Positions 1 through 64,000 of a stretch of DNA of 64,000 nt are shown here, in pieces. The stretch's first letter is position 1. Each line of letters begins with the position of its first letter. The translations under genes were made by a program, and so were the position numbers. The notes beneath the pieces are model-generated. The model was not told the DNA's origin. It saw only the letters and a program-made list of their open reading frames with translations, and did no database searches. Location of the stretch: contig CAIYSL010000119.1 in assembly GCA_903928915.1 (NCBI GenBank), positions 1-64,000 of the forward strand, written 5' to 3'. This stretch comes from an uncultured Syntrophobacterales bacterium. GTDB taxonomy: Bacteria > Desulfobacterota > Syntrophia > Syntrophales > UBA5619.

Positions 1-528
1 CTCGACAGCCTCCACAAGCTGCGCCTGATCCCCGGCGCCGCCGAGGCTGTCCGGCTGATCAACCGAAGCGGGATGAAGGCGGTCGTCGTGACCAACCAGT
101 CGGGCGTGGCCCGGGGGATGTTCGACGAGGCCTTTGTCGGCGCGGTCCACCGCCGGCTCCGGGAGATGCTGGCCGCGGAAGGGGCCTTCCTCGACGGCGT
201 GTACCACTGCCCCCACCACCCCCGGGAAGGCCGGGGGATCTACCTGAGGGAGTGCGACTGCCGTAAACCCGCGCCGGGACTTCTCCTCAAGGCCGCGGCT
301 GAACTCTCCCTTGATCCGCAGCGCTCCGCCATGATAGGGGACACGCTCAAGGACATCGAGGCCGGCGCCAGAATCGGGACCCGGGGCATCCTCGTGCGGA
401 CCGGTTACGGCACCGAGGCGGCCGCCCAGCTCGAGAGCAGGGCAGCGGAGGGCCCGATCCGCCCGGTCCATACCGCCCGGGACCTCCTGGCCGCGGTGCA
501 CTGGCTGCTGAAGGACCGAATGACGTGA
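1..528 (+). CDS. gmhB: D-glycero-beta-D-manno-heptose-1,7-bisphosphate 7-phosphatase, 5' partial
   Basis: The reading frame is open from base 1, and the 175 visible residues lack the N-terminal HAD motif I, so the start lies before the window. GmhB removes the C7 phosphate of heptose 1,7-bisphosphate in the cytoplasm, on the way to ADP-heptose for the LPS inner core. Visible marks are TNQSG (visible residues 31-35), the zinc site CPHH followed by CDCRKP (Cys-x-His and Cys-x-Cys), the lysine of CRKP, and the acidic motif IV in MIGDTLKDIEAG. The TGA overlaps the GTG of the next gene (GTGA at 525-528), which indicates translational coupling to a heptosyltransferase. Confidence 0.92.
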   Translation, partial: LDSLHKLRLIPGAAEAVRLINRSGMKAVVVTNQSGVARGMFDEAFVGAVHRRLREMLAAEGAFLDGVYHCPHHPREGRGIYLRECDCRKPAPGLLLKAAAELSLDPQRSAMIGDTLKDIEAGARIGTRGILVRTGYGTEAAAQLESRAAEGPIRPVHTARDLLAAVHWLLKDRMT

Positions 529-1652
529 ACATCCTGATCGTCAAGCTGAGCGCCATCGGCGACGTGATCCACACCCTGCCCGCGCTGGCCGCCCTGCGGA
601 GGCTCTACCCCGCCGCGGACATCACCTGGGTCGTCGAAGAGGCCGCCGCCGATCTGCTCCGAGACCACCCCGCTCTCGATAGGGTCCTGGTCTCGCGCCG
701 CAAGTCCTGGCTGGGGGAGGTGCGGCGGGGTCGGATCGCGGCCCCCCTGGCGGAGATGCGCGCCTTCCTCCGGGCGCTCCGCTGCCGTCCCTACGACCTG
801 GTGATCGATTTTCACGGCCTGCTGAAGAGCGCCGTCGTCGTCGCCCTGAGCGGCGGCCGGCGGAGGCTCGGCTACGACAGCCTCCAGGAGATGAGCGGCC
901 TGTTCTACACGGAGAAGATCCCCGAGGACATGGCCAAGCACGCCGTCGACCGCTACCTCGACTTCATCCGCCCCCTTGCGCGGGAAGCGCACGCGCGGTA
1001 CGATAGCCTCATTGCGGCGCCCTCCTTCGCCATCGCGATCGGCCGCGCGCACCAGCGGCGTGTCGACGCCCTCCTGGCGGAACATGCGCCGCTCCTGGCG
1101 ACAGCGGGCGGAAGAGAAGAAAACGGGCGGACCGCCGGAGCGGCAGGCGGGGAACCGCCGGCGATCCGATTCGTGGCCGTCAACCCGGTGGCCTTCTGGG
1201 AGACCAAGCTCTGGGAGGAGGAAAAGTTCGCCGGGCTGTGCGACCGGATCCGTCGGGAGACGGGGCTCCCGGTGATCCTGACGGGAGGGGCGGCCGGTCC
1301 GCTCGACAGGATCCGGGCACGGATGAAGACGGAGGCCGTCAACCTCGGCGGACGGACGACGCTCCGGGAGCTCGCCTGCCTGTACGAACGGGCGGCCCTC
1401 GTCGTCACCACCGACTCCGGCCCCATGCACCTCGCCGCGGCAATGGGAACCCCGCTGGTCGCCCTGTTCGGTCCGACCGACCCGGTCCGGACGGGCCCCT
1501 ACGGGAAGGGGCACCGGGTCATCCGCCGCTCATTGGCCTGCATGCCCTGCTTTCGCAAGCGCTGTGAAACAACCGCGTGCATGCGGGAGATCTCGGTGGA
1601 GGAGGTCCTGACCGCGGTGAAGGAACAGCTGGCAGGAACGAAGAAGGAGTGA
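525..1652 (+). CDS. waaC: ADP-heptose:LPS heptosyltransferase (GT9, WaaC/RfaC-like)
   Basis: This 375-residue GT9 protein transfers heptose from ADP-heptose to the Kdo-lipid A acceptor on the cytoplasmic face of the inner membrane. The N-terminus has the family pattern LIVKLSAIGDVIHTLPAL (residues 3-20). The nucleotide-sugar half carries TTDSGPMHLAAAMGTPLVAL followed by FGPTDP near residues 296-322. It is somewhat longer than typical WaaC because of an Ala/Gly-rich insert around residues 190-215. The start is a GTG overlapping the gmhB stop, and no other start fits better. The heptosyltransferase I assignment rests on the N-terminal pattern and the gmhB neighbour; a WaaF-type role cannot be excluded. 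Confidence 0.85.
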   Translation: MNILIVKLSAIGDVIHTLPALAALRRLYPAADITWVVEEAAADLLRDHPALDRVLVSRRKSWLGEVRRGRIAAPLAEMRAFLRALRCRPYDLVIDFHGLLKSAVVVALSGGRRRLGYDSLQEMSGLFYTEKIPEDMAKHAVDRYLDFIRPLAREAHARYDSLIAAPSFAIAIGRAHQRRVDALLAEHAPLLATAGGREENGRTAGAAGGEPPAIRFVAVNPVAFWETKLWEEEKFAGLCDRIRRETGLPVILTGGAAGPLDRIRARMKTEAVNLGGRTTLRELACLYERAALVVTTDSGPMHLAAAMGTPLVALFGPTDPVRTGPYGKGHRVIRRSLACMPCFRKRCETTACMREISVEEVLTAVKEQLAGTKKE

Positions 1653-1829
1653 ATGATGGGAATGAGTAAGGAATTGCTGGCAATCCTGGTTTGTCCGCAG
1701 TGCAAGGGCGAACTGAGCCTCACCGCGGCGGAAGACGGTCTCGTCTGCGGGAAATGCCGTCTGCTCTACGAGATCCGGGAGGACATCCCGATCATGCTGA
1801 TCGACGAGGCGAAGCGGCTCGACGCCTGA
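1653..1829 (+). CDS. Trm112-like zinc-ribbon protein
   Basis: This small gene of about 58 codons follows the heptosyltransferase stop directly. It has two CxxC pairs (CPQC near residue 15 and CGKC near residue 34) and the ending LLYEIREDIPIMLIDEA, the usual pattern of the bacterial Trm112/YcaR family. Such proteins bind zinc and often sit beside LPS genes; eukaryotic Trm112 activates methyltransferases, but the bacterial role is not settled. Three in-frame ATGs compete at 1653, 1656 and 1662. The AAGGAG at 1644-1649 is best spaced for 1656 or 1662, so the first few residues are uncertain. Confidence 0.8.
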   Translation: MMGMSKELLAILVCPQCKGELSLTAAEDGLVCGKCRLLYEIREDIPIMLIDEAKRLDA

Positions 1830-1838
1830 GAGGCGGCA

Positions 1839-3737
1839 TCACAGGACGCCGGCGTTGGGCTGGGGCGAGTATTCCGGGACGATTTCCCCGAGCTTCCGTC
1901 TGATTGCCGGGGCGTCGAAGCGGTCGGCCGCGGCGTACAGCTCGGCCAGGTGCGCCTCCAGCGGGGGGGCGCCCGTTTCCCCGGGCGCAGCGGAACCGGG
2001 CAGAGAATCGGGACGCAGGACCATGATCTTTTCATGCCTCGTCGCGACGATCCCCTCGCCTGCGGTAATCAGCTCCTCGTACAGTTTTTCCCCATCCCTG
2101 AGGCCGGTGAAGGTGATCTTCACGTCCCGGTCGGGCTCCCGGCCCGACAGCCGGATCAGGTCCCGCGCCATATCGAGGATCTTCACCGGCGTCCCCATCT
2201 TCAGGAGGAAGATTTCCCCCCCCTGCCCCATCCCCCCGGCCTGGAGGATCAACTGCGCGGCCTCGGGGATGGTCATGAAGAATCGCCTCACCTCGGGATG
2301 GGTGACCGTCACGGGTCCCCCCTGCTCGATCTGATTCCGAAACACGGGGATGACCGACCCGGAGGATCCCACGACGTTGCCGAATCGCACCGCCATGAAC
2401 CGCGTGACCGCACCCGGAAAGCTGTGCAGGAGCAGTTCCGTCACCCGCTTACTGGCGCCCATCACGTTCGTCGGCCGGACGGCCTTGTCCGTGGAAACCA
2501 GAACGAACCGCTCCACCGCGAACCGGCACGCCAGTTCCATGACGACGCGGCTGCCGATGATGTTGTTCGACACCGCCTCCCAGGGGTTCTTTTCGAGCAT
2601 GGGGACGTGCTTGTACGCCGCCGCGTGAAAAACTACCTGGGGACGATACCGCTGAAAGACCGAGGCCATCAGGTTCCCGTCCTGGACGCGCCCGAGCACG
2701 GCCCGGCAGCGGTCGGCTCCGAGTTCGGCATGCATCTCCATCTCGATGTGAAACAGGTTTGCCTCCCCGGCATCGACGAGGATCAGCATCCGCGGCCGGA
2801 AGCGGACGATCTGCCGGCACAGCTCCGCCCCGATCGACCCCCCGCAGCCGGTGACCAGGACCGTCTTTCCGTCCAGGTATCCCTGGATTTCCCCCATGTC
2901 GAGCTGCACGGGGGCGCGCCCCAGGAGGTCTTCGTAGTTGACGTCCCGGAGGGTCTTGATGCTGACCCGGCCGTCGATGAGCTCGCCGATCCCCGGCAGG
3001 GTCTTGTAGGCGATCCGGCAGGCCTTGCAGACGGCCACGATCCGGCGTATCTGATCCCCCGTCGCCGAGGGAACGGCGATCAGGACCTCCTCGGCCTGCT
3101 GCTCGACTGCAATCCTGGCCAGCTCGCTGAGCGGCCCCAGCACCCGTACGCCGTGGATCGAACGCCCGTGCTTTTTCGGGTCGTCGTCGACGAACCCGGC
3201 CACGCGGTAGGGAAGGTGGTCGTTTTCGATGATCTCCCGGAGGATCTTTTCCCCGGCAGCCCCGGCGCCCACGATGAGGATCCGCTTGCGCTGGGCGGGC
3301 GGCACGAAGAGGGGCTGACCGGTCCGGTCGTACCGCGCGCAGAAGGTCCGGATCGCCATGCGGAGACCGCCGGTGAACAGGAAGGTGAGCCCGCCGTCGA
3401 TCAGAAAAACGGCCCGGGAATACCCCCCCTCGAACCGATAGAACACGAAGATGAATGCCATGATCAAGAGCGTCGAGGTGGCCGACGCCTGCAGCAGCCG
3501 CCAGAAATCCCTCGTACTCGTGTAGCGCCACATCCCCTGATACAGGCCGAACAGGAAGAAGGTGCACAGCTTCACCAGCAGCACCGGCGCACAGATGGCC
3601 CTGAGCTGCCGCGCAAAGAACGCGTCGAGTGCAAACTCGAACCGAAACAGGTAGGCCAGGACGAGGGCCCCGGCGAACAGGGCGGCGTCGGCCAGGAGCA
3701 TCAGATACAAATGGGGATTCTTCCACTGCGTCTTCAT
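1839..3737 (-). CDS. Membrane nucleotide-sugar 4,6-dehydratase (WbpM/PglF/CapD family)
   Basis: This 632-residue protein has four N-terminal membrane segments (about residues 11-130), a first Rossmann domain (ILIVGAGAAGEK, about 153-164) and a C-terminal extended SDR domain with VLVTGCGGSIGAE near residue 290. The loop STDKAVRPTN near residue 415 contains the Thr-Asp-Lys set that is catalytic in PglF. The family makes UDP-4-keto-6-deoxy-GlcNAc, the entry to bacillosamine, FucNAc or QuiNAc. It is the last gene of the minus-strand operon and overlaps the wbpL-like gene by 4 bp. The order epimerase, transferase, dehydratase copies wbpK-wbpL-wbpM of Pseudomonas O-antigen loci. Confidence 0.9.
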   Translation of the reverse strand: MKTQWKNPHLYLMLLADAALFAGALVLAYLFRFEFALDAFFARQLRAICAPVLLVKLCTFFLFGLYQGMWRYTSTRDFWRLLQASATSTLLIMAFIFVFYRFEGGYSRAVFLIDGGLTFLFTGGLRMAIRTFCARYDRTGQPLFVPPAQRKRILIVGAGAAGEKILREIIENDHLPYRVAGFVDDDPKKHGRSIHGVRVLGPLSELARIAVEQQAEEVLIAVPSATGDQIRRIVAVCKACRIAYKTLPGIGELIDGRVSIKTLRDVNYEDLLGRAPVQLDMGEIQGYLDGKTVLVTGCGGSIGAELCRQIVRFRPRMLILVDAGEANLFHIEMEMHAELGADRCRAVLGRVQDGNLMASVFQRYRPQVVFHAAAYKHVPMLEKNPWEAVSNNIIGSRVVMELACRFAVERFVLVSTDKAVRPTNVMGASKRVTELLLHSFPGAVTRFMAVRFGNVVGSSGSVIPVFRNQIEQGGPVTVTHPEVRRFFMTIPEAAQLILQAGGMGQGGEIFLLKMGTPVKILDMARDLIRLSGREPDRDVKITFTGLRDGEKLYEELITAGEGIVATRHEKIMVLRPDSLPGSAAPGETGAPPLEAHLAELYAAADRFDAPAIRRKLGEIVPEYSPQPNAGVL

Positions 3738-4855
3738 GGCAGCGCCGCCCCCCCGCGGTGCGCCGGGGGCCCCGCAGCCCCCCGCGCGCAGGCGATCCTC
3801 CGGAGGCGGACCGTCAGCACGGTGAACCCGGCAAAGCAGACCGCCAGATACATGAGGACCGCGCCCACCCCGAAGGGGAGCACCATCAGCGCCCCGATGC
3901 CGATGGCCGCCTGCGCGGCCGCGTAGCCCAGGGAGATCTTCCAGTGGACGATCCCGAACTCGTTCGCCAGGAGCTGGTACAGGTGGCGGCGATGGGAGCG
4001 CGTGAGATTCTCCCCCCGCCGGAGGCGAACGGCCATGGTCGTCAGCTCATCCGCATAGAAGGGAAACAGCAGCGCCGCCAGGCAGGCCATCTCCAGGTAA
4101 CTCCGGGCCAGCGTCACCACCAGCGAGGCGAACACGAACCCCAGCAGGATGCTGCCCACGTCGCCCATGAAGACCTTCGCCCGGGGCACGTTGAAGGGGA
4201 GGTAGCCCGCGCAGGCCAAAGCCACGCACAGGGCCAGCAGCGACAGGGGCGCCTGGAAGGGGTCCGGCGAGGGACGGGAGAGGGTTGCCGCTCCCAGCAG
4301 GCCGAAGGCCACCACCCCGCCCAGACCGGCGATGCCGTTGATGCCGTCCATGAAGTTGTAGAAGTTCGCCGTTCCGATCAGGAAAAGCAGGACACACACC
4401 AGGACGAGCAAAAACGGCAGCGGCGATTCGCCGAAGGAGAGGGCGTACTGGGCGCTCAGACGGGGCAGCAGCGGAAACAGGAGCAGGGCGGCCGAGACTG
4501 CCTGGAACACGAACCGAAACCGCACCGAGATCCGGATGTAGTCCCCGTAGAAGCTCACCGCGGAGATGAGGATCGCGGCGAACAGAAAGGTCGTCGGGAT
4601 CCGGAGCGTCAGACCCGCCATGATGAAGGCCGCCAGGACCCCGACCCCGCCACCGCGGGGGGTGGGTACGGTGTGGGAGCTGCGCTCGTTGGGCCTGTCG
4701 AGCAGGTGCTCCCGGAAGGCCATGCCGGCGATCAGCCAGGCCCCCGCCGCCCCCAGTCCGGCGCACGCCACGAACAGCAGCGGCAGCCGGTATTCGGCCA
4801 CGAGCGCGACCAGCCGGGTAAACAGAGTCGTCAGATCATGCACCATTGCCCGCAC
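3734..4855 (-). CDS. Polyprenyl-phosphate HexNAc-1-phosphate transferase (WecA/WbpL family)
   Basis: This 373-residue polytopic membrane protein of the MraY/WecA superfamily would start the lipid-linked glycan by moving a HexNAc-1-phosphate onto undecaprenyl phosphate. Recognisable motifs are DRPNERSSHTVPTPRGGGVG (about 53-72), NFYNFMDGINGIAG (about 164-177), the KVFMGDVGS loop, and RSHRRHLYQLL in the last cytoplasmic loop. The usual Asp-Asp pair appears as Gly-Asp (FYGDYIRIS). The gene overlaps the downstream dehydratase by 4 bp and follows the epimerase by 3 bp. The exact sugar is unknown; the neighbours favour FucNAc or QuiNAc, as for WbpL. Confidence 0.88.
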   Translation of the reverse strand: MRAMVHDLTTLFTRLVALVAEYRLPLLFVACAGLGAAGAWLIAGMAFREHLLDRPNERSSHTVPTPRGGGVGVLAAFIMAGLTLRIPTTFLFAAILISAVSFYGDYIRISVRFRFVFQAVSAALLLFPLLPRLSAQYALSFGESPLPFLLVLVCVLLFLIGTANFYNFMDGINGIAGLGGVVAFGLLGAATLSRPSPDPFQAPLSLLALCVALACAGYLPFNVPRAKVFMGDVGSILLGFVFASLVVTLARSYLEMACLAALLFPFYADELTTMAVRLRRGENLTRSHRRHLYQLLANEFGIVHWKISLGYAAAQAAIGIGALMVLPFGVGAVLMYLAVCFAGFTVLTVRLRRIACARGAAGPPAHRGGAALP

Positions 4856-4858
4856 CCC

Positions 4859-5869
4859 TCACAGATCGCCCGCCTGCCGCATCTCGGCCACCGTTTCACG
4901 CCAGCCCGCCGCCAGGTCGTACCCGGGGGCGAACCCGAGGCTGCACAAGCGGCTGCCGTCCACCGCCACATCCTCCGTATACTTGTCGATGGTCGCCCGG
5001 ACGACGGGCGACCGCAGTCCGCAGAGCCGCGCCCCGTCCTCCAGGAGACCGGCGACCCGGCGGGCGGGTCCGACGGGCAGCGTCACCCGCGGCGGCATAC
5101 GGCCCAGGGCCCCGCAGAGGGCCGCGATGATCTCCGCCAGGGTGTGGATCCGCCCGTCGGTCACGTTGAACACCTGCCCGGCGGCGGCGGGATGGAGGGC
5201 GGCCAGCACCGCCGCCCGCCCCACATCCCGGTCGTACACAAGGGTGCGCCGGTTCAGCCCCGGGCCGATGGGGACGAACCGGCCCCGGGCCAGGGCCGTG
5301 ACCAGCCGCCGGTAATTCCCCTTGATCCGGCTTCCGTACACGGCCCCGAGGCGGAGCACCGTCCCCAGCTCTCCGCCGTCGTCCCGGCGCGCTGCCCGGA
5401 CGATCTGCTCCGCGGCCAGTTTGGTCTCGGCATAGAAAGAGTCGGGATGCGGCACGGAATCTTCCGTCAGGACCCCGCCCGCCGACGCGCCGTACACGGC
5501 GATCGTGCTGAACAGGACCAGGCGCCCGACCCCCGCCTCCCGGGCCGCCTCGGAGACGAGGGCGGTCCCCCCGACGTTGATCCGCTCGTAGGCGGACCGC
5601 AGCGCGGCGGGCGGATCGACCACGTGCAGCAGCGCCGCGAGGTGGACGACCGCGTCGACGCCCTGCATCGCCGCCCGGACGGCGGCGCGGTCCGTCACGT
5701 CGCCGACCTCGGCCTCGACGCCGGCCGGCCACAGGTCCGCGGGGGGTGGGTCGAGCGAAAGCGCCCGCACGAAGCAGCCGGCCTCGGCGAGCGCCGCCAC
5801 CACCCGCGGCCCCACCGCACCCGTCGCCCCTGTCACCAGCACCCGCGGTGCGCGATCGCTCACGTGCAT
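4859..5869 (-). CDS. NAD-dependent epimerase/dehydratase (WbpK-like SDR)
   Basis: This 336-residue extended short-chain dehydrogenase has the NAD-binding motif VLVTGATGAVGPRVV (residues 11-25), DAVVHLAAL near residue 74 and the catalytic tyrosine/lysine in SFYAETK. It would reduce or epimerise a nucleotide sugar at C4, supplying the transferase encoded 3 bp downstream. Position immediately before the WbpL-like and WbpM-like genes supports a WbpK-type 4-reductase role on the keto sugar made by the dehydratase. Substrate and stereochemistry cannot be read from sequence alone. Confidence 0.82.
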   Translation of the reverse strand: MHVSDRAPRVLVTGATGAVGPRVVAALAEAGCFVRALSLDPPPADLWPAGVEAEVGDVTDRAAVRAAMQGVDAVVHLAALLHVVDPPAALRSAYERINVGGTALVSEAAREAGVGRLVLFSTIAVYGASAGGVLTEDSVPHPDSFYAETKLAAEQIVRAARRDDGGELGTVLRLGAVYGSRIKGNYRRLVTALARGRFVPIGPGLNRRTLVYDRDVGRAAVLAALHPAAAGQVFNVTDGRIHTLAEIIAALCGALGRMPPRVTLPVGPARRVAGLLEDGARLCGLRSPVVRATIDKYTEDVAVDGSRLCSLGFAPGYDLAAGWRETVAEMRQAGDL

Positions 5870-5909
5870 GCCCCCTCCGCGAGGCGGCGATGAAAAAGAG
5901 GCGCCGCCC

Positions 5910-6680
5910 TCATTGCGTTGCGGGCAGGTCCTGCGCCCGGATGAACTGGACGAGCTTCGAGAGCAGGCGGAAGGTCAGCGTCCAGGGCAGCGGTTTCAGG
6001 TTGTTCACCTGCCAGGAAAGATTGGCCATCCGCATCGTCGCCAACCGGCTCTTGAGCGAGGCGTTGCTCGCGCCGCCCGCCCGCATGTGGACCAGGACCT
6101 CCGGGATGTACACCGTCGACACCCGATGCTTCAGCAGCAGCCGCAGCGTCAGCTCATAATCGGCGGCCGTCCCCAGGGAAAGGTTGAAGTTTCCGTACCG
6201 CTCATACACGCGGCGGCGCACGAAGAACGTCGGGTGGGGCGGCATCCACCCCCGGTAAAAGCTCCGCGGCGTATGGATCCCCGAACGCCAGTACCGCGTC
6301 ACCCGTTTCACGTTCGCCGGATCGACGTAGATGAGATCTCCGTAGCAGCTGTCGACGCGTTCGTCGGCGAACACGCCGGCCACCTTCTCCAGGACGTGGG
6401 GGTGGGCGTAGAAGTCGTCCGAATTCAGGATGCCGACCACGTCCCCGGTGGCGAGGGAGATCCCCTTGTTCATCGCGTCGTAGATCCCGTGGTCGGGCTC
6501 GGAAAGGAGCTTGTCGATCTTGTCGGCATGGCGAAAGACGATCGGCAGCGTCCCATCGGCCGAATTGCCGTCGACGATGATGTGCTCCAGGCCGGGGTAC
6601 TTTTGCGAGGCCACCGAAAGGATCGCGTTTTCTATCGTGGCGGCGCTGTTCCAGGTGGCGGTGATGATCGATAGCTTCAT
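5910..6680 (-). CDS. Glycosyltransferase family 2 (WcaA-like)
   Basis: This 256-residue single-domain GT-A enzyme begins LSIITATWNSAATIENAI and shows the nucleotide-sugar acidic sites VDGNSADGT (about 38) and ILNSDDFY (about 88). A DAMNKGISLATGD segment lies between them. It should add one sugar to the lipid-linked O-unit on the cytoplasmic side of the membrane. It abuts the preceding glycosyltransferase (stop at 6681, start at 6680) and lies 40 bp before the WbpK-like gene. Donor and linkage are not predictable. Confidence 0.85.
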   Translation of the reverse strand: MKLSIITATWNSAATIENAILSVASQKYPGLEHIIVDGNSADGTLPIVFRHADKIDKLLSEPDHGIYDAMNKGISLATGDVVGILNSDDFYAHPHVLEKVAGVFADERVDSCYGDLIYVDPANVKRVTRYWRSGIHTPRSFYRGWMPPHPTFFVRRRVYERYGNFNLSLGTAADYELTLRLLLKHRVSTVYIPEVLVHMRAGGASNASLKSRLATMRMANLSWQVNNLKPLPWTLTFRLLSKLVQFIRAQDLPATQ

Positions 6681-7487
6681 CTAACGGAGTTTCCACCCCC
6701 ATTTATGGAAGTACTTCATGCCGCTGATCATGAACACCAGCGCCATGGTCAGCCGCTTCTGGGCCTCCCGCTGCCACAGATGGGTGATGTTCACGTAGGG
6801 ATAGTACACCGTCTTGTAGCCCTCCTGCTGAAATTTCCGCGACAGGTCGGCATCCTCGAAATACATGAAGAACCGGGGGTCGAACCCGCCGACCCTTTTC
6901 AGGACATCGGTCCGGCAGAACATGAAGGCCCCGGTCATGAACGGCACCTCGCGGATGTCCTGATACCCCACGTCCCGCATCTCGTAGCGGTCCAGGCGCC
7001 GCTTCAGCGCGCTGAACGTCCCGCGGTAACTGTGAAAGCGCCGCAGGAAGAGGTCCGTGAGGTTCGGCTGCCGCTTGTTCAGGTACTGGAGCGTGTTGTC
7101 CTTGTTCAAGACCTTCGGGCAGACCATGCCGACCTCGGGATTCCCGTCCAGATAGCGGCTCAGCTCTTCGATCACCCCCCGGGAGATGATCACGTCGGGG
7201 TTGAGGACGAGGAAGTATCTGCTCGGCTCGCACCGCTGGATGGCCCAGTTATGGGCCTTGCCGTATCCCAGGTTCTGTCCGACGTAATGGTAGAAGGCGG
7301 GCCGGTTGCTCAGCGACAGCGGCAGGGGGGCCGGCGAGTTGTCGACGATGTACAGCTTGACGTTCATCGCTGTGTCGAGAAAGCTCGACACGACCGTCTC
7401 GATCATCTCGGGGGGGTTCTTGTACAGGACGATGGACGCAACGCAATCCAGAGGTGCTTCCCTCGCCGCCAACCGCAGGACTTCCAT
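6681..7487 (-). CDS. Glycosyltransferase family 2 (rhamnosyltransferase-like, WbbL type)
   Basis: This 268-residue GT-A enzyme has CVASIVLYKNPPEMIETVV at the N-terminus, VDNSPAPLPLSL, NLGYGKAHN, the acidic motif VLNPDVIISRG (about 96-106) and FDPRFFMYFEDADLSRKF (about 200). This set is typical of WbbL/RgpF-like enzymes that add a sugar such as rhamnose early in O-unit assembly. It sits third in the operon, 3 bp after the GT4 gene. The rhamnosyl specificity is only suggested by family resemblance. Confidence 0.83.
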   Translation of the reverse strand: MEVLRLAAREAPLDCVASIVLYKNPPEMIETVVSSFLDTAMNVKLYIVDNSPAPLPLSLSNRPAFYHYVGQNLGYGKAHNWAIQRCEPSRYFLVLNPDVIISRGVIEELSRYLDGNPEVGMVCPKVLNKDNTLQYLNKRQPNLTDLFLRRFHSYRGTFSALKRRLDRYEMRDVGYQDIREVPFMTGAFMFCRTDVLKRVGGFDPRFFMYFEDADLSRKFQQEGYKTVYYPYVNITHLWQREAQKRLTMALVFMISGMKYFHKWGWKLR

Positions 7488-7490
7488 GGT

Positions 7491-8648
7491 TCACGCCTTG
7501 TCGCACACGGCTGCGGGGTGTTCTCCCCGCCGGCGGCCGGCGAACGCCTCGCGGTACACCGCCGCCGTTTCTTCTGCCGTCCTGTTCCAGGAAAACCGCG
7601 CTACGTTCTCGCGCCCGTTCCGAACGAGCCGTGACCGCAGCGGTGCATCCGCCAGACACCGCCGCATCACGGCGGCCATCCCCTCGACCGACTCCGGGTC
7701 GAAATACACCGCCCCCTCGCCGGCCACCTCGGGGAGCGACCCGGCGGTGGAGCAGGCAACCGCCACGCCCGCCTGCTGCGCCTCCAGCGCCGGCAGACCG
7801 AACCCTTCGTACAGCGAGGGCAGCACGAACAGCTCGGCGCGGCTCAGCAGCGGGAAGACATCCCCCTCCGGTACGTAGCCCGTGACGATGATCCGCTCCC
7901 GCAGCTCCGCGGTCTCGGCAGCCAGGTCCACGTCCGCGGGGATATGACCGACGAGCACCAGGGAATGGGGAACGGCGTCCCGGAGGAGGGCGAAGGCGCG
8001 GATCAACCGGGGGATGTTCTTGTTCAGCGTCCGCCCTCCGAAGGCAACCACATAGGGCTCCCGGATGCCGTACCGGCCGGTCAGTTCCGGCCACGCTCCC
8101 GCAGCGGGAGAGGCGCCGGTTCTCAGCGCGCCGAGATGGATGGCGGTCACCTTTCCCGGGTCCAGGTTGAGCACCCGGCAGATCTCTCCCCGGGAAAAAG
8201 CGGAGATGGTGATCACGCGCTCCGCCCGCCGCGCGCACTGGACCGCGAAGAACCGCAGGGCAGCCCGTCTCGCCGCCGGCATGGGGTGGCTCAACGCCAT
8301 GAAATTCAGGTCGTGGAGCGTCACTACGGCGGGACAGGGGGCGATCAGCGGGCCCACATACCCCAGGGAGTGCACCACGTCGATCCGGTGCCGGCCGAGC
8401 AGCCGCGGCAGCCGCAGTTGCTCGAACAGGTAACGGGCGGCGCGGCTGGCGGCGTGGACGGGGCAGACGACCCGGCGGAAATGCTCCCCCTGCGGGAGCG
8501 GCCAGTGCTCGCTCTCCCGGTTCATAAACACCACGTATTCGTTCTGCCGGTCGATTTCGGCCAGCCCCTGCAACAGACCGGCGGCATAGGTCTCGGTTCC
8601 CCCGACCACGCCGGGGAGCAGATAGAGGAGATTGATTCCGATCTTCAT
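7491..8648 (-). CDS. Glycosyltransferase family 4 (GT-B)
   Basis: This is the first gene of the minus-strand O-antigen operon and encodes 385 residues. The start ATG at 8646-8648 opens MKIGINLLYLLPGVVGGTET, a typical GT4 N-terminus. The frame is open further upstream, but that part would lie beyond the promoter at 8737-8765 and looks non-coding. The C-terminal half shows YVVAFGGRTLNKNIPRLI and PSLYEGFGLPALEAQQAG (retaining GT4 E-x7-E motif). It should act in the cytoplasm on the lipid-linked glycan, using an NDP-sugar. The donor is unknown. Confidence 0.88.
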   Translation of the reverse strand: MKIGINLLYLLPGVVGGTETYAAGLLQGLAEIDRQNEYVVFMNRESEHWPLPQGEHFRRVVCPVHAASRAARYLFEQLRLPRLLGRHRIDVVHSLGYVGPLIAPCPAVVTLHDLNFMALSHPMPAARRAALRFFAVQCARRAERVITISAFSRGEICRVLNLDPGKVTAIHLGALRTGASPAAGAWPELTGRYGIREPYVVAFGGRTLNKNIPRLIRAFALLRDAVPHSLVLVGHIPADVDLAAETAELRERIIVTGYVPEGDVFPLLSRAELFVLPSLYEGFGLPALEAQQAGVAVACSTAGSLPEVAGEGAVYFDPESVEGMAAVMRRCLADAPLRSRLVRNGRENVARFSWNRTAEETAAVYREAFAGRRRGEHPAAVCDKA

Positions 8649-8736
8649 TCGTTCAGCCCAGACGGCCCCTCGGTTCCGCGCCGTTCGGTCGGCGTTCAAA
8701 CCCCGCACGGACGAGGTCGATATGCTCCGGTGGCGA

Positions 8737-8765
8737 AGTAAACCATACCGGCCGCCTCCTGTCAA
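8737..8765 (-). promoter_or_regulatory. Sigma70-type promoter for the O-antigen operon
   Basis: Read on the minus strand there is a perfect TTGACA (8765-8760), a 17-base spacer and TTTACT (8742-8737, four of six matches to TATAAT). It lies about 90 bp before the start of the GT4 gene at 8648 and can drive the six genes down to 1839. The transcript start is expected near 8730. Confidence 0.6.
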
Positions 8766-8810
8766 AGTGATTGTAGCGGGCAGTCGACCCCGGCGGCAGA
8801 GAATATTTGA

Positions 8811-8839
8811 TTGACACCCACGGCGGCGCTGCCTATACT
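8811..8839 (+). promoter_or_regulatory. Sigma70 promoter for the flippase gene
   Basis: A consensus TTGACA (8811-8816) is followed by exactly 17 bases and TATACT (8834-8839, five of six matches). The predicted transcript start near 8846 lies after the upstream in-frame ATG at 8807, so it rules that start out and favours 8867 or 8885 for the flippase. It is divergent from the promoter at 8737-8765. Confidence 0.75.
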
Positions 8840-8866
8840 CCTTCCGGAAAAAACAACGTCTTATCA

Positions 8867-10258
8867 ATGAAATCAGAGACAGCGATGGGTCTGTTCCGCT
8901 TCGGCCGCTACTTCCGGATCGCGCCGTTCGACACCACCACCCCGGAGGGGCGGATAGACGAGCGCTACCGCCGGGCTGCATGGTCGACCGTCACCAATCT
9001 CCTGAGCAAGGGGCTGGCGATGGCCGTCATCCTGCTGGGCGTCCACTGGACCGTCTCCTACCTGGGCGCAGAGCGGTTCGGTATCTGGATGACGATCGCG
9101 AGCTTCGCCGCAATGCTCACCTTTCTCGACCTGGGGGTGGGCAATGCGCTCGTCAACCACGTGGCGGAACGCGCGGCCCGGGATGACCCTGCCGCACTGG
9201 AGACGGCCATCAGCGGCGGGCTGGGGTTCCTGGGGCTGATCGGCGGCGCCGTAACGGCGGTGCTGGCGCTGCTCGCCGCGCTGTTGCCCTGGGCGGGGCT
9301 GATCAAAGTTGCAGACCCGCAGCTGGTGGAGGAAACGCGGCGCGCGGCCTTGCTGTTTGCGCCCCTATTCGGCATAAACCTGTTCGCGGCGGGCATCCAG
9401 CGGGTGTTCTGGGGGCTCCAGCGGGCGTTCGAGGGTCACGCCGCGGCGGCGATCGCGTCGGTCCTGGCGATCGCGGCGCTGTGGGTTGCCGCGCACCACC
9501 GGGCCGGCGTGACGGTTCTGCTCGCCGTCACCCTGGGGATTCAGTCGCTCGCGGCCGTTCCGCTGCTTGTGCTCCTCATCGCCCGCCGGCAGATCAGCAT
9601 CAGGGCGATGCGCAGCGCAACCCGCAGCGAGGGGGGCGCGCTGTTCCGTGCGGGCAGTCTGTTTCTGGTCCTGCAGGTCGGGACGATGATCGGATGGGGC
9701 GCCGACAGTCTGATCATCTCCGGCACCCTGGGGGCGGCATCGGTGGCCCTGTATGCCCTCACCCAGCGGTTGTTCCAGTTCGCCTCGCAGCCCCTCGCCA
9801 CGGTCAATGCGCCGCTGTGGGGCGCCTACTCGGACGCCCGGGCGCGCGGGGACCGGCAGTTCATCCGGCAGACGCTGCGGCGCAGCATGACGCTGACCTT
9901 TGCCGTCGCAACCGCGGGCGTGGTGCTGATTTCCCTGACCAGCGACTGGCTCCTCGATCGCTGGACCGGGGGCACGGTGCGGGTCCCGCAATCCTTCATC
10001 AACGTCTTTGCGGTCCTGGTAATTCTTGAATGCTGCGGCAATGCCTTCGCCATGTTCCTGAACGGGATGCAGATCGTGCGGCCGCAGGTGGTGGTCGTCG
10101 TCCTGTTTTGCGCGCTGACGCTCCCGGTGAAGATACTCGGCGTTCACCAGGGGGGGCTCACGGTGATCCCGCTTGCCACCGTGATCGTGTATGCCTCCAT
10201 CCACCTCTTCTTTTACGGATGGTACTTCCGGAGGACCCTGAAATCCCTGCTTGCCTAG
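8867..10258 (+). CDS. Wzx-like polysaccharide flippase
   Basis: This protein of about 463 residues has some twelve hydrophobic segments and the arrangement of the MOP/oligosaccharide flippase superfamily (for example SYLGAERFGIWMTIASFAA near the N-terminus and LFQFASQPLATVNAPLWGAY in the middle). It would flip an undecaprenyl-linked glycan to the periplasm. The promoter at 8811-8839 means translation starts at 8867 or at 8885; the latter has GAGA about 7 bases upstream. It heads a plus-strand pair with a methyltransferase. An ABC exporter (Wzm/Wzt) also occurs in the window, so the two may serve different glycans. Confidence 0.83.
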   Translation: MKSETAMGLFRFGRYFRIAPFDTTTPEGRIDERYRRAAWSTVTNLLSKGLAMAVILLGVHWTVSYLGAERFGIWMTIASFAAMLTFLDLGVGNALVNHVAERAARDDPAALETAISGGLGFLGLIGGAVTAVLALLAALLPWAGLIKVADPQLVEETRRAALLFAPLFGINLFAAGIQRVFWGLQRAFEGHAAAAIASVLAIAALWVAAHHRAGVTVLLAVTLGIQSLAAVPLLVLLIARRQISIRAMRSATRSEGGALFRAGSLFLVLQVGTMIGWGADSLIISGTLGAASVALYALTQRLFQFASQPLATVNAPLWGAYSDARARGDRQFIRQTLRRSMTLTFAVATAGVVLISLTSDWLLDRWTGGTVRVPQSFINVFAVLVILECCGNAFAMFLNGMQIVRPQVVVVVLFCALTLPVKILGVHQGGLTVIPLATVIVYASIHLFFYGWYFRRTLKSLLA

Positions 10259-10268
10259 GAAGCCGCCT

Positions 10269-11159
10269 ATGCCCTGCCCGATCTGCAAAAGCCCGCTGAC
10301 CGACTGCTTCACGGCCCGGGTGCTCAACAAGTACGACGCCCGGTACCGGGTGTGCGACTCCTGCGGGTTTCTCGGCGCCCACAGCCCCCACTGGCTTGCC
10401 GAGGCCCACGCCCGCGCCATCGCCGACGCGGACACCGGCATGGTGCTCCGCAACCTGTCGCTTGCCCCCCGGATCGCCGGGGTCCTGTACTGGGCGCTGG
10501 CCGAACGCGGCACGGGCCGGTATCTCGACACCGCCGGCGGGTACGGAATGCTGACGCGGCTGATGCGCGACCTGGGGTTCGACTTCCACTGGCACGACGA
10601 CTACTGCCCGAACGTGCTCGCACCGGGGTTCTCGTTCCGGCAGGAGTCCCGGCCGTACCGGGCGGTCACGGCCGTCGAGGTGTTCGAACACCTGCCGGAC
10701 CCGAAGGGCTTTGTGGAAGAAACGCTCGCCATGGCGGCGGCCGGCACGCTCATCTTTACGACCCTGTTGTACGAGGGACCGCCGCCGCCGCAGTCCTGGT
10801 GGTACTACTCCTTTGCCACCGGGCAGCACGTCGGGTTCTTCCAGCGCCGCACCCTGGAGCGGCTTGCCGCTGAGCTGGGCCTGCAATTCGCCACCGCCCA
10901 GGGGATCCACGTGCTGTCGCGGGAGCCGATCAGCGGCAGGGCCCTCGGATTCGCCGCCCACCGCGCCGTCGCGCTCGGGTCGCTGTGGTGGGTCCGCAAG
11001 CGGCTGGGGGCGAAGACGGTGGCCGACCACGAGTTGATGCTCAGCCGGGGCGGCACGGCGACAGGGCGGGAGGATACGGGGCTGTGCGGCGGGGCCGGCG
11101 GGTTGCGCCCCCGGTCAGGCCCCGAAGAGGCCCCGGCCCGCAAGGATCGCCGCGGCTGA
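10269..11159 (+). CDS. SAM-dependent methyltransferase with N-terminal zinc ribbon
   Basis: The start ATG at 10269 has an AGGA-type site 8 bases upstream; a TTG at 10251 in the same frame would overlap the flippase and is less likely. The 296-residue product opens with two CxxC pairs (CPICK and CDSCG, first 35 residues), then a Methyltransf_23-like fold (YLDTAGGYGMLTRLMRD and the post-I signature AVEVFEHLPDPKGFVEE). It would methylate a sugar or its carrier. It follows the flippase by 10 bp. Its 3' end overlaps the convergent VKOR gene by 45 bp. Confidence 0.78.
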   Translation: MPCPICKSPLTDCFTARVLNKYDARYRVCDSCGFLGAHSPHWLAEAHARAIADADTGMVLRNLSLAPRIAGVLYWALAERGTGRYLDTAGGYGMLTRLMRDLGFDFHWHDDYCPNVLAPGFSFRQESRPYRAVTAVEVFEHLPDPKGFVEETLAMAAAGTLIFTTLLYEGPPPPQSWWYYSFATGQHVGFFQRRTLERLAAELGLQFATAQGIHVLSREPISGRALGFAAHRAVALGSLWWVRKRLGAKTVADHELMLSRGGTATGREDTGLCGGAGGLRPRSGPEEAPARKDRRG

Positions 11160-11690
11160 GGGACCCCACGGCCAGGCGCTGCCGTAGGCCGGCGTCGCAG
11201 ACAGGGAAAAGCTGAGAACCACGAACAGATACCCGAGGACCACAACGGGCAGCAAGGGCATCCGCCTCCGCCCGGGCAGCGGAAGTTCGGCTTCCCCCAG
11301 CAGGGAGGCGATTCGGCCCGGCCATCCCGCCGCCCGCCGCGGCGTTTCGTAATTGACGATGAAGGCCAAAAGGAGGGCGGCCCCGAAGGCCAGGCAGTAC
11401 TGACAGAATACCCCGTTTGCGACCTGGAACGCGACCAGGTGAACCTCCACGCCGATCCCCCAGGCCAGCAAGAGGCGCACCAGGTTCGTCTGTCTGAAAA
11501 GCACGGAGCCGATGATCGCCAGCATGTAGGCGCCGCCGACGTACTTGAGGTCGATGCCGAAGAGATCGCCGCGCAGGTAGGAGCAATCGGTCTCGCAGAC
11601 GCTGTAGTAGATCATCGCCGCGATGCCCGCCGCTGCCAGGGCGATCGTCGCGATCGGGCGGTACCTGCCGCTGTTCATCCCTCCGTCCAT
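11115..11690 (-). CDS. VKOR-family membrane thiol oxidase
   Basis: This protein of about 191 residues has four or five hydrophobic segments. The vitamin K epoxide reductase signature is present as a periplasmic cysteine pair CETDC (about residues 28-32) and the redox centre CQYC in a later membrane segment (about 94-97). Bacterial VKOR passes electrons from DsbA-like proteins to quinone and so drives disulfide formation. No DsbA partner is encoded nearby. Start chosen at 11690, with GGAGGGG about 11 bases upstream; 11747 and 11678 are alternatives. Neighbouring Cys-containing secreted proteins are possible clients (inference). Confidence 0.78.
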   Translation of the reverse strand: MDGGMNSGRYRPIATIALAAAGIAAMIYYSVCETDCSYLRGDLFGIDLKYVGGAYMLAIIGSVLFRQTNLVRLLLAWGIGVEVHLVAFQVANGVFCQYCLAFGAALLLAFIVNYETPRRAAGWPGRIASLLGEAELPLPGRRRMPLLPVVVLGYLFVVLSFSLSATPAYGSAWPWGPSAAAILAGRGLFGA

Positions 11691-11751
11691 GCCGTCGTCA
11701 TCCCCTCCCGTGCTTCGCGCCGGCCCCGCCCGCGGCCTGCCGCACACTGCG

Positions 11752-12765
11752 TCAGGCGCCCGGGGCAGCCAGCTCCCGTTTCTTGTCGATGATCCCCTTC
11801 ACCTTGCAGGCCTTGAACGCCGCCCGATAGCCGCGGTGCAGCAGTCCCCGCGTGGCCGCATCCAGCTCGAACCCGGCGGCCGATTTCAGGTTGGCGATCG
11901 CGTCGAGGTTCGCCGCCCCCCTGACGATCTGTGCATACGGTCCGGCGATGGCCCGCCAGATCTCCTCCGCGTCGCCGGTCTCGGTCCAGCGGATGATCTC
12001 CGGCGCGGGGTGGAGACGGCTGAACACGTAATTCGAGTTCCCCTGGCGTTCCAGCCGGCGGCAAAACCCGGGGAAATCGATATCGCGGACCATGACCGAC
12101 AGGGCCTGCTGGTTGTAGACCACCCGCAGCCCCTGCCGGGCAAGGCGGTACCCCAGTTCGATGTCCTCGCAGCCGAAGCGAAACACCGGGTTGAACACCC
12201 CGTACTCCAGCAGGAAGGAGCGCTTGCAGGAGGAGCGTCCGCCCCAGAAGTAGGTGTAGTCGAGCAGCTCGCCGTGTTTCAGGCTGGGGTAGGAAAAGAG
12301 GTGACAATCCACCTCCACCACGAAATGCATCAGGGGCTTGGCGGCGATATCCGGGCTAAGGCGGGTGTGGCCGAGGACCGCGTACTGCGCGGCAGGGTAC
12401 TGCCGGTGGGTCTGCACATGCTCCTCGAGCAGGGCCTCTGCCGCGATGTCGTCGTCGTCCAGGAACAGCACGCAGTCGCCGCGGGAGGCGAACAGACCGT
12501 GGTTCTTGGCCGCCGCCAGGCCGGCATTCCGCTGGAAGAGGGAACGCAGCGGAAGCCGGTCCGCGAAGGAACGGACCACCTGCTCCGTATCGTCCGCCGA
12601 GCCATCGTTTACGACCACCACCTCGAAGCATTCGCGGGGCAGGGACTGCCGGCAGAGGCTCTCCAGCACCCCGGCCAGCAGCGGGGCCCGGTTGTAGGTG
12701 CAGATCACGGCGCTCAACAGCGGAGCGCTGCGGGCCGCTGCGGGGGATGGATCGCGTTCAGACAT
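11752..12765 (-). CDS. Glycosyltransferase family 2
   Basis: This 337-residue GT-A enzyme has LLSAVICTYNRAPLLAGVL (about 16-34), VVVNDGSADDTE, the DxD-like FLDDDDIAAEALLEEH (about 107) and FGCEDIELGYRLARQG near residue 220, a pattern of inverting GT2 enzymes with a catalytic ED. The start ATG at 12765 overlaps the upstream gene by 8 bp. It is the last glycosyltransferase of the minus-strand block beginning at 15912. The acceptor is presumably the O-chain. Donor unknown. Confidence 0.83.
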   Translation of the reverse strand: MSERDPSPAAARSAPLLSAVICTYNRAPLLAGVLESLCRQSLPRECFEVVVVNDGSADDTEQVVRSFADRLPLRSLFQRNAGLAAAKNHGLFASRGDCVLFLDDDDIAAEALLEEHVQTHRQYPAAQYAVLGHTRLSPDIAAKPLMHFVVEVDCHLFSYPSLKHGELLDYTYFWGGRSSCKRSFLLEYGVFNPVFRFGCEDIELGYRLARQGLRVVYNQQALSVMVRDIDFPGFCRRLERQGNSNYVFSRLHPAPEIIRWTETGDAEEIWRAIAGPYAQIVRGAANLDAIANLKSAAGFELDAATRGLLHRGYRAAFKACKVKGIIDKKRELAAPGA

Positions 12766-13468
12766 AGGACTCCACGATGAAGAATGCCTCCATTTTCGAC
12801 AGGTGGGGCCGCGCGGCGAGAAAGCGCTCCATGGTCCCCTTGGCCGCGGCGTAATCGTAGTACGCCACCGGCGGCCGCAGGGAATGGGCAACCGCCGCCG
12901 CATCCACGATCCCCAGGGCAAGCCCGTGCTCTTCGGCAACGCAGGGCCAGACAAAATCGTAGCCCCACCCCATCGGGCTGGCCTCGTCGAAGGGCAAAAA
13001 GTGCCGGTAGGCGCTGCGGTGGAGGGAAAACAGCGGCCCGATCTCCACGAACCGGGTGCGCCGGGCGCTGATGCCGTCCAGCCGCTCGACAAAGGGGTGG
13101 TCGATATAGCTGTCATGGGTCCGCGCCGGCTGGGCCAGGGCGAACCGATGCTGCTCGACCGCGGCGAGATAGTCGTCCACAAACCCCGCCGGCAGCGAGA
13201 TATCGTCGTCGGCCACGAACAGGTATTCGTATCCGGCCGGGTCGATGCCCTCCAGGAGCCGGTTGAGGAGAGCGAATTTGGGGGCCGGCTCCTTCTGATG
13301 CCAGGCCGTCGCCGCCCGCAAATCCGGGGCCGGGGCGGCCTTTCCCAGCGCGACCCATCGCTGCTCCACCGCCCACTGGCGGCTCGCCTCCATCTCCGCC
13401 ATGATCGCGGGGGCGCAGTTCTCCCGATCGGTGAGGTACACCCCCAGGATGAGGACCCGGTTCGTCAT
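12758..13468 (-). CDS. Putative glycosyltransferase (DUF707-like)
   Basis: This 236-residue protein has no standard GT2 N-terminus but shows LNRLLEGIDPAGYEYLFVAD followed by DDIS (about 65-88). An acidic DDD after a hydrophobic strand is what sugar-nucleotide enzymes use, and the later MGWGYDFVWP fits DUF707-type proteins. The start at 13468 (MTNRVLILGVY) overlaps the 815-residue gene by 4 bp; upstream in-frame codons look like overlap noise. Context strongly suggests an O-antigen glycosyltransferase. The family call is from memory of the pattern and is tentative. Confidence 0.6.
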   Translation of the reverse strand: MTNRVLILGVYLTDRENCAPAIMAEMEASRQWAVEQRWVALGKAAPAPDLRAATAWHQKEPAPKFALLNRLLEGIDPAGYEYLFVADDDISLPAGFVDDYLAAVEQHRFALAQPARTHDSYIDHPFVERLDGISARRTRFVEIGPLFSLHRSAYRHFLPFDEASPMGWGYDFVWPCVAEEHGLALGIVDAAAVAHSLRPPVAYYDYAAAKGTMERFLAARPHLSKMEAFFIVESYV

Positions 13469-15912
13469 CGTCTCTGCCGCGCCTCCTCTGCGGCGCCCTC
13501 CCCCTGCGCTTCCCGCGCCTCCTGCGGCAGCGGGAACAGCGCGGCCAGGCGCCGCTGCGTCGCCTCCAGCGAATACTGCTCCCGGAGATGGGCCAGGGCA
13601 TTGGCCGACAGCCGTCCCCACAGCTCGGCATCGCGATACAGCCTGATGACCGCGTCGGCGAAGGCCTCCGGCCGATCGGCAAGCAGGATGTGCCGGCCGT
13701 CGACCAACCCCATCCCCTCCGCGCCGATGGCGGTGGTCACCACGGGCAGACCGTAGGCGATGCTCTGGCCGATCTTTCCCTTCATCCCCGCTCCGTAGCG
13801 CAGCGGCGCCACGAACACCCGGTTCGAGGCGAAACAGGGTCCCACGTCGGCGACGTACCCCAGCGGGTCCACATGGGCGGAACGCAGCGCCTTGATCGAC
13901 GCGGGCATGTTGCTGCCCACGATGGTGAACAGGACGTCCGGGATCGCCTCGACCACCCGGGGGAGGATGCGCTCCACGAAATAGTGCACCGCGTCTTCGT
14001 TGGGCTTGTGCCAGAATCCGCCGATGAACATCAATCCGCGGCGTTCCGCGAAGGGGGTGGCCAGGGGGCGCGGGTCATGGATGTTCGGCAGAACCTCCAC
14101 CCGGGCGGCGGGCAACTCCTGTCGCAGCTGCGCCTCTTCTTCGGGCGTGATGGCCAGGACCATGTCCGCGGCCGCGGCGTTGAACAGCTCGACCCGCCGG
14201 TACCGGTCCACCTGCCCCTTGAGACCGGAGTCCCCGGAGAGTTCCATCTCCCGCTCCATCCGCACCCAGTGCAGGTCCACCGTGTCGAAGGCGACCTCGG
14301 CGTTCAACGCGAAGGCGCGCACCGCGGGCAGATACCTAAACGCGATGTCGGGCCGCGACAGGATGACGTACCGGTATCTCCCGCCGTGCCGGCCCAGGTG
14401 TTCCAGGATGGCAGGATAGCCCTGCAGGGTTTCGACCCCCTGCCCGTCCAGCGCCTGCCGGTAGGTGTCCTGCCCGGCGGTGTTGTCCGCCGCAAAGGCG
14501 AGGCGAAACCCCTGCCCGCAGAGCAGGCGCAGGATTCCGGACATGCGCACCGACCCCGAATCCTTGTCCGGGCTGGGGAAATACTCATCCACCACCAGGA
14601 ACCAGGGGTGGGACGGATCGTACGCACCGGCGCTCTCGGCCATGCGCAGCAGGGGATCGGCATCCTGCAGGAGCTCCTGCGCGGTGTCGGTGTCGATCCT
14701 GGTCTGCCGTTTCAGGTAGGCCGTCCTGCACCACACCCTGGCCCCCCGCGACAGCGGCAGCCGGTGGTATACACGGCGCGCGAGCTGCCGCACCCCGGAA
14801 AACCCCAGCCCGCTCAGGGCGGAGCGGGCAGTGCCGCGCGCGGTGCGCAGCATGACCTTGGCAGTCCTGAGCGGTCCGGTCACCCGCCAGGAGGTCGACT
14901 GGTACAGCTCCGCCAGCTTCTCGTCGCGGCGGGCGACCTCCAGCCGGACATCCGCCAGGCGCTGTTCCGTCGCGGCAAGCGATTGCTTCAGCTGCGCACT
15001 CTCCTGCCGGGACCTGCCCAGCCGGGCCTGGGAAACGGCCAGGTTTGCCTGATCGCGCTTCACCTGACCGTACAGGACCTGTTCCCGCTGGAGGGCGTCC
15101 CGCAAGGCCCGGCTCTCCGTTGCCAGGGCTTCCCGGAAGCGGTGCGCCTCATCCCGGAGCCGGTCCCCCGTTTCCCGGAGCGCAAGACACTGAGTTTCGA
15201 GCAGCGCGAACCGATGCTTGTAGATCACCCGTTCCCCGAGGCTGAAAAAGTACTGTTCCAGGGCGTCGCGCCCCGCAGGGTCGAGGGAAAACCACCCCTT
15301 GACCGGGCTGTCGATCGCGCTGCCCACGCCGAGCAGCCCCAGACCATGGCTGAAGCGGAATTCCACCGCCGGATAGCGGCCCGCCAGCTCCTCCCACAGG
15401 CGCCAGACCCCAAAATCCCGTTCCCGCACCACCGTGTCGTGGAGCAGAACCAGCCCCCGGGCGCTCATCTTGGGCAGCCAGCCCTCGAAGTCGTGCTTCA
15501 CCCCGTCGTAGGTGTGCAGGCCGTCGATGTGCAGCAGGTCGATCGACCCGTCGGAGAAGTGCGGGAGGGCCTGATCGAAGGTGGAGCGGATGAGCGAGGA
15601 GAACCGCCCGAACCGCGGGTCGTGCCACTCCTTCAGGCGGTCGTACACGGAGGAATCGTACCTCCCCGCGTGCTCGTCCCCCTGCCAGGTGTCCACCGCC
15701 CAGCAGCTGGCGGCCGGTTCCAGGCCGCTTGCCGCCTGGCAGAAGGCGCAGTAGGAATCGCCCCGGTGGGTCCCCAGCTCGACGAACACCCGCGGCCGGT
15801 GCAGTTCCATCAGGGCGAAGGCCAGGGGGATCAGGCCATGCCAGGAGGAGACATCGGTGAGACGCTCCGGCATCTGGCTGGCGACAGGGACGAACAGGGG
15901 AGAAAAACTCAT
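13465..15912 (-). CDS. Methyltransferase-coiled coil-glycosyltransferase (GT4) fusion
   Basis: One uninterrupted frame encodes 815 residues in three parts. Residues about 30-215 form a Methyltransf_24-like domain (VFVELGTHRGDSYCAF, then DLLHIDGLHTYDGVKHDFEGW and LVLLHDT). Residues about 240-345 are a charged, heptad-like coiled coil ending in ELYQSTSWRVTGPLR, a linker found in many chain-modifying O-antigen enzymes. Residues about 425-800 are a GT4 domain with GGFWHKPNEDA and PLRYGAGMKGKIGQSIAYGL. The coiled coil may act as a ruler or scaffold coupling methylation to chain synthesis (inference). A sigma70-like promoter lies 60-90 bp upstream. Confidence 0.85.
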   Translation of the reverse strand: MSFSPLFVPVASQMPERLTDVSSWHGLIPLAFALMELHRPRVFVELGTHRGDSYCAFCQAASGLEPAASCWAVDTWQGDEHAGRYDSSVYDRLKEWHDPRFGRFSSLIRSTFDQALPHFSDGSIDLLHIDGLHTYDGVKHDFEGWLPKMSARGLVLLHDTVVRERDFGVWRLWEELAGRYPAVEFRFSHGLGLLGVGSAIDSPVKGWFSLDPAGRDALEQYFFSLGERVIYKHRFALLETQCLALRETGDRLRDEAHRFREALATESRALRDALQREQVLYGQVKRDQANLAVSQARLGRSRQESAQLKQSLAATEQRLADVRLEVARRDEKLAELYQSTSWRVTGPLRTAKVMLRTARGTARSALSGLGFSGVRQLARRVYHRLPLSRGARVWCRTAYLKRQTRIDTDTAQELLQDADPLLRMAESAGAYDPSHPWFLVVDEYFPSPDKDSGSVRMSGILRLLCGQGFRLAFAADNTAGQDTYRQALDGQGVETLQGYPAILEHLGRHGGRYRYVILSRPDIAFRYLPAVRAFALNAEVAFDTVDLHWVRMEREMELSGDSGLKGQVDRYRRVELFNAAAADMVLAITPEEEAQLRQELPAARVEVLPNIHDPRPLATPFAERRGLMFIGGFWHKPNEDAVHYFVERILPRVVEAIPDVLFTIVGSNMPASIKALRSAHVDPLGYVADVGPCFASNRVFVAPLRYGAGMKGKIGQSIAYGLPVVTTAIGAEGMGLVDGRHILLADRPEAFADAVIRLYRDAELWGRLSANALAHLREQYSLEATQRRLAALFPLPQEAREAQGEGAAEEARQRR

Positions 15913-15971
15913 AGCACCATCACGATCGTTACGACGTTATATCGATACGTTCCCGGTTTTTTCGCGTGACG

Positions 15972-16000
15972 ACGATAGTAGAAGCACCCCTGCCTGTCAA
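15972..16000 (-). promoter_or_regulatory. Sigma70-like promoter for the 15912-11115 gene block
   Basis: On the minus strand TTGACA (16000-15995) is followed by 17 bases and TATCGT (15977-15972, four of six matches). It lies in the only sizeable gap (15913-16160) of this minus-strand block and would start transcription near 15965, about 50 bases before the 815-residue fusion gene. Confidence 0.5.
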
Positions 16001-16160
16001 GGCGATTTTCGCGCCGGTCTCGCACAGCGGGGTAGGGAAAACGGGCAACAGGGGCCGGCCTGATCCGTCCCCGGGATGCGAACGACCGGGGCGCAAGAGC
16101 CGCACCCGGGGCGGCAGGCGCGTCCTGCTCAGTCTGCACTGAACATGCCGGAGCGGGGGT

Positions 16161-16751
16161 TCAGATCCTGCGCAGCAGATAGTGCCGGAAACTCCGCTTC
16201 CAGGAGGCCCATTTCGACGCGGCCGGTTTCCGGCATACGAGAACGGTATCCCGCCACAGGTCGGCCTCGTCCTCCGGGGCGGTTGTTCCTTGCCGTCTGT
16301 AGACCTCGGCAACCGTCAAGGAAGCGAATCGGGCGAGCGCAGCGAAGCCGTCGGGATAGAAGCGCCAACAATCCACCGGATGGCGGTGTTCGAAACCGCT
16401 CGAAGGGGCGATCAGGCAACAGATCCCTTCCGGTTTCAAGACCCTGCCAATTTCGAGCATCGTCAACCAGAAGAATTCGATGTGCTCGAAGGCCTGCCCC
16501 GAAATCAGGACATCCACGGAATTCGACGGTATTTCGCGCCAGCAGTAGGGATCCCGGAGCACCAGGTCCACGTTCTGGCCCGCGGCCAGGTCGACCCCGC
16601 AATACCTCCAGGGGGGCACCGCGAACAAGTCCCGGTAGGAACCGTTGACGTCGAGGCTCCCGAGGTCGAGGATGTACAGCGGCTCGTTTGTTCTGGCCTC
16701 CAGGTACTTGGTGCGGAACGCCCGCATGTTATCCCGGGAACTGCGGTGCAC
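16161..16751 (-). CDS. SAM-dependent methyltransferase (Methyltransf_11 type)
   Basis: This 196-residue class I methyltransferase shows motif I in LYILDLGSLDVNGSYRD (about 25-41), YCGVDLAAGQNVD (motif II) and SVDVLISGQAFEHIEFFWL (motif IV region, about 78-96). It overlaps the 3' end of the Wzt gene by 23 bp and is the last gene before the 248-bp gap. In many ABC-exporter O-antigen systems a methyltransferase caps the growing chain and Wzt reads the cap; adjacency to Wzt makes that role attractive here, as inference. Confidence 0.8.
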   Translation of the reverse strand: MHRSSRDNMRAFRTKYLEARTNEPLYILDLGSLDVNGSYRDLFAVPPWRYCGVDLAAGQNVDLVLRDPYCWREIPSNSVDVLISGQAFEHIEFFWLTMLEIGRVLKPEGICCLIAPSSGFEHRHPVDCWRFYPDGFAALARFASLTVAEVYRRQGTTAPEDEADLWRDTVLVCRKPAASKWASWKRSFRHYLLRRI

Positions 16752-18033
16752 GGCCTTTGCCCTCCTGAAAGAATCCGACTTTGGTGCTCGGGATGGACAG
16801 GATCGCGCCGGGGATCCTGACCGGAACGCTCTTGAAGATCAGGGCATCGTACAGGAAGTGGCACTGCCGGTGATCCGCCAACACCCCGTCGGCGATGGCA
16901 ACCGTCAGCGCATACTCCCCCTCGACGATGTTCGGCCAGGCGTCGAGTTGAAACGTGACGACATACCGCTGCCCGGCCGACAGCGCGGGCAGTCCGGTCC
17001 TGATCAGGTCCGTATTGTCGCCGAGGATATCGCGTCCCAGCCGGTCCTTGACGATGAACCCGACGATGGGCCGCGCGATATCTCCGTGGGCATGGAGCGC
17101 CACACCGATCTCGCAGGGCTGCCCGGAATAAGCGACGCCGTTTCGCGCCCCCTGGCTCACGAGACGCACCGCCTCGATTGTGACCCGGTGGTCTCCGAAC
17201 TGCCGCACCCCTGCGTCCACCGGGACGAACCCGCAGGGGGGAAAGCCCTCCGGGGCATCCTGACCGCCCCCCGCGACGAACTCCGCGGGTCCGCTGTCGC
17301 CCTCGTACATGAACTGGAGGTATTTTTCCACGACGTACTTCGGGGGGCCGTCCATCCTGATCCTGCCCGACTCGACCCAGACCGCCCGGGAGCAGAGCTC
17401 GACCACCGCGCCGGTGTCGTGCGACACGAACAGGACGGTCCCCGTCCGGCAGAAGGCCCTGATCCGCGCCATGCATTTCTGCTGAAACCGCGCATCGCCC
17501 ACGGCTAGCGCCTCGTCCACCACCAGGATGTCCGGCGACACGTTGATCGCGACGGCAAAGGCCAGCCGGACGTACATCCCGCTGGAATAGGTCTTGACCG
17601 GCTGGTCGATGAAGCTGCCGATATCGGCGAAGGCGGCGATCTGTTCGTACCGCGCATCGACCGCGGACCGGGAAATCCCCATGATCGCCGAGCTCAGGTA
17701 GACATTCTCCCGCCCCGTGAACTCGGGGTTGAATCCCGCCCCCAACTCCAGCAGCGCCGCGACCTGGCCGCTCACCCGCAGTTCCCCTTCGGTCGGGGTC
17801 AAGGTGCCGCAGATGATCTGCAGCAGCGTCGATTTCCCGGATCCGTTGGACCCGATCACCCCGACCGTCTCCCCCTTGCGGATGGTGAAGGTCGCGCCGC
17901 GGAGGGCCCAGAACTCCCGATAGAGACGCCGTCGCGTCCGCCAGAAGGACTGCTTCAGCCGGTCCAGCGGCTGCGCGTAGATCTGGTAGCACTTGCCCAC
18001 ATTGTCGGCTTGGATCGCCACATCACGCGACAT
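16729..18033 (-). CDS. wzt: O-antigen ABC exporter ATPase with chain-recognition domain
   Basis: The 434-residue protein begins at ATG 18033 (MSRDVAIQADNVGKCYQIYA); the open frame further upstream belongs to the overlap with the permease gene. The ATPase half has Walker A GSNGSGKST (about 63-71), signature YSSGMYVRLAFA, Walker B ILVVDEALAVGD and the H-loop FVSHD. A beta-rich C-terminal domain (about 295-430) is of the Wzt_C type, which in E. coli O8/O9a binds the modified non-reducing end of the O-polysaccharide. With Wzm 26 bp upstream it would export a finished chain across the inner membrane. Confidence 0.92.
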   Translation of the reverse strand: MSRDVAIQADNVGKCYQIYAQPLDRLKQSFWRTRRRLYREFWALRGATFTIRKGETVGVIGSNGSGKSTLLQIICGTLTPTEGELRVSGQVAALLELGAGFNPEFTGRENVYLSSAIMGISRSAVDARYEQIAAFADIGSFIDQPVKTYSSGMYVRLAFAVAINVSPDILVVDEALAVGDARFQQKCMARIRAFCRTGTVLFVSHDTGAVVELCSRAVWVESGRIRMDGPPKYVVEKYLQFMYEGDSGPAEFVAGGGQDAPEGFPPCGFVPVDAGVRQFGDHRVTIEAVRLVSQGARNGVAYSGQPCEIGVALHAHGDIARPIVGFIVKDRLGRDILGDNTDLIRTGLPALSAGQRYVVTFQLDAWPNIVEGEYALTVAIADGVLADHRQCHFLYDALIFKSVPVRIPGAILSIPSTKVGFFQEGKGRAPQFPG

Positions 18034-18059
18034 ACGGACCTTCCCGCAGAAAAAACCCG

Positions 18060-18938
18060 CTAGATGACATCGGCAAAGGCCTTCTTGCTCTTCATGAACC
18101 ACAAAAACCCGCCGAACAGGGTCGCCGCGGAAACGGCAACGCCGGCGAAAAACCAGCCCCACTCCGGGGCAAGGCCCCAGAGGAGTACCCGGCGGGCGTC
18201 CTCCACGAAAACCGCGAGGGGATTGATCCGGCACAGGAAACGCAGCTCCGCGGGTACGGCGCTCAGGGGGTAGAAGATCGGCGTGAGAAAGAACAGCATC
18301 GTCGTGGCCACGCCCACGAGCGTTCCCATATCCCGCACGAACACGCCGAGCGAGGCCAGAACGTACCCGCAGCCCAGGGTAAACAGCAGCATCGGCAGCC
18401 AGACCAGCGGGAACAGGAGGGCCGTCCAGTGGAGCCCGTGGCCGCTGATGAGGATACCCGCGAACAGGACGGCCAGGCTGGTGAGCGCATTCGCCAGGGC
18501 GCTGAGCAGCCGCACGAGGGGAAGGATCTCCAGCGGGAAGACCACCTTCTTCACGTAATTCGCATTCCCCAGCACCAGCGAGGGGGCGGAATTGGCCACC
18601 TCGGAAAACACGCCGAAGGTGACCAGCCCGCTGAACAGGGCCAGGGCAAAGGCGAACCTGCCCTCGTCGGCCTGGACGCCCCACCGCGCCTTGAAGATGA
18701 CGGAAAAGACGAAGGTGTACACGCCCAGCATGACCACCGGCTGGATGAGCGACCACCCCATCCCGATGACCGATCCCTTGTAGCGTCCCACGACCTCACG
18801 CCGCGTCAGCTGCCGGATCAGGTCGCGGTGTTGCCACAAATGCGCACCGATCCTGAGCGGGTTGAGAAACCGCCTCACCCCTTCTCCCCGGGGGGAGATG
18901 ATCCTGATGTTCTCGGCCATGTCAGGCAGTTCCGCCAA
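18060..18938 (-). CDS. wzm: O-antigen ABC exporter permease
   Basis: This 292-residue ABC-2 permease has a charged N-terminal amphipathic part (LWQHRDLIRQLTRREVVGRY, about 32-51) followed by six membrane segments, for example GMGWSLIQPVVMLGVYTFVF and the last segment ending FFAGVAVSAATLFGGFLWFM. It forms the channel for polysaccharide export with the ATPase encoded next. ATGs at 18938 and 18920 are both possible; the later one (MAENIRIISPRGEG) also suits the family length. No convincing promoter is seen in the 187 bp upstream. Confidence 0.9.
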   Translation of the reverse strand: MAELPDMAENIRIISPRGEGVRRFLNPLRIGAHLWQHRDLIRQLTRREVVGRYKGSVIGMGWSLIQPVVMLGVYTFVFSVIFKARWGVQADEGRFAFALALFSGLVTFGVFSEVANSAPSLVLGNANYVKKVVFPLEILPLVRLLSALANALTSLAVLFAGILISGHGLHWTALLFPLVWLPMLLFTLGCGYVLASLGVFVRDMGTLVGVATTMLFFLTPIFYPLSAVPAELRFLCRINPLAVFVEDARRVLLWGLAPEWGWFFAGVAVSAATLFGGFLWFMKSKKAFADVI

Positions 18939-19125
18939 TCCTGGTAAGGTCTCCGCGCTTGCTCTCTGCGCGCTTCACCGGCGCCTCGCGATCATCCATA
19001 ACCGCTTTGCCGGCAAAAGGCAATGTCGATTGCCCGAGCCGCCGCTGGCGCCTCTTCGTCCGCCTCCGTCGCGGATGCCCTGCTGACGGCGCACCCCGGG
19101 TTCGCGTTTCTTTCCGTGGCGAAAC

Positions 19126-20241
19126 CTACACGGGCCCGGGAGAGATGTTGAACACATCTTTCCGGCCTTTCTCCACGAACCGGTAGGCTCCCAGCGCCTC
19201 ATTCCCCCAGACGGGGCAATTCCGGCAGTCAGCGGGATACTGGCGGCGGCTGATTCGCTCCCGCACTGTCCGGTAGACGCTCCCCTCCCAGATTTCGGCG
19301 AAGTCCTGTACCTGGAAATCGCCCGCACACCACTCCTGCAGGGAAAACCAGGAACAGGGGACCACCCGGCCGTCGGAGATGACGCACATGCTCATATCGG
19401 GTATCCGGCACTGCGGCTTATTGAACGCAAGCTCGCCCCCCTCCGGCTCGGCCAGGGCGAAGTCGGGGGGCATGACGACGTTCATCCCCTGTTCCTGCGC
19501 GAGCAGGCGCGCCTCCTGGAGGACCGCGTTCGTTTCCCGCCGGTACAGCCCCAGCGATTCCCCGGCGATGCCGAGGGTCGGAAAGGGGATCAGATGCGTC
19601 GCCCGGACCGAATCGGCCCGCAGCCGCTTTGCCAGACGGATGAACTCGGGAAATTCCGCGATATTCGACCTCATCAGGGTGTAGTTGAGATGCAGGCGCG
19701 GGAGGCTTCTCCCGGCGCGCTCTTTCAGGTCCTGCAGCAGGGAAATCCGCTTCAGCAGGGCCGCGAAATCCGCCCCGCGCCGGATGCGCTCATAGGTGGC
19801 GGCCGTTGCCCCGTCGATCGATATCTCCACATTCGTGACATCGGTCTCGAACAGGCCGGCGATGATCGCTTCGTTCAACCTCGTCCCGTTGGTGACGATC
19901 CCGACCACGGGGACGCGATACCGGGGCACGATCCTGAGATAATCGAGGAAATTCGGGATGATCAACGGTTCGGCGCCGCAAGAGAGATTGACCTGCGTCG
20001 CCTTCGGGAAGACCTGCGCGGCGATCTTCTCGAACAGCGGCAGGCCCATCGTCACCGGCGGGACGTCCTTCAGGTCCCGGGCAAAATGGCACATCCGGCA
20101 CCGCAGGTTGCACTTGTTGTTCAGGTCCATGAAGACGAACAGGAACCGTTCCGGGCCCGGTCCCGGGGACGGGGCGTCGCCAGCCGGCGTCTCCGGCAGC
20201 GCGGGTCCTGCGGAAGGGAGGGGCGTTATGCGTTCAGCCAT
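19126..20241 (-). CDS. Radical SAM/SPASM-domain protein
   Basis: This 371-residue protein has the radical SAM cluster motif CNLRCRMC (about 47-54), an ISIDGATAATYERIR segment (about 143) and a Cys-rich C-terminal SPASM-like region (CRIPDMSMC, VVPCSWFS, CRNCPVWG). SPASM enzymes carry extra iron-sulfur clusters and act on peptides or sugars. Start at 20241 (MAERITPL), overlapping the DUF2304 gene by 8 bp, is preferred over an upstream in-frame start at 20319. Substrate unknown; the setting points to glycan or glycolipid tailoring. Confidence 0.82.
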   Translation of the reverse strand: MAERITPLPSAGPALPETPAGDAPSPGPGPERFLFVFMDLNNKCNLRCRMCHFARDLKDVPPVTMGLPLFEKIAAQVFPKATQVNLSCGAEPLIIPNFLDYLRIVPRYRVPVVGIVTNGTRLNEAIIAGLFETDVTNVEISIDGATAATYERIRRGADFAALLKRISLLQDLKERAGRSLPRLHLNYTLMRSNIAEFPEFIRLAKRLRADSVRATHLIPFPTLGIAGESLGLYRRETNAVLQEARLLAQEQGMNVVMPPDFALAEPEGGELAFNKPQCRIPDMSMCVISDGRVVPCSWFSLQEWCAGDFQVQDFAEIWEGSVYRTVRERISRRQYPADCRNCPVWGNEALGAYRFVEKGRKDVFNISPGPV

Positions 20242-20686
20242 CGGTTGTTGTCCCTTTGCTGCGAACCTCTGTCCGCTCCCCTGTGGTTTGCCGGGGGGAG
20301 TCTCCCGGCCGAGCTGCATCGGCTGGGCACAGCGGCTGCGGGTCCGGGGCAGGCCGCCCCTCGGCCTCGAGCAGGCTGAGCTTCTGGGAGAGGTTCTTCA
20401 CCCGATCGGTCAAGAGCGATATCTTGATGGCAAAATGGAGCGACAGGCAGACGAGAAAGAGGATGGCGAACAGAAAAACGGTCGTCGTCGGCTGCACGGC
20501 GCCGATCAGGTGCGTCAGCATGACCAGCAGGTCGTACCAGAGCACGAGCACGATCATGACGGCCCCGGTCAGGAGCCACAACCAGGAATACTCCTCTTTC
20601 ATCTTCCGGTTCTTGACCAGGCCGATGATGACCACAAAGATGGTGATGCTCGCGAGGATCGCGAATACCTTCTGCTGGAGCGTCAT
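20234..20686 (-). CDS. DUF2304 small membrane protein
   Basis: This 150-residue protein has three hydrophobic segments (VFAILASITIFVVIIGLV at 6-23, LLTGAVMIVLVLWYDLLVML, TVFLFAILFLVCLSLHFAI), a charged loop EEYSWLW, and a C-terminal coiled-coil stretch before a Pro/Ala-rich tail. This is the DUF2304 layout. Such genes usually sit right beside a DPM-like GT2 gene, as here (20732-21433), and may anchor or regulate the glycosyltransferase. The biochemical function is not established. Confidence 0.85.
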   Translation of the reverse strand: MTLQQKVFAILASITIFVVIIGLVKNRKMKEEYSWLWLLTGAVMIVLVLWYDLLVMLTHLIGAVQPTTTVFLFAILFLVCLSLHFAIKISLLTDRVKNLSQKLSLLEAEGRPAPDPQPLCPADAARPGDSPRQTTGERTEVRSKGTTTDG

Positions 20687-20731
20687 AGCGGAACCCTCCC
20701 CCGGTGCACGGCCATTTTCGGCCCCTGCCGC

Positions 20732-21433
20732 TCACCGTTTGCGGAGCACGGTGACGAAGATCGAAAGAAACATCGTGAAGCAATAATACCCGATCGTGAG
20801 GACCCCGCGATGCATCGACCGCCCCTCGCGATTCGGGACCATTTCCACCGGGATCTCCCTGATCGTGAAACCGGCACGGTGCAGCATGATGATCACGTTC
20901 GCATCGGGATAATCGCAGGGGAAGAGGTCGCCCGTCAGAAACCCGAAGGCCCTGCGGTTCAGGCACTGATATCCCGACGTGGGGTCCGTTATCCGCTCGC
21001 CGGTGATCAGCCGGATCAGCTGCCGGAACAGGCAGACCCCCGCGGTCTTGAGAGGACCGAACCGGTAGCCGCCTGCTGCCTGAAACCGCGAACCGATGGC
21101 GACGTCGCATTCCCCTGCCTCCACCGCCCTGAACAGCTCGGGGATGAACCGGGCGCTGTGCTGTCCGTCGCCGTCGATCTGCACCAGGGTGTCGTACCCC
21201 TTCTGCACGGCGTACTTGTACCCTGTCTGCAGCGCCACCCCGTATCCCATGTTGAAGGGATGGCGGATGACGCAGGCCCCCGCTTCCCGGGCCAGCGAGG
21301 AGGTGGCGTCCCCGGAGCCGTCGTCGATCACCGCGATATCGCCCGGGTGGTACCGCCGGATGTCGGCGATGACGGAACGGATGTTGTTCGCCTCGTTGTA
21401 GCCCGGAATTATCACGCAGCGACGACTCTGCAC
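20732..21433 (-). CDS. Polyprenol-phosphate glycosyltransferase (DPM1-like GT2)
   Basis: This 233-residue GT2 protein has CVIIPGYNEANNIRSVI (6-22), VIDDGSGDATSSL (about 38) and the DxD motif in LVQIDGDGQH (about 86-95), followed by GSRFQAAG and MLHRAGFTIREIPV. This matches dolichol/undecaprenyl-phosphate mannosyl- or glucosyltransferases, which load a sugar on a lipid carrier for use on the periplasmic face. No long C-terminal membrane part is present; the neighbouring DUF2304 protein may supply membrane contact. Confidence 0.85.
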   Translation of the reverse strand: MQSRRCVIIPGYNEANNIRSVIADIRRYHPGDIAVIDDGSGDATSSLAREAGACVIRHPFNMGYGVALQTGYKYAVQKGYDTLVQIDGDGQHSARFIPELFRAVEAGECDVAIGSRFQAAGGYRFGPLKTAGVCLFRQLIRLITGERITDPTSGYQCLNRRAFGFLTGDLFPCDYPDANVIIMLHRAGFTIREIPVEMVPNREGRSMHRGVLTIGYYCFTMFLSIFVTVLRKR

Positions 21434-21560
21434 CGCTCATTCCTCCCTACGTGTGGCGTGCCGCCCCGCGGCACATCCGGATAGCCTTCCCCCGGTCCGG
21501 TCCGCGGCCCGGCCGGCCAACCGCCGTCCCGGCCCTGCTTCCCGCGCTGCCCGGATTGGT

Positions 21561-22940
21561 TCATCCGGACTTTCTTACCACAAACCGCAGCCGCTCGAGC
21601 AGATATTTTACGATGTACCGCGGCAGGTCGGCCAGCATGGGATGGCGCCAGATGGTGACCGCGTTGTGGACAAACCGGTACCGCCTGAACTTCCCGTACA
21701 ATTTCCGCAGCTCTCCGGCGGAGAGATTCTCCGACAGGATGATCGCCTGCTGGTGGCTCAGCTCGAAGTTGACGTTCAGCCTGCCCCAGTCCATCCGCTC
21801 ATCCTCCCAGACGAGCCCTCTCTTCTTGGCGATCTCCCAGACCGGGGTCCCGGGAAAGGGGGTGAGCACGTACACGTCGAACAGGGCCAGCCCCGCGCGC
21901 TTGATGAACCGGAGCGTGTCGAGGATCTCTGCGGCGGTTTCGTCGGGGGAGCCGATGACGAAGGATGCATTCGGCATGATCCCGCTTTTCCTGAGCAGCT
22001 CGACCGCCTTCGCGTTCTGCGCCACGGTGAGGGACCCTCCCTTCAACCAGGTCAGCACCCGCTGGTTTCCCGATTCCAGCCCCATCCCCACGGAACGGAC
22101 CCCCATCCGTTTCAGCGCCGCGACGACGTCCTCGGTCACCGTATTCGCCCGCAGGGAGCAGGAGAATTTCACCTTTCCGCGTATTCCCCGCTGTTCGACG
22201 AGCTCGACGATCCGGAACAGGCGCCGTTTGTCCGCGACGAACAGGTCGTCAAAGAAACTGATGAAGCGGACGCCATGCCGCAGGACCAGCCGCTCGATCT
22301 CATCCACCACGCGTTCCGCCGAGAAGAACCGGACATCGTTCCAGAAGCGCGAGGACGCGCAGAACCGGCAGCGATAGGGGCAGCCGCGGGAGGTGAACAG
22401 ATAGGTGTGCGACGAGACCGGCAGCAGCTGCCGGTCCGGATAGGGCAGGGAGTCCAGGTCGGCGCGGCCCGGCCGGGGCGCCGTCTGCCGCAGCTCCTCC
22501 CCCTGCCGGTAGACGATGCCGGGGATTGCCGCCAGCTCCGCCGGCGGAAACCCGCCGTGGGCGAGAAAGACGCGGAGCAGATCGACGATCGTGTCCTCCC
22601 CCTCGCCGATGCAGCCCACGGCCATGCCCTTTGCCAGCGACTGCGGCAGGGCCGAGATGTGCACGCCGCCCGCCAGCACCGGGATTCCCCGCTCGTGCGC
22701 CGCCCGGGCGTAGGCCTGCGCCAGTCCGTAGTTCTGGCTGACGCTCGAGATGGCGACCACATCCGGCGCGAACCCGTCGAGCGCCTCCTCGATGCGCGAG
22801 TCCACGAGCTTGAACCGGAACCGGTCTTCGCCGAAGGCCGTCTTGAGCGCGGCGATCAGGTACCCGATCCCCAGGTTGGGATAGCGGGTTTCCACCTCCG
22901 AGCTGCTGTTGATCGCGTTAATCCAGAGAAATTTCACCAT
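21561..22940 (-). CDS. B12-binding-type radical SAM protein
   Basis: This 459-residue protein joins an N-terminal cobalamin-binding-like Rossmann domain (PDVVAISSVSQNYGLAQAY, VLAGGVHISALPQ) to a radical SAM domain with CPYRCRFC near residue 188 and GMGLESGNQRV. The family includes methylases and ring-forming enzymes, and usually needs B12, though no DxHxxG motif is obvious here. It is one of four radical SAM genes between 19 and 29 kb. ATG at 22940 follows the methyltransferase stop by 9 bp, so co-transcription is likely. Substrate unknown. Confidence 0.83.
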   Translation of the reverse strand: MVKFLWINAINSSSEVETRYPNLGIGYLIAALKTAFGEDRFRFKLVDSRIEEALDGFAPDVVAISSVSQNYGLAQAYARAAHERGIPVLAGGVHISALPQSLAKGMAVGCIGEGEDTIVDLLRVFLAHGGFPPAELAAIPGIVYRQGEELRQTAPRPGRADLDSLPYPDRQLLPVSSHTYLFTSRGCPYRCRFCASSRFWNDVRFFSAERVVDEIERLVLRHGVRFISFFDDLFVADKRRLFRIVELVEQRGIRGKVKFSCSLRANTVTEDVVAALKRMGVRSVGMGLESGNQRVLTWLKGGSLTVAQNAKAVELLRKSGIMPNASFVIGSPDETAAEILDTLRFIKRAGLALFDVYVLTPFPGTPVWEIAKKRGLVWEDERMDWGRLNVNFELSHQQAIILSENLSAGELRKLYGKFRRYRFVHNAVTIWRHPMLADLPRYIVKYLLERLRFVVRKSG

Positions 22941-22949
22941 GACGGATGC

Positions 22950-23576
22950 TCACCCTTTGTCGGCGACGACCAGGTGGTGCAGGCTGATCGGCCAGAGAAG
23001 AAACGGAAGGTTGCGCTGGACCGTGGCTGCGAAGCCCGCAGCGGCCAGGGCCCTCCTGATGCTGCGGGGGGTCCACTGCCGCACGTGGCCGGCGTCGTAG
23101 AAGGCCTCTTTCAGCATGCCCGTCAGCAACCGGACGGCCAGGAACATCCTGTCGTTCGGGAAGATCACGATCAGCCGGCCCGCCGGCCTCAGGACCCGGT
23201 GGATCTCGGCCAGGGCTGCCGCCGGGTCGGCCAGGTGTTCGATCACCTCGAACAACAGGACGCAATCCTGCGAGCCGTCGGCGAAGGGGAGCCCATACAG
23301 GGTCCCGTACTGCACGGGCAGGCCGTGCTCGCGGCAGATGGCGATGTTCTCGGGCTCGGAATCGATTCCCACGGCGTGGCCCCCGGGATGACGGCGGACC
23401 ACCTTCTCCAGGGTAATCCCCTCGCCGCACCCGATATCCACGATCCGGTCGCCCACGACATAGCGCAGCGCCGTATCGTCCCGATAGTCCCAGTACCGCG
23501 CCCCGAGCCCCCCCTTGGCGTACTGCTGGCGCTGGTAGATCATCCCCTGCTTTGCGAGGTTCGTGTCAACGGGCAT
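22950..23576 (-). CDS. SAM-dependent methyltransferase (UbiE/Methyltransf_11 type)
   Basis: This 208-residue class I methyltransferase has motif I in DRIVDIGCGEGITLEK (about 47-62), GIDSEPENIAIC and LLFEVIEHLADPAAAL. The start ATG at 23576 (MPVDTN) overlaps the upstream glycosyltransferase by 11 bp; longer in-frame starts reach deeper into that gene and lack family-like sequence. It likely methylates a sugar or aglycone of the surface glycan made here. Confidence 0.82.
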   Translation of the reverse strand: MPVDTNLAKQGMIYQRQQYAKGGLGARYWDYRDDTALRYVVGDRIVDIGCGEGITLEKVVRRHPGGHAVGIDSEPENIAICREHGLPVQYGTLYGLPFADGSQDCVLLFEVIEHLADPAAALAEIHRVLRPAGRLIVIFPNDRMFLAVRLLTGMLKEAFYDAGHVRQWTPRSIRRALAAAGFAATVQRNLPFLLWPISLHHLVVADKG

Positions 23577-24588
23577 CCAACAGCTCCCTGAATGACATCC
23601 GGTAGCGCCGCAGCAGCCGTGCGAACTCACGGTCGCCGATCCTGCGCGTGGCGGCAATGGCCCGCCGCTTCTTCCACATCATCGGAAACCCGGCAGCGGC
23701 GTCGATAACCGCCCTGAGGAGCGCCGCCACATGGGCGCCCGATGCGCTCCGGGCAAACTGCCGGCCCGTCCCCCGTGCGGCAGCCACCGCCCGCACCTGC
23801 GCCAGATACCGCAGGGCCGTGGCTGCGGGCAGCAACAGGATATCCCTGAGCGGGAAGGTCTTGAGCGCGACCCAATAGTGGTTTCGTTCCACCAGGTAGA
23901 GCTTCTGCGGAGACAAGGCCCCGCCGGTCTGCGAGTACTTGTGGTACACCGCGGCATCGCGGGCCAGCACAGCCCGCCAGCCGGCGAGCCTGCCCCGCAG
24001 CCCCAGGTCCGTGTCCTCGCAATAGGCGAAAAAATCCTCGTCGAAAAACCCCACCGCTTCGATCATCCGGCGGCGGTACAGGGCGGCGCAGGCGCTCGGC
24101 ATCAAGACCTCTTCGGTCTTGCCCAGGCCCTGGTCCGAAAACCGCAGCAGGCGGGACGCCCCGCGCGACATGCCGTCGCGGCAGACCGTTACCCCCAGCG
24201 AATCGATCACGCCCCGGTCGGCGAAGGAACAGACCCGGCTGGCGACCATGCCGATCGCCGGGTCCTGCCCGGCGGCCCGGACCAACTCCGCAAGCCAGGT
24301 CGGTTCGGCCTCGGTGTCGTTGTTCAGGGTGACGATGAATTCCCCGGAGGCGCGCCGGTACCCCGCGTTGTTTCCCGCCGCAAACCCGACATTCGCGGGC
24401 AGGGCCACGGTCTTCACCCAAGGATAGCGGCCTGCGACCAGGGCGAGGGAACCGTCGGAGGAGCCGTTATCCACCAGGATCGTCTCGAAATCCGGGAAGG
24501 TTTGCCGCGCGAGGCTGTCGAGGCACCCGGGCAGGTGCGCCGCGCCGTTCCAGTTGACGATGATCAGGGAGGCTGTTACCGGCGGCAT
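23566..24588 (-). CDS. Glycosyltransferase family 2 (rhamnosyltransferase-like)
   Basis: This 340-residue GT2 protein shows SLIIVNWNGAAHLPGCL (7-23), VDNGSSDGSLALV, NVGFAAGNNAGY, the acidic LNNDTEAEP (about 92) and FDEDFFAYCEDTDLGLR (about 175-191). It is the WbbL-like type also found at 6681. The ATG at 24588 overlaps the end of the radical SAM-methyltransferase gene by 13 bp, so the genes are probably one transcript. The C-terminal 100 residues include membrane-associating helices. Confidence 0.84.
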   Translation of the reverse strand: MPPVTASLIIVNWNGAAHLPGCLDSLARQTFPDFETILVDNGSSDGSLALVAGRYPWVKTVALPANVGFAAGNNAGYRRASGEFIVTLNNDTEAEPTWLAELVRAAGQDPAIGMVASRVCSFADRGVIDSLGVTVCRDGMSRGASRLLRFSDQGLGKTEEVLMPSACAALYRRRMIEAVGFFDEDFFAYCEDTDLGLRGRLAGWRAVLARDAAVYHKYSQTGGALSPQKLYLVERNHYWVALKTFPLRDILLLPAATALRYLAQVRAVAAARGTGRQFARSASGAHVAALLRAVIDAAAGFPMMWKKRRAIAATRRIGDREFARLLRRYRMSFRELLDAR

Positions 24589-26723
24589 CGTTCACCCGCG
24601 CAGGATCTCTTTTTCATCACGACCGACATCAACGAGGTCTTCCCGGTGATCATCCTGGCCAGAAGATCGACGCCGGTGAACAGGACCTTGTTGAACAGCG
24701 ATTTCTTGAAGTTGCCCGCATCTTCGATGAGCGGGAAGAAGGCATCGGCGCGCTCCCTGCTTCCCCAGCCCCGGTACAGCAGCGAATGCATGGTCCAGAT
24801 CCAGAATATGGGCACGGGATGGTAATCCACGTGCACCACCTCCAGACCCGCCCGCTCGGCCATGGCGGCGAATGTCTCGGCGGTGAAGAAGGTCCAGTGG
24901 CGCGGGAAGTGAAACCCGCCCCAGTGCCCCGAAGGTCCGAACCGGCGCGCATCGAAGGAATCGATGTTGGGGGTCTCGCAGAGAAACATGCCGTCGGGCA
25001 TGAGGGCATCCGCGGCCCGGCGCAGCATCAGCAGCGGATCGCCGACGTGCTCGACGACGTTGCTCGAATAGACGACAGCGAACGCCCCCGCGGGCAGAGG
25101 GACCGTCTCCAGCGTCCCGAGGATCGTGGCATGCCCTTTTGCCGCGACAACCTCCAGGGCCCGGGCGTTGAAGTCCAACCCGGTCGTCGCAACCGGCCGT
25201 CCCGCGTATTTTTTGAATGCATCCAAGGCCGTGCCGTTGCCGCAGCCGATGTCGAGGATGCTGAGGGGCGCAGCCCCCCCGCCGGGCAGGGAGCGCAGCA
25301 GGGCCTTGATCCGCTTCGGGAACCCGATCCGGGCATTGAAAAACTCCTTCACGCCGTGGAGCGCCGACGCCTCGCCGCCGTCGGCAGCGGCGGTATGGCA
25401 ATAGTAGTTATGCGGGTAGATGGCTGCCAGCTCGGAATCGGCGGGCCGCGGATTGAGGTACACCAGGCCGCAGGCGAGGCAGCGGACCACGGGAAACAGG
25501 GCATCCGTGGTGGTGGTGAATTCGTGCTCGCGTCCTGCGGTCACGTATGCGCGTTGCTCCGAGCCGCACAGCGGACAGGGACGCGCCGTTGTCCGCAGCG
25601 CGATCGCCGGCGGTTCCGTCCGCCTGAGGCCGTGCACCTCCGGGAATACCTCTTCGGCCCGGGGAGGATACTGGCCGGACCCGGCGAGGGCGGCAAGCCG
25701 CTTCGCGATGAATTCCCGGTCTTCCCCCGCCAGGCAGCGCAGGGGGTAGGAGCGCAGCTCCGGGATCAGCAGCATCCGTTCGCGAATCTGGCGAATCGAC
25801 ATGTCGCGGACGTTCCCGAAGGAGACATGCAGGAACGGACAGGGCATCACGTCGCCGTACTCCGAGATGTACAGGATCTGTTTGGCCGCGGGACAGCCGA
25901 AGCTCCCCATATTTTCGTAGCAGTCCCGCGTCAGAAAGGGGTGGGCCTGATGCATCCGACGCATGAAGGCGACATCCTCCTCGTCGCAGAGGATGTCGCT
26001 CCGTCCCGCCCATCTCCCGAAGGGAACGGCAGCGCTGAATACCAGTTCGGTCCTCGTCCGCACGGCGTAATCGATCAGCCGTGCGAAACTCTCCCGGCGC
26101 GTCCCTCCCCGGGAAACGCAGGTGATGATGACGGGCGTGAGTCCCGCTTCGCGGATGAACTCGATCGCCTCGAAGCAGCGGCGGTACGACCCTGCTGCGT
26201 TGCGGAAGGCGTCGTGTTCCTCGGCCGTCCCCGCATCGACGGAGATGCTGATCTTGTCGACGCCTGCTGCCTTGAGTTCGCGCACCGTGTCGCGCGTCAG
26301 TGCGTAGCCGTTCGAAGCGAGAGAAATATGGGTCCGCCGCGGTTTGCAGTGGGGAAGAAGGAGGGGAAATTCCTCGGACAGGCCGATTTCCCCCCCCACG
26401 AAATCGAAGGCGAGGACGCCTGCGTCGAGGCACTCGCCGATGACGGCGAGCTTTTCCTCGCCGGTAAGCGGCCGGTCCCCGCTGCGGGTAAAGGGCTCCG
26501 CATAGCAATGGCTGCACCGGAAATTGCACCGGTAGGAAGAAGCGAACACGATACCCCGCAGTACGTCCCCGCCGGTCAGGTACTTGGCGGCGTACTTGAC
26601 GGCCGCTCGTGCGAAAAACAGAGGTTTGCGCACGAAGAAACCGAGGCTCGTGTGCCGGATCCGCGCCTCCCCTCCCCGGGCAGGGGGATGCTCCCTCCGT
26701 CGGTCGGCACGCTGCTCGCTCAT
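24576..26723 (-). CDS. Radical SAM/SPASM - zinc ribbon - methyltransferase fusion
   Basis: A single frame encodes 715 residues. The start ATG at 26723 overlaps the upstream methyltransferase stop (ATGA at 26720-26723); the frame stays open further upstream only as a shadow of that gene. Residues about 45-345 are a radical SAM domain (CNFRCSHC about 61-68, KISISVDAGTAEEHD) with a Cys-containing SPASM-like end (CPAAKQ, MPCPFLH). Residues about 395-450 hold a zinc ribbon (CPLCG and CLACG). Residues about 480-690 are a Methyltransf_23 domain (LSILDIGCGNGTALDAFKK, SSNVVEHVGDPLLML, FPRHWTFF). Two SAM chemistries in one chain suggest a two-step modification. Substrate unknown. Confidence 0.87.
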   Translation of the reverse strand: MSEQRADRRREHPPARGGEARIRHTSLGFFVRKPLFFARAAVKYAAKYLTGGDVLRGIVFASSYRCNFRCSHCYAEPFTRSGDRPLTGEEKLAVIGECLDAGVLAFDFVGGEIGLSEEFPLLLPHCKPRRTHISLASNGYALTRDTVRELKAAGVDKISISVDAGTAEEHDAFRNAAGSYRRCFEAIEFIREAGLTPVIITCVSRGGTRRESFARLIDYAVRTRTELVFSAAVPFGRWAGRSDILCDEEDVAFMRRMHQAHPFLTRDCYENMGSFGCPAAKQILYISEYGDVMPCPFLHVSFGNVRDMSIRQIRERMLLIPELRSYPLRCLAGEDREFIAKRLAALAGSGQYPPRAEEVFPEVHGLRRTEPPAIALRTTARPCPLCGSEQRAYVTAGREHEFTTTTDALFPVVRCLACGLVYLNPRPADSELAAIYPHNYYCHTAAADGGEASALHGVKEFFNARIGFPKRIKALLRSLPGGGAAPLSILDIGCGNGTALDAFKKYAGRPVATTGLDFNARALEVVAAKGHATILGTLETVPLPAGAFAVVYSSNVVEHVGDPLLMLRRAADALMPDGMFLCETPNIDSFDARRFGPSGHWGGFHFPRHWTFFTAETFAAMAERAGLEVVHVDYHPVPIFWIWTMHSLLYRGWGSRERADAFFPLIEDAGNFKKSLFNKVLFTGVDLLARMITGKTSLMSVVMKKRSCAGERCRR

Positions 26724-27556
26724 TTGATCACCCGCGCGCACAGGGCGTTGGCGATGCGCATGCCCGGGCCGGTGCCGCTCCAGAACTTGTCGAGGTACTT
26801 CAGGAAGAAGATCGGGGCGAGGGCGGCCCCTTTCCAGAAGGTGTACCGCGTGGCGCTCCCGCCCGACAGGGCCACGGCTACGTACTCGGACAGCAGGTTC
26901 GTCAGGGCGCTCGTCGGACCGCGGGCGATCCGGACCGCACAGGAGGAAAAGTCGCGAAACAGAAACTCCAGCGCGTCCGGGGAAAAATTGAAGTAGTTGT
27001 GGGGATACCCGTGATAGGGGTACACGAAGGGCGCCAGGCAGTACGCCTCTCCCCCGGGTTTGAGGAGCCGGAATATCTCCGCGACGACCTTGTGGGGCTC
27101 CGGGACGTGCTCGAGGACGGCATCGATCACGAGATAGTCGATGCTGCCGGCGCCCAGGGGGGTTGCGGCCACGTCCGAAACGATGTCCACGTTGGGGAAG
27201 GGAAACAGGTCGATGTTGACGATGTCCGGGGTGAGCCTGCGGTTTCCCGACCCCAGCTCCGCGACCGTCGCCCCGGGGGGGATCGCGGCGATGAACTCCG
27301 CCAGGTGGTTCCGGGGCTGGTAGTCGCTGCTGACGATCCGCTTGCCCAGGTTGTACGCCTTTGCCCGGAGCGTATCGTTGAACATCTGTTCCGCCTGAAA
27401 GGCCATGTCCTCGGTTGCCTTCAGCGGGCCGGAAAAGAACCGCGGGATGCCGTCGATGATCGGGTAGGCGCGGTCGCAGGGGGCGCAGGCGTATTGCGCG
27501 GCGCTCTCGGCAAGCGGCGCGCGGCAAGCGGGACAATACAGGGTTTCAGGTCGCAT
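26720..27556 (-). CDS. SAM-dependent methyltransferase with N-terminal Trm112-like ribbon
   Basis: This 278-residue protein starts with a Trm112-like zinc ribbon (CPAC and CAPC, residues 8-27, then PIIDGIPRFF) and continues with a class I methyltransferase (TVAELGSGNRRLTPDIVNID, DYLVIDAVLEHVPEPHKVV). The hydrophobic C-terminal 50 residues (APIFFLKYLDKFW) may touch the membrane. It is translationally coupled to the following radical SAM fusion through an ATGA overlap. It is probably a sugar or lipid methyltransferase of the surface glycan. Confidence 0.83.
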   Translation of the reverse strand: MRPETLYCPACRAPLAESAAQYACAPCDRAYPIIDGIPRFFSGPLKATEDMAFQAEQMFNDTLRAKAYNLGKRIVSSDYQPRNHLAEFIAAIPPGATVAELGSGNRRLTPDIVNIDLFPFPNVDIVSDVAATPLGAGSIDYLVIDAVLEHVPEPHKVVAEIFRLLKPGGEAYCLAPFVYPYHGYPHNYFNFSPDALEFLFRDFSSCAVRIARGPTSALTNLLSEYVAVALSGGSATRYTFWKGAALAPIFFLKYLDKFWSGTGPGMRIANALCARVIK

Positions 27557-27615
27557 GGCGCGTATCTCGTCCTGTGGTCATCGTCCGATCCGCCTTCGGA
27601 TCCTCTCCTGCATCA

Positions 27616-29022
27616 CTACCGTTTCACGAACTCTTTGGCAAGCCTTAGAATGACCTCCCGCGCCCCGAAGGCCCGCCGGAGGTAATGGGCCACTGTCGTC
27701 GGCCGCAGGTAAAAGCCGAGCAGCAGGCGGTTGATCTGGGAACGCAGCAGCCGCGCGGACAGCCCCGGGGGGACGTACACGATCTGCTGGAGGTCCATCC
27801 TGCTCCAGTCGTCGCTGAAATCACCGCAGCTCTTTGCCTGCGCATACAACTCCGTGCCGGGGAAAGGGGTCAGGGGAAAGATGTTCACGTCGGAAAGCGG
27901 TAACGACAGGGCGAAATCGACGGTCTGGCGCACCATGCGCTCCGTCTCCCAGGGGAACCCGACGATGAAGAACCCCTTTGCCTCGATCCCCGCGGCCCGG
28001 GTCAGCTCGACCTTCCGCCGTATCTCGTCGAGCGTTATCTTCTTCCCCACCCGGTCGAGGGTCTCCTGGCTGCCGCTTTCGATCCCGTAGGAGATGTACC
28101 AGCAGCCCGCCCGTTTCATCAGCCCCAGGGTCTCCCCGTCCACGCAATCGATCCGCGCGTTGACGCTCCAGGAGATGTCGAGACGGCCCGCGATCAGCCG
28201 GGCGCAGATCTCCGTCAGCCGCCCCCGGTGCGCGGTGAAATTATCGTCTTCGAAGGCGATTTCCCGATACCCCGCGTTCATCAGCAGACGGACCAGCTCC
28301 AGCACGTAGTCCGCCGAATGGAACCGGAGCCGCTTGTTGAACAGGTTGGTGTTGCAGTAGCCGCAGCGGTGCGCGCACCCGCGGGAGGTGATGGCGTGAA
28401 TCGCCGGCAGCCGCCGCGTCTTGAACGGCGCCGGCATGATCGTGCCGCACCCGGCGATCAGGTCGTAGGCTGGCAGGCCGAGCTCGTCGATGTCGTCGAT
28501 CAGGCTGCGGGGCGGGGTGAGCGCCGGGGCCCCGCCGGGCGAAGGCCGGAGGATCAGGCCCGCCACCCCCCGCAGGCTTTCCGTCGTCCCGTCGTAGGCG
28601 GCGACGATTTCCCGCAGCGTGCGCTCCCCCTCGCCGATGACCCCGACGTCGATCGCGGGGGTGCGCCGCATCGTCTCTTCCGGGACCGTGGTAAGGTGCG
28701 GTCCGCCGAGGACGACCAGGATGCGGGGGAACGACCGCTTGATCTCCGCCGCCAGGGCCTGGGCGCGCGTTATGGCGGGCGTAACCGCGGAGATGCCCAC
28801 GATGTCGGGCGCATCCTGTCCGATGGAATGCAGGATGTCCTGGTTCGAGCAGCCGCTGCACGTGCCGTCGATCATCCGCACGTGGCAGAGCGGCCGCACC
28901 GCCGCGGCAAGGTACAGAAGGCCGATCGCCGGCAGGCGCCCGCCGAAGATGCCGAGCTTCCCCAGGCTCTCGGCGATCGAATAGGGGGGGGTGAGGAGAA
29001 GGACCTTTTTTCTGGCGTTCAT
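27616..29022 (-). CDS. B12-binding-type radical SAM protein
   Basis: This 468-residue protein begins at ATG 29022 (MNARKKVLLLTPPY). It has a cobalamin-binding-like domain (DIVGISAVTPAITRAQALAA, ILVVLGGPHLTTVPEE, about 70-125) and a radical SAM domain with CAHRCGYC near residue 205 and WYISYGIESGSQETLDRVGK. The same architecture occurs at 21561, but sequence divergence indicates different substrates. It is followed by a 59-bp gap and the Trm112-type methyltransferase, so it may be part of the same long transcript. Confidence 0.84.
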   Translation of the reverse strand: MNARKKVLLLTPPYSIAESLGKLGIFGGRLPAIGLLYLAAAVRPLCHVRMIDGTCSGCSNQDILHSIGQDAPDIVGISAVTPAITRAQALAAEIKRSFPRILVVLGGPHLTTVPEETMRRTPAIDVGVIGEGERTLREIVAAYDGTTESLRGVAGLILRPSPGGAPALTPPRSLIDDIDELGLPAYDLIAGCGTIMPAPFKTRRLPAIHAITSRGCAHRCGYCNTNLFNKRLRFHSADYVLELVRLLMNAGYREIAFEDDNFTAHRGRLTEICARLIAGRLDISWSVNARIDCVDGETLGLMKRAGCWYISYGIESGSQETLDRVGKKITLDEIRRKVELTRAAGIEAKGFFIVGFPWETERMVRQTVDFALSLPLSDVNIFPLTPFPGTELYAQAKSCGDFSDDWSRMDLQQIVYVPPGLSARLLRSQINRLLLGFYLRPTTVAHYLRRAFGAREVILRLAKEFVKR

Positions 29023-29176
29023 CACGGTTGCATGGCTCCGGCCGTTTCCTCCGTGCGTTCCGGCCCCCGCCGCAGCGATCGCCAAGGGGCTGGCTGCGGC
29101 CGGCGCTCATGGCGGGCGGCGGATGAGAGCCCCGCTTCCTGTCCTTTTGAGGCGGGGCGGGTAAGCGGGTCCGTCA

Positions 29177-31231
29177 TCACTGCGATCGCCCGCCCTGGTC
29201 GCGGGTCTGCGCCTGCGCCGGGTCGAGTCTCAGGATCGTCTGGTAGTGCTTCATCGCCTCGGCGACCCGCCCCTGGGCGTAATAGGCCGCACCCAGGTTC
29301 TTGTGGGCCTGGACATACCCGGGGTTCAGCCTGACCGCTGCCTCGTATTCCTCGATCGCCTCGGCGAGCCTGCCCTGGGCCTGATAGGTCGCCCCCAGAT
29401 TGTTATGGGCGAGGGCATGGTCCGGGCTGAGCCTGATCACCGTCCGGTACTGCCGGACCGCGTCGGCGAACCGGCCCTGTTGATAGTACGCCGCCCCCAG
29501 GCTGTAGTTGACTTCAGGATAATTCGGGTCAATCTCTATCGCGCGCAGGAATTCCCGGATCGCGTCGTCGAGCCGCCCCTGCGCCTGATATACGAGTCCC
29601 AAATTGTAATGCGGATCACGATACGCCGGTTGTAGATCAATTGCTGTCTGATATGCCTTAATGGCATCATCGTACCGGCCCTTCCGGAAATGAATCACCC
29701 CGCTGTTGTTATGGGCTTCGGGATAATCAGGTTTTACCTTTATCGCAATCTGATATTCCCGTAGAGCGTCTTCAAAGCGGTTCTGCTTCTCATACGCAAG
29801 ACCCAGATTCGAATGAGGTCGAGCCTTATACGGGCTTTTCGCAACAACATCCGCCCAGAACTTCTCCTCGTTCTGCCAGACCGCGTTCCTGATATGGGCC
29901 GCCGACGCCAGGCCGAGCACCGCCGCGATCAGCAGCGGCAGGACCAGCTTCGCCGCGGCCCTGCCCCGCTCTGCCAGGTTCGCCCGCAGAAGCCCCATGC
30001 CCGCAACGATCGCCAGCGAAAACCCGACCGAAGGGAGATACAACCGGTGTTCGAAGATGACATCCACGATCGGGATGATGCTCGACTCCACCGACAGGGT
30101 CACGAAAAACCACAGGATCCCCAGCCCGATCACCCGATACCAGCGCCCGGTGTCCCGCTCCGCTCCGTACGAACGGTACAGCAGGGACACCCCGCCGCCG
30201 AACAGGCCGAGCAGGGCCAGGAACGACAGCAGGACCGGCGGGGTGAACAGCGTCCGGTACAGGGGATAGTCGTAATCGAGATTCTGCCCCACCGGCAACA
30301 GCAGCAGCCTGAGGTATGTCACGATCACCCGGAACTGGGTGAACAGATAGTCCCACCGCGAGACTTCCGCGGAGCCCGCCATGCTCGTCACCCGGTCCAG
30401 TCCGTCCGCACCCTGGAGACCACCGTAGGCAATCAGGTACAGCGGGATCAGGGCCATCGTCAGCAACAGCGGAGCCAGGAACAGGATCCGTTTCCGTATC
30501 CCCCCCCGGAAAAACAGGAACTCGTACAGCGCCACCATCACCGGCAAGGTAAAGGCAATCTCCTTCGTCCGCATCGCCAGGTACGCACAAACAACCGAGC
30601 CCGCATACCACCCGATCCCGACCCCCTCCCCCGACCCCGTACTGCGCGCCTTGAGGTACAGGAGCAGCGAGGCCAGATAGAAAAACGTCGCCAGCGTAAC
30701 GCTCCGCTGGACGATGTAGGTCACCGCCTGGGTCTGGACCGGATGGCTCACGAACAGGAGCGCCGCAAACAGCGGCACCCACCCGGCGGGGGCCGCATCG
30801 CCCGGCCGCCCCCCGTTGCCGGGCCACGGGGACAGGAACCGCAGGATCAAAAGCATCAACCAATACACCAGCAGGGCGTTCGCCAGGTGTACCCCCAGGT
30901 TGAACGCATGGTAGCCCGCAACCTGGAAGCCGTGCAGCTTATAATTTACTGCAAAGGTCACCTGCGTGACGAACCGGTTCTTGTACAGATTCTGCGGGCC
31001 GAAGATCTGACCGAAATCCCTGATCACGGGATTGTCGAGGATCTGCCGGACATCGTCGAACAGAAACGGGACGGCGAAGGTGTTCGCGTAGATCAAAATC
31101 CCCACCGCGACGACGAGCAGGGCCTGGGCAAAGGGCTTGCGGAAGAGGGTCGCCGGCGCTGCGGGCGTGGGCTGCCTCCTGTCGGTTCGCTGCCGATTAT
31201 CTTCTCCCCTTTTCTCCGATCGTTGAGACAT
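29177..31231 (-). CDS. TMTC-like polytopic membrane protein with TPR repeats
   Basis: The start ATG at 31231 (MSQRSEKRGED) gives 684 residues. About ten membrane segments occupy residues 45-430. FEHRLYLPSVGFSLAIVAGM near residue 400 is the hallmark of bacterial proteins related to eukaryotic TMTC O-mannosyltransferases. The C-terminus (about 455-670) holds at least six 34-residue TPRs (pattern A-x-x-x-L-G-x-x-Y-x-x-Q-G-R). Such proteins are thought to glycosylate or assemble partners on the periplasmic side using lipid-linked sugars. The TPR codons in 29581-29820 are only about 48 % GC, unlike the rest of the gene. Confidence 0.82.
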   Translation of the reverse strand: MSQRSEKRGEDNRQRTDRRQPTPAAPATLFRKPFAQALLVVAVGILIYANTFAVPFLFDDVRQILDNPVIRDFGQIFGPQNLYKNRFVTQVTFAVNYKLHGFQVAGYHAFNLGVHLANALLVYWLMLLILRFLSPWPGNGGRPGDAAPAGWVPLFAALLFVSHPVQTQAVTYIVQRSVTLATFFYLASLLLYLKARSTGSGEGVGIGWYAGSVVCAYLAMRTKEIAFTLPVMVALYEFLFFRGGIRKRILFLAPLLLTMALIPLYLIAYGGLQGADGLDRVTSMAGSAEVSRWDYLFTQFRVIVTYLRLLLLPVGQNLDYDYPLYRTLFTPPVLLSFLALLGLFGGGVSLLYRSYGAERDTGRWYRVIGLGILWFFVTLSVESSIIPIVDVIFEHRLYLPSVGFSLAIVAGMGLLRANLAERGRAAAKLVLPLLIAAVLGLASAAHIRNAVWQNEEKFWADVVAKSPYKARPHSNLGLAYEKQNRFEDALREYQIAIKVKPDYPEAHNNSGVIHFRKGRYDDAIKAYQTAIDLQPAYRDPHYNLGLVYQAQGRLDDAIREFLRAIEIDPNYPEVNYSLGAAYYQQGRFADAVRQYRTVIRLSPDHALAHNNLGATYQAQGRLAEAIEEYEAAVRLNPGYVQAHKNLGAAYYAQGRVAEAMKHYQTILRLDPAQAQTRDQGGRSQ

Positions 31232-31512
31232 AGAGAATACACCCTTCGCATTACTGTCGTTGACCGTTGACCGAAGACACTGAGATGCGGCAGGCCCGTC
31301 ACGGTCGGTTGTCGCAGCCTTCCGCACCGTCCCGGCGTGATGCCTTCCGGCCCGCTTATCCTCCCATATCCATTTTTACGGGAAAAGGCAATTCGCATTT
31401 CCCCTATTCATAGGCGGTAAATCGTGTTGCTTTCAAAAACCCGGCATGGTAGACACGGCCGGTGCGGATATTGCATTCCGTTCATAGGAGAATCCATTCA
31501 CCGGGAGGGGCA

Positions 31513-32541
31513 ATGAAACGATCGATCCTTCTGTTTGTGCTCTTTGTGTTGTTGGGCAGCTTTTTCCCGCCGGTGGCGGGGGCCGCAAACAGCGGCGCCA
31601 TCACGCTTCTGTTCACCGGGGCGGTCAAGGGGATGCTCGACCCCTGCGACGCTTGAGCGGACAACAGCTCGGGCGGTCTGGCCCGGCGCGCGCAGGTGAT
31701 AGAATCGCTGCGGAAAAGCGAACCCGTGGTGCTGGTGGATTGCGGGGGACTGTTCGATGCCACCTCCCGGGACAAGGCTGAAGTGCTGCTGACCGCGATG
31801 GAGGCGATGGGGTACGACGCCCTGAACCTCGGCGGCCCGGAGTTCTTCTACGGCGCGGATTTTCTCGCCCATGCCCGCTCCCATGTCTCGTTCCCCTACA
31901 TCGCGTCGAACCTGAGCCCGGGGGGGAACCGGCTTGCCGGGGCCAGGCAGTACGTCATCAAACAGGCAGGCGGGCTCAGGGTCGCCATTCTCGGCGTGGT
32001 CCCCCCGGAAGAGGTCGACCTAATCCCCGGCCGGGAACGGATGGGCGGCCTGGCGGCTTTGCCCCCGGAGCCCGCGCTCAGCAAGCTGCTCACCGAGGTG
32101 CGGCCACAGGCCGATCTGGTCGTCCTGCTCTCCCGGTACGACGTGGAGAAGACCAGCGCGCTGGTGCAGTCCCTCACCGGGATCGACGTGGCCGTTTCCG
32201 CGGGCAGCGATGACGTCTTCTACGCAAAGCCGCTGGAGCACACCGTCCTGCTGCAGACCGGGTCCCAGGGAAGGACGCTGGGGCTGCTCAGGATCGCGCG
32301 CGACGGCACGGGCATCAGGGTAGTCGACCGGGGCCATATCCGGCTGGACCGCACCGTCCCCGACCATGCCGGGGTGGCGCGACTCGTCGACGGCTTCAAG
32401 AATGCCCAGCAGCTGCGCGCCGCCGAAGCCGCCGCGCAGCGCGACCGGGACTTGCGGCAAGGGCTGCGGTTGAGCCCCCAAGAGTTCATGGAGCAGTACC
32501 AGAAACAACAAGCGGAAACGAAAAAAGGAGAGGCACGGTGA
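31513..32541 (+). CDS. Probable UshA-like selenoprotein (UGA read as selenocysteine at codon 48)
   Basis: The frame from ATG 31513 (GGGAGGGG just upstream) to TAA-free end at 32541 is broken only by TGA at 31654-31656. Translating it as Sec gives 342 residues: signal peptide (about 1-25), LLFTGAVKGMLDPC, the motif C45-D-A-U48, then SSGGLARRAQVIESL. GGLARR after a PC motif is characteristic of UshA-like 5'-nucleotidase/metallophosphatase relatives, and this conserved stretch lies between the TGA and the next possible start (GTG 31696), so reading through is needed to keep the domain. A SECIS-like hairpin follows the TGA. Metal-ligand positions look eroded (VDCGGLF, LLSRYD, VSAGSDD), so a redox rather than hydrolase role is plausible. 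A pseudogene is the alternative. Confidence 0.8.
31654..31685 (+). promoter_or_regulatory. In-frame UGA and bacterial SECIS-like hairpin
   Basis: The UGA (31654-31656) is followed after 13 bases by a stem of five G-C pairs, CGGGC (31670-31674) with GCCCG (31681-31685). The apical loop is GGUCUG (31675-31680). The loop GGUC begins 18 bases after the UGA, inside the spacing accepted for bacterial SECIS elements, and matches the apical loop of E. coli fdhF. A SelB-Sec-tRNA complex would bind here. Confidence 0.75.
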
Positions 32542-32984
32542 AAACAAATCGACGGCTGCCCCTGGCAGCATGCTTGCTGATGGCGACCTTGGCGCTGGGC
32601 TGCGCGGCCCTGTCCCCGGTGGAGGAAACGCAGGCCCTGCACCAGCGGGTAGCGCAGTACATGCAGGCCCAGGTGGACGGGAAGTGGGAGCTCGCCTACT
32701 CCTATCTCGACCCCTCCTCGCGCGCTGAAATGACGCGGGAGAGTTACCTGAAGCGCCCGCGGAATATGCCCTACCGGGGGTTCGCGGTCGAAGAGGTCCG
32801 GATTCTTCCGGCGGGGGACCGCGCCACGGTCAAGGTGAAGATCGACGTCCGGTTCATGAGCTACGACTTCAAAGGGGCACCCCAGACGCAGGAGTGGGTC
32901 CGGGAAGAGGGGGAGTGGTTCGTGAAGGCGGCACAGCAGCAGGCGCCGCGGCATCCCTTCGGGTCCCCGCAACAGCAGAAATAG
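32538..32984 (+). CDS. Small outer-membrane or periplasmic lipoprotein, unknown function
   Basis: The GTG start overlaps the selenoprotein TGA (GTGA, 32538-32541), so the two are translated together. The 148-residue product has a lipoprotein signal peptide with lipobox LALGC (Cys near residue 22). The rest reads as a compact alpha+beta fold (VAQYMQAQVDGKWELAYSYL, VKIDVRFMSYDFKG, WVREEGEWFVKAA) that resembles NTF2-like/DUF4878-type domains; that is only an impression. It is probably a partner or anchor of the UshA-like selenoprotein. Confidence 0.85.
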   Translation: MKTNRRLPLAACLLMATLALGCAALSPVEETQALHQRVAQYMQAQVDGKWELAYSYLDPSSRAEMTRESYLKRPRNMPYRGFAVEEVRILPAGDRATVKVKIDVRFMSYDFKGAPQTQEWVREEGEWFVKAAQQQAPRHPFGSPQQQK

Positions 32985-32995
32985 GGCTCGGCGCG

Positions 32996-35479
32996 CTACA
33001 TGTTCGCCCCGCTCAGCAGCTGATTCCCGGCGTCGCCGTACAGATAGAAACCGCCGATGGCGCCGGTATCACCTTCGGTGCGGAACTTGAGAAACGAGAT
33101 CTCCGCCGCCGCCTGACCGAAACGGGCCCCCACTTCGAACACCTCATACGCCCCGGCCGCGAGGGTCACGGTCTGGACCTGACCCGCCAGCAGATTCCCG
33201 CTGCGGTCGTAGGGCTCGACCGTCACGGTCTGCGCCTGCGAAGCGGGGTTGCAGACCCCGACCCCCGTCCACCAATAGCCGTCATTGCCGGGGTAGTGGG
33301 GCAGGCTGAGGCTGCCCCGGTACCGGGTGTCGTCCAGGAGCGGAAAGCTCGCGTCGTCCAGCCCGCCGGTGGTGTAGGTATAATACCCGACCAGGGGGGA
33401 GCGGCCCGTAATCTCGAGGATCGAACGGTACAGGGGGTCCCCGGCCCCCTTTCCGAACCGCTCCTGGATATCCACGACCCGTTTTTCCCGCGGGGCCAGG
33501 ACGATGTTCAGGTCCCCGCCGGTGTCGGCGCCGGCCAGGGCGAGGTGGAACGTGACGGGGTTCTCCTGATCGTTCGGGTTGATCAGGGTCACCCGCGTAT
33601 TCCAGCTGCCCGGTTCGGGCACGTGGGGCACGATCTTCTTTCCCCCCCCCACCGGGAGGGCGAACAGGGTCTCCACGCCGGATGAATCGGCGGTGTACTG
33701 AAAACCGCTGAGGAGATGGCTGCCATCGCCGAGGATCTCGATCCAGCCGGCCTGCGGCATGGCGTAGAAGGGGGGGGAGCCGGACTCGATCGGGAGCCAC
33801 CCCCGGCCGGCGATCGACACGGCCGCCTCCGCAAGCAGGGAACCTCCCCCCGCATACAGGCGGAGGGTGACGCCGGACGCATCGAAGGACTCGTTGCGGA
33901 CCGCCCCGAACATCCGCAGGCCCGGGATCAGGGCCGGGGCCGTGTCCGGGATTACCAGCCGGGTCCCCCGGGCGTTGCCCTGGACAAAGGTGGAAAGGTA
34001 GCGGTTGTTCCCGCCGATCAGGTTGAGCATCTCCACCGGCCCGTCCGCTTCGAGGTTCAGCCTGCTGGTTTCGGACAGTTCATGACGGCGCACGCCCAGA
34101 GCATCGAACAGGAAGACCCGTTTCTCGCCCGGGTCGAGCCGGAGCGGTCCCAGGACCGTCTGGAGCGGAACGCCGTCCCGGGTCTGGGTCGTCAGCGTCA
34201 CCCGCTCCACCGCCGCGGCGCCCGTGTTGGTCAGGGCGAACCCGGACCAATCGCCGCTCTTGGGCAGGTACGGGACGACCTGGTCGTAGGACCGCTTCAC
34301 GTCCGTCCGGAGGAGATAGATGTTCGGGTCGGTGTAGTCGCTCTGGGTCAGCCTGAGGGTGTACGGCGGCGCCGCGGCGGTCAGACGCAGGTCCAGGGGC
34401 GCGCCGTTCGTCACGACCGCGCGGTGCACCTCCGTGCCGCTGCCGTCGGTGACGGCCGCCTCGATGTCCCGCTGGCTCCCCGGCTGCTTTTCCACCCGGA
34501 TGGACAGGATATCCCCGGCGGCGGAGTGGATCCGGTACAGGTCCTCGTCGAGGAGGATGAGGTTGTAGGTCCCCGGCCCGATGTCCACGACCGTACCGCC
34601 GTGTTCCAGGAAATCGTCCCGGGAGGCGGCGATCCTGCGCACCTCCTGGTAGTCGAGCCCGGGAAACCCGGTCCCCACCCCGAGCGAAATGCTCAGGAGC
34701 TCCGGGTGGTCGACGACGCTCGCCCCGGTCCATTGGCCGCCGACGATCGCCCCGCCCGCGCCCAGGAACAGGTCGTAGGTGTAGTGGTAGGGATGCACCA
34801 GGGTCCCCCGGTAGTCCGGCGCCACCGCGTCGTCGGCGAAATAGATGGTCACCTCCACGGATTCGACGCTGCCGCTGACCGAAGAGGTCATGTCGTACCG
34901 GTAGACCGGGTACGACCACACCTCTTCCCCGGTCCAGAGGTCGGCCACGAAGGGCTTGCCCTCGTCCTTGATGTACTTCAGCAGCCAGAGGTGGAACACA
35001 TCGGGCTCGATGCCGTTGCCGATCTCGCCGATGTCGTTGCTGTGGGCCAGGGTCAGGAGCCCCTTCTTGTCCCCGACGCGAAAGACGATGTTGTCCTCCG
35101 AGGAGGGGACAACGTCGATGTTCTCGGTGCTGGCGGCCCGGGCCCAGTGGGCGCAAAGCCCCCACCAGGCCGGCGCGTTCGGGTCGTAATGGGCCGCCAG
35201 GTACTGGGTGAGGGCCGTGCCCGTGGCCGTGCCGCCGGTGAGGAGGCTGTACTTCTCCAGCGGGGCCGGCCGGCCGCGGTAGTCCAGGCCGGTGCCGAGC
35301 CCCCCCTGCCAATCGGGCCACCAGTAGCCCGACCAGGGGCGGAAAGAGGCCTCGCGGGTCTCGGCCTTCGCGCCGGGGGGGCACAGCCCCGCAAGCAGGA
35401 AGAGCAAAACCAGGGCCCCGGCCAGGGCGGCCCGGCCCCGGGTTCTGCGCGTTCTGGGTTCGATCGATCGCATCGTCAT
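32996..35479 (-). CDS. Secreted transglutaminase-elicitor-like protein with beta-rich repeats
   Basis: This 827-residue protein has an N-terminal signal peptide (hydrophobic core about 19-33, Ala-x-Ala near 39). Residues about 45-300 resemble the transglutaminase elicitor family: WWGLCAHWARAA (105-116, candidate catalytic Cys109), then FHLWLLKYIKDEG and FVADLWTGEEVWSYPVYRYD with candidate His and Asp. The rest is repeated beta-sandwich-like modules (WSGFALTNTGAAAVERVTL; YWWTGVGVCNPASQAQTVTV). It could crosslink or cleave peptide material outside the cell; no function is proven. The start is 2 bp after the stop of the small exported protein gene, implying an operon. Likely T2SS cargo (inference). 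Confidence 0.75.
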   Translation of the reverse strand: MTMRSIEPRTRRTRGRAALAGALVLLFLLAGLCPPGAKAETREASFRPWSGYWWPDWQGGLGTGLDYRGRPAPLEKYSLLTGGTATGTALTQYLAAHYDPNAPAWWGLCAHWARAASTENIDVVPSSEDNIVFRVGDKKGLLTLAHSNDIGEIGNGIEPDVFHLWLLKYIKDEGKPFVADLWTGEEVWSYPVYRYDMTSSVSGSVESVEVTIYFADDAVAPDYRGTLVHPYHYTYDLFLGAGGAIVGGQWTGASVVDHPELLSISLGVGTGFPGLDYQEVRRIAASRDDFLEHGGTVVDIGPGTYNLILLDEDLYRIHSAAGDILSIRVEKQPGSQRDIEAAVTDGSGTEVHRAVVTNGAPLDLRLTAAAPPYTLRLTQSDYTDPNIYLLRTDVKRSYDQVVPYLPKSGDWSGFALTNTGAAAVERVTLTTQTRDGVPLQTVLGPLRLDPGEKRVFLFDALGVRRHELSETSRLNLEADGPVEMLNLIGGNNRYLSTFVQGNARGTRLVIPDTAPALIPGLRMFGAVRNESFDASGVTLRLYAGGGSLLAEAAVSIAGRGWLPIESGSPPFYAMPQAGWIEILGDGSHLLSGFQYTADSSGVETLFALPVGGGKKIVPHVPEPGSWNTRVTLINPNDQENPVTFHLALAGADTGGDLNIVLAPREKRVVDIQERFGKGAGDPLYRSILEITGRSPLVGYYTYTTGGLDDASFPLLDDTRYRGSLSLPHYPGNDGYWWTGVGVCNPASQAQTVTVEPYDRSGNLLAGQVQTVTLAAGAYEVFEVGARFGQAAAEISFLKFRTEGDTGAIGGFYLYGDAGNQLLSGANM

Positions 35480-35480
35480 A

Positions 35481-36152
35481 TCAGGGGATGAGCCACGAAC
35501 GCCGCACCGGCGTCTCTTCGAACAGCCACCAGGCGCCGTCGGCGCTCCACAGCTGCTTCACCATCGGCCGGCCCGCCTCGTCGGTGACGGAAACCATGAT
35601 CAAGAGCGCCCCGGCGGCAAGCTCGGTCCGGAGATAGCCCATCGCCCGGGCCTCGGCGACGGCCATCGCCGCGGCGCTCACGCGGTAGTTCCGGACGAAC
35701 ACCCTGCCTCCGGCCTCGACCGTCTCCGGGTATGTCGCGCCGCCCTCGGCCGTGACGGCCGGCAGGACATCGCAGGGGGCGGGAAACCCGGCCAGGAGCA
35801 GGAGCCCGGCGCCGCTTTTCTGCTGCCCCGGGCTGGCCCCGGTCCACTCGATCGCGCCGCTGCCGCCCGGGCCGGGAATCGAGATCTCGCACAGTGCGGC
35901 CGCCCCCGGCGCAGCCTCGGGGAAGAAGCGCAGGAGCGTTCTTCCGCTCGGACCGGACTCCGGCACAATCCGCCACACCTGGGTGTGGGGCCGGCCGGCG
36001 CTCTTGAAGGCCGAATACTCCGACTGGACGCTGAGCGCCGCCTCAGGATGGTACGGGGCGGCCGGGCACGGGCCGGCAAACGCCAGCAGCGCGAACCCCG
36101 CGAGGGCGACGGCGCCCCACCGGCAGATACCTCTGTTCCTGTCTACTCTCAC
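35481..36152 (-). CDS. Exported protein of unknown function
   Basis: I do not recognise this 223-residue protein. It has an N-terminal signal peptide (hydrophobic residues 13-28, AAPYHPEAAL after the cleavage site), no membrane segments afterwards, and a mixed alpha/beta composition with a late SAAAMAVAEARAMGYLRTEL helix. It lies directly upstream of the transglutaminase-like gene (2-bp gap) and may be its partner, inhibitor or chaperone. The closeness of the two genes is observed; the partnership is inference. Confidence 0.7.
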   Translation of the reverse strand: MRVDRNRGICRWGAVALAGFALLAFAGPCPAAPYHPEAALSVQSEYSAFKSAGRPHTQVWRIVPESGPSGRTLLRFFPEAAPGAAALCEISIPGPGGSGAIEWTGASPGQQKSGAGLLLLAGFPAPCDVLPAVTAEGGATYPETVEAGGRVFVRNYRVSAAAMAVAEARAMGYLRTELAAGALLIMVSVTDEAGRPMVKQLWSADGAWWLFEETPVRRSWLIP

Positions 36153-36209
36153 CTGCCTGTCCTTCGTCGATCGCCGCCCGGTCCGGTCCGGCCCCGGGGA
36201 GGCGCGGTC

Positions 36210-36243
36210 AAAAAAATCGGGGGACCTTTTTCAAGGCCCCCCG
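36210..36243 (-). terminator. Rho-independent terminator downstream of the surface protein gene
   Basis: Read on the minus strand there is a stem of five plus four pairs with one mismatch (36219-36228 with 36233-36242), a 4-base loop, and then GA followed by seven T (36216-36210). It lies about 95 bp after the stop codon at 36335. Confidence 0.8.
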
Positions 36244-36282
36244 CCGATGATCAGCCGAGGCACCCCCCGGCCTCAGGTTGGG

Positions 36283-36322
36283 AACCGGTGCGCCCCCGCC
36301 CGGAGGAGGCGGCGCACCGGTT
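36283..36322 (-). repeat. 12-bp perfect inverted repeat after the surface protein gene
   Basis: AACCGGTGCGCC (36283-36294) pairs perfectly with GGCGCACCGGTT (36311-36322) around a 16-base loop, 12 bases after the stop codon at 36335. There is no T-tract behind it. It could stabilise the 3' end of the mRNA or slow polymerase before the terminator at 36210-36243. Confidence 0.65.
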
Positions 36323-36334
36323 CGGCTTGTTTAG

Positions 36335-38065
36335 TTAGGGCTTGCAGAGGTAGCCCATGGAGTTGTGCGTACCATCGGCCATCATGACAAACCCGTACAC
36401 CGAGCCTGCCGGGACGGTCGCTGCGCCCGACGCTACCGCCGTGATGTAGGCGGGAACGCCGACCGGCGCGGTGCCGGTCCACGTGAAGGCGGACACCAGC
36501 TTCGCGACGGTGCCCTTTGCCGCGACCGTCTCGGTCGCCGTTGCCGTGGTGCCGTCACCCTTGTAGGCCGTGATGGCGAAGGTCACCGGCTGCGACATCG
36601 TGTTGGTCAGGGCAAGCCCGTTCCACCAGGAGTCTGCAGGCGCGATGCTCGTGACGTAGGGACAGGTGATGGTGGTGCTCCCCGCCGTCACCGGGCAGGT
36701 AGCAACGAAGGTGCCCATGCACAGGTCGAGGGTTACCACGTTGCCGCAGGTCTGCTTCGCCAGGGTCACGCGGACCGTAACGACTGAACCAGCGGCCACC
36801 TCGGCCAGGTTGTAGTTGAACGCGGGCAGGTTGAGCTCGAAGAACATGTCGCCGGCCGCGAACAGGGCGCCGGCCGTGGTGACGAACTTCACTGCCTTGG
36901 CGGCTGCCGCGACGCCGGCGCACGCGCCTGCGATCGGGGCGACCGGGACGGCGGGCGTGGTGCCGTCGCCGCGGTAGTAGGTCTGACCGGCGAACCCGAC
37001 GGCGCCCACTGCGGTACCGCAGGTGGTGCTCGACGAGGTCTTGTACGCCGGGGCCACGTTGCTCCAGTAGACGCCGCGCTCGCCCGCCACGCCGTTGACC
37101 AGGATCTCGGCGGTCACGGTGTAGGGAACGAGTTCAAACTGCTGCGAGGACTGGATGACGAACTTGGGCAGGTAGCCCGTATACGCGGTGTGGTCGGAGC
37201 AGTAGCCGTTGGCGCCCGTGCCGAGCGTCTCATAGTCGAAGGCCACGCAGGTCGCTGCAGCCTGGGTGGTGGAGCCCAGCGGGATGCTGCCGCAGGTGGC
37301 GCCCTTGCAGGTCACCAGCGCGTAGGTCTGGGGGGCCATGATGTGGGCGATCGTGTAGTCGCCGGAGAAGTTCAGCTTGTCGGCGACCAGTTCCGGAACC
37401 GAGTTCGGGGTGTTCTGCACGTACTCACCCTGGTAGTCCTGGGTCAGAGTGTCGATGCAGAGCGCGTTGTCCTGGGCCACGATGGCCGTGTCGTACGCGG
37501 TGGTGGTCGTATTCCACTTCTGGATACCGGAGGTGGCGAAGGTGCCCACGCCCTTGCCGTCGAACAGCTTCACGACGAACTTGTCGGTCAGCGCGGTGCC
37601 CGTGAAGGTCATCCGCAGGTTGGTGTCGGCCGCGAGCACGCCCGTAGCCGTGATCACCTGCCGCAGGGTCAGCCGGATGATCTGGCTGCCCACGGCGCCC
37701 TGGACCACGAAGCCCCACTGCTGGCCACCCGCCGCCGCGGTGATGGTGCCCGCCGTTGTCGAAGCGGGAAGGGCGCCGGTCAGGTCGAGGGTGCCCGCCG
37801 TGTTGGCGAAGGTCACGAACCAATTGATGTCCTTGCAGACCGTTACCTTGTTGTTGAGCGTGAACTCGATGTAGTCGCCTTCCCGCATGGACGACAGGGA
37901 GTCAAATTCCATGGTGTCCGTACCGGCCTGGTAGCAGGTCGATTTCGGGATGTTGGGCACGGTGGTCTTCAGGAAGACCTGGTTCGCGGCAAAGGCCATG
38001 GCCGAAAACGACAGGACCATGAATACCGCGGCTAAAATGGTAAAAATACCTTTTCTTCTCATCAT
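36335..38065 (-). CDS. Cysteine-containing secreted surface protein, unknown family
   Basis: This 576-residue protein has a clear signal peptide (MMRRKGIFTILAAVFMVLSF, Ala-x-Ala at about 24-26). It is rich in Thr, Ala, Val and Gly with about fifteen cysteines, many in short pairs (CKGATCGS, TCPVTAGSTTITCPY). The C-terminal module DSWWNGLALTNTMSQPVTF resembles modules in the secreted protein at 32996-35479. A strong ribosome site (AAGGAGG, 38071-38077), its own upstream gap and a tight terminator suggest high expression, as for a surface-layer or adhesive structural protein. Disulfides would fit the VKOR gene in the window. Function unknown. Confidence 0.75.
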   Translation of the reverse strand: MMRRKGIFTILAAVFMVLSFSAMAFAANQVFLKTTVPNIPKSTCYQAGTDTMEFDSLSSMREGDYIEFTLNNKVTVCKDINWFVTFANTAGTLDLTGALPASTTAGTITAAAGGQQWGFVVQGAVGSQIIRLTLRQVITATGVLAADTNLRMTFTGTALTDKFVVKLFDGKGVGTFATSGIQKWNTTTTAYDTAIVAQDNALCIDTLTQDYQGEYVQNTPNSVPELVADKLNFSGDYTIAHIMAPQTYALVTCKGATCGSIPLGSTTQAAATCVAFDYETLGTGANGYCSDHTAYTGYLPKFVIQSSQQFELVPYTVTAEILVNGVAGERGVYWSNVAPAYKTSSSTTCGTAVGAVGFAGQTYYRGDGTTPAVPVAPIAGACAGVAAAAKAVKFVTTAGALFAAGDMFFELNLPAFNYNLAEVAAGSVVTVRVTLAKQTCGNVVTLDLCMGTFVATCPVTAGSTTITCPYVTSIAPADSWWNGLALTNTMSQPVTFAITAYKGDGTTATATETVAAKGTVAKLVSAFTWTGTAPVGVPAYITAVASGAATVPAGSVYGFVMMADGTHNSMGYLCKP

Positions 38066-38295
38066 TCCTTCCTCCTTGAGTGTTGTCAGTGTAACCGTAC
38101 GTAAAACGCAAACACCTTGTACCGTAAAAAGAATTCCTGCCTAGTCTGCGCCCTCTCACCCCCCTCCTTACGGAACCTTTTCCTGATTTCGATCCGACTG
38201 CTGTTCGAATCCCTTCATCCGCTTTTTTTCGTAAGGCATACTGCCTGTATCGTACAGCCACGTAACAAGGAACGGCGGCAAAGTCAAGCGAAAAC

Positions 38296-39465
38296 CTACG
38301 GCCCTGCTGGCTCGGCCGGGGCCGGCGCGGCCACGTCGCACACGGCCAGGTACACGTTCCATTCCGCCGTCTCGCTCCGCAGCACCCCCTTCTCGAAGCC
38401 GATCCCCGCGACCTTCATCCGGGGTTCGAGGAACGTCAGGCTCGCGGCGTTCGACGGATCTAGCTCGGCGCGGAGCATCCCCTCGAACAGGCGGCCCACC
38501 GCTACCGGCGGATCGATGGGGTCGGTAAACCAGGTGATCCCCAGCGACTCTCCCGCGATCTCGAACCCGTAGCCGCTCTGGGCGATCCGGTCGGCAGAGG
38601 TGCGGCCGTCCAGGCCGGTCTTTCCGTAGTAGTTGTTCCGCAGCATGTCCCGGACGTGCGCCTGGGCGGAGTACAGCAGGGAGCCCTGCGCCGCCAGAGG
38701 CGCTAGCCCCGCTTCGAAGGCCGGCCGCAGGTCGGGACGTGCATCGAGCAGGGCTGCGGTGGGGATCCCCAGGGATTCCGCGATTGCCAGGGGGTTGGCC
38801 CGGGCCGCGTTGATCAGCCCGAGCAGCTCCTGCTCCGGTCCCGTCAGGACGGTCCCGAAATCGCAGGTGGCCACGTAGACGTTCCAGAGGAGCCCTCCCA
38901 GCCGGAGCCCTCCCGTGTCTACGCTGACCCCGGCCTCCTTCAGGCGGGGGTCGAGGATGTTCCGTTTCTCCGTGCGCGAGGGGTCCAGTTCATCCCAGTA
39001 CATGTACTCGAACAGGAACCGGGCCGCGTCCCCGGGGTCGATGAAATTGGCGAAGGCCAGCATGCCCAGGGACTCTCCGCTGGCCACGGCAGGGTACCCC
39101 GCATCACGGATGCGCGCTTCGTATCCCCGGCCGTCCGGGGAGACGTGGGAGTAGTAATCGTTGGCCAGCATGTCCGCGGTGTGGCTGCGGGCCGCGCCGT
39201 ACAGGGTCCCGTTGAACGACACGGGCGGGATACCCTCCTTCAGGATCTTCTCCAGCCCGGGGAGGTCGGCCAGGACCTTTGCGGGGTCCATGCCCATCGC
39301 CGCGGCCATGGCAAGCGGGTTCTGGCGCGCCTGGTTGATCAGCGCCAGCAGGGCCTCTTCCTGCGGCGACGGGACCGCGTCGGCCGCGAAGGCTGCAGAA
39401 GCCCCTCCCGTCAGGAGGGCGATCGCGAGGAGCAGCAGGCTGAGGAGTTTCTTCGTCGTTATCAT
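38296..39465 (-). CDS. Secreted protein with two tandem CAP (SCP/PR-1) domains
   Basis: This 389-residue protein starts at ATG 39465 with a signal peptide (LLSLLLLAIALLTGG, Ala-x-Ala near 27). It has two CAP domains. The first (about 35-205) has AARSHTADMLANDYYSHVSP and SGESLGML, with both His and the Glu of the usual cavity. The second (about 210-375) keeps AQAHVRDMLRNNYY and AGESLGI but has Lys where the second His belongs (YYGKTGLDG). CAP proteins bind lipids or cleave peptides in various systems; here the role is open. The upstream region holds a terminator-like hairpin and paired palindromes, and a separate transcript is likely. Confidence 0.83.
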   Translation of the reverse strand: MITTKKLLSLLLLAIALLTGGASAAFAADAVPSPQEEALLALINQARQNPLAMAAAMGMDPAKVLADLPGLEKILKEGIPPVSFNGTLYGAARSHTADMLANDYYSHVSPDGRGYEARIRDAGYPAVASGESLGMLAFANFIDPGDAARFLFEYMYWDELDPSRTEKRNILDPRLKEAGVSVDTGGLRLGGLLWNVYVATCDFGTVLTGPEQELLGLINAARANPLAIAESLGIPTAALLDARPDLRPAFEAGLAPLAAQGSLLYSAQAHVRDMLRNNYYGKTGLDGRTSADRIAQSGYGFEIAGESLGITWFTDPIDPPVAVGRLFEGMLRAELDPSNAASLTFLEPRMKVAGIGFEKGVLRSETAEWNVYLAVCDVAAPAPAEPAGP

Positions 39466-39494
39466 AGCGCCTTCGTTACATGCAACAACCGTGC

Positions 39495-39527
39495 AAAAAA
39501 CTTCGGCGGGCCATTTTTTGCCCGCCG
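39495..39527 (-). terminator. Terminator-like hairpin in front of the CAP gene
   Basis: On the minus strand CGGCGGGC (39527-39520) pairs with GCCCGCCG (39511-39504), eight perfect pairs, followed by AAG and six T (39500-39495). It can end the transcript arriving from the receptor gene (stop at 39689). Because it lies only 30 bp before the CAP start, it could also act as an attenuator if that gene's promoter lies upstream of it. Confidence 0.7.
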
Positions 39528-39630
39528 CGATCACACCTCATTAGTAACATACTGATATTATTTGATCTATCAGCATCGCGGCGCAGTGGTCACCCTGGCG
39601 CGCCGAAGGGAGGGGGAATTTTACTTCGGC

Positions 39631-39670
39631 GGTTGGTCAAATTCGACCAACCGTGGTCGATTCTGACCAC
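39631..39670. repeat. Two adjacent palindromes with the same core
   Basis: GGTTGGTC-N6-GACCAACC (39631-39652) and GTGGTC-N6-GACCAC (39653-39670) share the core TGGTC-N6-GACCA. Their centres are exactly 20 bp apart, about two helical turns, which is what a cooperatively bound operator pair looks like. They lie between the receptor stop codon and the CAP gene. Confidence 0.6.
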
Positions 39671-39688
39671 CGTTCTGCCGGCGGCCCT

Positions 39689-41740
39689 TCACCAGCGCAT
39701 GCGCAGCCCAACCCACAGCGTCGCCGGGTCGCCCTTGATCAGGCTGTAGGTCCCGGGGGTTTCGTAGTCCCTGTCCAGGAGGTTGCGGACGGAGGCCTCC
39801 AGGTCCAGCCCGGGCAGGCCCACGTCGCGGACCGTCGTGGCCGCGTCGAGAAGCCAGACGCCGGGGACCGACCGGATCTCGGTACTGCGGGGGAAGATCA
39901 GATTCCGCGAGGAGAAATACCCCAGCCGCAGAAAGGTGCTCAGCCGTTCCAGGGGGCGCCAGGTGGTCATCAGGTTGGCGAGGGTCCCCGGCCCGCGGTC
40001 GTAGGGGTACACCAGGTCGGTGAAGTGCTTCACCACCGTCCCGTCCGGGCGCACGAAGTTGAAATCGTTCCAATGGTACGTCTCGTTCGGGCCGTCGTTG
40101 TCCACCAGGGTGACGTTGGCGGCAATCTCGAGGCTCCGAACGGGCGAAAACCGGCCTTCGAGTTCCACCCCCCTGATGTTCTGCCGGTTGGGCAGCGACA
40201 GCCCCGCGTAGGGGTCCTCCAGGATGTGCTTGTCGATCCGGCTGATGAACCCGCAGAGGCTCAGCCCCGCCTCGGGGGAGGGCTTCCAGGCGACCTGGAG
40301 GTTGATCGTCTGGATCTCTTCCGAATCGGGACGCCCCTCCTCCAGGAGTTGCCGGGCGAAGGGGGTGCGGTAGGCGACCCCGTACAGGAGCTTCATCCGC
40401 CACTCCGGTTCCGGCGCCCAGACGGCCCCGACGTTGTAACTGAGGCGGTTGCTGTACTCGTCGTGGACGTCGCTGCGCAGCCCCATCCAGAGATCCACGC
40501 TGCCGACCTTGTGGCTGTACTGGCCGAAGAGGGACCAGAGTGCGGCGTTGTAATCCTTCGTGGTGATCCCGGGCAGGAGGTTCCGGTTGTCCGGTCCCAG
40601 GTACCCGGGCAGGTACCCGTCCCAGATCGGGGCGTCGGTGATCGCCTTGTTCCGGTAGGACAGGCCGCCGGTGAAAAGCCCCCGGCCCGACAGGAACGAG
40701 CGGTCGTAGATCAGCTCGCCGTAGGCGGTCCGCTCCTTCTGCTTCAGGGTCCGGTCGATGATCTCGTATTCCGGGTTCAGCCAGCTGTACGAGCCGGTGA
40801 ACCGGAGGGCCGACGACCTGTCCAGGTTCCGCTTGGCCTCCAGCTTCAGAAACCCGAAGGGGGCGCTGCGGCTCTCCCCCCAGATGAAATCGCCGGCAGT
40901 CCGGGAGAGGGTGTAGGGTCGCTTGTAGTCCGACACCAGGCCGGAGAAGGTGAACCAGTCGCGGTAATTCAGGCGGCCCGAAACCTCGAGGGCGCGGGAG
41001 TCGGCGGTCCGCTGCCTGGCGTACCGCTCCTCCGGGGGGACCGCCTCCCTGCCGTCGCCCCAGAAGCGGACCACGTTGTAGTCGGCGTTTCCGGCGTCCT
41101 GGCGGCCGCTCACCGAGAAGAAGGCGTCCCACAGCCCGGCATCGTGGCCCGCGTTCGCGTAGAAGGAGCCGCGCCTCCCCGGGGTGCCGTACAGGAGGCC
41201 CGCCTCGGCCCCGTCGAGGTCCTTGCCGGTCAGGGGGACCACGTTGACGATGCCGGCGAAGGCGTCGGGCCCCCAGAGCACCGAACCCGGGCCGCGGAGG
41301 ATCTCGATCCGCTTGATCGGGGCGAGGGAGAGCTCCTGGTCGAGCGGATGGAGGGACTTGCTCACGTCGGAGCCCATGGGCACCGTGTCGTACAGGAACA
41401 AGACCGAATCGGGGATCCCCCGGAGGTAGGGCTGCGAACCCCATTCCTTCTTCGCCAGGTAGAACCCGGGCTCCATCTCGAGGGCCTGGCTCGCGGTCCG
41501 GATGCCCCGCTCCCTGATCTCCTCCCGGGTAATGACGCGGGCCACCGCCGGCGCCTGCCAGGCGCTCTCCTGACGCCGCGAGGCGATGGACAGCACGTCG
41601 AGCTCCTCGCCCACGAACATCAAAAGCGTGTCGTTCCGCCCGGCGGCCTCGCCCCGTTCCGCCCCGGCCGCTGCCGCCGGCAGGATCAGGAGCAGCGCCC
41701 CGAAAACCACCGCCGTTATGGTGAACCGTCTTGCCATCAT
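39689..41740 (-). CDS. TonB-dependent outer-membrane receptor
   Basis: This 683-residue protein has a signal peptide (about 1-27), a TonB-box-like segment DTLLMFVGEELDVLSIASR, a plug domain (about 60-180: APAVARVITREEIRERGIR, LRGIPDSVLFLYDTVPMG, IEILRGPGSVLWGPDAFAG) and a beta-barrel ending LWVGLRMRW with an aromatic last residue. The family imports ferric siderophores, cobalamin or other large ligands. Here it follows a substrate-binding protein, a kinase and a regulator, 42 bp after the regulator gene, so ligand sensing and uptake are probably linked. Ligand unknown. Confidence 0.9.
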   Translation of the reverse strand: MMARRFTITAVVFGALLLILPAAAAGAERGEAAGRNDTLLMFVGEELDVLSIASRRQESAWQAPAVARVITREEIRERGIRTASQALEMEPGFYLAKKEWGSQPYLRGIPDSVLFLYDTVPMGSDVSKSLHPLDQELSLAPIKRIEILRGPGSVLWGPDAFAGIVNVVPLTGKDLDGAEAGLLYGTPGRRGSFYANAGHDAGLWDAFFSVSGRQDAGNADYNVVRFWGDGREAVPPEERYARQRTADSRALEVSGRLNYRDWFTFSGLVSDYKRPYTLSRTAGDFIWGESRSAPFGFLKLEAKRNLDRSSALRFTGSYSWLNPEYEIIDRTLKQKERTAYGELIYDRSFLSGRGLFTGGLSYRNKAITDAPIWDGYLPGYLGPDNRNLLPGITTKDYNAALWSLFGQYSHKVGSVDLWMGLRSDVHDEYSNRLSYNVGAVWAPEPEWRMKLLYGVAYRTPFARQLLEEGRPDSEEIQTINLQVAWKPSPEAGLSLCGFISRIDKHILEDPYAGLSLPNRQNIRGVELEGRFSPVRSLEIAANVTLVDNDGPNETYHWNDFNFVRPDGTVVKHFTDLVYPYDRGPGTLANLMTTWRPLERLSTFLRLGYFSSRNLIFPRSTEIRSVPGVWLLDAATTVRDVGLPGLDLEASVRNLLDRDYETPGTYSLIKGDPATLWVGLRMRW

Positions 41741-41782
41741 ACCCCGTTCATCGCTGACTGTTTTCCCCGGGCGAACCCGGCG

Positions 41783-43141
41783 CTACTCTTGCTGACTCCT
41801 GACCTGATTCAACAGGACCCTGAACTTGGCCCTGGTCAGCCCGAGGAACTTGGCCGCCGCCGTCTGGTTGTCCCGGCAGGTCTCCAGGGCCTGCCTGACC
41901 ATTGCCCGTTCCACCTCCTCGAGCGATATCCCTTCCGGGGGAAGCCGGAACGCCAGAGGGGCGGCAGCGGCGGGACGGTTCGTCTCGAGGAAGGAAAGGG
42001 TCTCGGTGGTGATCGTCCCGGTCCCGCGCGCCAGGATCATGGCCCGCTCCACCGCATTGGCGAGTTCCCGGACATTGCCCGGCCAGGGATACTCCTTCAG
42101 CAGCCTGAGCGCCCCGCTGGAGAACTCCGTCTTTTCCAGCCCCCCTTCCAGCCGGCGGAGAAAATGGCGGGCCAGGAGGATCGCGTCGTCGGCGCGCTCC
42201 CGAAGCGGCGGCAGGTCGATCGGAAAGACGTTGATCCGGAAGAAGAGGTCCTCGCGGAACTTCCCCTTCTTCACATTCTCGCTCAGGCTCTGATTGGTGG
42301 CACAGATGAACCGGATGTCCACGGGGATCTCCTCGTTCCCCCCCACCCGCTGGATCTTCTTCTCCTGCAGGGCCCTGAGGAGCCGGGCCTGCGCCTCCAG
42401 GGAAAGGTCGCCGATCTCGTCCAGAAACAGGGTCCCCCGATCGGCGTATTCGAACTTGCCCAGGCTCTTCTGCACGGCCCCGGTGAAGGAACCCTTTTCA
42501 TGGCCGAACAGCTCGGACTCCACCAGATGGGGGGAGATGGCGGCGCAGTTCAGCGGGACGAACCGCTCCTTGCCGCGGGGGCTGGCCGCGTGGATGTACC
42601 GGGCCAAGAGATCCTTGCCCGTCCCCGACTCCCCGCCCAGCATGACGGCGGCCTCGGTCGCGGCCACCATCGCGGCCAGGTCCATGACTGCGGCCATCTT
42701 CTTCGACTCGTATACGATCTCGTCGCCGCCGGCCTTCCGGCCGATCTCCTGCTTCAGGTTCCTGTTCTCGGCCATGATCCGGGAGAGGCCGAGCGTCCGC
42801 TCCACGGTCAGGGCGATGCGCGCCTCTTCGAAGGGTTTGGTGATGTAGTCGACCGCCCCCTGCCGCATCGCTTCCACCGCCGATTCCACCGTCGCGAAGG
42901 CGGTGATGAACACGACGGGGACGGGGATCTCCATCTCCATCACCCGCTTCAGGAGCTCGATCCCGTCCATCCGCGGCATCTTGATGTCCGTGATGATCAT
43001 GTCGAAGGGCGCGGCGCTGATCATCTCCAGGGCCTCCGCGCCGTCCCCCGCCTGCTCGACGCGGTACCCCTGCCTGCCCAGCATGATGGAAAGCAGGTGC
43101 CGCATCCGTTCTTCGTCGTCGACTACCAGTATGTGCGCCAT
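41783..43141 (-). CDS. Sigma54-dependent response regulator (NtrC family)
   Basis: This 452-residue protein has a receiver domain (LVVDDEERMR at 5-14, phosphorylatable Asp in IITDIKMPRMDGI about 53), an AAA+ domain with Walker A GGESGTGKD (about 168), the sigma54-contacting loop as GSFTGA (variant of GAFTGA), Walker B TLFLDEIGDL, R-finger region, and a Fis-type helix-turn-helix at the C-terminus (LEEVERAMVRQALE, TAAAKFLGLTRAKFRVLL). It would activate sigma54 promoters when phosphorylated by the kinase encoded 15 bp upstream. The sigma54 site at 58465-58481 is a candidate target. Confidence 0.93.
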   Translation of the reverse strand: MAHILVVDDEERMRHLLSIMLGRQGYRVEQAGDGAEALEMISAAPFDMIITDIKMPRMDGIELLKRVMEMEIPVPVVFITAFATVESAVEAMRQGAVDYITKPFEEARIALTVERTLGLSRIMAENRNLKQEIGRKAGGDEIVYESKKMAAVMDLAAMVAATEAAVMLGGESGTGKDLLARYIHAASPRGKERFVPLNCAAISPHLVESELFGHEKGSFTGAVQKSLGKFEYADRGTLFLDEIGDLSLEAQARLLRALQEKKIQRVGGNEEIPVDIRFICATNQSLSENVKKGKFREDLFFRINVFPIDLPPLRERADDAILLARHFLRRLEGGLEKTEFSSGALRLLKEYPWPGNVRELANAVERAMILARGTGTITTETLSFLETNRPAAAAPLAFRLPPEGISLEEVERAMVRQALETCRDNQTAAAKFLGLTRAKFRVLLNQVRSQQE

Positions 43142-43156
43142 GCTCCCCCCGCCGCC

Positions 43157-44542
43157 TTACCCTACCGGGATCTCGATCGTGAACAGGGCCCCCCCCTCGG
43201 CCCTGTTCCGGACGCCGATCAGGCCGCCGTGCGCCTTGACCGCCTGGGAGGCATAGGCAAGCCCCAGACCGGCCCCTTTCGCACGGGTCGTGAAGAAGGG
43301 GTTGAAGATCCGATCGAGGTTCTCCGGGGCGATCCCCTCCCCGCTGTCCGCGATCTCCACCGTCCAGGCCGCGCCCGAGCGGGCCGCAGTCACTTCGACG
43401 ACGCCGCCGGTCTTGTTCGCCTCGCCGGCGTTCTTGATGATGTTGTCGATCGCCCGGATGAGCAGATCGGGATCGGCCTCGGCATAACAGGACCCGGCCG
43501 GGATGCGCGCGCGGATTTCGCAGGACCCGTCGGTCTGCCGCAGTTCGGCCTTCGTGATGACATCCCGGAGCAGGGCATTCAGGTCCGTCCGGCAGAAACA
43601 CGGCGTGACCGGCCGGGCGAACATCAGGAAGTCTCCGATCAGGCGGTTCAGACGCTGGATCTCATCCTCGATGTAGAAGACCATGGTGTTGTCCGAGGAG
43701 AGCGAGCAGTCCCGTTTCAGCACGTCGAGCGAGCTCTTGATGATACCCAGGGGATTCTTCAGTTCGTGCGCGATCATCAGCGAGAATTTACCCATCTCGG
43801 CCAGCGTCTTCTGCCGCCGCACCTGTTCGTTGGCCTCGTCGAGGGATTTTCGGTTCTCCTCGAGGGAATCGAGCATCACATTGAAGGCCACCGCAAGCTC
43901 CCGCGTCTCGGGCAGCGCCCCCGGCTGCGCCCGCAGGTCGAAATCGCCCAGCGCCACCCGTCTGGCCGCCTGGGCCAGCCCCTTGACCGGGGCCACCAGG
44001 GAGCGGGAGATAAAGTAAAAAATCAGCACCGCCAGCCCGGTCAGGCCGGCGGCGAGCCAGATGAAATAGGTGATCACCGTCGTCCAGAGCTGGTCGATGC
44101 CCGCGGTACTGTATACGATCCGTACCTTGCCGATCAAGGTCTCTTTGTCCCTCGTCCCCTCGGCAGGGGTGAAGGCCTTGCTCTCGTCCTGTTTCTCCGT
44201 CAGCAGGACCGGGGTTTCCATGACCGGGAAGGAGCCGGAGACCTGCTCGGGGACCCGGATGAGCTCCCTCCCCTGGCCATCGAACATCACGACTCCGACC
44301 ACGTCCTTTTCCGACATCAGGTTGACGGCCAGCCGCCGCAGCATGGCCCGGTCGTCGATCAGTATACCCAGTTCTGCGGTGAGCGCAAGATAGTTCGCCA
44401 GGAAGGAGATGTGCGCCACGAACCGCTGCTGGGCGAACTGGTGCGCGAAGTTCGCCCCGATGTACCCCAGGGCGAAGGTGGTCGCGCTGATGACCAGAAA
44501 GGTGGCCGCGAGGATCCTGACGTGGATGCCCGGGTTTCTCAC
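43157..44542 (-). CDS. Sensor histidine kinase
   Basis: The GTG start at 44542 overlaps the stop of the substrate-binding protein gene (GTGA), giving 461 residues. Layout: membrane segment about 7-28, periplasmic sensor about 30-185, second membrane segment about 190-215, HAMP (VAPVKGLAQAARRVALGDF), HisKA with phospho-acceptor His in HELKNPLGII (about 280), and HATPase_c with N box NIIKNAGEAN and G boxes DSGEGIAPENLD and GAGLGLAYASQ. It is the cognate kinase of the NtrC-type regulator. Translational coupling to the binding protein suggests that protein presents the signal. Confidence 0.9.
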   Translation of the reverse strand: MRNPGIHVRILAATFLVISATTFALGYIGANFAHQFAQQRFVAHISFLANYLALTAELGILIDDRAMLRRLAVNLMSEKDVVGVVMFDGQGRELIRVPEQVSGSFPVMETPVLLTEKQDESKAFTPAEGTRDKETLIGKVRIVYSTAGIDQLWTTVITYFIWLAAGLTGLAVLIFYFISRSLVAPVKGLAQAARRVALGDFDLRAQPGALPETRELAVAFNVMLDSLEENRKSLDEANEQVRRQKTLAEMGKFSLMIAHELKNPLGIIKSSLDVLKRDCSLSSDNTMVFYIEDEIQRLNRLIGDFLMFARPVTPCFCRTDLNALLRDVITKAELRQTDGSCEIRARIPAGSCYAEADPDLLIRAIDNIIKNAGEANKTGGVVEVTAARSGAAWTVEIADSGEGIAPENLDRIFNPFFTTRAKGAGLGLAYASQAVKAHGGLIGVRNRAEGGALFTIEIPVG

Positions 44543-45561
44543 GGTCCTGCCTCCAGCGGCGGCGTCTTCCTGTCCGCGACGGTCACCCCCAGCTTGTCGG
44601 TCACCCGCAGGTTCAGCCAGGCGTGAAAGACCGGCGGCTCCTTCTCGCAGGACTTTCCTGCCAGGAGGTTGGCCGCCATCCTGCCGGTCTGCCTGCCGAG
44701 CTCCTCGTAGGAAAACACGAAGGACATCGCGGCCCCGCTCTCGTAGAAGAAGCGGTTGTAGCCGATGACGGGGATCTTCTTGAACAGGGCCTCCTTGATG
44801 ATGTACTGCACGATGCTCTCCGAGATGACCGTCTGATCGGGGATGAGCCAGAGGGCGTCGATGGCGTCCCAGTGCTGCCTGAGGATTGCGGGGATGTCCT
44901 TTTTCGCCGACACCTTGAGCGGGACGATCCGCGCGTTGAGCGACGGCGCCTCCGCCTGGGCCTTCAGGAGCAGCTCGGTGTTGTACCGGGGATCGTACAG
45001 GAGGCCGACGCGGCTCACCCCGGGAAGCCCCTGGATGACCGTCTCGAGCTGCCGCTTCACCGGGATGTCCAGGGGGACCCCGCAGCCGCCGTCGGCCCGG
45101 CCGGATACCTTCGGCGGGTTCAGCACCATGGAGTACAGCCACGGGGTCTTCTCCAGCGCCGCCTCCTCGACCGCAAACCGGACGGCCTCGGGACCGACGG
45201 CAACGGCAAGATCGAACCGCTCCTGGGCGAGGCTCTCCAGCAGCACGTCGCGGCTCTTCCCCTTGAACTTTTCCAGGGAGAATACCTGGGTCTTCGCCCC
45301 CGCGCTCTCGGCGAGGACCACGCTCATCCCTTCCGACGCTTCGATGTAGGGCCGGATGTCGCGGGACACCAGGACCGCCACCCGCGGGCCGCGGACCTCG
45401 GCGCCGTGCAGCAGGGCCGCCCCCGGCAGGAGCGAACAGAGCACCAGCAGGAGCAGCCCCCGCAGAAACGGACGGCGCCCCCGCGGTGCAGGGGAAACGG
45501 CGAATTGCCTCATCTCGGACGGGGTGGGTTCAGGGGTTCCGGTAGTGTTCCGCTGGGTCAC
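44539..45561 (-). CDS. Orphan ABC-type substrate-binding protein (ABC_sub_bind family)
   Basis: This 340-residue protein has a signal peptide (LLLLVLCSLLPGAALLHGA, about 35-53) and a bilobal binding fold of the ABC_sub_bind type (VAVLVSRDIRPYIEASEGM, VGPEAVRFAVEEAALEKTPW, VGLLYDPRYNTELL, PVIGYNRFFYESGAAMSFVF). No permease or ATPase is encoded nearby. It starts at GTG 45561, or possibly an internal ATG at 45513. It probably captures a ligand in the periplasm and signals to the coupled kinase rather than feeding a transporter (inference). Confidence 0.8.
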   Translation of the reverse strand: MTQRNTTGTPEPTPSEMRQFAVSPAPRGRRPFLRGLLLLVLCSLLPGAALLHGAEVRGPRVAVLVSRDIRPYIEASEGMSVVLAESAGAKTQVFSLEKFKGKSRDVLLESLAQERFDLAVAVGPEAVRFAVEEAALEKTPWLYSMVLNPPKVSGRADGGCGVPLDIPVKRQLETVIQGLPGVSRVGLLYDPRYNTELLLKAQAEAPSLNARIVPLKVSAKKDIPAILRQHWDAIDALWLIPDQTVISESIVQYIIKEALFKKIPVIGYNRFFYESGAAMSFVFSYEELGRQTGRMAANLLAGKSCEKEPPVFHAWLNLRVTDKLGVTVADRKTPPLEAGP

Positions 45562-45571
45562 AACGGGGTAT

Positions 45572-45586
45572 CGCGGTCAAACCGCG
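45572..45586. repeat. Perfect 6-bp inverted repeat between gspD and the binding-protein gene
   Basis: CGCGGT-CAA-ACCGCG forms a short hairpin in the 40-bp gap between the gspD stop (45602) and the GTG at 45561. There is no T-tract, so it is not a typical terminator; mRNA processing or a protein site is possible. Confidence 0.4.
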
Positions 45587-45601
45587 GGGGGGATGCGCCT
45601 C

Positions 45602-47944
45602 CTAGCGCAGGATGATGTTCAGCGCGCTCCCGATCTTCTTCTTGAACTCGTCGCTGACGGCGTCCACATCGTCGAGGCTGGTTATCACGCGGGGGGTGAT
45701 CATCACGATCAGCTCCGATTTTGCCGAGTTGGTCGTCTCCGATCCGAACAGCCAGCGCAGAAACGGGATCTTGACCAGCCAGGGCACGCCCGTTGCCGAG
45801 TCGTTCTTCGCGCTGCTGATCAGCCCGCCGATGACGATCGCCTGATTGTGCTTCACCGTCAGGGATGTCCCGACTTTCCGCTTGTTGAAGGAGTAGTAAT
45901 CCTTGCCGGCCACTTTCAGGAGTTCGCCGACGTTGCTCACCTCCTGGCTGATCTCCATCGTCACGAGGCCGTGTTCGTTGATGTGCGGGGTGACCTCGAG
46001 GATCACCCCGGTGTTGCGGTACTCGACCTTGGTCTCCAGGACGCTCGTCCCGCTCGCCTGGTAGGTGTAGTTCGTACTGGGGATCGGCACCTCCGTCGTC
46101 ACGTCGATCCGGGCCTGCTTGTTGTCGGAGGCCAGGACGCTCGGGGAGGAGAGGATGTTCACCTTGCTGTCCCGGGCGAGGGCATGGATGGCCGCCTGCC
46201 ACCGCTCCGACAGGCCGATGGCGTACTGGAGGCCGGAGGCGCCGATGCTGGCGCTCAGGGCCCCCTTGTCGGTCCAGTTATCCTTCTTGAAGGTCCACTC
46301 GATGCCCAGCTCGGTCCCCTTGCCCAGGGAGATCTCGGCGATCATGACCTCGATCAGCACCTGCCGCGGCAGCACATCCAGGCGGGCGAGGATCTTGTCG
46401 ATGACCTGATAGTCTCCGGGGATGGCCTCGATGATCAGGGCGTTGCGGATGGGATCCACCGTAATCCGCACATCCCCCCGCAGGGAAACCGACGGCCCTC
46501 CCCCCGCGGTCGCCGTCGCAGTCGCCGGCGCAGCCTGGGGGACCGGCGCGGCCGCAGCCGGCGCCGCGCCGGGGGCGGCCGCGCCGGCCTTCTGGTCCGC
46601 GTACCCTTTGGCAAAGGGGTTCGTGGGCACCGTATCCCGCGGGGTAACCCTCCTGCTTTCCCCCCCCTTGCCGAAGATCATCTGCAGGGTGTCGCCCAGC
46701 TCCGCGGCCATCCCGTTCTTGACCGAGTAGATGTAGATCTGCGGCTGGGCCGTTTCGCTCGGCACGTCCAGCTGGCGGATGAACGCGGTCACCTTGCCGA
46801 AGATTTCGGGGCTGGAACTGACGATCAGCAGGGTATTCAGCCGGCTGATGGGGATGAACTGCACGTCGTCCTTCGCGCCCGTGACCAGCCCCAGCACCTC
46901 CCGGAGCAGCTTCACCGTCGACTCGGCGCTGAGGTTCTCCAGCGCGTAAAACCGGTAGTGGATCTTCTCGAAAACGCTTACGTCGAACACCTCCACCAGC
47001 TTCAGCACCTTGTAGACGTTGATCCCCTTATCGACCACGAGCAGGGTGTTCGACCCCCCTTCCGAGATGATCGCCCCGTCGGAAGAGATGAACGGGGTGA
47101 TCACCTTGGTCACCTCCTGCGCGGAGATGAACTTGAGGGGGATGATCTGGATGACGATCCGTTCGTCCGGCGGGGTCTCTTTCGCGTCCCGGGCCAGCCG
47201 GGAGGAAATCGGCATCCGCAGGGCGTCCTTGAGCTTCATGATCCGGTACACGTTGCCTTCCCTGACGGCAGCCAGACCGTTCACCTCCAGGGTCTGATGG
47301 AAAACGGAAAACAGGTCCTCCTCGCGCAGGCGGCCGGCCGTGTGGATCGTCACCTTGCCGCTGATGCCGGGCTCGACGATGTAGTTGATCTTGAGCATGT
47401 CGGCCATCGTCCGGATCACCGCGTACAGGTCGGCATCGTCGAAATCGAAGCTGACCTGGCCGGGGCCGGCATTGTCGGCAGCCCGTCGCTCCGGAGGCCG
47501 CTCGGGCGCTGCGGGTGCGGGAGCCGCCGCATCGGTCCGCGCCGCCGGCGCTGCGGCCGGGGGCTTGGCTGCCGGAACGAGCGGGACCACCGGCTCCGCT
47601 TTCCCGACCCCGGGGGCGGCGACCGCTTCCCCGGCTCCGGTCTTCCGCTCGCGCTTTACGTACCCGAAGGGCGTGGGGCTGATCTCGAACCGCCCCGTCT
47701 TGTCGACGAGGGCCTCTCCCGGCGGCTTTCTCTCCGGCGCGGCAGCGCCGGCCGCGTCCGTATTGGCCGGCGCAGGGGGGGGCGCCGCGGGGCTGCCCGC
47801 GTGCGATGCCGGCGCTGCGGCAGCCACCGCCGCAGCCGTGACACCCCCGTCTTTGGTCTGGGCCGCCGTTCCCGCGCAGCCGGTGAGGATGAAGGCGGAC
47901 AGCAGGACGGAGAACACGATGGAAGGATTCTTTTTCATACTCAT
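45602..47944 (-). CDS. gspD: Type II secretion system secretin
   Basis: This 780-residue secretin forms the outer-membrane gate of the T2SS. It starts with a lipoprotein-like signal (FILTGC, Cys23), then about 130 residues of Pro/Ala-rich linker, then the N0 domain (VSFDFDDADLYAVIRTMADML, about 168-188), further N domains, and the C-terminal secretin core (VEYRNTGVILEVTPHINEHG and VTMEISQEVSNVG, about 645-680). The long low-complexity linker is unusual; the lipid anchor could replace a pilotin. The start overlaps the gspC stop by 4 bp. Confidence 0.92.
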   Translation of the reverse strand: MSMKKNPSIVFSVLLSAFILTGCAGTAAQTKDGGVTAAAVAAAAPASHAGSPAAPPPAPANTDAAGAAAPERKPPGEALVDKTGRFEISPTPFGYVKRERKTGAGEAVAAPGVGKAEPVVPLVPAAKPPAAAPAARTDAAAPAPAAPERPPERRAADNAGPGQVSFDFDDADLYAVIRTMADMLKINYIVEPGISGKVTIHTAGRLREEDLFSVFHQTLEVNGLAAVREGNVYRIMKLKDALRMPISSRLARDAKETPPDERIVIQIIPLKFISAQEVTKVITPFISSDGAIISEGGSNTLLVVDKGINVYKVLKLVEVFDVSVFEKIHYRFYALENLSAESTVKLLREVLGLVTGAKDDVQFIPISRLNTLLIVSSSPEIFGKVTAFIRQLDVPSETAQPQIYIYSVKNGMAAELGDTLQMIFGKGGESRRVTPRDTVPTNPFAKGYADQKAGAAAPGAAPAAAAPVPQAAPATATATAGGGPSVSLRGDVRITVDPIRNALIIEAIPGDYQVIDKILARLDVLPRQVLIEVMIAEISLGKGTELGIEWTFKKDNWTDKGALSASIGASGLQYAIGLSERWQAAIHALARDSKVNILSSPSVLASDNKQARIDVTTEVPIPSTNYTYQASGTSVLETKVEYRNTGVILEVTPHINEHGLVTMEISQEVSNVGELLKVAGKDYYSFNKRKVGTSLTVKHNQAIVIGGLISSAKNDSATGVPWLVKIPFLRWLFGSETTNSAKSELIVMITPRVITSLDDVDAVSDEFKKKIGSALNIILR

Positions 47945-48672
47945 TGTATCCTCTGTTTTACCGGTCCAAAGGGGGTATTGATGATTCGGTATTCAGGCGC
48001 CGGCGCGGCTTTCCCGTCCGCGGCCGGCGCGGTGGGCGGCTGCGGTTTCGCATCCGCCTTCGGTGCCGCCGCGGTCTCGGGCGCTGCAGGCGCCGCCTTT
48101 CCCGCCGCGACCACCGTCGGCGCCGCCGACTTCTCGGCAACGGTTGTCTGCCGTGCCGGTTTGTTCTTGTCGAACAGCAGGATTTCATGGCTGCTGGCGC
48201 CGTCGGCCAGGACGATCCGGTCCTTCCTGATCTCGGTCACGCTGAAGGCGCCGACCGAGTCGCCCACGGCCACCCACTTATCCCGGGGGGCAGCCTTCCC
48301 GGGTGCGGCGGCGGGTTCGGGGTTGTTGATCAGGGCCTTCTTCCGGTCCCCCGCGGCCATGATCCCGTACAGAAAAATCTGCTTCTCGGAAATCTTGAGC
48401 GGGCCTGCTTTGGCTTTCTCCGGGACGATCTCCGACCGGCTCTGCGAGAAAAGGTTCTTCTCCGCCACCAGGGAAAATGCGGAATCGGGGGGCATGGTCC
48501 GCTCCACGATCCCTTTCCCGGCCGGGGCCTTTTCGGCGCCCTTGGCGGACGGTATCTCCGGGATCGGTTCCTCCCCGCGCGACCAGACGTCGAAGCTCAT
48601 CATCCCGAAGGCGACGACGAACACCGCCAGGAGGAGATCGATCGCCCATATCCTGAGAGATGCTGGAAGCAT
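47941..48672 (-). CDS. gspC: Type II secretion system protein C
   Basis: This 243-residue inner-membrane protein has one N-terminal membrane helix (IWAIDLLLAVFVVAFGMMSF, about 8-27), then a homology-region domain (ISEKQIFLYGIMAAGDRKKALI, WVAVGDSVGAFSVTEIRKDRIVL, about 93-165) and an Ala/Pro-rich tail ending in INTPFGPVKQRIQ. No PDZ or coiled-coil end is present. GspC links the inner-membrane platform to the secretin; the gene overlaps gspD by 4 bp. Confidence 0.85.
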   Translation of the reverse strand: MLPASLRIWAIDLLLAVFVVAFGMMSFDVWSRGEEPIPEIPSAKGAEKAPAGKGIVERTMPPDSAFSLVAEKNLFSQSRSEIVPEKAKAGPLKISEKQIFLYGIMAAGDRKKALINNPEPAAAPGKAAPRDKWVAVGDSVGAFSVTEIRKDRIVLADGASSHEILLFDKNKPARQTTVAEKSAAPTVVAAGKAAPAAPETAAAPKADAKPQPPTAPAADGKAAPAPEYRIINTPFGPVKQRIQ

Positions 48673-48682
48673 CAGTCTATCC

Positions 48683-49291
48683 TTACTCCTTGATATTCTT
48701 CATGATGCCAGAGACGGTGACGTCACAGCGCACCTGGCCGGGGCCAACCGCCCCGGCATAGCTAATTCCAATCTTTTCCACTGTCAAGAAGTATTTTGGC
48801 GAGCTCTCGACCTTGTACAGGATGTCCTTCAGCTGCCGGATCGAGGCGTTGACCGTGAACGCCACGGGGATGCTGACGAACTGTTCCGTGTCCTTCGGCT
48901 GGGGTTTCGGCACCACCACGCTCCGTATCTCCACGCCCGTCTCGGTGGCGATCCCGTTCAGGATGTTCTGGATGTCCACCGCGGCGAGCGCGGCGGTCTT
49001 TCCGGTCAAAAGCCCCGCCTCGGCCCGTTCGAGCGACTTGCCGAGCGACGCGAACCGCGCCTCGAGTTCGGCGCGCCCCTTCAGGGCCTGCCGGTACTTG
49101 GCGATCCGCATTCTCTGGGCCGCGATGTCCTCCCCGCCGCCCCGGATCGCGTCGATGTAGGGAGACAGCCAGAAGATAAAGCCGCCCAGGAGCAGGAGCC
49201 CCCCGGCGATCAGCAGGTACCTCCTGCGTTTGTCGACCGTAAATCCTCGGACCTCTTTTTTCAGCGCTTCCCAAGCGGGGATCTTCATCAT
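48683..49291 (-). CDS. gspM: Type II secretion system protein M
   Basis: This 202-residue protein has a short cytoplasmic start, a membrane helix (LLIAGGLLLLGGFIFWLSPY, about 26-45), a coiled coil (MRIAKYRQALKGRAELEARF) and a ferredoxin-like periplasmic domain (VSIPVAFTVNASIRQLKDIL). That is the GspM/PilO-type plan. Start at the ATG-ATG pair 49291/49288; the longer open frame overlaps gspL and lacks family features. It lies 10 bp before gspC and 23 bp after gspL. Confidence 0.82.
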   Translation of the reverse strand: MMKIPAWEALKKEVRGFTVDKRRRYLLIAGGLLLLGGFIFWLSPYIDAIRGGGEDIAAQRMRIAKYRQALKGRAELEARFASLGKSLERAEAGLLTGKTAALAAVDIQNILNGIATETGVEIRSVVVPKPQPKDTEQFVSIPVAFTVNASIRQLKDILYKVESSPKYFLTVEKIGISYAGAVGPGQVRCDVTVSGIMKNIKE

Positions 49292-49314
49292 GATCCGTGC
49301 CGTTTCTCCCTTTC

Positions 49315-50715
49315 TTACCTGAGTTTGAACCCGATCCGGAACCGTTCCTTGCCGTCCTTGCCCTTGGTGATGGGTGCCAGAAAGGCCACCTCCTTCAACA
49401 GCGGCGACGCCGCCAAAAGCGGGATCAATGCCGGCGCGGAATCCGCGAATCCCTCGATCTCCCCCCCCTTGTCGGTAAGCGCGAACCGGTCGATCCAGGC
49501 GCCGGCCGGGATCTCCTTGCTCAGGTCCTGGAGGACGTTGAGCGCCGGCAGGTGGCGCTGGCGGAGCGCGTTGATGGCGTCGATCCTCCCCTGCACCTCC
49601 TGCAGTTTCGCCTGCGTCCGGTTGATCGCCGCCACCTCGGCCCCCATCCGCTTGATCTCGGCGGCGAGTCCGTCGGCCACGCGCCGCTGGTGCAGAACCG
49701 TGCTCGCGCCCCAAGCCAGGACCGACAGGACGAACAGTCCGGCCAGCACGAACAGCGCATAATACCCTATTTTACTGACTTTTTTTCTGCGGGCGGGCGG
49801 AACGAGGTTTATGTTCATCGCCACCTTCCGGAGCCCCTTCAAGGCAAGGCCGTAGGCCGGCGCCAGGCAGTACGGCCGGGAGGCCCCATCGGGGAGCCCC
49901 GGCGAGCGGAGTTCGAAATCGGTCCTCTCCCTGAACAGTTCGGCGATGCCGTCGGTTTCGGACCCGCACAATACGACCGGCAGCGGGCTCTGCTCGGCGC
50001 CGAACTCCCTGCGGAGCAGGTCCAGCTCTTCCAGGATGCGCCCGTGCGGGGGGGCTCCCTCCGCTGCGCGCCCCGCCGACCGCGAGTATCTCAGGAGCCC
50101 CCGATCCAGGAGATCCAATTCGACCCGTTCGTCCCCCGCGGAGACGATGGCAGTGGCGCCCCCGCCGTCCTGCGGGGGCTGCTGGGAGGAGACGCAGTTG
50201 GCAAGCGCGGTGGAGGCGATCTCGATTCCCGAGATCCCCGCGCCCAGCGGCTGCTCGGGGTCGAGGTACAAATCGACGGACTCCTTCTTCACCGCGACCA
50301 GCAGGACCGACAGCGTGCCGGCCTCCCGGTCCTCCGCCACGACTTGCTGATCGAAGTAGACCTCTTCGGCGGGGAGGGGGATGTATTTCCCCAGCTCGTA
50401 CGACAGGGTCCCCCGGAGATTCTCCTTGACTGCCGCGGGCAGCACGACGTACCGCAGGATCGCCATCTCGCGCGGTATCCCCAGGAAGATGTCCGCCGAC
50501 GGGATCCGGTGTTCCCGCAGGAATCCTTCCACCTGCTCCCTGATCCTCGCCGCCCGTTGTTCGGGCCCGCCCTCCGCGAGGGGATACACGGCCTGGGCCG
50601 CCAGGACGGGCCCTTTGAGCCCCGCCTTCAGGCACACCAGGGAGATGCGGTTGCTCTCAATGTTGACGCCGACGCTCGCCTGAAAATACAAGGCCACCTC
50701 CATGCATAGCTTCAC
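49315..50715 (-). CDS. gspL: Type II secretion system protein L with PilM-PilN layout
   Basis: This 466-residue protein combines an actin-like PilM-type N-terminal domain (SVGVNIESNRISLVCLK, FLGIPREMAILRYVVLP, about 14-290) with a PilN-type part: NINLVPPARRKK (about 291), a membrane helix (ALFVLAGLFVLSVLAWGAS), a coiled coil and a ferredoxin-like domain. It recruits the ATPase GspE to the membrane. The NxNLxP motif that PilN uses to bind PilM sits inside the same chain. GTG at 50715 or ATG at 50703 may be the start. Confidence 0.85.
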   Translation of the reverse strand: MKLCMEVALYFQASVGVNIESNRISLVCLKAGLKGPVLAAQAVYPLAEGGPEQRAARIREQVEGFLREHRIPSADIFLGIPREMAILRYVVLPAAVKENLRGTLSYELGKYIPLPAEEVYFDQQVVAEDREAGTLSVLLVAVKKESVDLYLDPEQPLGAGISGIEIASTALANCVSSQQPPQDGGGATAIVSAGDERVELDLLDRGLLRYSRSAGRAAEGAPPHGRILEELDLLRREFGAEQSPLPVVLCGSETDGIAELFRERTDFELRSPGLPDGASRPYCLAPAYGLALKGLRKVAMNINLVPPARRKKVSKIGYYALFVLAGLFVLSVLAWGASTVLHQRRVADGLAAEIKRMGAEVAAINRTQAKLQEVQGRIDAINALRQRHLPALNVLQDLSKEIPAGAWIDRFALTDKGGEIEGFADSAPALIPLLAASPLLKEVAFLAPITKGKDGKERFRIGFKLR

Positions 50716-50736
50716 CGGGGCCAGCGCTCCCCGGGA

Positions 50737-51777
50737 TCACCGCGACGGTCCGTACTCGAGACTGTCGATCCACTGGATTACCTCATACCCCCGTTCCAGG
50801 GTCTTATCGATCCGCACCACCGCCTGCACCCCCTGCCGGGTCCGGCTCCCGTCGAGCGTGCCCACCGCTTTGATCGTGTAGTACGGGGACAGGGTAAAGG
50901 TGAGGTACGGTGAAATCCCCGCGTACACCTCGGGCCCGACAACAACGAGCAGGTCGGTGGGCGAACGGAAATCCTGCGTGATCCGATACCGGAGGATCGC
51001 CCGCAGGGCCTCCTCGGTCATGCGGGGAAGGGCGCGCAGCATCGGCGGCGATGCGGCGTTGATGTTGATGCTGTTCAAGTTCACCCGCACCTCGGCCCGG
51101 ACATCGCGCCCCGCTGCCGTTTCCTCATCCTGATACACCGTCACCATGTCCCGCAGTCCGCCGTGGAATATCTGGGGAGTCACCCCGCGGACGAGAAGCA
51201 GCTCGTCGACGGAGGAGAAATCGCCGTTCTTGCACCGGTACGGATGGGGGAGGGAGCGGTAGTAGTCGTCCTCGGCGCCGTTTACGCGGTGGAAGCTGTC
51301 CGCGTCGCGCCAGTCGAGGATCGAATCGACGATGATCGCCTTTTCGGCGCCGTCGATGTCCAGCCCGTTGAGCATCATCTTCAGCAGGTGCTCCCCGGCC
51401 CTGTTCAGATTGACCTTTCCGCTCTCGTTTTCCTTCCGGACGGAGAAGCGGCCGGCGCCGAAGGGGACCGCGGGGATGTCGGCGTTGATCCTGGCCAGGC
51501 CCTCCTCAGGGTTTGCCGCGCCGCCCGGGGCCGCCGCCTTCCGGAAACCCTGGTCATCGTCCACCAGCCCCTGGACGGCCCAGAACAGCCCGGACAGGGC
51601 GATGTAGTAGGCCTGCGTCTCCTCCTTGAAGTTGCGGGTAACGTTCAGCTCCGTCCGCACGGCATGGCAGAATTCGCCCGCGATGACCGTCAGGAGCGCC
51701 ATGACCCACAGCACCAGGATCAGCGCGATGCCCCGCTCGCCGGTCGGAATGCCTCTCATCGCCCCCGCCCGCGTCAT
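50737..51777 (-). CDS. gspK: Type II secretion minor pseudopilin K
   Basis: This 346-residue pseudopilin has the prepilin cleavage site GERG-IALILVLWVMALL (about 13-29). Glu5 is missing, as is normal for GspK, the tip subunit. The large globular part includes KVNLNRAGEHLLKMMLNGL, ILDWRDADSFHRVNGAEDDYY and FSSVDELLLVRGV, the GspK saddle-type domain. It overlaps gspJ by 4 bp. With GspI and GspJ it forms the tip complex that starts the pseudopilus. Confidence 0.9.
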   Translation of the reverse strand: MTRAGAMRGIPTGERGIALILVLWVMALLTVIAGEFCHAVRTELNVTRNFKEETQAYYIALSGLFWAVQGLVDDDQGFRKAAAPGGAANPEEGLARINADIPAVPFGAGRFSVRKENESGKVNLNRAGEHLLKMMLNGLDIDGAEKAIIVDSILDWRDADSFHRVNGAEDDYYRSLPHPYRCKNGDFSSVDELLLVRGVTPQIFHGGLRDMVTVYQDEETAAGRDVRAEVRVNLNSININAASPPMLRALPRMTEEALRAILRYRITQDFRSPTDLLVVVGPEVYAGISPYLTFTLSPYYTIKAVGTLDGSRTRQGVQAVVRIDKTLERGYEVIQWIDSLEYGPSR

Positions 51778-52478
51778 GCCCCTGCGCCAGCCACCACGGC
51801 CACCGCCCCCCGCTCGTCATTCTCCTCCAGCGTGATCCGCACCGCCCGCGGGGCGCCCCGGTCCACCGCCGGATCCCAGCTCTTCTCCCAGCGTGCCGCG
51901 GCCCCGTCGGGCCGATCTTTCAGGTATTCGAACCCGATGCTCTTCATCCCGGATATCAATTCGGTGAACTCGTCGGGCCGCGGGGCACCGCTGCCCGCCA
52001 AGGTCCCGCGCTCGGGCAGCACCACACTGCGCTCGTGGAAGGTCAGACGCTCCCCTTCGACCCCCTGTTCCCGCCGCACGGCATACCGCACATACACCAG
52101 GTCAAACCGGTTGCCCGGCGTCAGCGGGACGCGGGATACGAACTCCAGCGACTTATGGTCGCCCCGCAGGCGGACGAGCTGCTGCTCCCCGTCCCACACG
52201 TCGACCGCGCTGGTCGATGCCAGCTGCCGCTTGACCAGGTCGAGCACGATGCGCTGCCGCTGGCGGCCGTCCAGGTCCCGCTCCCCCTTCTCCCATGCCC
52301 GTATGCCGACCCGAAGCGCGCCGAACACGATGACCACGATGACCGACATGATCGTCAGGGAGAGCAGCAACTCGAACAGGGTAAACCCCGCATCGCCGGG
52401 CCCGGTTCCGCCCCGCATCCGCGCCGGGCGCGCTGCGGCCCCGCTCCGGTACGTCCGGTACGGCCCGCGCGCCTCCAT
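51774..52478 (-). CDS. gspJ: Type II secretion minor pseudopilin J
   Basis: This 234-residue pseudopilin has the cleavage motif DAG-FTLFELLLSLTIMSVI (about 29-49) with Glu5. The globular part shows LDLVKRQLASTSAVDVWDG and GMKSIGFEYL, usual for GspJ. The ATG at 52478 shares one base with the gspI stop; an internal ATG (MRGGTGPG) would give a shorter leader. Membership of the tip complex follows from family and position between gspI and gspK. Confidence 0.88.
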   Translation of the reverse strand: MEARGPYRTYRSGAAARPARMRGGTGPGDAGFTLFELLLSLTIMSVIVVIVFGALRVGIRAWEKGERDLDGRQRQRIVLDLVKRQLASTSAVDVWDGEQQLVRLRGDHKSLEFVSRVPLTPGNRFDLVYVRYAVRREQGVEGERLTFHERSVVLPERGTLAGSGAPRPDEFTELISGMKSIGFEYLKDRPDGAAARWEKSWDPAVDRGAPRAVRITLEENDERGAVAVVAGAGA

Positions 52479-52915
52479 CAGAGCTGCCCCCGGGGTGGCC
52501 TGACGAGCTTCATCGCCCGCAGGGTGACGTTCCTCTCCTGATCGCTGCCGTCCCAGGCCACAACCACGGTGATCGCGAAGGAGCGCAGGGGCAGCCCGGC
52601 GTCCTTGGCCTCGTCGCTCTTGAGCGGCAGGGATTCCGCCTTCCACCGGAACCCGTCGCCGAAATCGCCGCTGATGAGCCCCGCGGATAGTTCCCGCGCC
52701 AGGAGTATCTCGTCCATCTTCTCGCGCGCATGGAATACGCCGCGGGTATACTCGTCGGACAACCTGCTGGATTTCAGGGCGCCGGAAAAGAGCTGCAGCA
52801 GCACGACGCTGGAGATGGCAAGGATCGAGACGGCAACCAGGGTTTCGATCAGGGTGAAGCCCCGGCCGGCCCTGGCGCCGCACCTTGCGGTGCCTCTGCC
52901 GCGACGGTCCGTCAA
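52478..52915 (-). CDS. gspI: Type II secretion minor pseudopilin I
   Basis: This 145-residue pseudopilin has the cleavage site GRG-FTLIETLVAVSILAIS (about 18-36) with Glu5 and the typical short globular part (FAITVVVAWDGSDQERNVTL). It overlaps gspH by 4 bp and gspJ by one base. GspI is the core of the GspI-J-K tip complex. Confidence 0.88.
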   Translation of the reverse strand: MTDRRGRGTARCGARAGRGFTLIETLVAVSILAISSVVLLQLFSGALKSSRLSDEYTRGVFHAREKMDEILLARELSAGLISGDFGDGFRWKAESLPLKSDEAKDAGLPLRSFAITVVVAWDGSDQERNVTLRAMKLVRPPRGQL

Positions 52916-53508
52916 CTCCGCGCCTCCTGCGCCAGCGTCACCTGCCCGGTGAGGAAGTCGACCTGGATCCGGTATCGCCTCCCCCGCTCATTGGCCACGG
53001 TTATCGTCCCCCCGCTGCTTCCGCCGCTGGGGAAAAAAACGATCCGCATCGCTCCCGATTGCACGTCGCCGCTGTCCGTCTCCCCTCGCGCCAGCCGCAC
53101 CCCGCCGGGCAGACGGTAGGCCTTCACCCCGCCCGGCCGGCCCTGCTCGCCCTCCGGAGGCTGGTCGGGTCGCCTGTCAGCGGCCCGCCCGTCGCCCGGC
53201 AGGGGCCCCTCCGTCCCCGGGGCAGAGGGGACGTCCGGGGTGGTGACGACGAGCCGGTTTGCCTCGAAGTCAAACAGCGTCACGACGGTCGTCTTTTCCG
53301 CGGTGGCCTGACTCCGGGCGTACCGCAGGGATGCGGAGATCTTCTGGGCCGCGGTTTTCAGGTCGAGGTCGCCGAGCGGACCGGTGAGCTTCGGAACGAC
53401 CAGCCCGGCGATGAGACCGATGATCAGCAGCACCACGATCAGCTCGAGGAGCGTGAACCCCCGGCAGTTCCTCCGCCCGATCGACACCGGCACGACGCGC
53501 GTCCTCAC
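52912..53508 (-). CDS. gspH: Type II secretion minor pseudopilin H
   Basis: This 198-residue pseudopilin has CRG-FTLLELIVVLLIIGLIA (about 15-34) with Glu5 and a GspH-type beta-rich end (MRIVFFPSGGSSGGTITV, YRIQVDFLTGQVTL). A Pro/Gly-rich stretch around 100-130 interrupts the globular domain. It overlaps gspG by 4 bp. GspH joins the tip to the GspG shaft. Confidence 0.87.
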   Translation of the reverse strand: MRTRVVPVSIGRRNCRGFTLLELIVVLLIIGLIAGLVVPKLTGPLGDLDLKTAAQKISASLRYARSQATAEKTTVVTLFDFEANRLVVTTPDVPSAPGTEGPLPGDGRAADRRPDQPPEGEQGRPGGVKAYRLPGGVRLARGETDSGDVQSGAMRIVFFPSGGSSGGTITVANERGRRYRIQVDFLTGQVTLAQEARS

Positions 53509-53933
53509 TCGATATTTTCCCAGCTCTTGATGTCCATGTCGTCACCCTCCCCTCCCGGGCTCTTGTCCGCCCCCAGCGAAAGGATGTCATATTCGCCGTG
53601 CTTGCCCGGCGCTTCATAGACGTACGCGTTGCCCCAGGGGTCGAGCGGGATGTCCTTGGGGAGATAGGGACCGTCCCACTTTTCCGCGCCTTCCGGTTTC
53701 ACCCGCAGCGCCTGCAGCCCCTGCTGCGTCGTGGGATACTTGCCCACGTCGAGCCGGTACGTGTCGAGGGCCGTTTCGAACAGCGATATCTGCGCCTTTG
53801 CCGCCTTCTGTTTGGACTTCCCCACCTTCCCGAACATCCGCGGCCCGACCATGGCGGCCAGGAGGCCCAGGATCACCATCACGATCAGGAGCTCGATGAG
53901 CGTAAAACCTTTCCTATCCCGTGCGATCTTCAT
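53505..53933 (-). CDS. gspG: Type II secretion major pseudopilin G
   Basis: This 142-residue protein has the cleavage motif RKG-FTLIELLIVMVILGLLA (about 6-26) with Glu5, the conserved PTTQQGLQALR, GPYLPKDIPLDPWGNAYVY and ILSLGADKSPGGEGDDMDI (calcium-binding loop) of GspG. It is the shaft subunit of the pseudopilus. ATG at 53933 with GGGAG about 11 bases upstream is preferred over the TTG at 53954. Confidence 0.95.
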   Translation of the reverse strand: MKIARDRKGFTLIELLIVMVILGLLAAMVGPRMFGKVGKSKQKAAKAQISLFETALDTYRLDVGKYPTTQQGLQALRVKPEGAEKWDGPYLPKDIPLDPWGNAYVYEAPGKHGEYDILSLGADKSPGGEGDDMDIKSWENIE

Positions 53934-53950
53934 CAGCGAACCCACTCCCT

Positions 53951-55180
53951 TCAAAACGGCATCTCGTTCATGCTGAATATGGCCATCATCATGGAAATGA
54001 CGATGAACCCCACCACGACGCCCATGCCGAGGATCATCGCCGGTTCGAGAAAGCCGACCAGCCGTTTTATCGTCTCCCGCGCCGCCTTCTCGTAGTTCTC
54101 GGCGACCCGCACCAGCATTTCGCCGAGCCTCCCCGTCTCCTCGCCCACGGTGATCATCTGAATCGCCAGCGAGGGGAACAGGTCCAACTCGCCCAGCGGA
54201 CGGGAGAGCTTCTCCCCCTCCTTCACCCGGTTGTGGACATTCCCGAGCGTTCCGGCGATCACCCGGTTGCCGATGATCTCCCGGACCAGGTTGAGCGCCT
54301 GCAGAATCGGGACGCCGCTCTGCACCAGCGTCCCGAGCGTCCGGGAAAACCGGGCCACTTCGATCTTCCGGACCAGCCCCCCGACCACGGGGAGGCGGAG
54401 CTTCTGGCGATCCAGCGCCAGACTGCCCGCCGGTGTCCGCGCGTATCTCTTCAGCAGGTAATAGGCGCCGCCCAACCCACCCAGGATCACCGGCCAGGAG
54501 GTCTTGAGCAGCGCGCTGAACCGCAGCAGGAGCTTCGTGGACGCGGGTATGGCCTGCTGCATGTCGGAAAAGATGACGGAAAATTTCGGCAGGACAAACG
54601 TCAACAGGACGATGATCGACACCCCGCCGACGAAGACGAGAAAAAGCGGATAGACCATGGCGGACTTCAGGTAATCCTTGAAATCCTGGGAGCTCTCCAG
54701 AAAGGCGCCGAGCCGTTTCAGGATATCGTCCAGGACGCCCCCCGCTTCCCCGGCCCGCACCATGCTCACGTAGAACGGGGAAAACACCCGGGGATGCCGC
54801 GCGAGGGCCGCCGACAGATAGCTGCCGCCCTGGACGTTCTTCAGCACATCCCTGACGACCTCCTTGAAGCGGTCCTTTTCCGCCACATCGATCAGGATGG
54901 CCAAGGCCCGGTCCACCGGGACCCCGGCCTCCAGCAGCGTGGAAAGGTCCTGGGTGAACACCACGACCTCCTTGGAGGAGACACCGGTGAACACCGAGGC
55001 GAGCCGCTTCGAAAGGTCGACGTCCAAGGCGGCGCGGCTCCCCTTGGCCGCGGTGATCCGGATGGGAATGTACCGCATGCCCTGGAGGGCGGCCACTGCC
55101 TCCCGTTCCTCCGCGGCCTCCAATTGCCCGGTCACCACTTTTCCCGCGGGGTTCGTCGCCTTGTACGAGTACGTCGCCAT
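53951..55180 (-). CDS. gspF: Type II secretion inner-membrane platform protein
   Basis: This 409-residue protein has two homologous cytoplasmic four-helix domains (VFTQDLSTLLEAGVPVDRAL about 76; FSRTLGTLVQSGVPILQALN about 277), each followed by membrane segments (FLVFVGGVSIIVLLTFVLP; AMILGMGVVVGFIVISMMMAI). GspF organises the platform and contacts GspE. It lies 1 bp after gspE and 17 bp before the gspG start. Confidence 0.95.
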   Translation of the reverse strand: MATYSYKATNPAGKVVTGQLEAAEEREAVAALQGMRYIPIRITAAKGSRAALDVDLSKRLASVFTGVSSKEVVVFTQDLSTLLEAGVPVDRALAILIDVAEKDRFKEVVRDVLKNVQGGSYLSAALARHPRVFSPFYVSMVRAGEAGGVLDDILKRLGAFLESSQDFKDYLKSAMVYPLFLVFVGGVSIIVLLTFVLPKFSVIFSDMQQAIPASTKLLLRFSALLKTSWPVILGGLGGAYYLLKRYARTPAGSLALDRQKLRLPVVGGLVRKIEVARFSRTLGTLVQSGVPILQALNLVREIIGNRVIAGTLGNVHNRVKEGEKLSRPLGELDLFPSLAIQMITVGEETGRLGEMLVRVAENYEKAARETIKRLVGFLEPAMILGMGVVVGFIVISMMMAIFSMNEMPF

Positions 55181-55181
55181 G

Positions 55182-56699
55182 CTATTTCTCGAGCGTTACC
55201 CTGAGCACCTCGGACAGGGTGGTGAACCCCCGCTTGACCTTGTTCCAGCCGTCCTGCCTGAGCGTCAGGAGCCCCTTTTCCTGCGCCACGTCCTTGATCC
55301 GTTCGGTGCTGGACCGGGCGGTGATCTCGCGCCGGATGTCGTCGTCCACGGGGAGATACTCGAAGATCCCGATCCTCCCCCGAAACCCCGTGTGCGTGCA
55401 CTCGTCGCACCCCGCTCCGGCAAAGAACTCGACGCCGCTGAGCTCGGCAGGGCTCAGGTTCATCGCCCGCAGGAGCTTCGCCTCGGGTTCGATCCGCCGC
55501 TTGCACCGGGGGCAGATGACCCGGACAAGCCGCTGGGCCAGGATCCCCAGGAGCGTGGAGCTGAGCAGAAAGTTCTCCACGCCGATGTCCAGCAGGCGCG
55601 TCACGGCCCCCGCGGCGTCGTTCGTATGGAGGGTACTGAACAGCAGGTGGCCCGTGAGGGCCGATTGAATGGCCGTTTCCGCCGTCTCCTTGTCCCGGAT
55701 TTCCCCCACCAGGATGATGTCGGGGTCCTGGCGGACGATCGAACGCAGGCCGTTGGCGAAGGTCATGCCGATCTTCGCGTTCACCTGGATCTGGTTGATG
55801 CCGTGGAGCTGGTACTCCACCGGCTCTTCCAGGGTGATGATCTTGTTCTCCGGCGAGTTGATCTTGGCCAGGGTCGTGTACAAGGTCGTGGTCTTGCCGC
55901 TTCCCGTCGGCCCGGTGACGAGGATCATCCCGTAGGGCTTCGTGATCAGCTCTTCGTACTGGGGGAGCAGGTCATCGGGAAGGCCGAGCTTTTCCAGGTC
56001 GAGGATCAGCGCCTCCCGATCCAGGATCCGCATCACCAGGCTTTCCCCGAAGATCGTGGGCAGCGTCGACACCCGCAGGTCGATCTCCCGGTCGGTGACC
56101 TTGAGCTTGATCCTCCCGTCCCGGGGAAGCCTGCGCTCGGCGATGTCCATCTTCGCCATGATCTTCACCCGCGAGACCACCGCGTCCTTGAGGCGGTTGG
56201 GGGGCGATTCCACGTCATGGAGGATCCCGTCGATGCGGTACCGCACCTTGAACTGGTTCTCGAAGGGCTCGAGATGGATATCGCTCGCCCGCACCTCCAC
56301 GGCGTTCACGATCAGCCGGTTGACCAGCCGGATGATCGGGGCCTCGGAGGCGAGGTCCCGGAGATGATCGGCGTCCACCATCCCCTCGGAGGAAATGTCC
56401 GTGGCGTCCCTGCCCGCCTCCTCGATGATCATCTCCAGCGACTGGCTGCCGGTCCCGTACAGCCGTTCGATGGCGTCGAGGATGTCCTCCTCCCTGCCCT
56501 GCGCCACCTCCACAGTGAGGTTGCAGGCGAGCCGGAGGGCATCGACGGTGTAAAAATCCCCCGGGTCCGCCATGGCGATCTTCAGGGTGTCGTCCTCCAG
56601 GTGCAGCGGGACAAACCGCGACTGCTTCATGAACAGGGCGGACAGACTGCCGACGACCACCGGCTTGGCGGGGTACTGCTGGTAGGTGATGGTCTCCAT
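55182..56699 (-). CDS. gspE: Type II secretion ATPase
   Basis: This 505-residue ATPase powers pseudopilus assembly. The N-terminal part (1-110) binds GspL. The ATPase core has Walker A GPTGSGKTTT (about 260-269), the Asp box TLEEPVEYQL, Walker B DIILVGEIRDKET and the His box LHTNDAAGAVTR. The tetracysteine zinc module is CPRCKRR plus CDEC (about 405-440). It follows the beta-propeller gene by 4 bp. Confidence 0.96.
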   Translation of the reverse strand: METITYQQYPAKPVVVGSLSALFMKQSRFVPLHLEDDTLKIAMADPGDFYTVDALRLACNLTVEVAQGREEDILDAIERLYGTGSQSLEMIIEEAGRDATDISSEGMVDADHLRDLASEAPIIRLVNRLIVNAVEVRASDIHLEPFENQFKVRYRIDGILHDVESPPNRLKDAVVSRVKIMAKMDIAERRLPRDGRIKLKVTDREIDLRVSTLPTIFGESLVMRILDREALILDLEKLGLPDDLLPQYEELITKPYGMILVTGPTGSGKTTTLYTTLAKINSPENKIITLEEPVEYQLHGINQIQVNAKIGMTFANGLRSIVRQDPDIILVGEIRDKETAETAIQSALTGHLLFSTLHTNDAAGAVTRLLDIGVENFLLSSTLLGILAQRLVRVICPRCKRRIEPEAKLLRAMNLSPAELSGVEFFAGAGCDECTHTGFRGRIGIFEYLPVDDDIRREITARSSTERIKDVAQEKGLLTLRQDGWNKVKRGFTTLSEVLRVTLEK

Positions 56700-56703
56700 A
56701 GAG

Positions 56704-58347
56704 CTACCTTCTTACCCGTATCCTTCCCGCGAGGGCGACCAGCCCCAGGCCGAGCAGCAGCGCGAGATGCCAGGGATGCTGGACGAAATGGACCACCGGC
56801 GCCAGCAGCCAGCGCAGCGGCGCCCGCAACGTATCGTGCTCCCTGATGAAGGCGGCCACCGGCGGCGAATAGGCGGCGTACCCGGCGACCAGCGCCCTGC
56901 CCCAGCCGGTGGGCAGCAGCTGCTCGTCCCGGAACCTCCGGAGTATCCGCACCGGGGCGTCGTCGGGGGAGCCGTAGACCGCCGTGGCGATGAAGCAGGA
57001 CCCGCCGCTCGTCTCCGAGGTGGTGAAACTCCAGGTATGGTTCGCCGCGAGCGCGACCCCCAGCGTGTTCCGGATGCCGTTGGTCAGGGTGACCGTGTAG
57101 GTGGTGTTCTTCGCAAGCGTGGCCGCGGGTTTGAATTGGGCGGTCTTGGTTACGCTGTCATAGGTTACCGCGCCCGTCACCCCCCCGCTGACGAAGAAGG
57201 TCGCGGTCGTGATCGTCGCCGCATCCATGAAGTCGGAAAAGGTCGCCTGAATATCGCCCCCCAGGGAGACGTCGACGGCGCCGGCTGCCGGCCGTGTCGC
57301 GGTGACGGTCGGAACCGTCGTGCCGAAGGCGGCGAGGAAGGAGCCCAGGGCGTAGGGCGTCACCCCGACCTGAACGCGCGGCAGCTTTTCCGTATTCAGC
57401 GCGTTGTCGATCACGCTGAAGGCGCCGTCGAGACTCCCGACCACGTACGTGTAGGCCCCGTCACCACTCGGGGCTACGCCGATGGGGTTCACCCCCACGG
57501 CGATGTTCGCGCTGTTGAAGGCCTTGGCAACGGCATCGAAGCGGGCGAGGGTGTTGGTGCCGAAATTCGTGATGTACACCAGCGTCCCGGAGGGGCTGAC
57601 CGCCACGCCCATCGGGGTCCCCAGATGGAAATCCGCCCGCGTCGTTGCCGAATCGCTTGCGGTATCGATGAGAGAAAGGGAGTTCTCCCCGGAATTGGTC
57701 ACATAGACCGCGGTCCCCGCAGGGTTGACGGCGATCCCGAAGGGATTGCTGCCCACGGGAATCGCAGCGCCCCTCACGCTGTTGTCGGCGGCGTTGATGA
57801 CGGAAACGGTAGCGCTCGAGTTGTTCACCACGTAGACCTTCGAACCGTCGGGCGTCACGACGATCCCGATCGGCCGGGAACCGACGGGGATCGTCGCCGT
57901 CACGACGTTCGCCCCGAGGTCGATCTTCGACACCGTGTTGTCCTCGTAGTTCGTGACGTAGGCGAAGGTCCCTGCCCGATCGACCGCGATCCCGTAGGGG
58001 TTCCTGCCCACCCTGATTTCGCGGACCTTCTCGAACGCGAGGGTGGGGGGGCTGGTCGCCGGGTTGCTGTAGGTCCGGATTACCGAGACATCGTCACTGC
58101 CGAAATTCGTCACGTAGGTGAAGTTCTCGGCGGTCTTCACCACCGTGGCCACGCCGCGGGGGTTCGTGCCCACGCTGAGGGTGGTCTTGACGCTGGGAGG
58201 GGAGGTGCCCGTGTCGAGGACGGTGACGGTATTGCTGCCGGCATTCGGTATGTAGGCAAAGGGGGCGGCGTTCGCGGTCGGGAGGGTCCCTGTCCCGCAT
58301 AGGATGAATATAGCCAACCCCAGAATCAGCTTCCCCGCCCCTGCCAT
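56704..58347 (-). CDS. Secreted YVTN beta-propeller protein with CFI-box C-terminal tail
   Basis: The start ATG at 58347 has GGAGGA 7 bases upstream and opens a signal peptide (LILGLAIFILCGTGTL). The 547-residue protein carries at least seven YVTN-type blades (NPYGIAVDRAGTFAYVTNYE; RPIGIVVTPDGSKVYVVNNS), a Big_5-like domain (about 355-445, PAAGAVDVSLGGDIQATFSD), then SCFIATAVYGSPDDAPV and a membrane helix near the C-terminus. The CFI-box tail with a final helix is a cell-surface sorting-type ending known in such bacteria. It directly precedes gspE and may be T2SS cargo or anchored at the surface. Confidence 0.83.
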   Translation of the reverse strand: MAGAGKLILGLAIFILCGTGTLPTANAAPFAYIPNAGSNTVTVLDTGTSPPSVKTTLSVGTNPRGVATVVKTAENFTYVTNFGSDDVSVIRTYSNPATSPPTLAFEKVREIRVGRNPYGIAVDRAGTFAYVTNYEDNTVSKIDLGANVVTATIPVGSRPIGIVVTPDGSKVYVVNNSSATVSVINAADNSVRGAAIPVGSNPFGIAVNPAGTAVYVTNSGENSLSLIDTASDSATTRADFHLGTPMGVAVSPSGTLVYITNFGTNTLARFDAVAKAFNSANIAVGVNPIGVAPSGDGAYTYVVGSLDGAFSVIDNALNTEKLPRVQVGVTPYALGSFLAAFGTTVPTVTATRPAAGAVDVSLGGDIQATFSDFMDAATITTATFFVSGGVTGAVTYDSVTKTAQFKPAATLAKNTTYTVTLTNGIRNTLGVALAANHTWSFTTSETSGGSCFIATAVYGSPDDAPVRILRRFRDEQLLPTGWGRALVAGYAAYSPPVAAFIREHDTLRAPLRWLLAPVVHFVQHPWHLALLLGLGLVALAGRIRVRR

Positions 58348-58400
58348 GGTCGCTCCTCCGCCCCCGAACGATAAATATCCAGTAATTTCAGCCAACTTTA

Positions 58401-58426
58401 GATACAGCTCCGCCCTCTGGATTCCC
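58401..58426 (-). repeat. 26-bp dispersed repeat, copy 1
   Basis: This 26-bp sequence matches 63059-63084 at 25 of 26 positions, in the same orientation. It lies 54 bp before the beta-propeller start, downstream of the sigma54 promoter, thus probably in the 5' leader. Confidence 0.6.
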
Positions 58427-58464
58427 GCTGTGGTTTTCTTCATCCCGTCCATATCCGTCACTCT

Positions 58465-58481
58465 CGCAATTAGCGTACCAG
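58465..58481 (-). promoter_or_regulatory. Sigma54 promoter for the beta-propeller and gsp genes
   Basis: On the minus strand TGGTACG-N4-TTGC carries the -24 GG (58479-58478) and -12 GC (58467-58466) with the required 10 bases between. It matches the consensus TGGCACG-N4-TTGC but for one C to T. It touches the stop codon of the MarR-type gene and lies about 110 bp before the ATG at 58347. An NtrC-family activator is encoded at 41783. Confidence 0.65.
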
Positions 58482-58865
58482 TTATCCCCGCTCGTCGCCG
58501 CCCCGTCCCCGGGGCAGGGGGCCGCTTGCGCGCACCTCCCGCTTCAACTGCCGGATCTCCGTGGCCAGCCGCTCATGCTCCCGGAGCTTCTCCGCGAGAA
58601 ACAGGTGCGTCGCCCGGGTCTTCTCCTCCAGTCCCCGCGGGGTGAGGCGGTAGAGGTAGGGGCCTTTCGCACTCGCCGTCCGGAGATTCTCCACCGTCAC
58701 GAAGCCCCGCTCGATCAGGGTATTGATCAGGAAGTTGATCCTGCCGAGACTGATCCCCAGCCGCAAGGAGAGGGTGCGCTGGGTCGTCGCAGGGGAGTGG
58801 TCGATCTCCCGGAAGATCCGGAGCATCGCCTCGTTTTCCCGTCGGCCCGGCGGTTGGACGGTCAT
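58482..58865 (-). CDS. MarR-type EPS-associated transcriptional regulator
   Basis: This 127-residue protein has a winged helix-turn-helix (ATTQRTLSLRLGISLGRINF, wing with LTPRGLEEKTR) and a C-terminal coiled coil (FLAEKLREHERLATEIRQLK). The combination matches the MarR-like family that accompanies exopolysaccharide loci in many Proteobacteria. It would regulate surface polysaccharide genes, possibly the glycosyltransferase operon in which it is last (43 bp after the GT9 gene). The effector is unknown. Confidence 0.8.
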   Translation of the reverse strand: MTVQPPGRRENEAMLRIFREIDHSPATTQRTLSLRLGISLGRINFLINTLIERGFVTVENLRTASAKGPYLYRLTPRGLEEKTRATHLFLAEKLREHERLATEIRQLKREVRASGPLPRGRGGDERG

Positions 58866-58908
58866 CCCTCACCCCCCCTCGTTCTTCCCTCAGCCCGCTG
58901 CCCGCCCC

Positions 58909-59997
58909 TCAGCGGCACGGTTCCCCCCGCAGCGCCTCCCGCAGGGCCTCGCAAACGCGGGAGGCGGGGAGGCCCTGTAGGCAGGCGCTGTCGCTCTGGC
59001 CGTGCCGGTCGCACCCTTCTTGATGGCAGGGTACGCAATCGCCCGGCCCCTGCAGGAGGGTGACATTGCCTACCTGCTGACTCCCCTGTCTCCGGTAGGG
59101 GTTGCCCGCCCCGCGGTACCCCCGCGGCCAGGGACCCCACTTGACGGGGTTTGTCGGTCCGTACAGGGCCACGGTCGGCACGCCGAGGCCGGCGGCCATG
59201 TGGGTCACGGCCGTATCGGGTCCAGCATACACACGGGCCCCGGCGAGCAGAAACGCGACCTCGCCGAGGGTGAGCTGCCCGCAGAGGTCCACCGTCCCGG
59301 CCGGCATCTCGCGCCGGAGCCCCTCCGCATAGGCCCGCTCCTCCGATTCCCCGCCGCCGGTCAGGACGACGCGCAACCCGCGGTCGGCGAGCCACCGGGC
59401 GACCTCGTGCCACCCCTGGCTCTGCCACATCTTGTACCGGTACTTGGGGTAGGGATGGAGCAGGGCATAGGGTTCGGACCGCACGGCGGGAAACACCTCC
59501 GCGACGCGGCGCTCGTCGGCGGGGCCCCAGGAGACCACCACGTCGGGATGCCGCTCGACCCCGAGCAGGTCCGCCAGGGCCAGGTTCATCAGCACCGTGT
59601 GGGTCGCGCCGTCGTCGAAGGGAGCCCACCGGTCCAGGAGGAGCCGCTTCCAGAGATGCTGCGGCCCGCCCAGGAGCAGCCCCGCGCTGCGGCGACCGGC
59701 GAGCCAGGCGGTGAAGGTGGGGCGGTCGCCGGGCAGGGTCGAGAGGGCCAGGTCGTAGCGCCTGACGAGCGTTGCGAGCGTCCGCAGACGGGCGCGCTCC
59801 CTCGCGTTTTCCGGAACGGTCACGATCCGCCGCACATCCGGGTTCGCCGCCAGGATCCCCTCGGTCCCCGCGAACACCAGCGCATCGATCGCGGCGGCGG
59901 GCCAGGCCAGCCGCAGGGACCGGATCAGCGGCGTGGCCAGCAGGACATCGCCGATCCGCCGGGTCACGATCACCAGGATGCGAGCGGGCGGCTTCAC
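58909..59997 (-). CDS. Glycosyltransferase family 9 (heptosyltransferase-like, LPS core)
   Basis: The GTG at 59997 overlaps the upstream gene's stop (GTGA), giving 362 residues. It shows ILVIVTRRIGDVLLATPLIR (about 6-25) and a C-terminal AGPDTAVTHMAAGLGVPTVA then LYGPTNPVKWGPWPRG, the ADP-heptose-binding region of the WaaC/WaaF/WaaQ family. Cys-rich residues GDCVPCHQEGCDRHG near the end are typical of WaaQ/WaaF relatives. Probably adds a core heptose; the exact position is not predictable. Confidence 0.84.
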   Translation of the reverse strand: MKPPARILVIVTRRIGDVLLATPLIRSLRLAWPAAAIDALVFAGTEGILAANPDVRRIVTVPENARERARLRTLATLVRRYDLALSTLPGDRPTFTAWLAGRRSAGLLLGGPQHLWKRLLLDRWAPFDDGATHTVLMNLALADLLGVERHPDVVVSWGPADERRVAEVFPAVRSEPYALLHPYPKYRYKMWQSQGWHEVARWLADRGLRVVLTGGGESEERAYAEGLRREMPAGTVDLCGQLTLGEVAFLLAGARVYAGPDTAVTHMAAGLGVPTVALYGPTNPVKWGPWPRGYRGAGNPYRRQGSQQVGNVTLLQGPGDCVPCHQEGCDRHGQSDSACLQGLPASRVCEALREALRGEPCR

Positions 59998-60806
59998 CGG
60001 TACCGGTCCACCCCCCGGCTGGCGCGGGTCCGGCCGCAGCGGGAGAGGGCGGCAAGCCGCAGCCAGTTGTCCTCGAGGCTGCTCCGGTCGTTCTCCCGGT
60101 GCCACAGATGGAGGACCGGCGCGGCGAACCGGGCGCTCTTGCGGTTGACCCCCGAATGGAGCAGGCGCAGTGCCAGGTCCGAGTCCTCGAGCCCCCACCC
60201 CTCGTAGGCCTCGTCGAACCCGTTGACGCTGAGCAGGTCCTCCCGCCAGGCAGCCAGGTTGCAGGTCATCACCCCCTGCCAGCGGCGCGCCGGGAGCTTG
60301 CGCAGCACCCCGGGAAGGGGGATCTGCCACAGCGGGAGGAGGCGATTGATCTGGCGCCGCAGGAACAGGGCGATCCACTGACGCGCCGGCCAGGCGTGGA
60401 CGGGCGGAAGGTCCGCCAGGATGCGCAGGCTGAGCGCCTCCGCCATCAGGATCCGGTTTCCCGCCACGAACCAGCCCCGTTCGGCCAGCCGGCGGTGCGC
60501 GGCCACGAAGCCCGGCAGCGGCAGGCAGTCCCCGTCGGTGAAGATCACGTAGTCGGCCTTCGTAAGGGCCAGGGCGCGGTTCCGGATCGCCGCGGCCCGG
60601 AAGCCCCGGTCCTCCTGCCAGACCCGCCGGATCACGAGCTCCCCCCGATCGCGGCAGGCATCCACCACCGCCGCGGTCTCCTGACCGGAACCGTCGTCGG
60701 CAACGATGACCTCGAAGGCACCGTCCCGCTGGGCGCGGTAGCCGGCGAGGACCGCGGCGAGGGCATCGGGGCGGTTGTAGGTGGTGATGATCACGGCGAT
60801 GTCCAT
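59994..60806 (-). CDS. Glycosyltransferase family 2 with GT7-like C-terminal part
   Basis: This 270-residue protein has IAVIITTYNRPDALAAVLA (3-21), VIVADDGSGQETA, the DxD motif in FTDGDCLPLPGF (about 89-100) and NGFDEAYEGWGLEDSDLALR (about 190), the galactosyltransferase-like segment of chondroitin-synthase-type GT2 enzymes. It should extend the LPS core or a surface glycan. Its start shares one base with the upstream gene's stop. Confidence 0.84.
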   Translation of the reverse strand: MDIAVIITTYNRPDALAAVLAGYRAQRDGAFEVIVADDGSGQETAAVVDACRDRGELVIRRVWQEDRGFRAAAIRNRALALTKADYVIFTDGDCLPLPGFVAAHRRLAERGWFVAGNRILMAEALSLRILADLPPVHAWPARQWIALFLRRQINRLLPLWQIPLPGVLRKLPARRWQGVMTCNLAAWREDLLSVNGFDEAYEGWGLEDSDLALRLLHSGVNRKSARFAAPVLHLWHRENDRSSLEDNWLRLAALSRCGRTRASRGVDRYR

Positions 60807-61741
60807 CAGAACGTCCTGCCCCCTCCTTGTATCCCTCCCCCTTGACGGGGGAGGGAGGGGTGAGGGTGATCCCCCTTGACGGGGGAGGGAGGGGTGAGGG
60901 TGATCCCCTGCGACGGGGGAGGCAGGGGTGAGGGTGATCCCCCTTGACGGGGGACAGCGGGGTGAGGGTGATCCCCCGCGACGGGGGAGGCAGGGGCGGG
61001 GGTGGTCAGGAGCATCAGCTTCACATACCGGTAGTAGGTCCCCTCGGCGTTCGATACGGCCAGCAGGAACCCCTCGCGGCCGTCGAGGAACCCGGCGCGG
61101 AGCACGTAGGTGGAAAACCAGCTCCAGAGGCCGTGCATGATCGCCGTGGCCAGCGTGGCCCGCCTCCCCTGCGTCCGCATCGCCGCGGCGCCGACGGTGG
61201 AATAGCGGTTCACCGTCTCCAGGACCTCTTCCAGGTCGGCGAAGGCCTCGTGGAGCAGCGGCTCGGACAGGCGGCCGACGGGGCCTTCCACGATCAGCCG
61301 TTCATGGAGCGTATCGTCGCTGAAGCGCCCCCTCCCCCGGCGAAACAGGCGCGTGACGTAATCGGGCCACCAGCCGCCGTGGCGCATCGGCCTGCCGCAG
61401 TAGCGCGAGCGGCGTGGAAGCGCAAAGGCCGCGTTCTCCCCCGGATCGGCCATGGCGGCCTCCAGCTCCCGGCGGAGCGCGGAGGTGACGCGCTCGTCCG
61501 CGTCGATCGACAGGACCCAGTCGCCTGCGGCCAGGCCGAGGGCGCGGTTCTTCTGCGGTCCGAACCCGGGCCAGTCGTCGGTCACGTGCACCGCGGCCCC
61601 GCGGCACCGGCACAGCTCCGCTGTCCGGTCGGCGCTCCCCGAATCGACCACGACGATCTCATCGGCCCAGGCCACGGAGGCGAGACAGGCGTCGATCGAC
61701 GCCTCCTCGTTCTTGGTGATCACGATGACGGACAGGGACAT
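60806..61741 (-). CDS. Glycosyltransferase family 2 (WaaE/KdtX-like) with repeat-extended C-terminus
   Basis: This 311-residue protein has SLSVIVITKNEEASIDACL (2-20), VVDSGSADRTAEL, VLSIDADERV (DxD, about 87-96) and RRSRYCGRPMRHGGWWPDY, typical of the LPS-core beta-1,4-glucosyltransferase family WaaE. The family ends near residue 250. Here about 60 extra residues (HPHP, PSLPRQGG, TPPSPVKG patterns) come from a tandem 34-bp repeat at 60837-61006. Start ATG at 61741 overlaps the ligase gene by 22 bp. Confidence 0.85.
   Translation of the reverse strand: MSLSVIVITKNEEASIDACLASVAWADEIVVVDSGSADRTAELCRCRGAAVHVTDDWPGFGPQKNRALGLAAGDWVLSIDADERVTSALRRELEAAMADPGENAAFALPRRSRYCGRPMRHGGWWPDYVTRLFRRGRGRFSDDTLHERLIVEGPVGRLSEPLLHEAFADLEEVLETVNRYSTVGAAAMRTQGRRATLATAIMHGLWSWFSTYVLRAGFLDGREGFLLAVSNAEGTYYRYVKLMLLTTPAPASPVAGDHPHPAVPRQGGSPSPLPPPSQGITLTPPSPVKGDHPHPSLPRQGGGIQGGGRTF
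60837..61006. repeat. Tandem 34-bp repeat array, five units, inside coding sequence
   Basis: Five head-to-tail units start at 60837, 60871, 60905, 60939 and 60973. Each begins with CCCCC-TTGAC-GGGGG (or CCCCTGCGACGGGGG), an inverted repeat able to form a hairpin, followed by GGAGGGAGGGGTGAGGGTGAT-like sequence. There are no spacers. The array sits at the 3' end of the WaaE-like gene and, because 34 is not a multiple of three, encodes changing peptides in successive units. Confidence 0.85.
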
Positions 61742-62955
61742 CGCTCGGACCATTCGGCAAACAGGAGCGCGCTCATCCAGACGTACACGAGCCCCTCGGT
61801 GTGGTCGATCAGGGTGGAGGTCACCATGCTCGCCGCCAGGATCAGCAGGACGAGCCCCCGGGCGGCGGGCCCTGCGAACCCTCCCGGCAGGAGCGCCGCC
61901 CTCCTCCACTGGACGAAGAAAAGCCACATTAGCAGCGCCAGCCCCGCCAGCCCCAGCTGGACGGTCACCATCAGGTATTCGTTGTGGGGGTTTTCCGACG
62001 GGTCCATCCCGGTTCCGCGCACCGCCGCGGCGTAGGCGCCCTTGAACCCCCCCGTTCCCACCCCCAGCAGGGGCCTCTCGGCGATCAGCCGCAGGCTGTT
62101 GCGCCAGTACTCCAGCCGGTAGCCGACGGAGGTCGCCTCCGGCCGGCCGGGCCGCCAGTTCGTCATCTCGTCGGCCATCTGGCTGATCCGCCGGTGAGGA
62201 ACCGAGGAGGGCATGAGGCTGATCGCTCCGCCCAGCACCGCCGCCAGGAGGAGAGCGGCGGCCACGCCCCGCCAGCGCCATTGGCAGAGGAGGAAATAGA
62301 AACCGAGCACCAGCGCCACCACGTAGCCGGTCCTCCCGGAGACGACGAACAGCACGTTCGCCAGGGCCGCCAGCGCGAGCACCGCGGCGATGATCCTGAG
62401 CGAACGCCTCTCCTGCCGGCGCGCCTCCAGGCCGAACAGGAAGGCGCCGTAAGCCATCAGGAAGCCGTGGGTGATCCGGTGCTTGAAGGGGGTGTACGCG
62501 TCTTCGGGCGTGATGTGGAAAACCGCCAGCGGCGGCATGACGCCCACCCGCAGGAGGTAGGAAATCACGATCGTCAGCGCCAGGGCGGCCAGGAAGCCCG
62601 CCAGGGCGCGGCGCCGGGTCCGTTCCTCGCGGAAGAAGAACAAGAGGATCGGGATGTACAGGAGGTTGGCCGCCTTCGAGAGCGACCCCAGGGCCTCGCG
62701 CGGCGCCGCATCGCCGTACAGGAGCCCGACGATGTACATCCCGAACAGCAGCAGACCGGGGACAACGATCGGGTTGTCCCCGACGGCGGCAAGCTTCTCC
62801 CGGAAGCGGCCCCCTGCCAGCCAGAGCGCCAGGATCAGGACCAGGAGGATCTCGTCCAGCGCCGTGGAGATGGGCAGCGAACAGCCGAGCGCAACCGCCG
62901 CCCAGCCGGCGCCGGTATCCGCTCCGCGACCGATTGCCCGATAGGACCAGTCCAT
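61720..62955 (-). CDS. waaL: O-antigen ligase/polymerase family protein
   Basis: This 411-residue protein has about eleven hydrophobic segments and a periplasmic loop with RPLLGVGTGGFKGAYAAAVRG and PHNEYLMVTVQLGLAGLALL, the Wzy_C signature of WaaL-type ligases. It would join O-chains to lipid A-core on the periplasmic side; a Wzy polymerase role is the alternative. The neighbours are core glycosyltransferases, favouring ligase. ATG at 62955 is chosen over a TTG at 62967. Confidence 0.85.
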   Translation of the reverse strand: MDWSYRAIGRGADTGAGWAAVALGCSLPISTALDEILLVLILALWLAGGRFREKLAAVGDNPIVVPGLLLFGMYIVGLLYGDAAPREALGSLSKAANLLYIPILLFFFREERTRRRALAGFLAALALTIVISYLLRVGVMPPLAVFHITPEDAYTPFKHRITHGFLMAYGAFLFGLEARRQERRSLRIIAAVLALAALANVLFVVSGRTGYVVALVLGFYFLLCQWRWRGVAAALLLAAVLGGAISLMPSSVPHRRISQMADEMTNWRPGRPEATSVGYRLEYWRNSLRLIAERPLLGVGTGGFKGAYAAAVRGTGMDPSENPHNEYLMVTVQLGLAGLALLMWLFFVQWRRAALLPGGFAGPAARGLVLLILAASMVTSTLIDHTEGLVYVWMSALLFAEWSERCPCPSS

Positions 62956-63058
62956 AGCCCGGCTCAACCTTTCCCGCGGGAAATCCCGCCCGACGCGTCC
63001 GGCCTTCGCGGGGAGGCGAACAGGACCACCCCGGGCTGCCCGTCGGAGGCGATTTGCG

Positions 63059-63084
63059 GATACAGCTCCGCTCTCTGGATTCCC
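63059..63084 (-). repeat. 26-bp dispersed repeat, copy 2
   Basis: This copy matches 58401-58426 at 25 of 26 positions in the same orientation. It lies 104 bp before the ligase start, in the 275-bp gap before the DUF2147 gene. Confidence 0.6.
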
Positions 63085-63162
63085 CCCCGCGGTCGCAGCC
63101 GGCGGCGGTGTTGTCGAACCGGCGATTTCGTGGCTATCCCCCCTGCGTTCAATCCGTGAACG

Positions 63163-63178
63163 TTCGGTACGTACTGAA
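63163..63178. promoter_or_regulatory. Operator-like palindrome upstream of the ligase operon
   Basis: TTC-G-GTACGTAC-T-GAA is symmetric at 14 of 16 positions. It overlaps the -10 position of a possible TTGACT-N17-TACGTA promoter (63168-63196, minus) for the waaL-to-MarR operon. The -10 match is poor, so this is tentative. Confidence 0.35.
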
Positions 63179-63230
63179 ACGGCCCCGCAAAGTCAAGGCA
63201 AAAAGCCCTGCGCCCCGCAGCGGCGGCCGC

Positions 63231-63671
63231 CTAGTTGACCCGCTGCCAGACCTGCGTCCGCCCCAGCAGGGAGAAGCCGATGAACCCCCGGACCTTCAGC
63301 TTCTGCCCGCCCGCGTCGAGTTCCAGCTTGCACTTGTAGGTCTTGCCGTTGTTCGGGTCCATGATGGTGCCGCCGCCATACTCGTCCCCCTCCTTCTTCA
63401 GGTCCTTCAGGAAGACCATGCCGATCAGGGGTTTGTTCTGGTCGCTCCCCGTGCACTTCTCGCAGAGCTTGCCCGCGCCGCCGTCCTTCTCCTGGAGGAG
63501 CTGGACGATCTTCCCGTGCAGCTTGCCGCCGGACTCGTACACCTCGACGATCGACTTTTCCTTGTTCGTCTCATCGTCGATGGTCTTCCATTTGCCCACC
63601 GGCGAATCGGCGGCCCAGGCCGTCCCGACGGACCAGGCCAGTACACTCAACAGGATGAACATGCGCTTCAT
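63231..63671 (-). CDS. Exported DUF2147 protein
   Basis: This 146-residue protein has a signal peptide (MFILLSVLAWSVGTAWA, cleaved near residue 20) and the DUF2147 pattern: VGKWKTIDDETNKEKSIVEV, KIVQLLQE, CEKCTGSDQNKPLIGMVFL, GGGTIMDPNNGKTYKCKLEL and GRTQVWQRV at the end. The family is a small periplasmic beta-barrel-like (lipocalin-like) protein of unknown function. GGAAGGAGGG lies 5-6 bases before the ATG. It is not part of the LPS operon. Confidence 0.9.
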   Translation of the reverse strand: MKRMFILLSVLAWSVGTAWAADSPVGKWKTIDDETNKEKSIVEVYESGGKLHGKIVQLLQEKDGGAGKLCEKCTGSDQNKPLIGMVFLKDLKKEGDEYGGGTIMDPNNGKTYKCKLELDAGGQKLKVRGFIGFSLLGRTQVWQRVN

Positions 63672-63754
63672 GGATTGCCCTCCTTCCGTTCATGCATGGA
63701 GCCGCGGCTCCGCCTCGCACACCCTACCCGAGCACCGGTATCGCTCGCGCTGCA

Positions 63755-63783
63755 TTGTTACCGCAAACGGGCCGGATGATCAA
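63755..63783 (-). promoter_or_regulatory. Possible sigma70 promoter for the DUF2147 gene
   Basis: On the minus strand TTGATC (63783-63778), a 17-base spacer and TAACAA (63760-63755) lie about 85 bp before the ATG at 63671. Both boxes deviate from consensus. Confidence 0.35.
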
Positions 63784-64000
63784 GTGAAATAGCATAATTT
63801 ACAGGGGCATAGAAAAGGGGGCCGCACCGCACGGGCAGGCAGGACAGCCCCCCTGCCCGGCAGCGGGGGACAGGGCCGCGCTTGCCGTTCTGTCGGAGCG
63901 ATCAGCGCAGGCCTGCGAAACGCGTTCTGCACGCCGCAGCGGACGGCCTGCGCGGGTCGACCGAGCCACCGCCCGCCCGTTAATTCTGTTGAAATGGTTT
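63784..64000. other. End of window without recognised gene
   Basis: From the DUF2147 start (63671) to the window end there is no credible coding frame on either strand. Apart from the possible promoter at 63755-63783 I see an AT-rich patch at 63786-63815 and an imperfect inverted repeat (GGGCAGG with CCTGCCC, near 63833-63860). Nothing else is supported. Confidence 0.6.

What the first reader, a model, noticed from the sequence alone, without database searches (positions are those of the whole stretch)
31513..32541. Secreted UshA-like protein with UGA-encoded selenocysteine in a CxxU motif
The frame upstream and downstream of TGA 31654 is the same. The stretch between the TGA and the next start codon encodes GGLARRA, which is a conserved family motif and would be lost if translation restarted. 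The codon lies in Cys45-Asp-Ala-X48, a redox-type CxxU layout, in a signal-peptide protein whose usual metal-ligand positions look replaced. Together this suggests a periplasmic selenium-dependent redox protein derived from a metallophosphatase fold. I have an unverified memory that Sec-containing UshA-like families have been noted, so family novelty is uncertain.
Basis: partly seen in the sequence, partly recalled or inferred. Interest (0 to 1): 0.92.

Follow-up and report, generated by a model that had tools for sequence, protein, structure and literature searches.

The report
Secreted selenium protein from dead phosphatase
This gene really does encode a secreted selenocysteine protein built on a 5'-nucleotidase fold that has lost its metal site; related selenoproteins are known, but this one belongs to an unnamed branch with its own partner genes.

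Summary
One frame runs from 31513 to 32538 across an in-frame TGA at codon 48. In the nearest clade that codon is TGA in 12 genes and Cys in 2. The genome has selA, selB, selC and selD. A hairpin with a GGUCU-type loop follows the TGA in 51 related genes, with compensatory stem changes. Selenocysteine and the lost metal site (0 of 8 ligands; 8 of 8 in 17 true UshA relatives) are well supported. A redox role is supported indirectly: relatives are fused to a tetraheme cytochrome, sit beside a VKOR/thioredoxin-like protein, or follow CcdA and a secreted thioredoxin. UshA-like selenoproteins are already catalogued (NF041198, NF049981). This protein fails both cut-offs and its clade is separate: no heme domain, a sub-branch without the partner Cys, and a lipoprotein partner confined to the same nine genomes. 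It is a new variant of a known kind. Its substrate is unknown.

The parts
31513..32538 (+). Coding sequence of the UshA-like selenoprotein (342 residues; stop TGA 32539-32541)
   Evidence: Translation with TGA as U; homologues align end to end
31513..31587 (+). Probable Sec-dependent export signal peptide (residues 1-25)
   Evidence: Hydrophobic stretch ending in AGA-A, read by eye; similar in relatives
31645..31647 (+). Cys45 of the CxxU motif
   Evidence: TGC codon; conserved in the CxxU sub-branch, lost in another
31654..31656 (+). Sec48 codon, TGA
   Evidence: TGA or Cys at this column in relatives
31669..31686 (+). Predicted bacterial SECIS hairpin, stem UCGGGC/GCCCGG, loop GGUCUG
   Evidence: Comparative hairpin scan and pairing test in 51 genes; alone not significant
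31741..31743 (+). Cys77 in DCGG at old metal motif II; possible alternative partner of Sec48
   Evidence: Only Cys45 and Cys77 besides Sec48 in the protein; role inferred
32538..32984 (+). Partner lipoprotein, GTG start inside the stop codon of the selenoprotein gene
   Evidence: Same pair after 11 genes of the clade; lipobox-like LGC
32996..35479 (-). Secreted transglutaminase-like protein; convergent neighbour, link inferred
   Evidence: PF16683 TGase_elicitor 7.3e-12; GLC motif in most relatives examined
35481..36152 (-). Secreted protein of the same cluster, no family
   Evidence: No Pfam match; similar-sized genes in related clusters
36335..38065 (-). Secreted protein of the same cluster, no family
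   Evidence: No Pfam match; similar genes in related clusters
38296..39534 (-). CAP-domain secreted protein of the same cluster
   Evidence: PF00188 6.2e-15

Best explanation
The gene encodes a secreted selenoprotein. UGA 31654 is read as selenocysteine by SelB with tRNA-Sec, directed by the hairpin just after it (machinery, conserved TGA and SECIS shown; insertion itself inferred). The protein keeps the N-terminal metallophosphatase-type domain of 5'-nucleotidases but has lost every metal ligand, so it is not a metal-dependent nucleotidase (shown by sequence). Sec48, in the loop just after old motif I, most likely replaces the metal centre as the reactive group. With Cys45, and possibly Cys77, it probably cycles between selenol/thiol and selenenylsulfide and passes electrons to or from a partner outside the cytoplasm (inferred). 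In this clade the immediate partner is probably the coupled lipoprotein at 32538-32984 (inferred from linkage). The client may lie in the neighbouring secreted TGase-like/CAP cluster (speculative).
For: All four sel genes in the genome. TGA at the same codon in 12 clade genes and Cys in 2. SECIS hairpin in 51 genes, 5.33 of 6 pairs against 4.73 shuffled, GGTCT loop absent from 13 true UshA controls. Constraint on both sides of the TGA. Fold match to solved 5'-nucleotidases 1.7e-39. 0 of 8 metal ligands against 8 of 8 in 17 UshA relatives. Redox links of the domain in relatives: four CxxCH in 27 of 30 PCGU proteins, VKOR/Thioredoxin_4 neighbours, CcdA and a secreted thioredoxin upstream of the CxxC paralogue. 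Lipoprotein confined to the nine of 155 genomes with this clade.
Against: No protein data. The redox links are in sister branches, not at the window locus, where the neighbours are not known redox carriers. The upstream Cys is absent in a sub-branch, so a simple CxxU couple cannot hold for all. In two genomes the lipoprotein is not beside the selenoprotein gene. The SECIS test is confounded by the conserved GGLA codons and by relatedness. No usable structure model.
Confidence: 0.78

Rival explanations
1. Sec48 and Cys45 bind or transform a metalloid or soft metal, or carry sulfur as a persulfide (a SoxB-like role without metals), rather than exchange electrons with proteins.
For: The CxxC paralogue G016b lies in an operon with an SBF-family (ACR3-like) efflux protein and a cation efflux protein. 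SoxB models match weakly (2.5e-13).
Against: That operon also holds CcdA and thioredoxin-like proteins, which fits a redox role as well. No such genes lie beside the window gene. SoxB-type metal ligands are absent. Lone-Sec members lack the second ligand.
Confidence: 0.12
2. The TGA is a true stop: the gene is broken or the product restarts at GTG 31696 as a cytoplasmic or non-secreted protein.
For: Standard gene calling gives only the 31696-32541 ORF.
Against: TGA is conserved at one codon across diverged genomes and swapped only for Cys in the clade; the part before it is under constraint; SECIS and all sel genes are present; a restart would lose the export signal.
Confidence: 0.02
3. Sec48 and Cys45 form a mainly structural selenenylsulfide that stabilises the loop, like the loop disulfide of animal 5'-nucleotidases; the protein is a binding pseudoenzyme with no redox turnover.
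For: In the profile alignment the Sec column falls on a Cys of the venom 5'-nucleotidase loop.
Against: A structural bridge rarely warrants selenium; the upstream Cys is lost in a sub-branch while Sec stays.
Confidence: 0.05

Closest known systems
NCBIfam NF041198, UshA_like_PCGU (UshA-like CxU selenoprotein of the GOS survey, PMC2398784)
   Same: Same domain, Sec in the same loop, similar SECIS hairpin, degenerate metal site
   Different: CxU not CxxU; typically about 520 residues with four C-terminal CxxCH motifs (27 of 30); window protein scores 138.6 against a cut-off of 275 and falls outside its rows in the tree
NCBIfam NF049981, UshA-like (seleno)protein family 2 (listed in PMC13188914)
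   Same: CxxU motif, no heme domain, UshA-like N-terminal domain
   Different: Window protein scores 56.7 against 140; separate, supported clade (97/99) in the tree; different neighbours
Unnamed PCPTU clade beside VKOR/thioredoxin-like genes
   Same: CxxU, short form, SECIS, same order
   Different: Separate clade at 100/100; VKOR/Thioredoxin_4-type neighbour instead of the lipoprotein
UshA / CD73-type 5'-nucleotidases and SoxB
   Same: Fold of the N-terminal domain by profile match (1.7e-39 to solved 5'-nucleotidases)
   Different: 0 of 8 metal ligands, no nucleotidase C-terminal domain found, Sec in the active-site loop

Membership tests
Bacterial selenoprotein (general) | Sec machinery selA, selB, selC, selD in the genome | tested here: met
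Bacterial selenoprotein (general) | In-frame TGA aligned with TGA or Cys in homologues | tested here: met
Bacterial selenoprotein (general) | SECIS hairpin just after the TGA | tested here: met
   Comparative evidence, 51 genes; not significant in the window alone
Bacterial selenoprotein (general) | Sec detected in the protein | not testable with these tools
   Needs mass spectrometry
NF041198 UshA_like_PCGU | Score above the curated cut-off of 275 | tested here: not met
   138.6 bits; no genome of the order passes
NF041198 UshA_like_PCGU | CxU (PCGU) motif | tested here: not met
   PCDAU, CxxU
NF041198 UshA_like_PCGU | C-terminal tetraheme domain (seen here in 27 of 30; not stated by the family description) | tested here: not met
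   Only Cys45 and Cys77 in the window protein
NF049981 UshA_like_Sel_2 | Score above the curated cut-off of 140 | tested here: not met
   56.7 bits; no genome of the order passes
NF049981 UshA_like_Sel_2 | CxxU motif | tested here: met
NF049981 UshA_like_Sel_2 | Groups with family members in a tree | tested here: not met
   Separate clades
UshA-type 5'-nucleotidase (as an enzyme) | Dimetal ligands DxH, GD, NH, H, HxH | tested here: not met
   0 of 8 kept
UshA-type 5'-nucleotidase (as an enzyme) | N-terminal metallophosphatase-type domain | tested here: met
   Profile matches to NCBIfam and PDB; Pfam itself gives no match

The most novel reading that the evidence does not exclude
A metallophosphatase domain was converted into a selenol-based redox domain used in several extracytoplasmic electron routes (tetraheme-fused, VKOR-linked, CcdA-linked). 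In this clade it works with a dedicated lipoprotein to keep or switch the redox state of a secreted transglutaminase-like/CAP system.
Probability: 0.15. Interest if true: 0.75.

Novelty: new variant of a known kind. Interest (0 to 1): 0.5.

Why it matters
It adds an unannotated selenoprotein clade that a mechanical ORF call cuts short and that both existing NCBIfam models miss at their cut-offs. It also gives a testable idea of what UshA-like selenoproteins do: the domain has lost the phosphatase site, kept one Sec, and recurs fused to, next to or in an operon with three different extracytoplasmic redox carriers.

Tried and rejected
The genome-contig scan gave only one ordinary UshA relative. 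Rfam has no relevant match in this stretch. Promoter and terminator scans were empty. Laying out the whole genome was not available. A single-sequence fold of the SECIS was uninformative and was replaced by the comparative test. Sequencing error, pseudogene and restart were considered and rejected on the relatives. SoxB-like metal-dependent hydrolysis was rejected on the missing ligands. The paper on selenoprotein neighbourhoods (10.1128/msystems.01417-24), which may describe some of these families, is not held.

Full report
Observation. The frame 31513-32538 is open except for TGA 31654-31656, codon 48; Cys45 is three codons before it, and the stop is TGA 32539-32541. A mechanical caller gives only the ORF from GTG 31696.

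Is the TGA read as selenocysteine? The genome has tRNA-Sec (75 bits, over cut-off; anticodon TCA), SelB, SelA on the same contig as the window and SelD, which itself carries a TGA. In one related genome (G016) a 52% identical gene has TGA at the same codon and a 54% identical paralogue has TGC, giving PCPSU and PCIAC against PCDAU in the window. In the wider clade TGA occurs in 12 genes and Cys in 2, and the column is one of 11 invariant columns among 16 sequences. Substitutions are constrained before and after the codon.

SECIS. After the TGA, 51 Sec genes of several clades share a hairpin whose apical loop usually holds GGUCU, which from my own knowledge is also the loop motif of the E. coli fdhF SECIS. 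Its stem varies by compensatory changes (G-C, U-A and C-G at one pair), with 5.33 of 6 pairs formed against 4.73 (sd 0.08, maximum 5.04) when arms are shuffled among genes. None of 13 true UshA controls has the GGTCT loop, and both Cys relatives retain it. Two caveats: the arms are partly fixed by the GGLA codons and the genes are related, so the shuffle is not a strict probability; and the window hairpin alone is unremarkable (z 0.24; about 19% of random window positions do as well).

What fold, and is it an enzyme? Pfam is silent, but NCBIfam UshA-type models and solved 5'-nucleotidases (1.7e-39 with the family profile) match about residues 28-305. The eight metal-ligand positions are A, K, G, G, P, R, G and D in the window protein, so none is kept, while 17 UshA relatives of the same order keep all eight. 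Hydrolysis by the usual dimetal centre is therefore very unlikely.

What does it do? The best clues come from relatives. Proteins of the known PCGU family carry four CxxCH motifs in 27 of 30 cases, with Cytochrome_C554 matching the C-terminus of the one scanned. PCPTU-clade genes are followed by a membrane protein with a Thioredoxin_4 match in all three scanned and a VKOR match in two of them, one above and one below Pfam's cut-off. The CxxC paralogue in G016 lies directly after a CcdA-type protein (DsbD_TM) and a secreted thioredoxin-like protein, in an apparent operon with an SBF-family (ACR3-like) efflux protein and an apparent UPFC glutaredoxin-like selenoprotein (the thioredoxin, glutaredoxin and ArsC-like readings are by eye). 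Different electron carriers beside one domain make an extracytoplasmic thiol/selenol redox role the best explanation.

Partners of the window clade. The usual partner is a lipoprotein starting inside the stop codon. It follows 11 genes of the clade, and strong matches occur in exactly the nine of 155 genomes that have the clade. A TGase-like protein, a CAP protein and further secreted proteins lie alongside in several of these genomes. In two genomes a lipoprotein copy occurs without the selenoprotein next to it, once within the same kind of cluster. That this cluster is the client is a guess.

An unexpected feature. One sub-branch (G129b/c, G123, G143a/b, G115b/c, G131c) has PxxGU or similar, so the CxxU Cys is gone while Sec stays; most have a Cys in DCG or SQC at old motif II or IV positions. 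Sec, not the Cys pair, is the constant element, and the resolving partner may have moved.

Comparison with the known. UshA-like selenoproteins were reported in 2008 (CxU, PMC2398784), and two NCBIfam models exist (NF041198 CxU, NF049981 CxxU; PMC13188914). The window protein scores 138.6 against 275 and 56.7 against 140, and no genome of this order reaches either cut-off. In a maximum-likelihood tree its clade of 12 is supported at 100/100 and lies apart from the PCPTU clade, the NF049981 group and true UshA; the PCGU rows do not form one clade and the deep order is not well resolved. Hence: a new variant of a known kind.

Noticed in passing
L119-L148 (NF041198-type genes): 27 of 30 of these UshA-like proteins carry four CxxCH motifs (tetraheme C-terminus); I found no mention of it in the papers held.
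   Followed up: partly
L087:8200-8800, minus strand: An apparent glutaredoxin-like selenoprotein (TDTUPFCNQA, read by eye) in an arsenic-type operon of G016 that also holds the CxxC UshA-like paralogue.
   Followed up: no
L135 (G263): A tetraheme UshA-like protein in which both Cys and Sec of PCGU are replaced (PSGR), so the motif can be lost altogether.
   Followed up: no
L164:12019-13215: A second UshA-like protein with PCPTC (Cys for Sec) directly downstream of the Sec gene G143a.
   Followed up: no
window 32996-39534: A cluster of secreted proteins (TGase_elicitor, CAP, two without family) that recurs in several related genomes; looks like an undescribed secreted or surface system.
   Followed up: partly
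L208:3382-6310 and L207:4749-5195: The lipoprotein family occurs without a selenoprotein beside it; in L208 it follows the TGase-like gene.
   Followed up: partly

Follow-up and report, generated by a model that had tools for sequence, protein, structure and literature searches.

A probable bSECIS hairpin behind an in-frame UGA codon in the gene of a divergent UshA-like selenoprotein

A hairpin located at positions 31669-31686 (+) of the window, the whole 64,000-nt stretch of DNA that was analysed, very probably (about 95%) works as a bacterial selenocysteine insertion sequence (bSECIS) driving the insertion of selenocysteine (Sec) at the in-frame UGA 31654-31656. This reading was drawn from the DNA sequence, in which we found the hairpin itself, the marks of selection at the RNA level, an exchange of Cys and Sec at the position of the UGA among homologues and a genome equipped with the whole Sec machinery.

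The putative selenoprotein gene spans positions 31513-32541 on the forward strand and comprises 342 codons when the UGA is read as Sec, which then occupies codon 48. It starts with the ATG at 31513, 4 nt downstream of a Shine-Dalgarno-like GGGAGG sequence (31503-31508, +), and ends with another UGA (32539-32541), while the plain list of open reading frames reports the gene as 31696-32541. Translation with the UGA as Sec returned the sequence MKRSILLFVLF...LDPCDAUADNSSGGLARRAQ..., showing a hydrophobic segment at the N-terminus and a C-D-A-U motif of the C-x-x-U redox type (31645-31656, +) made up by Cys45 (TGC, 31645-31647) and the putative Sec48 (TGA, 31654-31656). Next comes the conserved GGLARR motif, whose codons (31672-31689, +) double as stem and loop of the hairpin.

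The sequence past the UGA reads GCGGACAACAGCTCGGGC-GGTCTG-GCCCGG and folds as U-CGGGC [GGUCUG] GCCCG-G. The preliminary description had claimed five uninterrupted G-C pairs closing a GGUCUG loop 18 bases past the UGA, and the coordinates bear this out, the pairs being C31670-G31685, G31671-C31684, G31672-C31683, G31673-C31682 and C31674-G31681, with the loop at 31675-31680. The stem can be extended to six pairs by the U31669-G31686 wobble, with a free energy of -10.4 kcal/mol, and the fold of 31666-31690 reaches -14.0 kcal/mol. The published bSECIS model requires a loop of 3-9 nt, a stem of 4-16 bp, a distance of 16-37 nt from UGA to loop, a G within the first two loop positions and a minimum free energy of -7.5 kcal/mol or lower (PMC13188914). 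The loop of 6 nt, the stem of five G-C pairs and one U-G pair, the 18-nt spacing, the initial GG of GGUCUG and the calculated energy all fall within these limits. A scan of the 64,000-nt window against Rfam returned no match at gathering scores.

The likeness to the E. coli fdhF element was also correctly perceived in the preliminary description, as the E. coli bSECIS carries the same GGTCTG hexamer at its loop, exactly 18 nt past the UGA. However, the upper stem of fdhF has a bulged U and its fold leaves a 4-nt GGUC loop, whereas the stem in the window is uninterrupted, with no counterpart of the bulge; the 30-nt core is also more stable than that of fdhF (-14.0 versus -5.7 kcal/mol) and the hairpin sits on a different protein motif.

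A match to the bSECIS model is by itself weak evidence, since about one in ten UGA triplets of this GC-rich window has one: the permissive model was satisfied after 160 (10.6%) of the 1509 UGAs counted in all frames and on both strands. A stem of at least 5 pairs with a GGU loop occurred after 28 of the 1509, four of which also reach -9 kcal/mol, and the combination of such a stem with a GGUCU loop was found only once, after UGA 31654. As the hairpin overlaps the codons for Gly-Gly-Leu-Ala-Arg, a fair null model has to hold the protein fixed. Of 20,000 shuffles of synonymous codons inside the gene, 0.08% produced a GGU loop whose stem was of equal or greater stability, and the only GGT among the 34 glycine codons of the gene is the one in the loop. 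The folding z-scores of stretches of 39-141 nt were unremarkable (-0.11 for 76 nt), so that the evidence lies in position, loop sequence and conservation and not in stability alone. The earlier contention that such a match is unlikely by chance behind a UGA preserving a family motif is partly circular in its argument, because GGLAR is encoded by the very bases that form the hairpin, and codons for Gly-Gly-x-Ala pair easily with each other.

Selection on the RNA was separated from selection on the protein by means of the synonymous third bases. Among 99 Sec homologues the third base was C in 81% at Gly54, T in 78% at Gly55 (GGT in 77 of the 99 genes) and C in 94% at Ala57, with entropies of 0.99, 1.10 and 0.31 bits respectively. 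As only 4 of 14 Cys homologues keep GGxA, the comparison with the Cys forms was replaced by a control on other conserved glycines of these Sec genes, phylogeny and base composition being common to test and control. These glycines (Gly40, 78, 107 and 114) use their four codons almost evenly, with entropies of 1.92-1.99 of 2 bits. Among the 91 Sec homologues that have GGxA, Gly54 was encoded by GGC 75 times, where the codon usage of the individual genes predicts 24.7; for GGT at Gly55 the count was 73 against a predicted 16.2, and for GCC at Ala57 it was 86 against 36.8. The excess corresponds to z values of 8 to 16, and of 5.5 to 9.8 once the set was thinned to less than 65% identity. A constraint on synonymous third bases confined to GGLAR demonstrates selection at the RNA level.

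Compensatory changes among homologues, a check proposed in the preliminary description, were found as well. Across 61 distinct sequences, 84.4% of the cells were paired, against 75.5% after shuffling and at most 47% when slid, and the covariation score of 0.261 (0.156 +/- 0.016 for shuffles) was reached in 0 of 500 shuffles. The stem pair at columns 18/31 alternates between U-A (27) and G-C (15), and the outer stem covaries in that a preceding codon ending in U goes with Arg or Lys codons starting with A, and one ending in G with CGN, typical combinations being CTT..AGG/AAG and CTG..CGG. Phylogenetically independent U-A/G-C switches amounted to 1 starred pair and 5 on all branches, a count underpowered by the small number of pairs. 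The contrast between Sec and Cys forms likewise yielded too few independent pairs to add weight.

Homologues were searched in 61 relatives and 395 genomes of the phylum, which returned many genes with exactly one in-frame TGA; a search of genome contigs with the single protein gave one distant match only. The motif region was read in 100 Sec-UGA and 14 Cys forms. The UGA stands in a CxU context in 56 of the Sec homologues and in CxxU in 35, while 9 have no partner Cys; the spacer between Sec and GG measures 4-7 codons in all 100. In L049, L070, L072, L076 and L068 the UGA has a Cys as its aligned counterpart, and CGC homologues occur among the Cys forms. The partner Cys is absent and the U/C position kept in L056, L057, L088, L104, L109, L114, L127, L150 and L151 (motifs PTQMC, GSGU, PVGU, PSGU, PAGU, DSGU and ASGU), indicating that it is more important to keep the Sec position than to keep the pair. 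Another homologue, L027 (G031:C21), has two in-frame TGAs, the second of which is possibly a second Sec, a frameshift or a sign of decay.

UGA homologues lacking the hairpin had been named beforehand as evidence against it; at least 3 contiguous pairs beside the loop were found at the same position in 84 of the 100 sampled Sec homologues, the exceptions being mostly distant lineages using other codons. One clade comprises a Cys form, L070, with GGC GGT, and its Sec sisters L089 and L096, with GGT GGG and a 7-codon spacer; L089 and L096 show no stem at the hairpin position and probably use a differently placed hairpin. The two nearest homologues of the window protein both occur in genome G014: L019, the nearest Sec form, and L049 (G014:C184), a Cys paralogue with 54% identity and a PCIAC motif. 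In L049 a GGC-GGTCTG-GCC hairpin is intact, with a spacer two residues longer; the gene looks like a recent switch from Sec to Cys, or the reverse, with a fossil SECIS.

A preferred competing structure had likewise been put forward as an argument against the hairpin, and the naive fold does favour one: in the free 141-nt fold a helix between 31651-31658 and 31667-31674 (+), which pairs the UGA itself, is preferred and the pair probability of the hairpin is 0.11. Once the ribosome footprint was masked (to 3-12 nt past the UGA), however, this probability rose to 0.76-1.0, the competitor being preferred in the ribosome-free fold only. A role of this helix as recoding regulator was considered and rejected, as L019 lacks the complementary bases of its upstream strand and ribosome masking removes it.

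The genome encodes SelA (613.9 bits; its gene lies on the same contig, C119), SelB (373.8 bits) and SelD (380.4 bits), together with a tRNA-Sec with anticodon TCA (UCA; 75.3 bits), and thus has the gene set of a Sec-decoding organism. The SelD gene itself contains a UGA, followed by a GGG loop at 17 nt, and the formate dehydrogenase FdhA gene (G000:C85) has the same loop hexamer as the window hairpin, with GGTCT at the same 18-nt spacing. A second formate-dehydrogenase-like gene, L192 (G000:C123), also has an in-frame TGA (ARIUHSATV). A ribosome arriving at UGA 31654 would melt the upstream structure while the hairpin forms downstream; SelB with GTP and Sec-tRNA(Sec) would bind the GGUCUG apical loop and deliver Sec at the UGA, and translation would go on to the UGA stop at 32539, yielding an exported UshA-like protein with C-x-x-U beside a degenerate, metal-free 5'-nucleotidase site.

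The UGA might instead be a true stop, or have arisen by premature mutation or through an error of sequencing, with the hairpin a by-product of GC-rich GGLAR codons. The complementarity of GGC and GCC is indeed inherent in coding Gly-Gly-x-Ala, a stem of at least 3 pairs arises in 26% of the synonymous shuffles of the gene, and the Cys paralogue L049 keeps the same hairpin, so that the hairpin alone does not prove recoding. However, about 100 homologues within the phylum have UGA at the same codon, including L019 with 52% identity, and both the restriction of the third-base constraint to the GGLAR motif and the full Sec machinery are contrary to this view, which we deem very improbable. Equally improbable is a UGA read through by other means, either near-cognate suppression or codon reassignment, while the hairpin serves to pause the ribosome. 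The 20 aligned homologues show nothing but U or C at position 48, tRNA-Sec and SelB are present, and the gene itself ends in a UGA followed by a hairpin without a GG loop, which implies that this organism still uses UGA as a stop. Insertion of Sec at codon 48 stands as the preferred reading.

The element might, besides Sec insertion, tie the expression of a coupled downstream gene to selenium supply. A lipoprotein-like gene (32538-32984, +), with an LGC lipobox-like motif and a weak, sub-threshold DUF4440-like match, begins with a GTG that overlaps the UGA stop of the selenoprotein gene (GTGA, 32538-32541). The lipoprotein neighbour is kept beside L019 (50% identical) and L056 (33%), the same ACGGTGA junction recurs beside L019, and the lipoprotein start would be out of reach for ribosomes that terminate at codon 48. 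However, gene overlaps are common in operons and the coupling is one that we infer, so this additional role seems unlikely. On the other side, a divergently oriented gene for a membrane/TPR protein lies upstream (29177-31327, -), and a 56% homologue of it also flanks L019, showing that the locus order is conserved.

The AlphaFold2 model of the selenoprotein was confident, its mean pLDDT being 83.9, with residues 49-51 beside Sec48 poorly modelled. Foldseek matched it to CD73 and UshA with a TM-score (query) of about 0.7, and to a venom nucleotidase, and the family profile matches the 5'-nucleotidase 5h7w by sequence. The protein shares its fold with the calcineurin-like metallophosphoesterases UshA and SoxB but differs in all 8 of the 8 metal-site residues compared, the ligands DxH, GD, GNH, H and HxH being replaced by A/K, G, G/P, R and G/D, and it lacks the C-terminal nucleotide-binding domain. 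At each of these metal sites, most of the Sec members read there differ from active nucleotidases or are mixed.

UshA-like selenoproteins are known in a CxU form, NF041198, and a CxxU form, NF049981 (PMC13188914, PMC9312934, PMC2398784), the former kind having been listed as COG0737/UshA-like with CxU (PMC2398784); a search of the literature found no function for them. NF041198 (UshA_like_PCGU) was the best family match, with 138.5 bits over 258 residues against a cut-off of 275, a threshold also missed by L019 (169.6 bits) and L049 (155.5 bits), while NF049981 (UshA_like_Sel_2), for which the cut-off is 140, scored 56.7 bits. The window protein has the fold of NF041198 and its Sec ahead of GGLARR but contains CxxU instead of CxU and reaches half of the curated cut-off; moreover, the NF041198 profile covers a C-terminal multiheme region, whereas the window protein is devoid of any CxxCH. 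With NF049981 it shares the CxxU motif. It combines the UshA fold with a U or C just ahead of GGLAR, as the superfamily does, and being homologous to both families but below both cut-offs it is, as judged from these profiles, a divergent member of the known UshA-like selenoproteins and not a new kind.

A C-terminal tetraheme region with four CxxCH motifs, cytochrome c-554-like in L058, occurs in the relatives L058, L070 and L072; this fusion supports, but does not show, a role in electron transfer. With its metal ligands lost, the protein is more suggestive of redox chemistry than of a phosphatase, and the predicted product is somewhat more plausibly an exported redox protein than anything else.

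The window protein, L019, the Cys form L049 and L056, with Cys at the same position, might constitute a separate unnamed clade, its metallophosphatase fold stripped of all metal ligands and bearing a lone CxxU redox pair, in which the co-transcribed lipoprotein depends on Sec readthrough. We consider this proposal unlikely; if true, selenium would control both the UshA-like protein of the clade and the lipoprotein. Gene callers would either stop at codon 48 or choose a late start for the selenoprotein gene, and it also escapes the profile models that could recover it, so that the clade is likely truncated in databases. The predicted bSECIS would also be a clean example of a single stretch of DNA carrying two codes, the GGLAR peptide and the SECIS hairpin.
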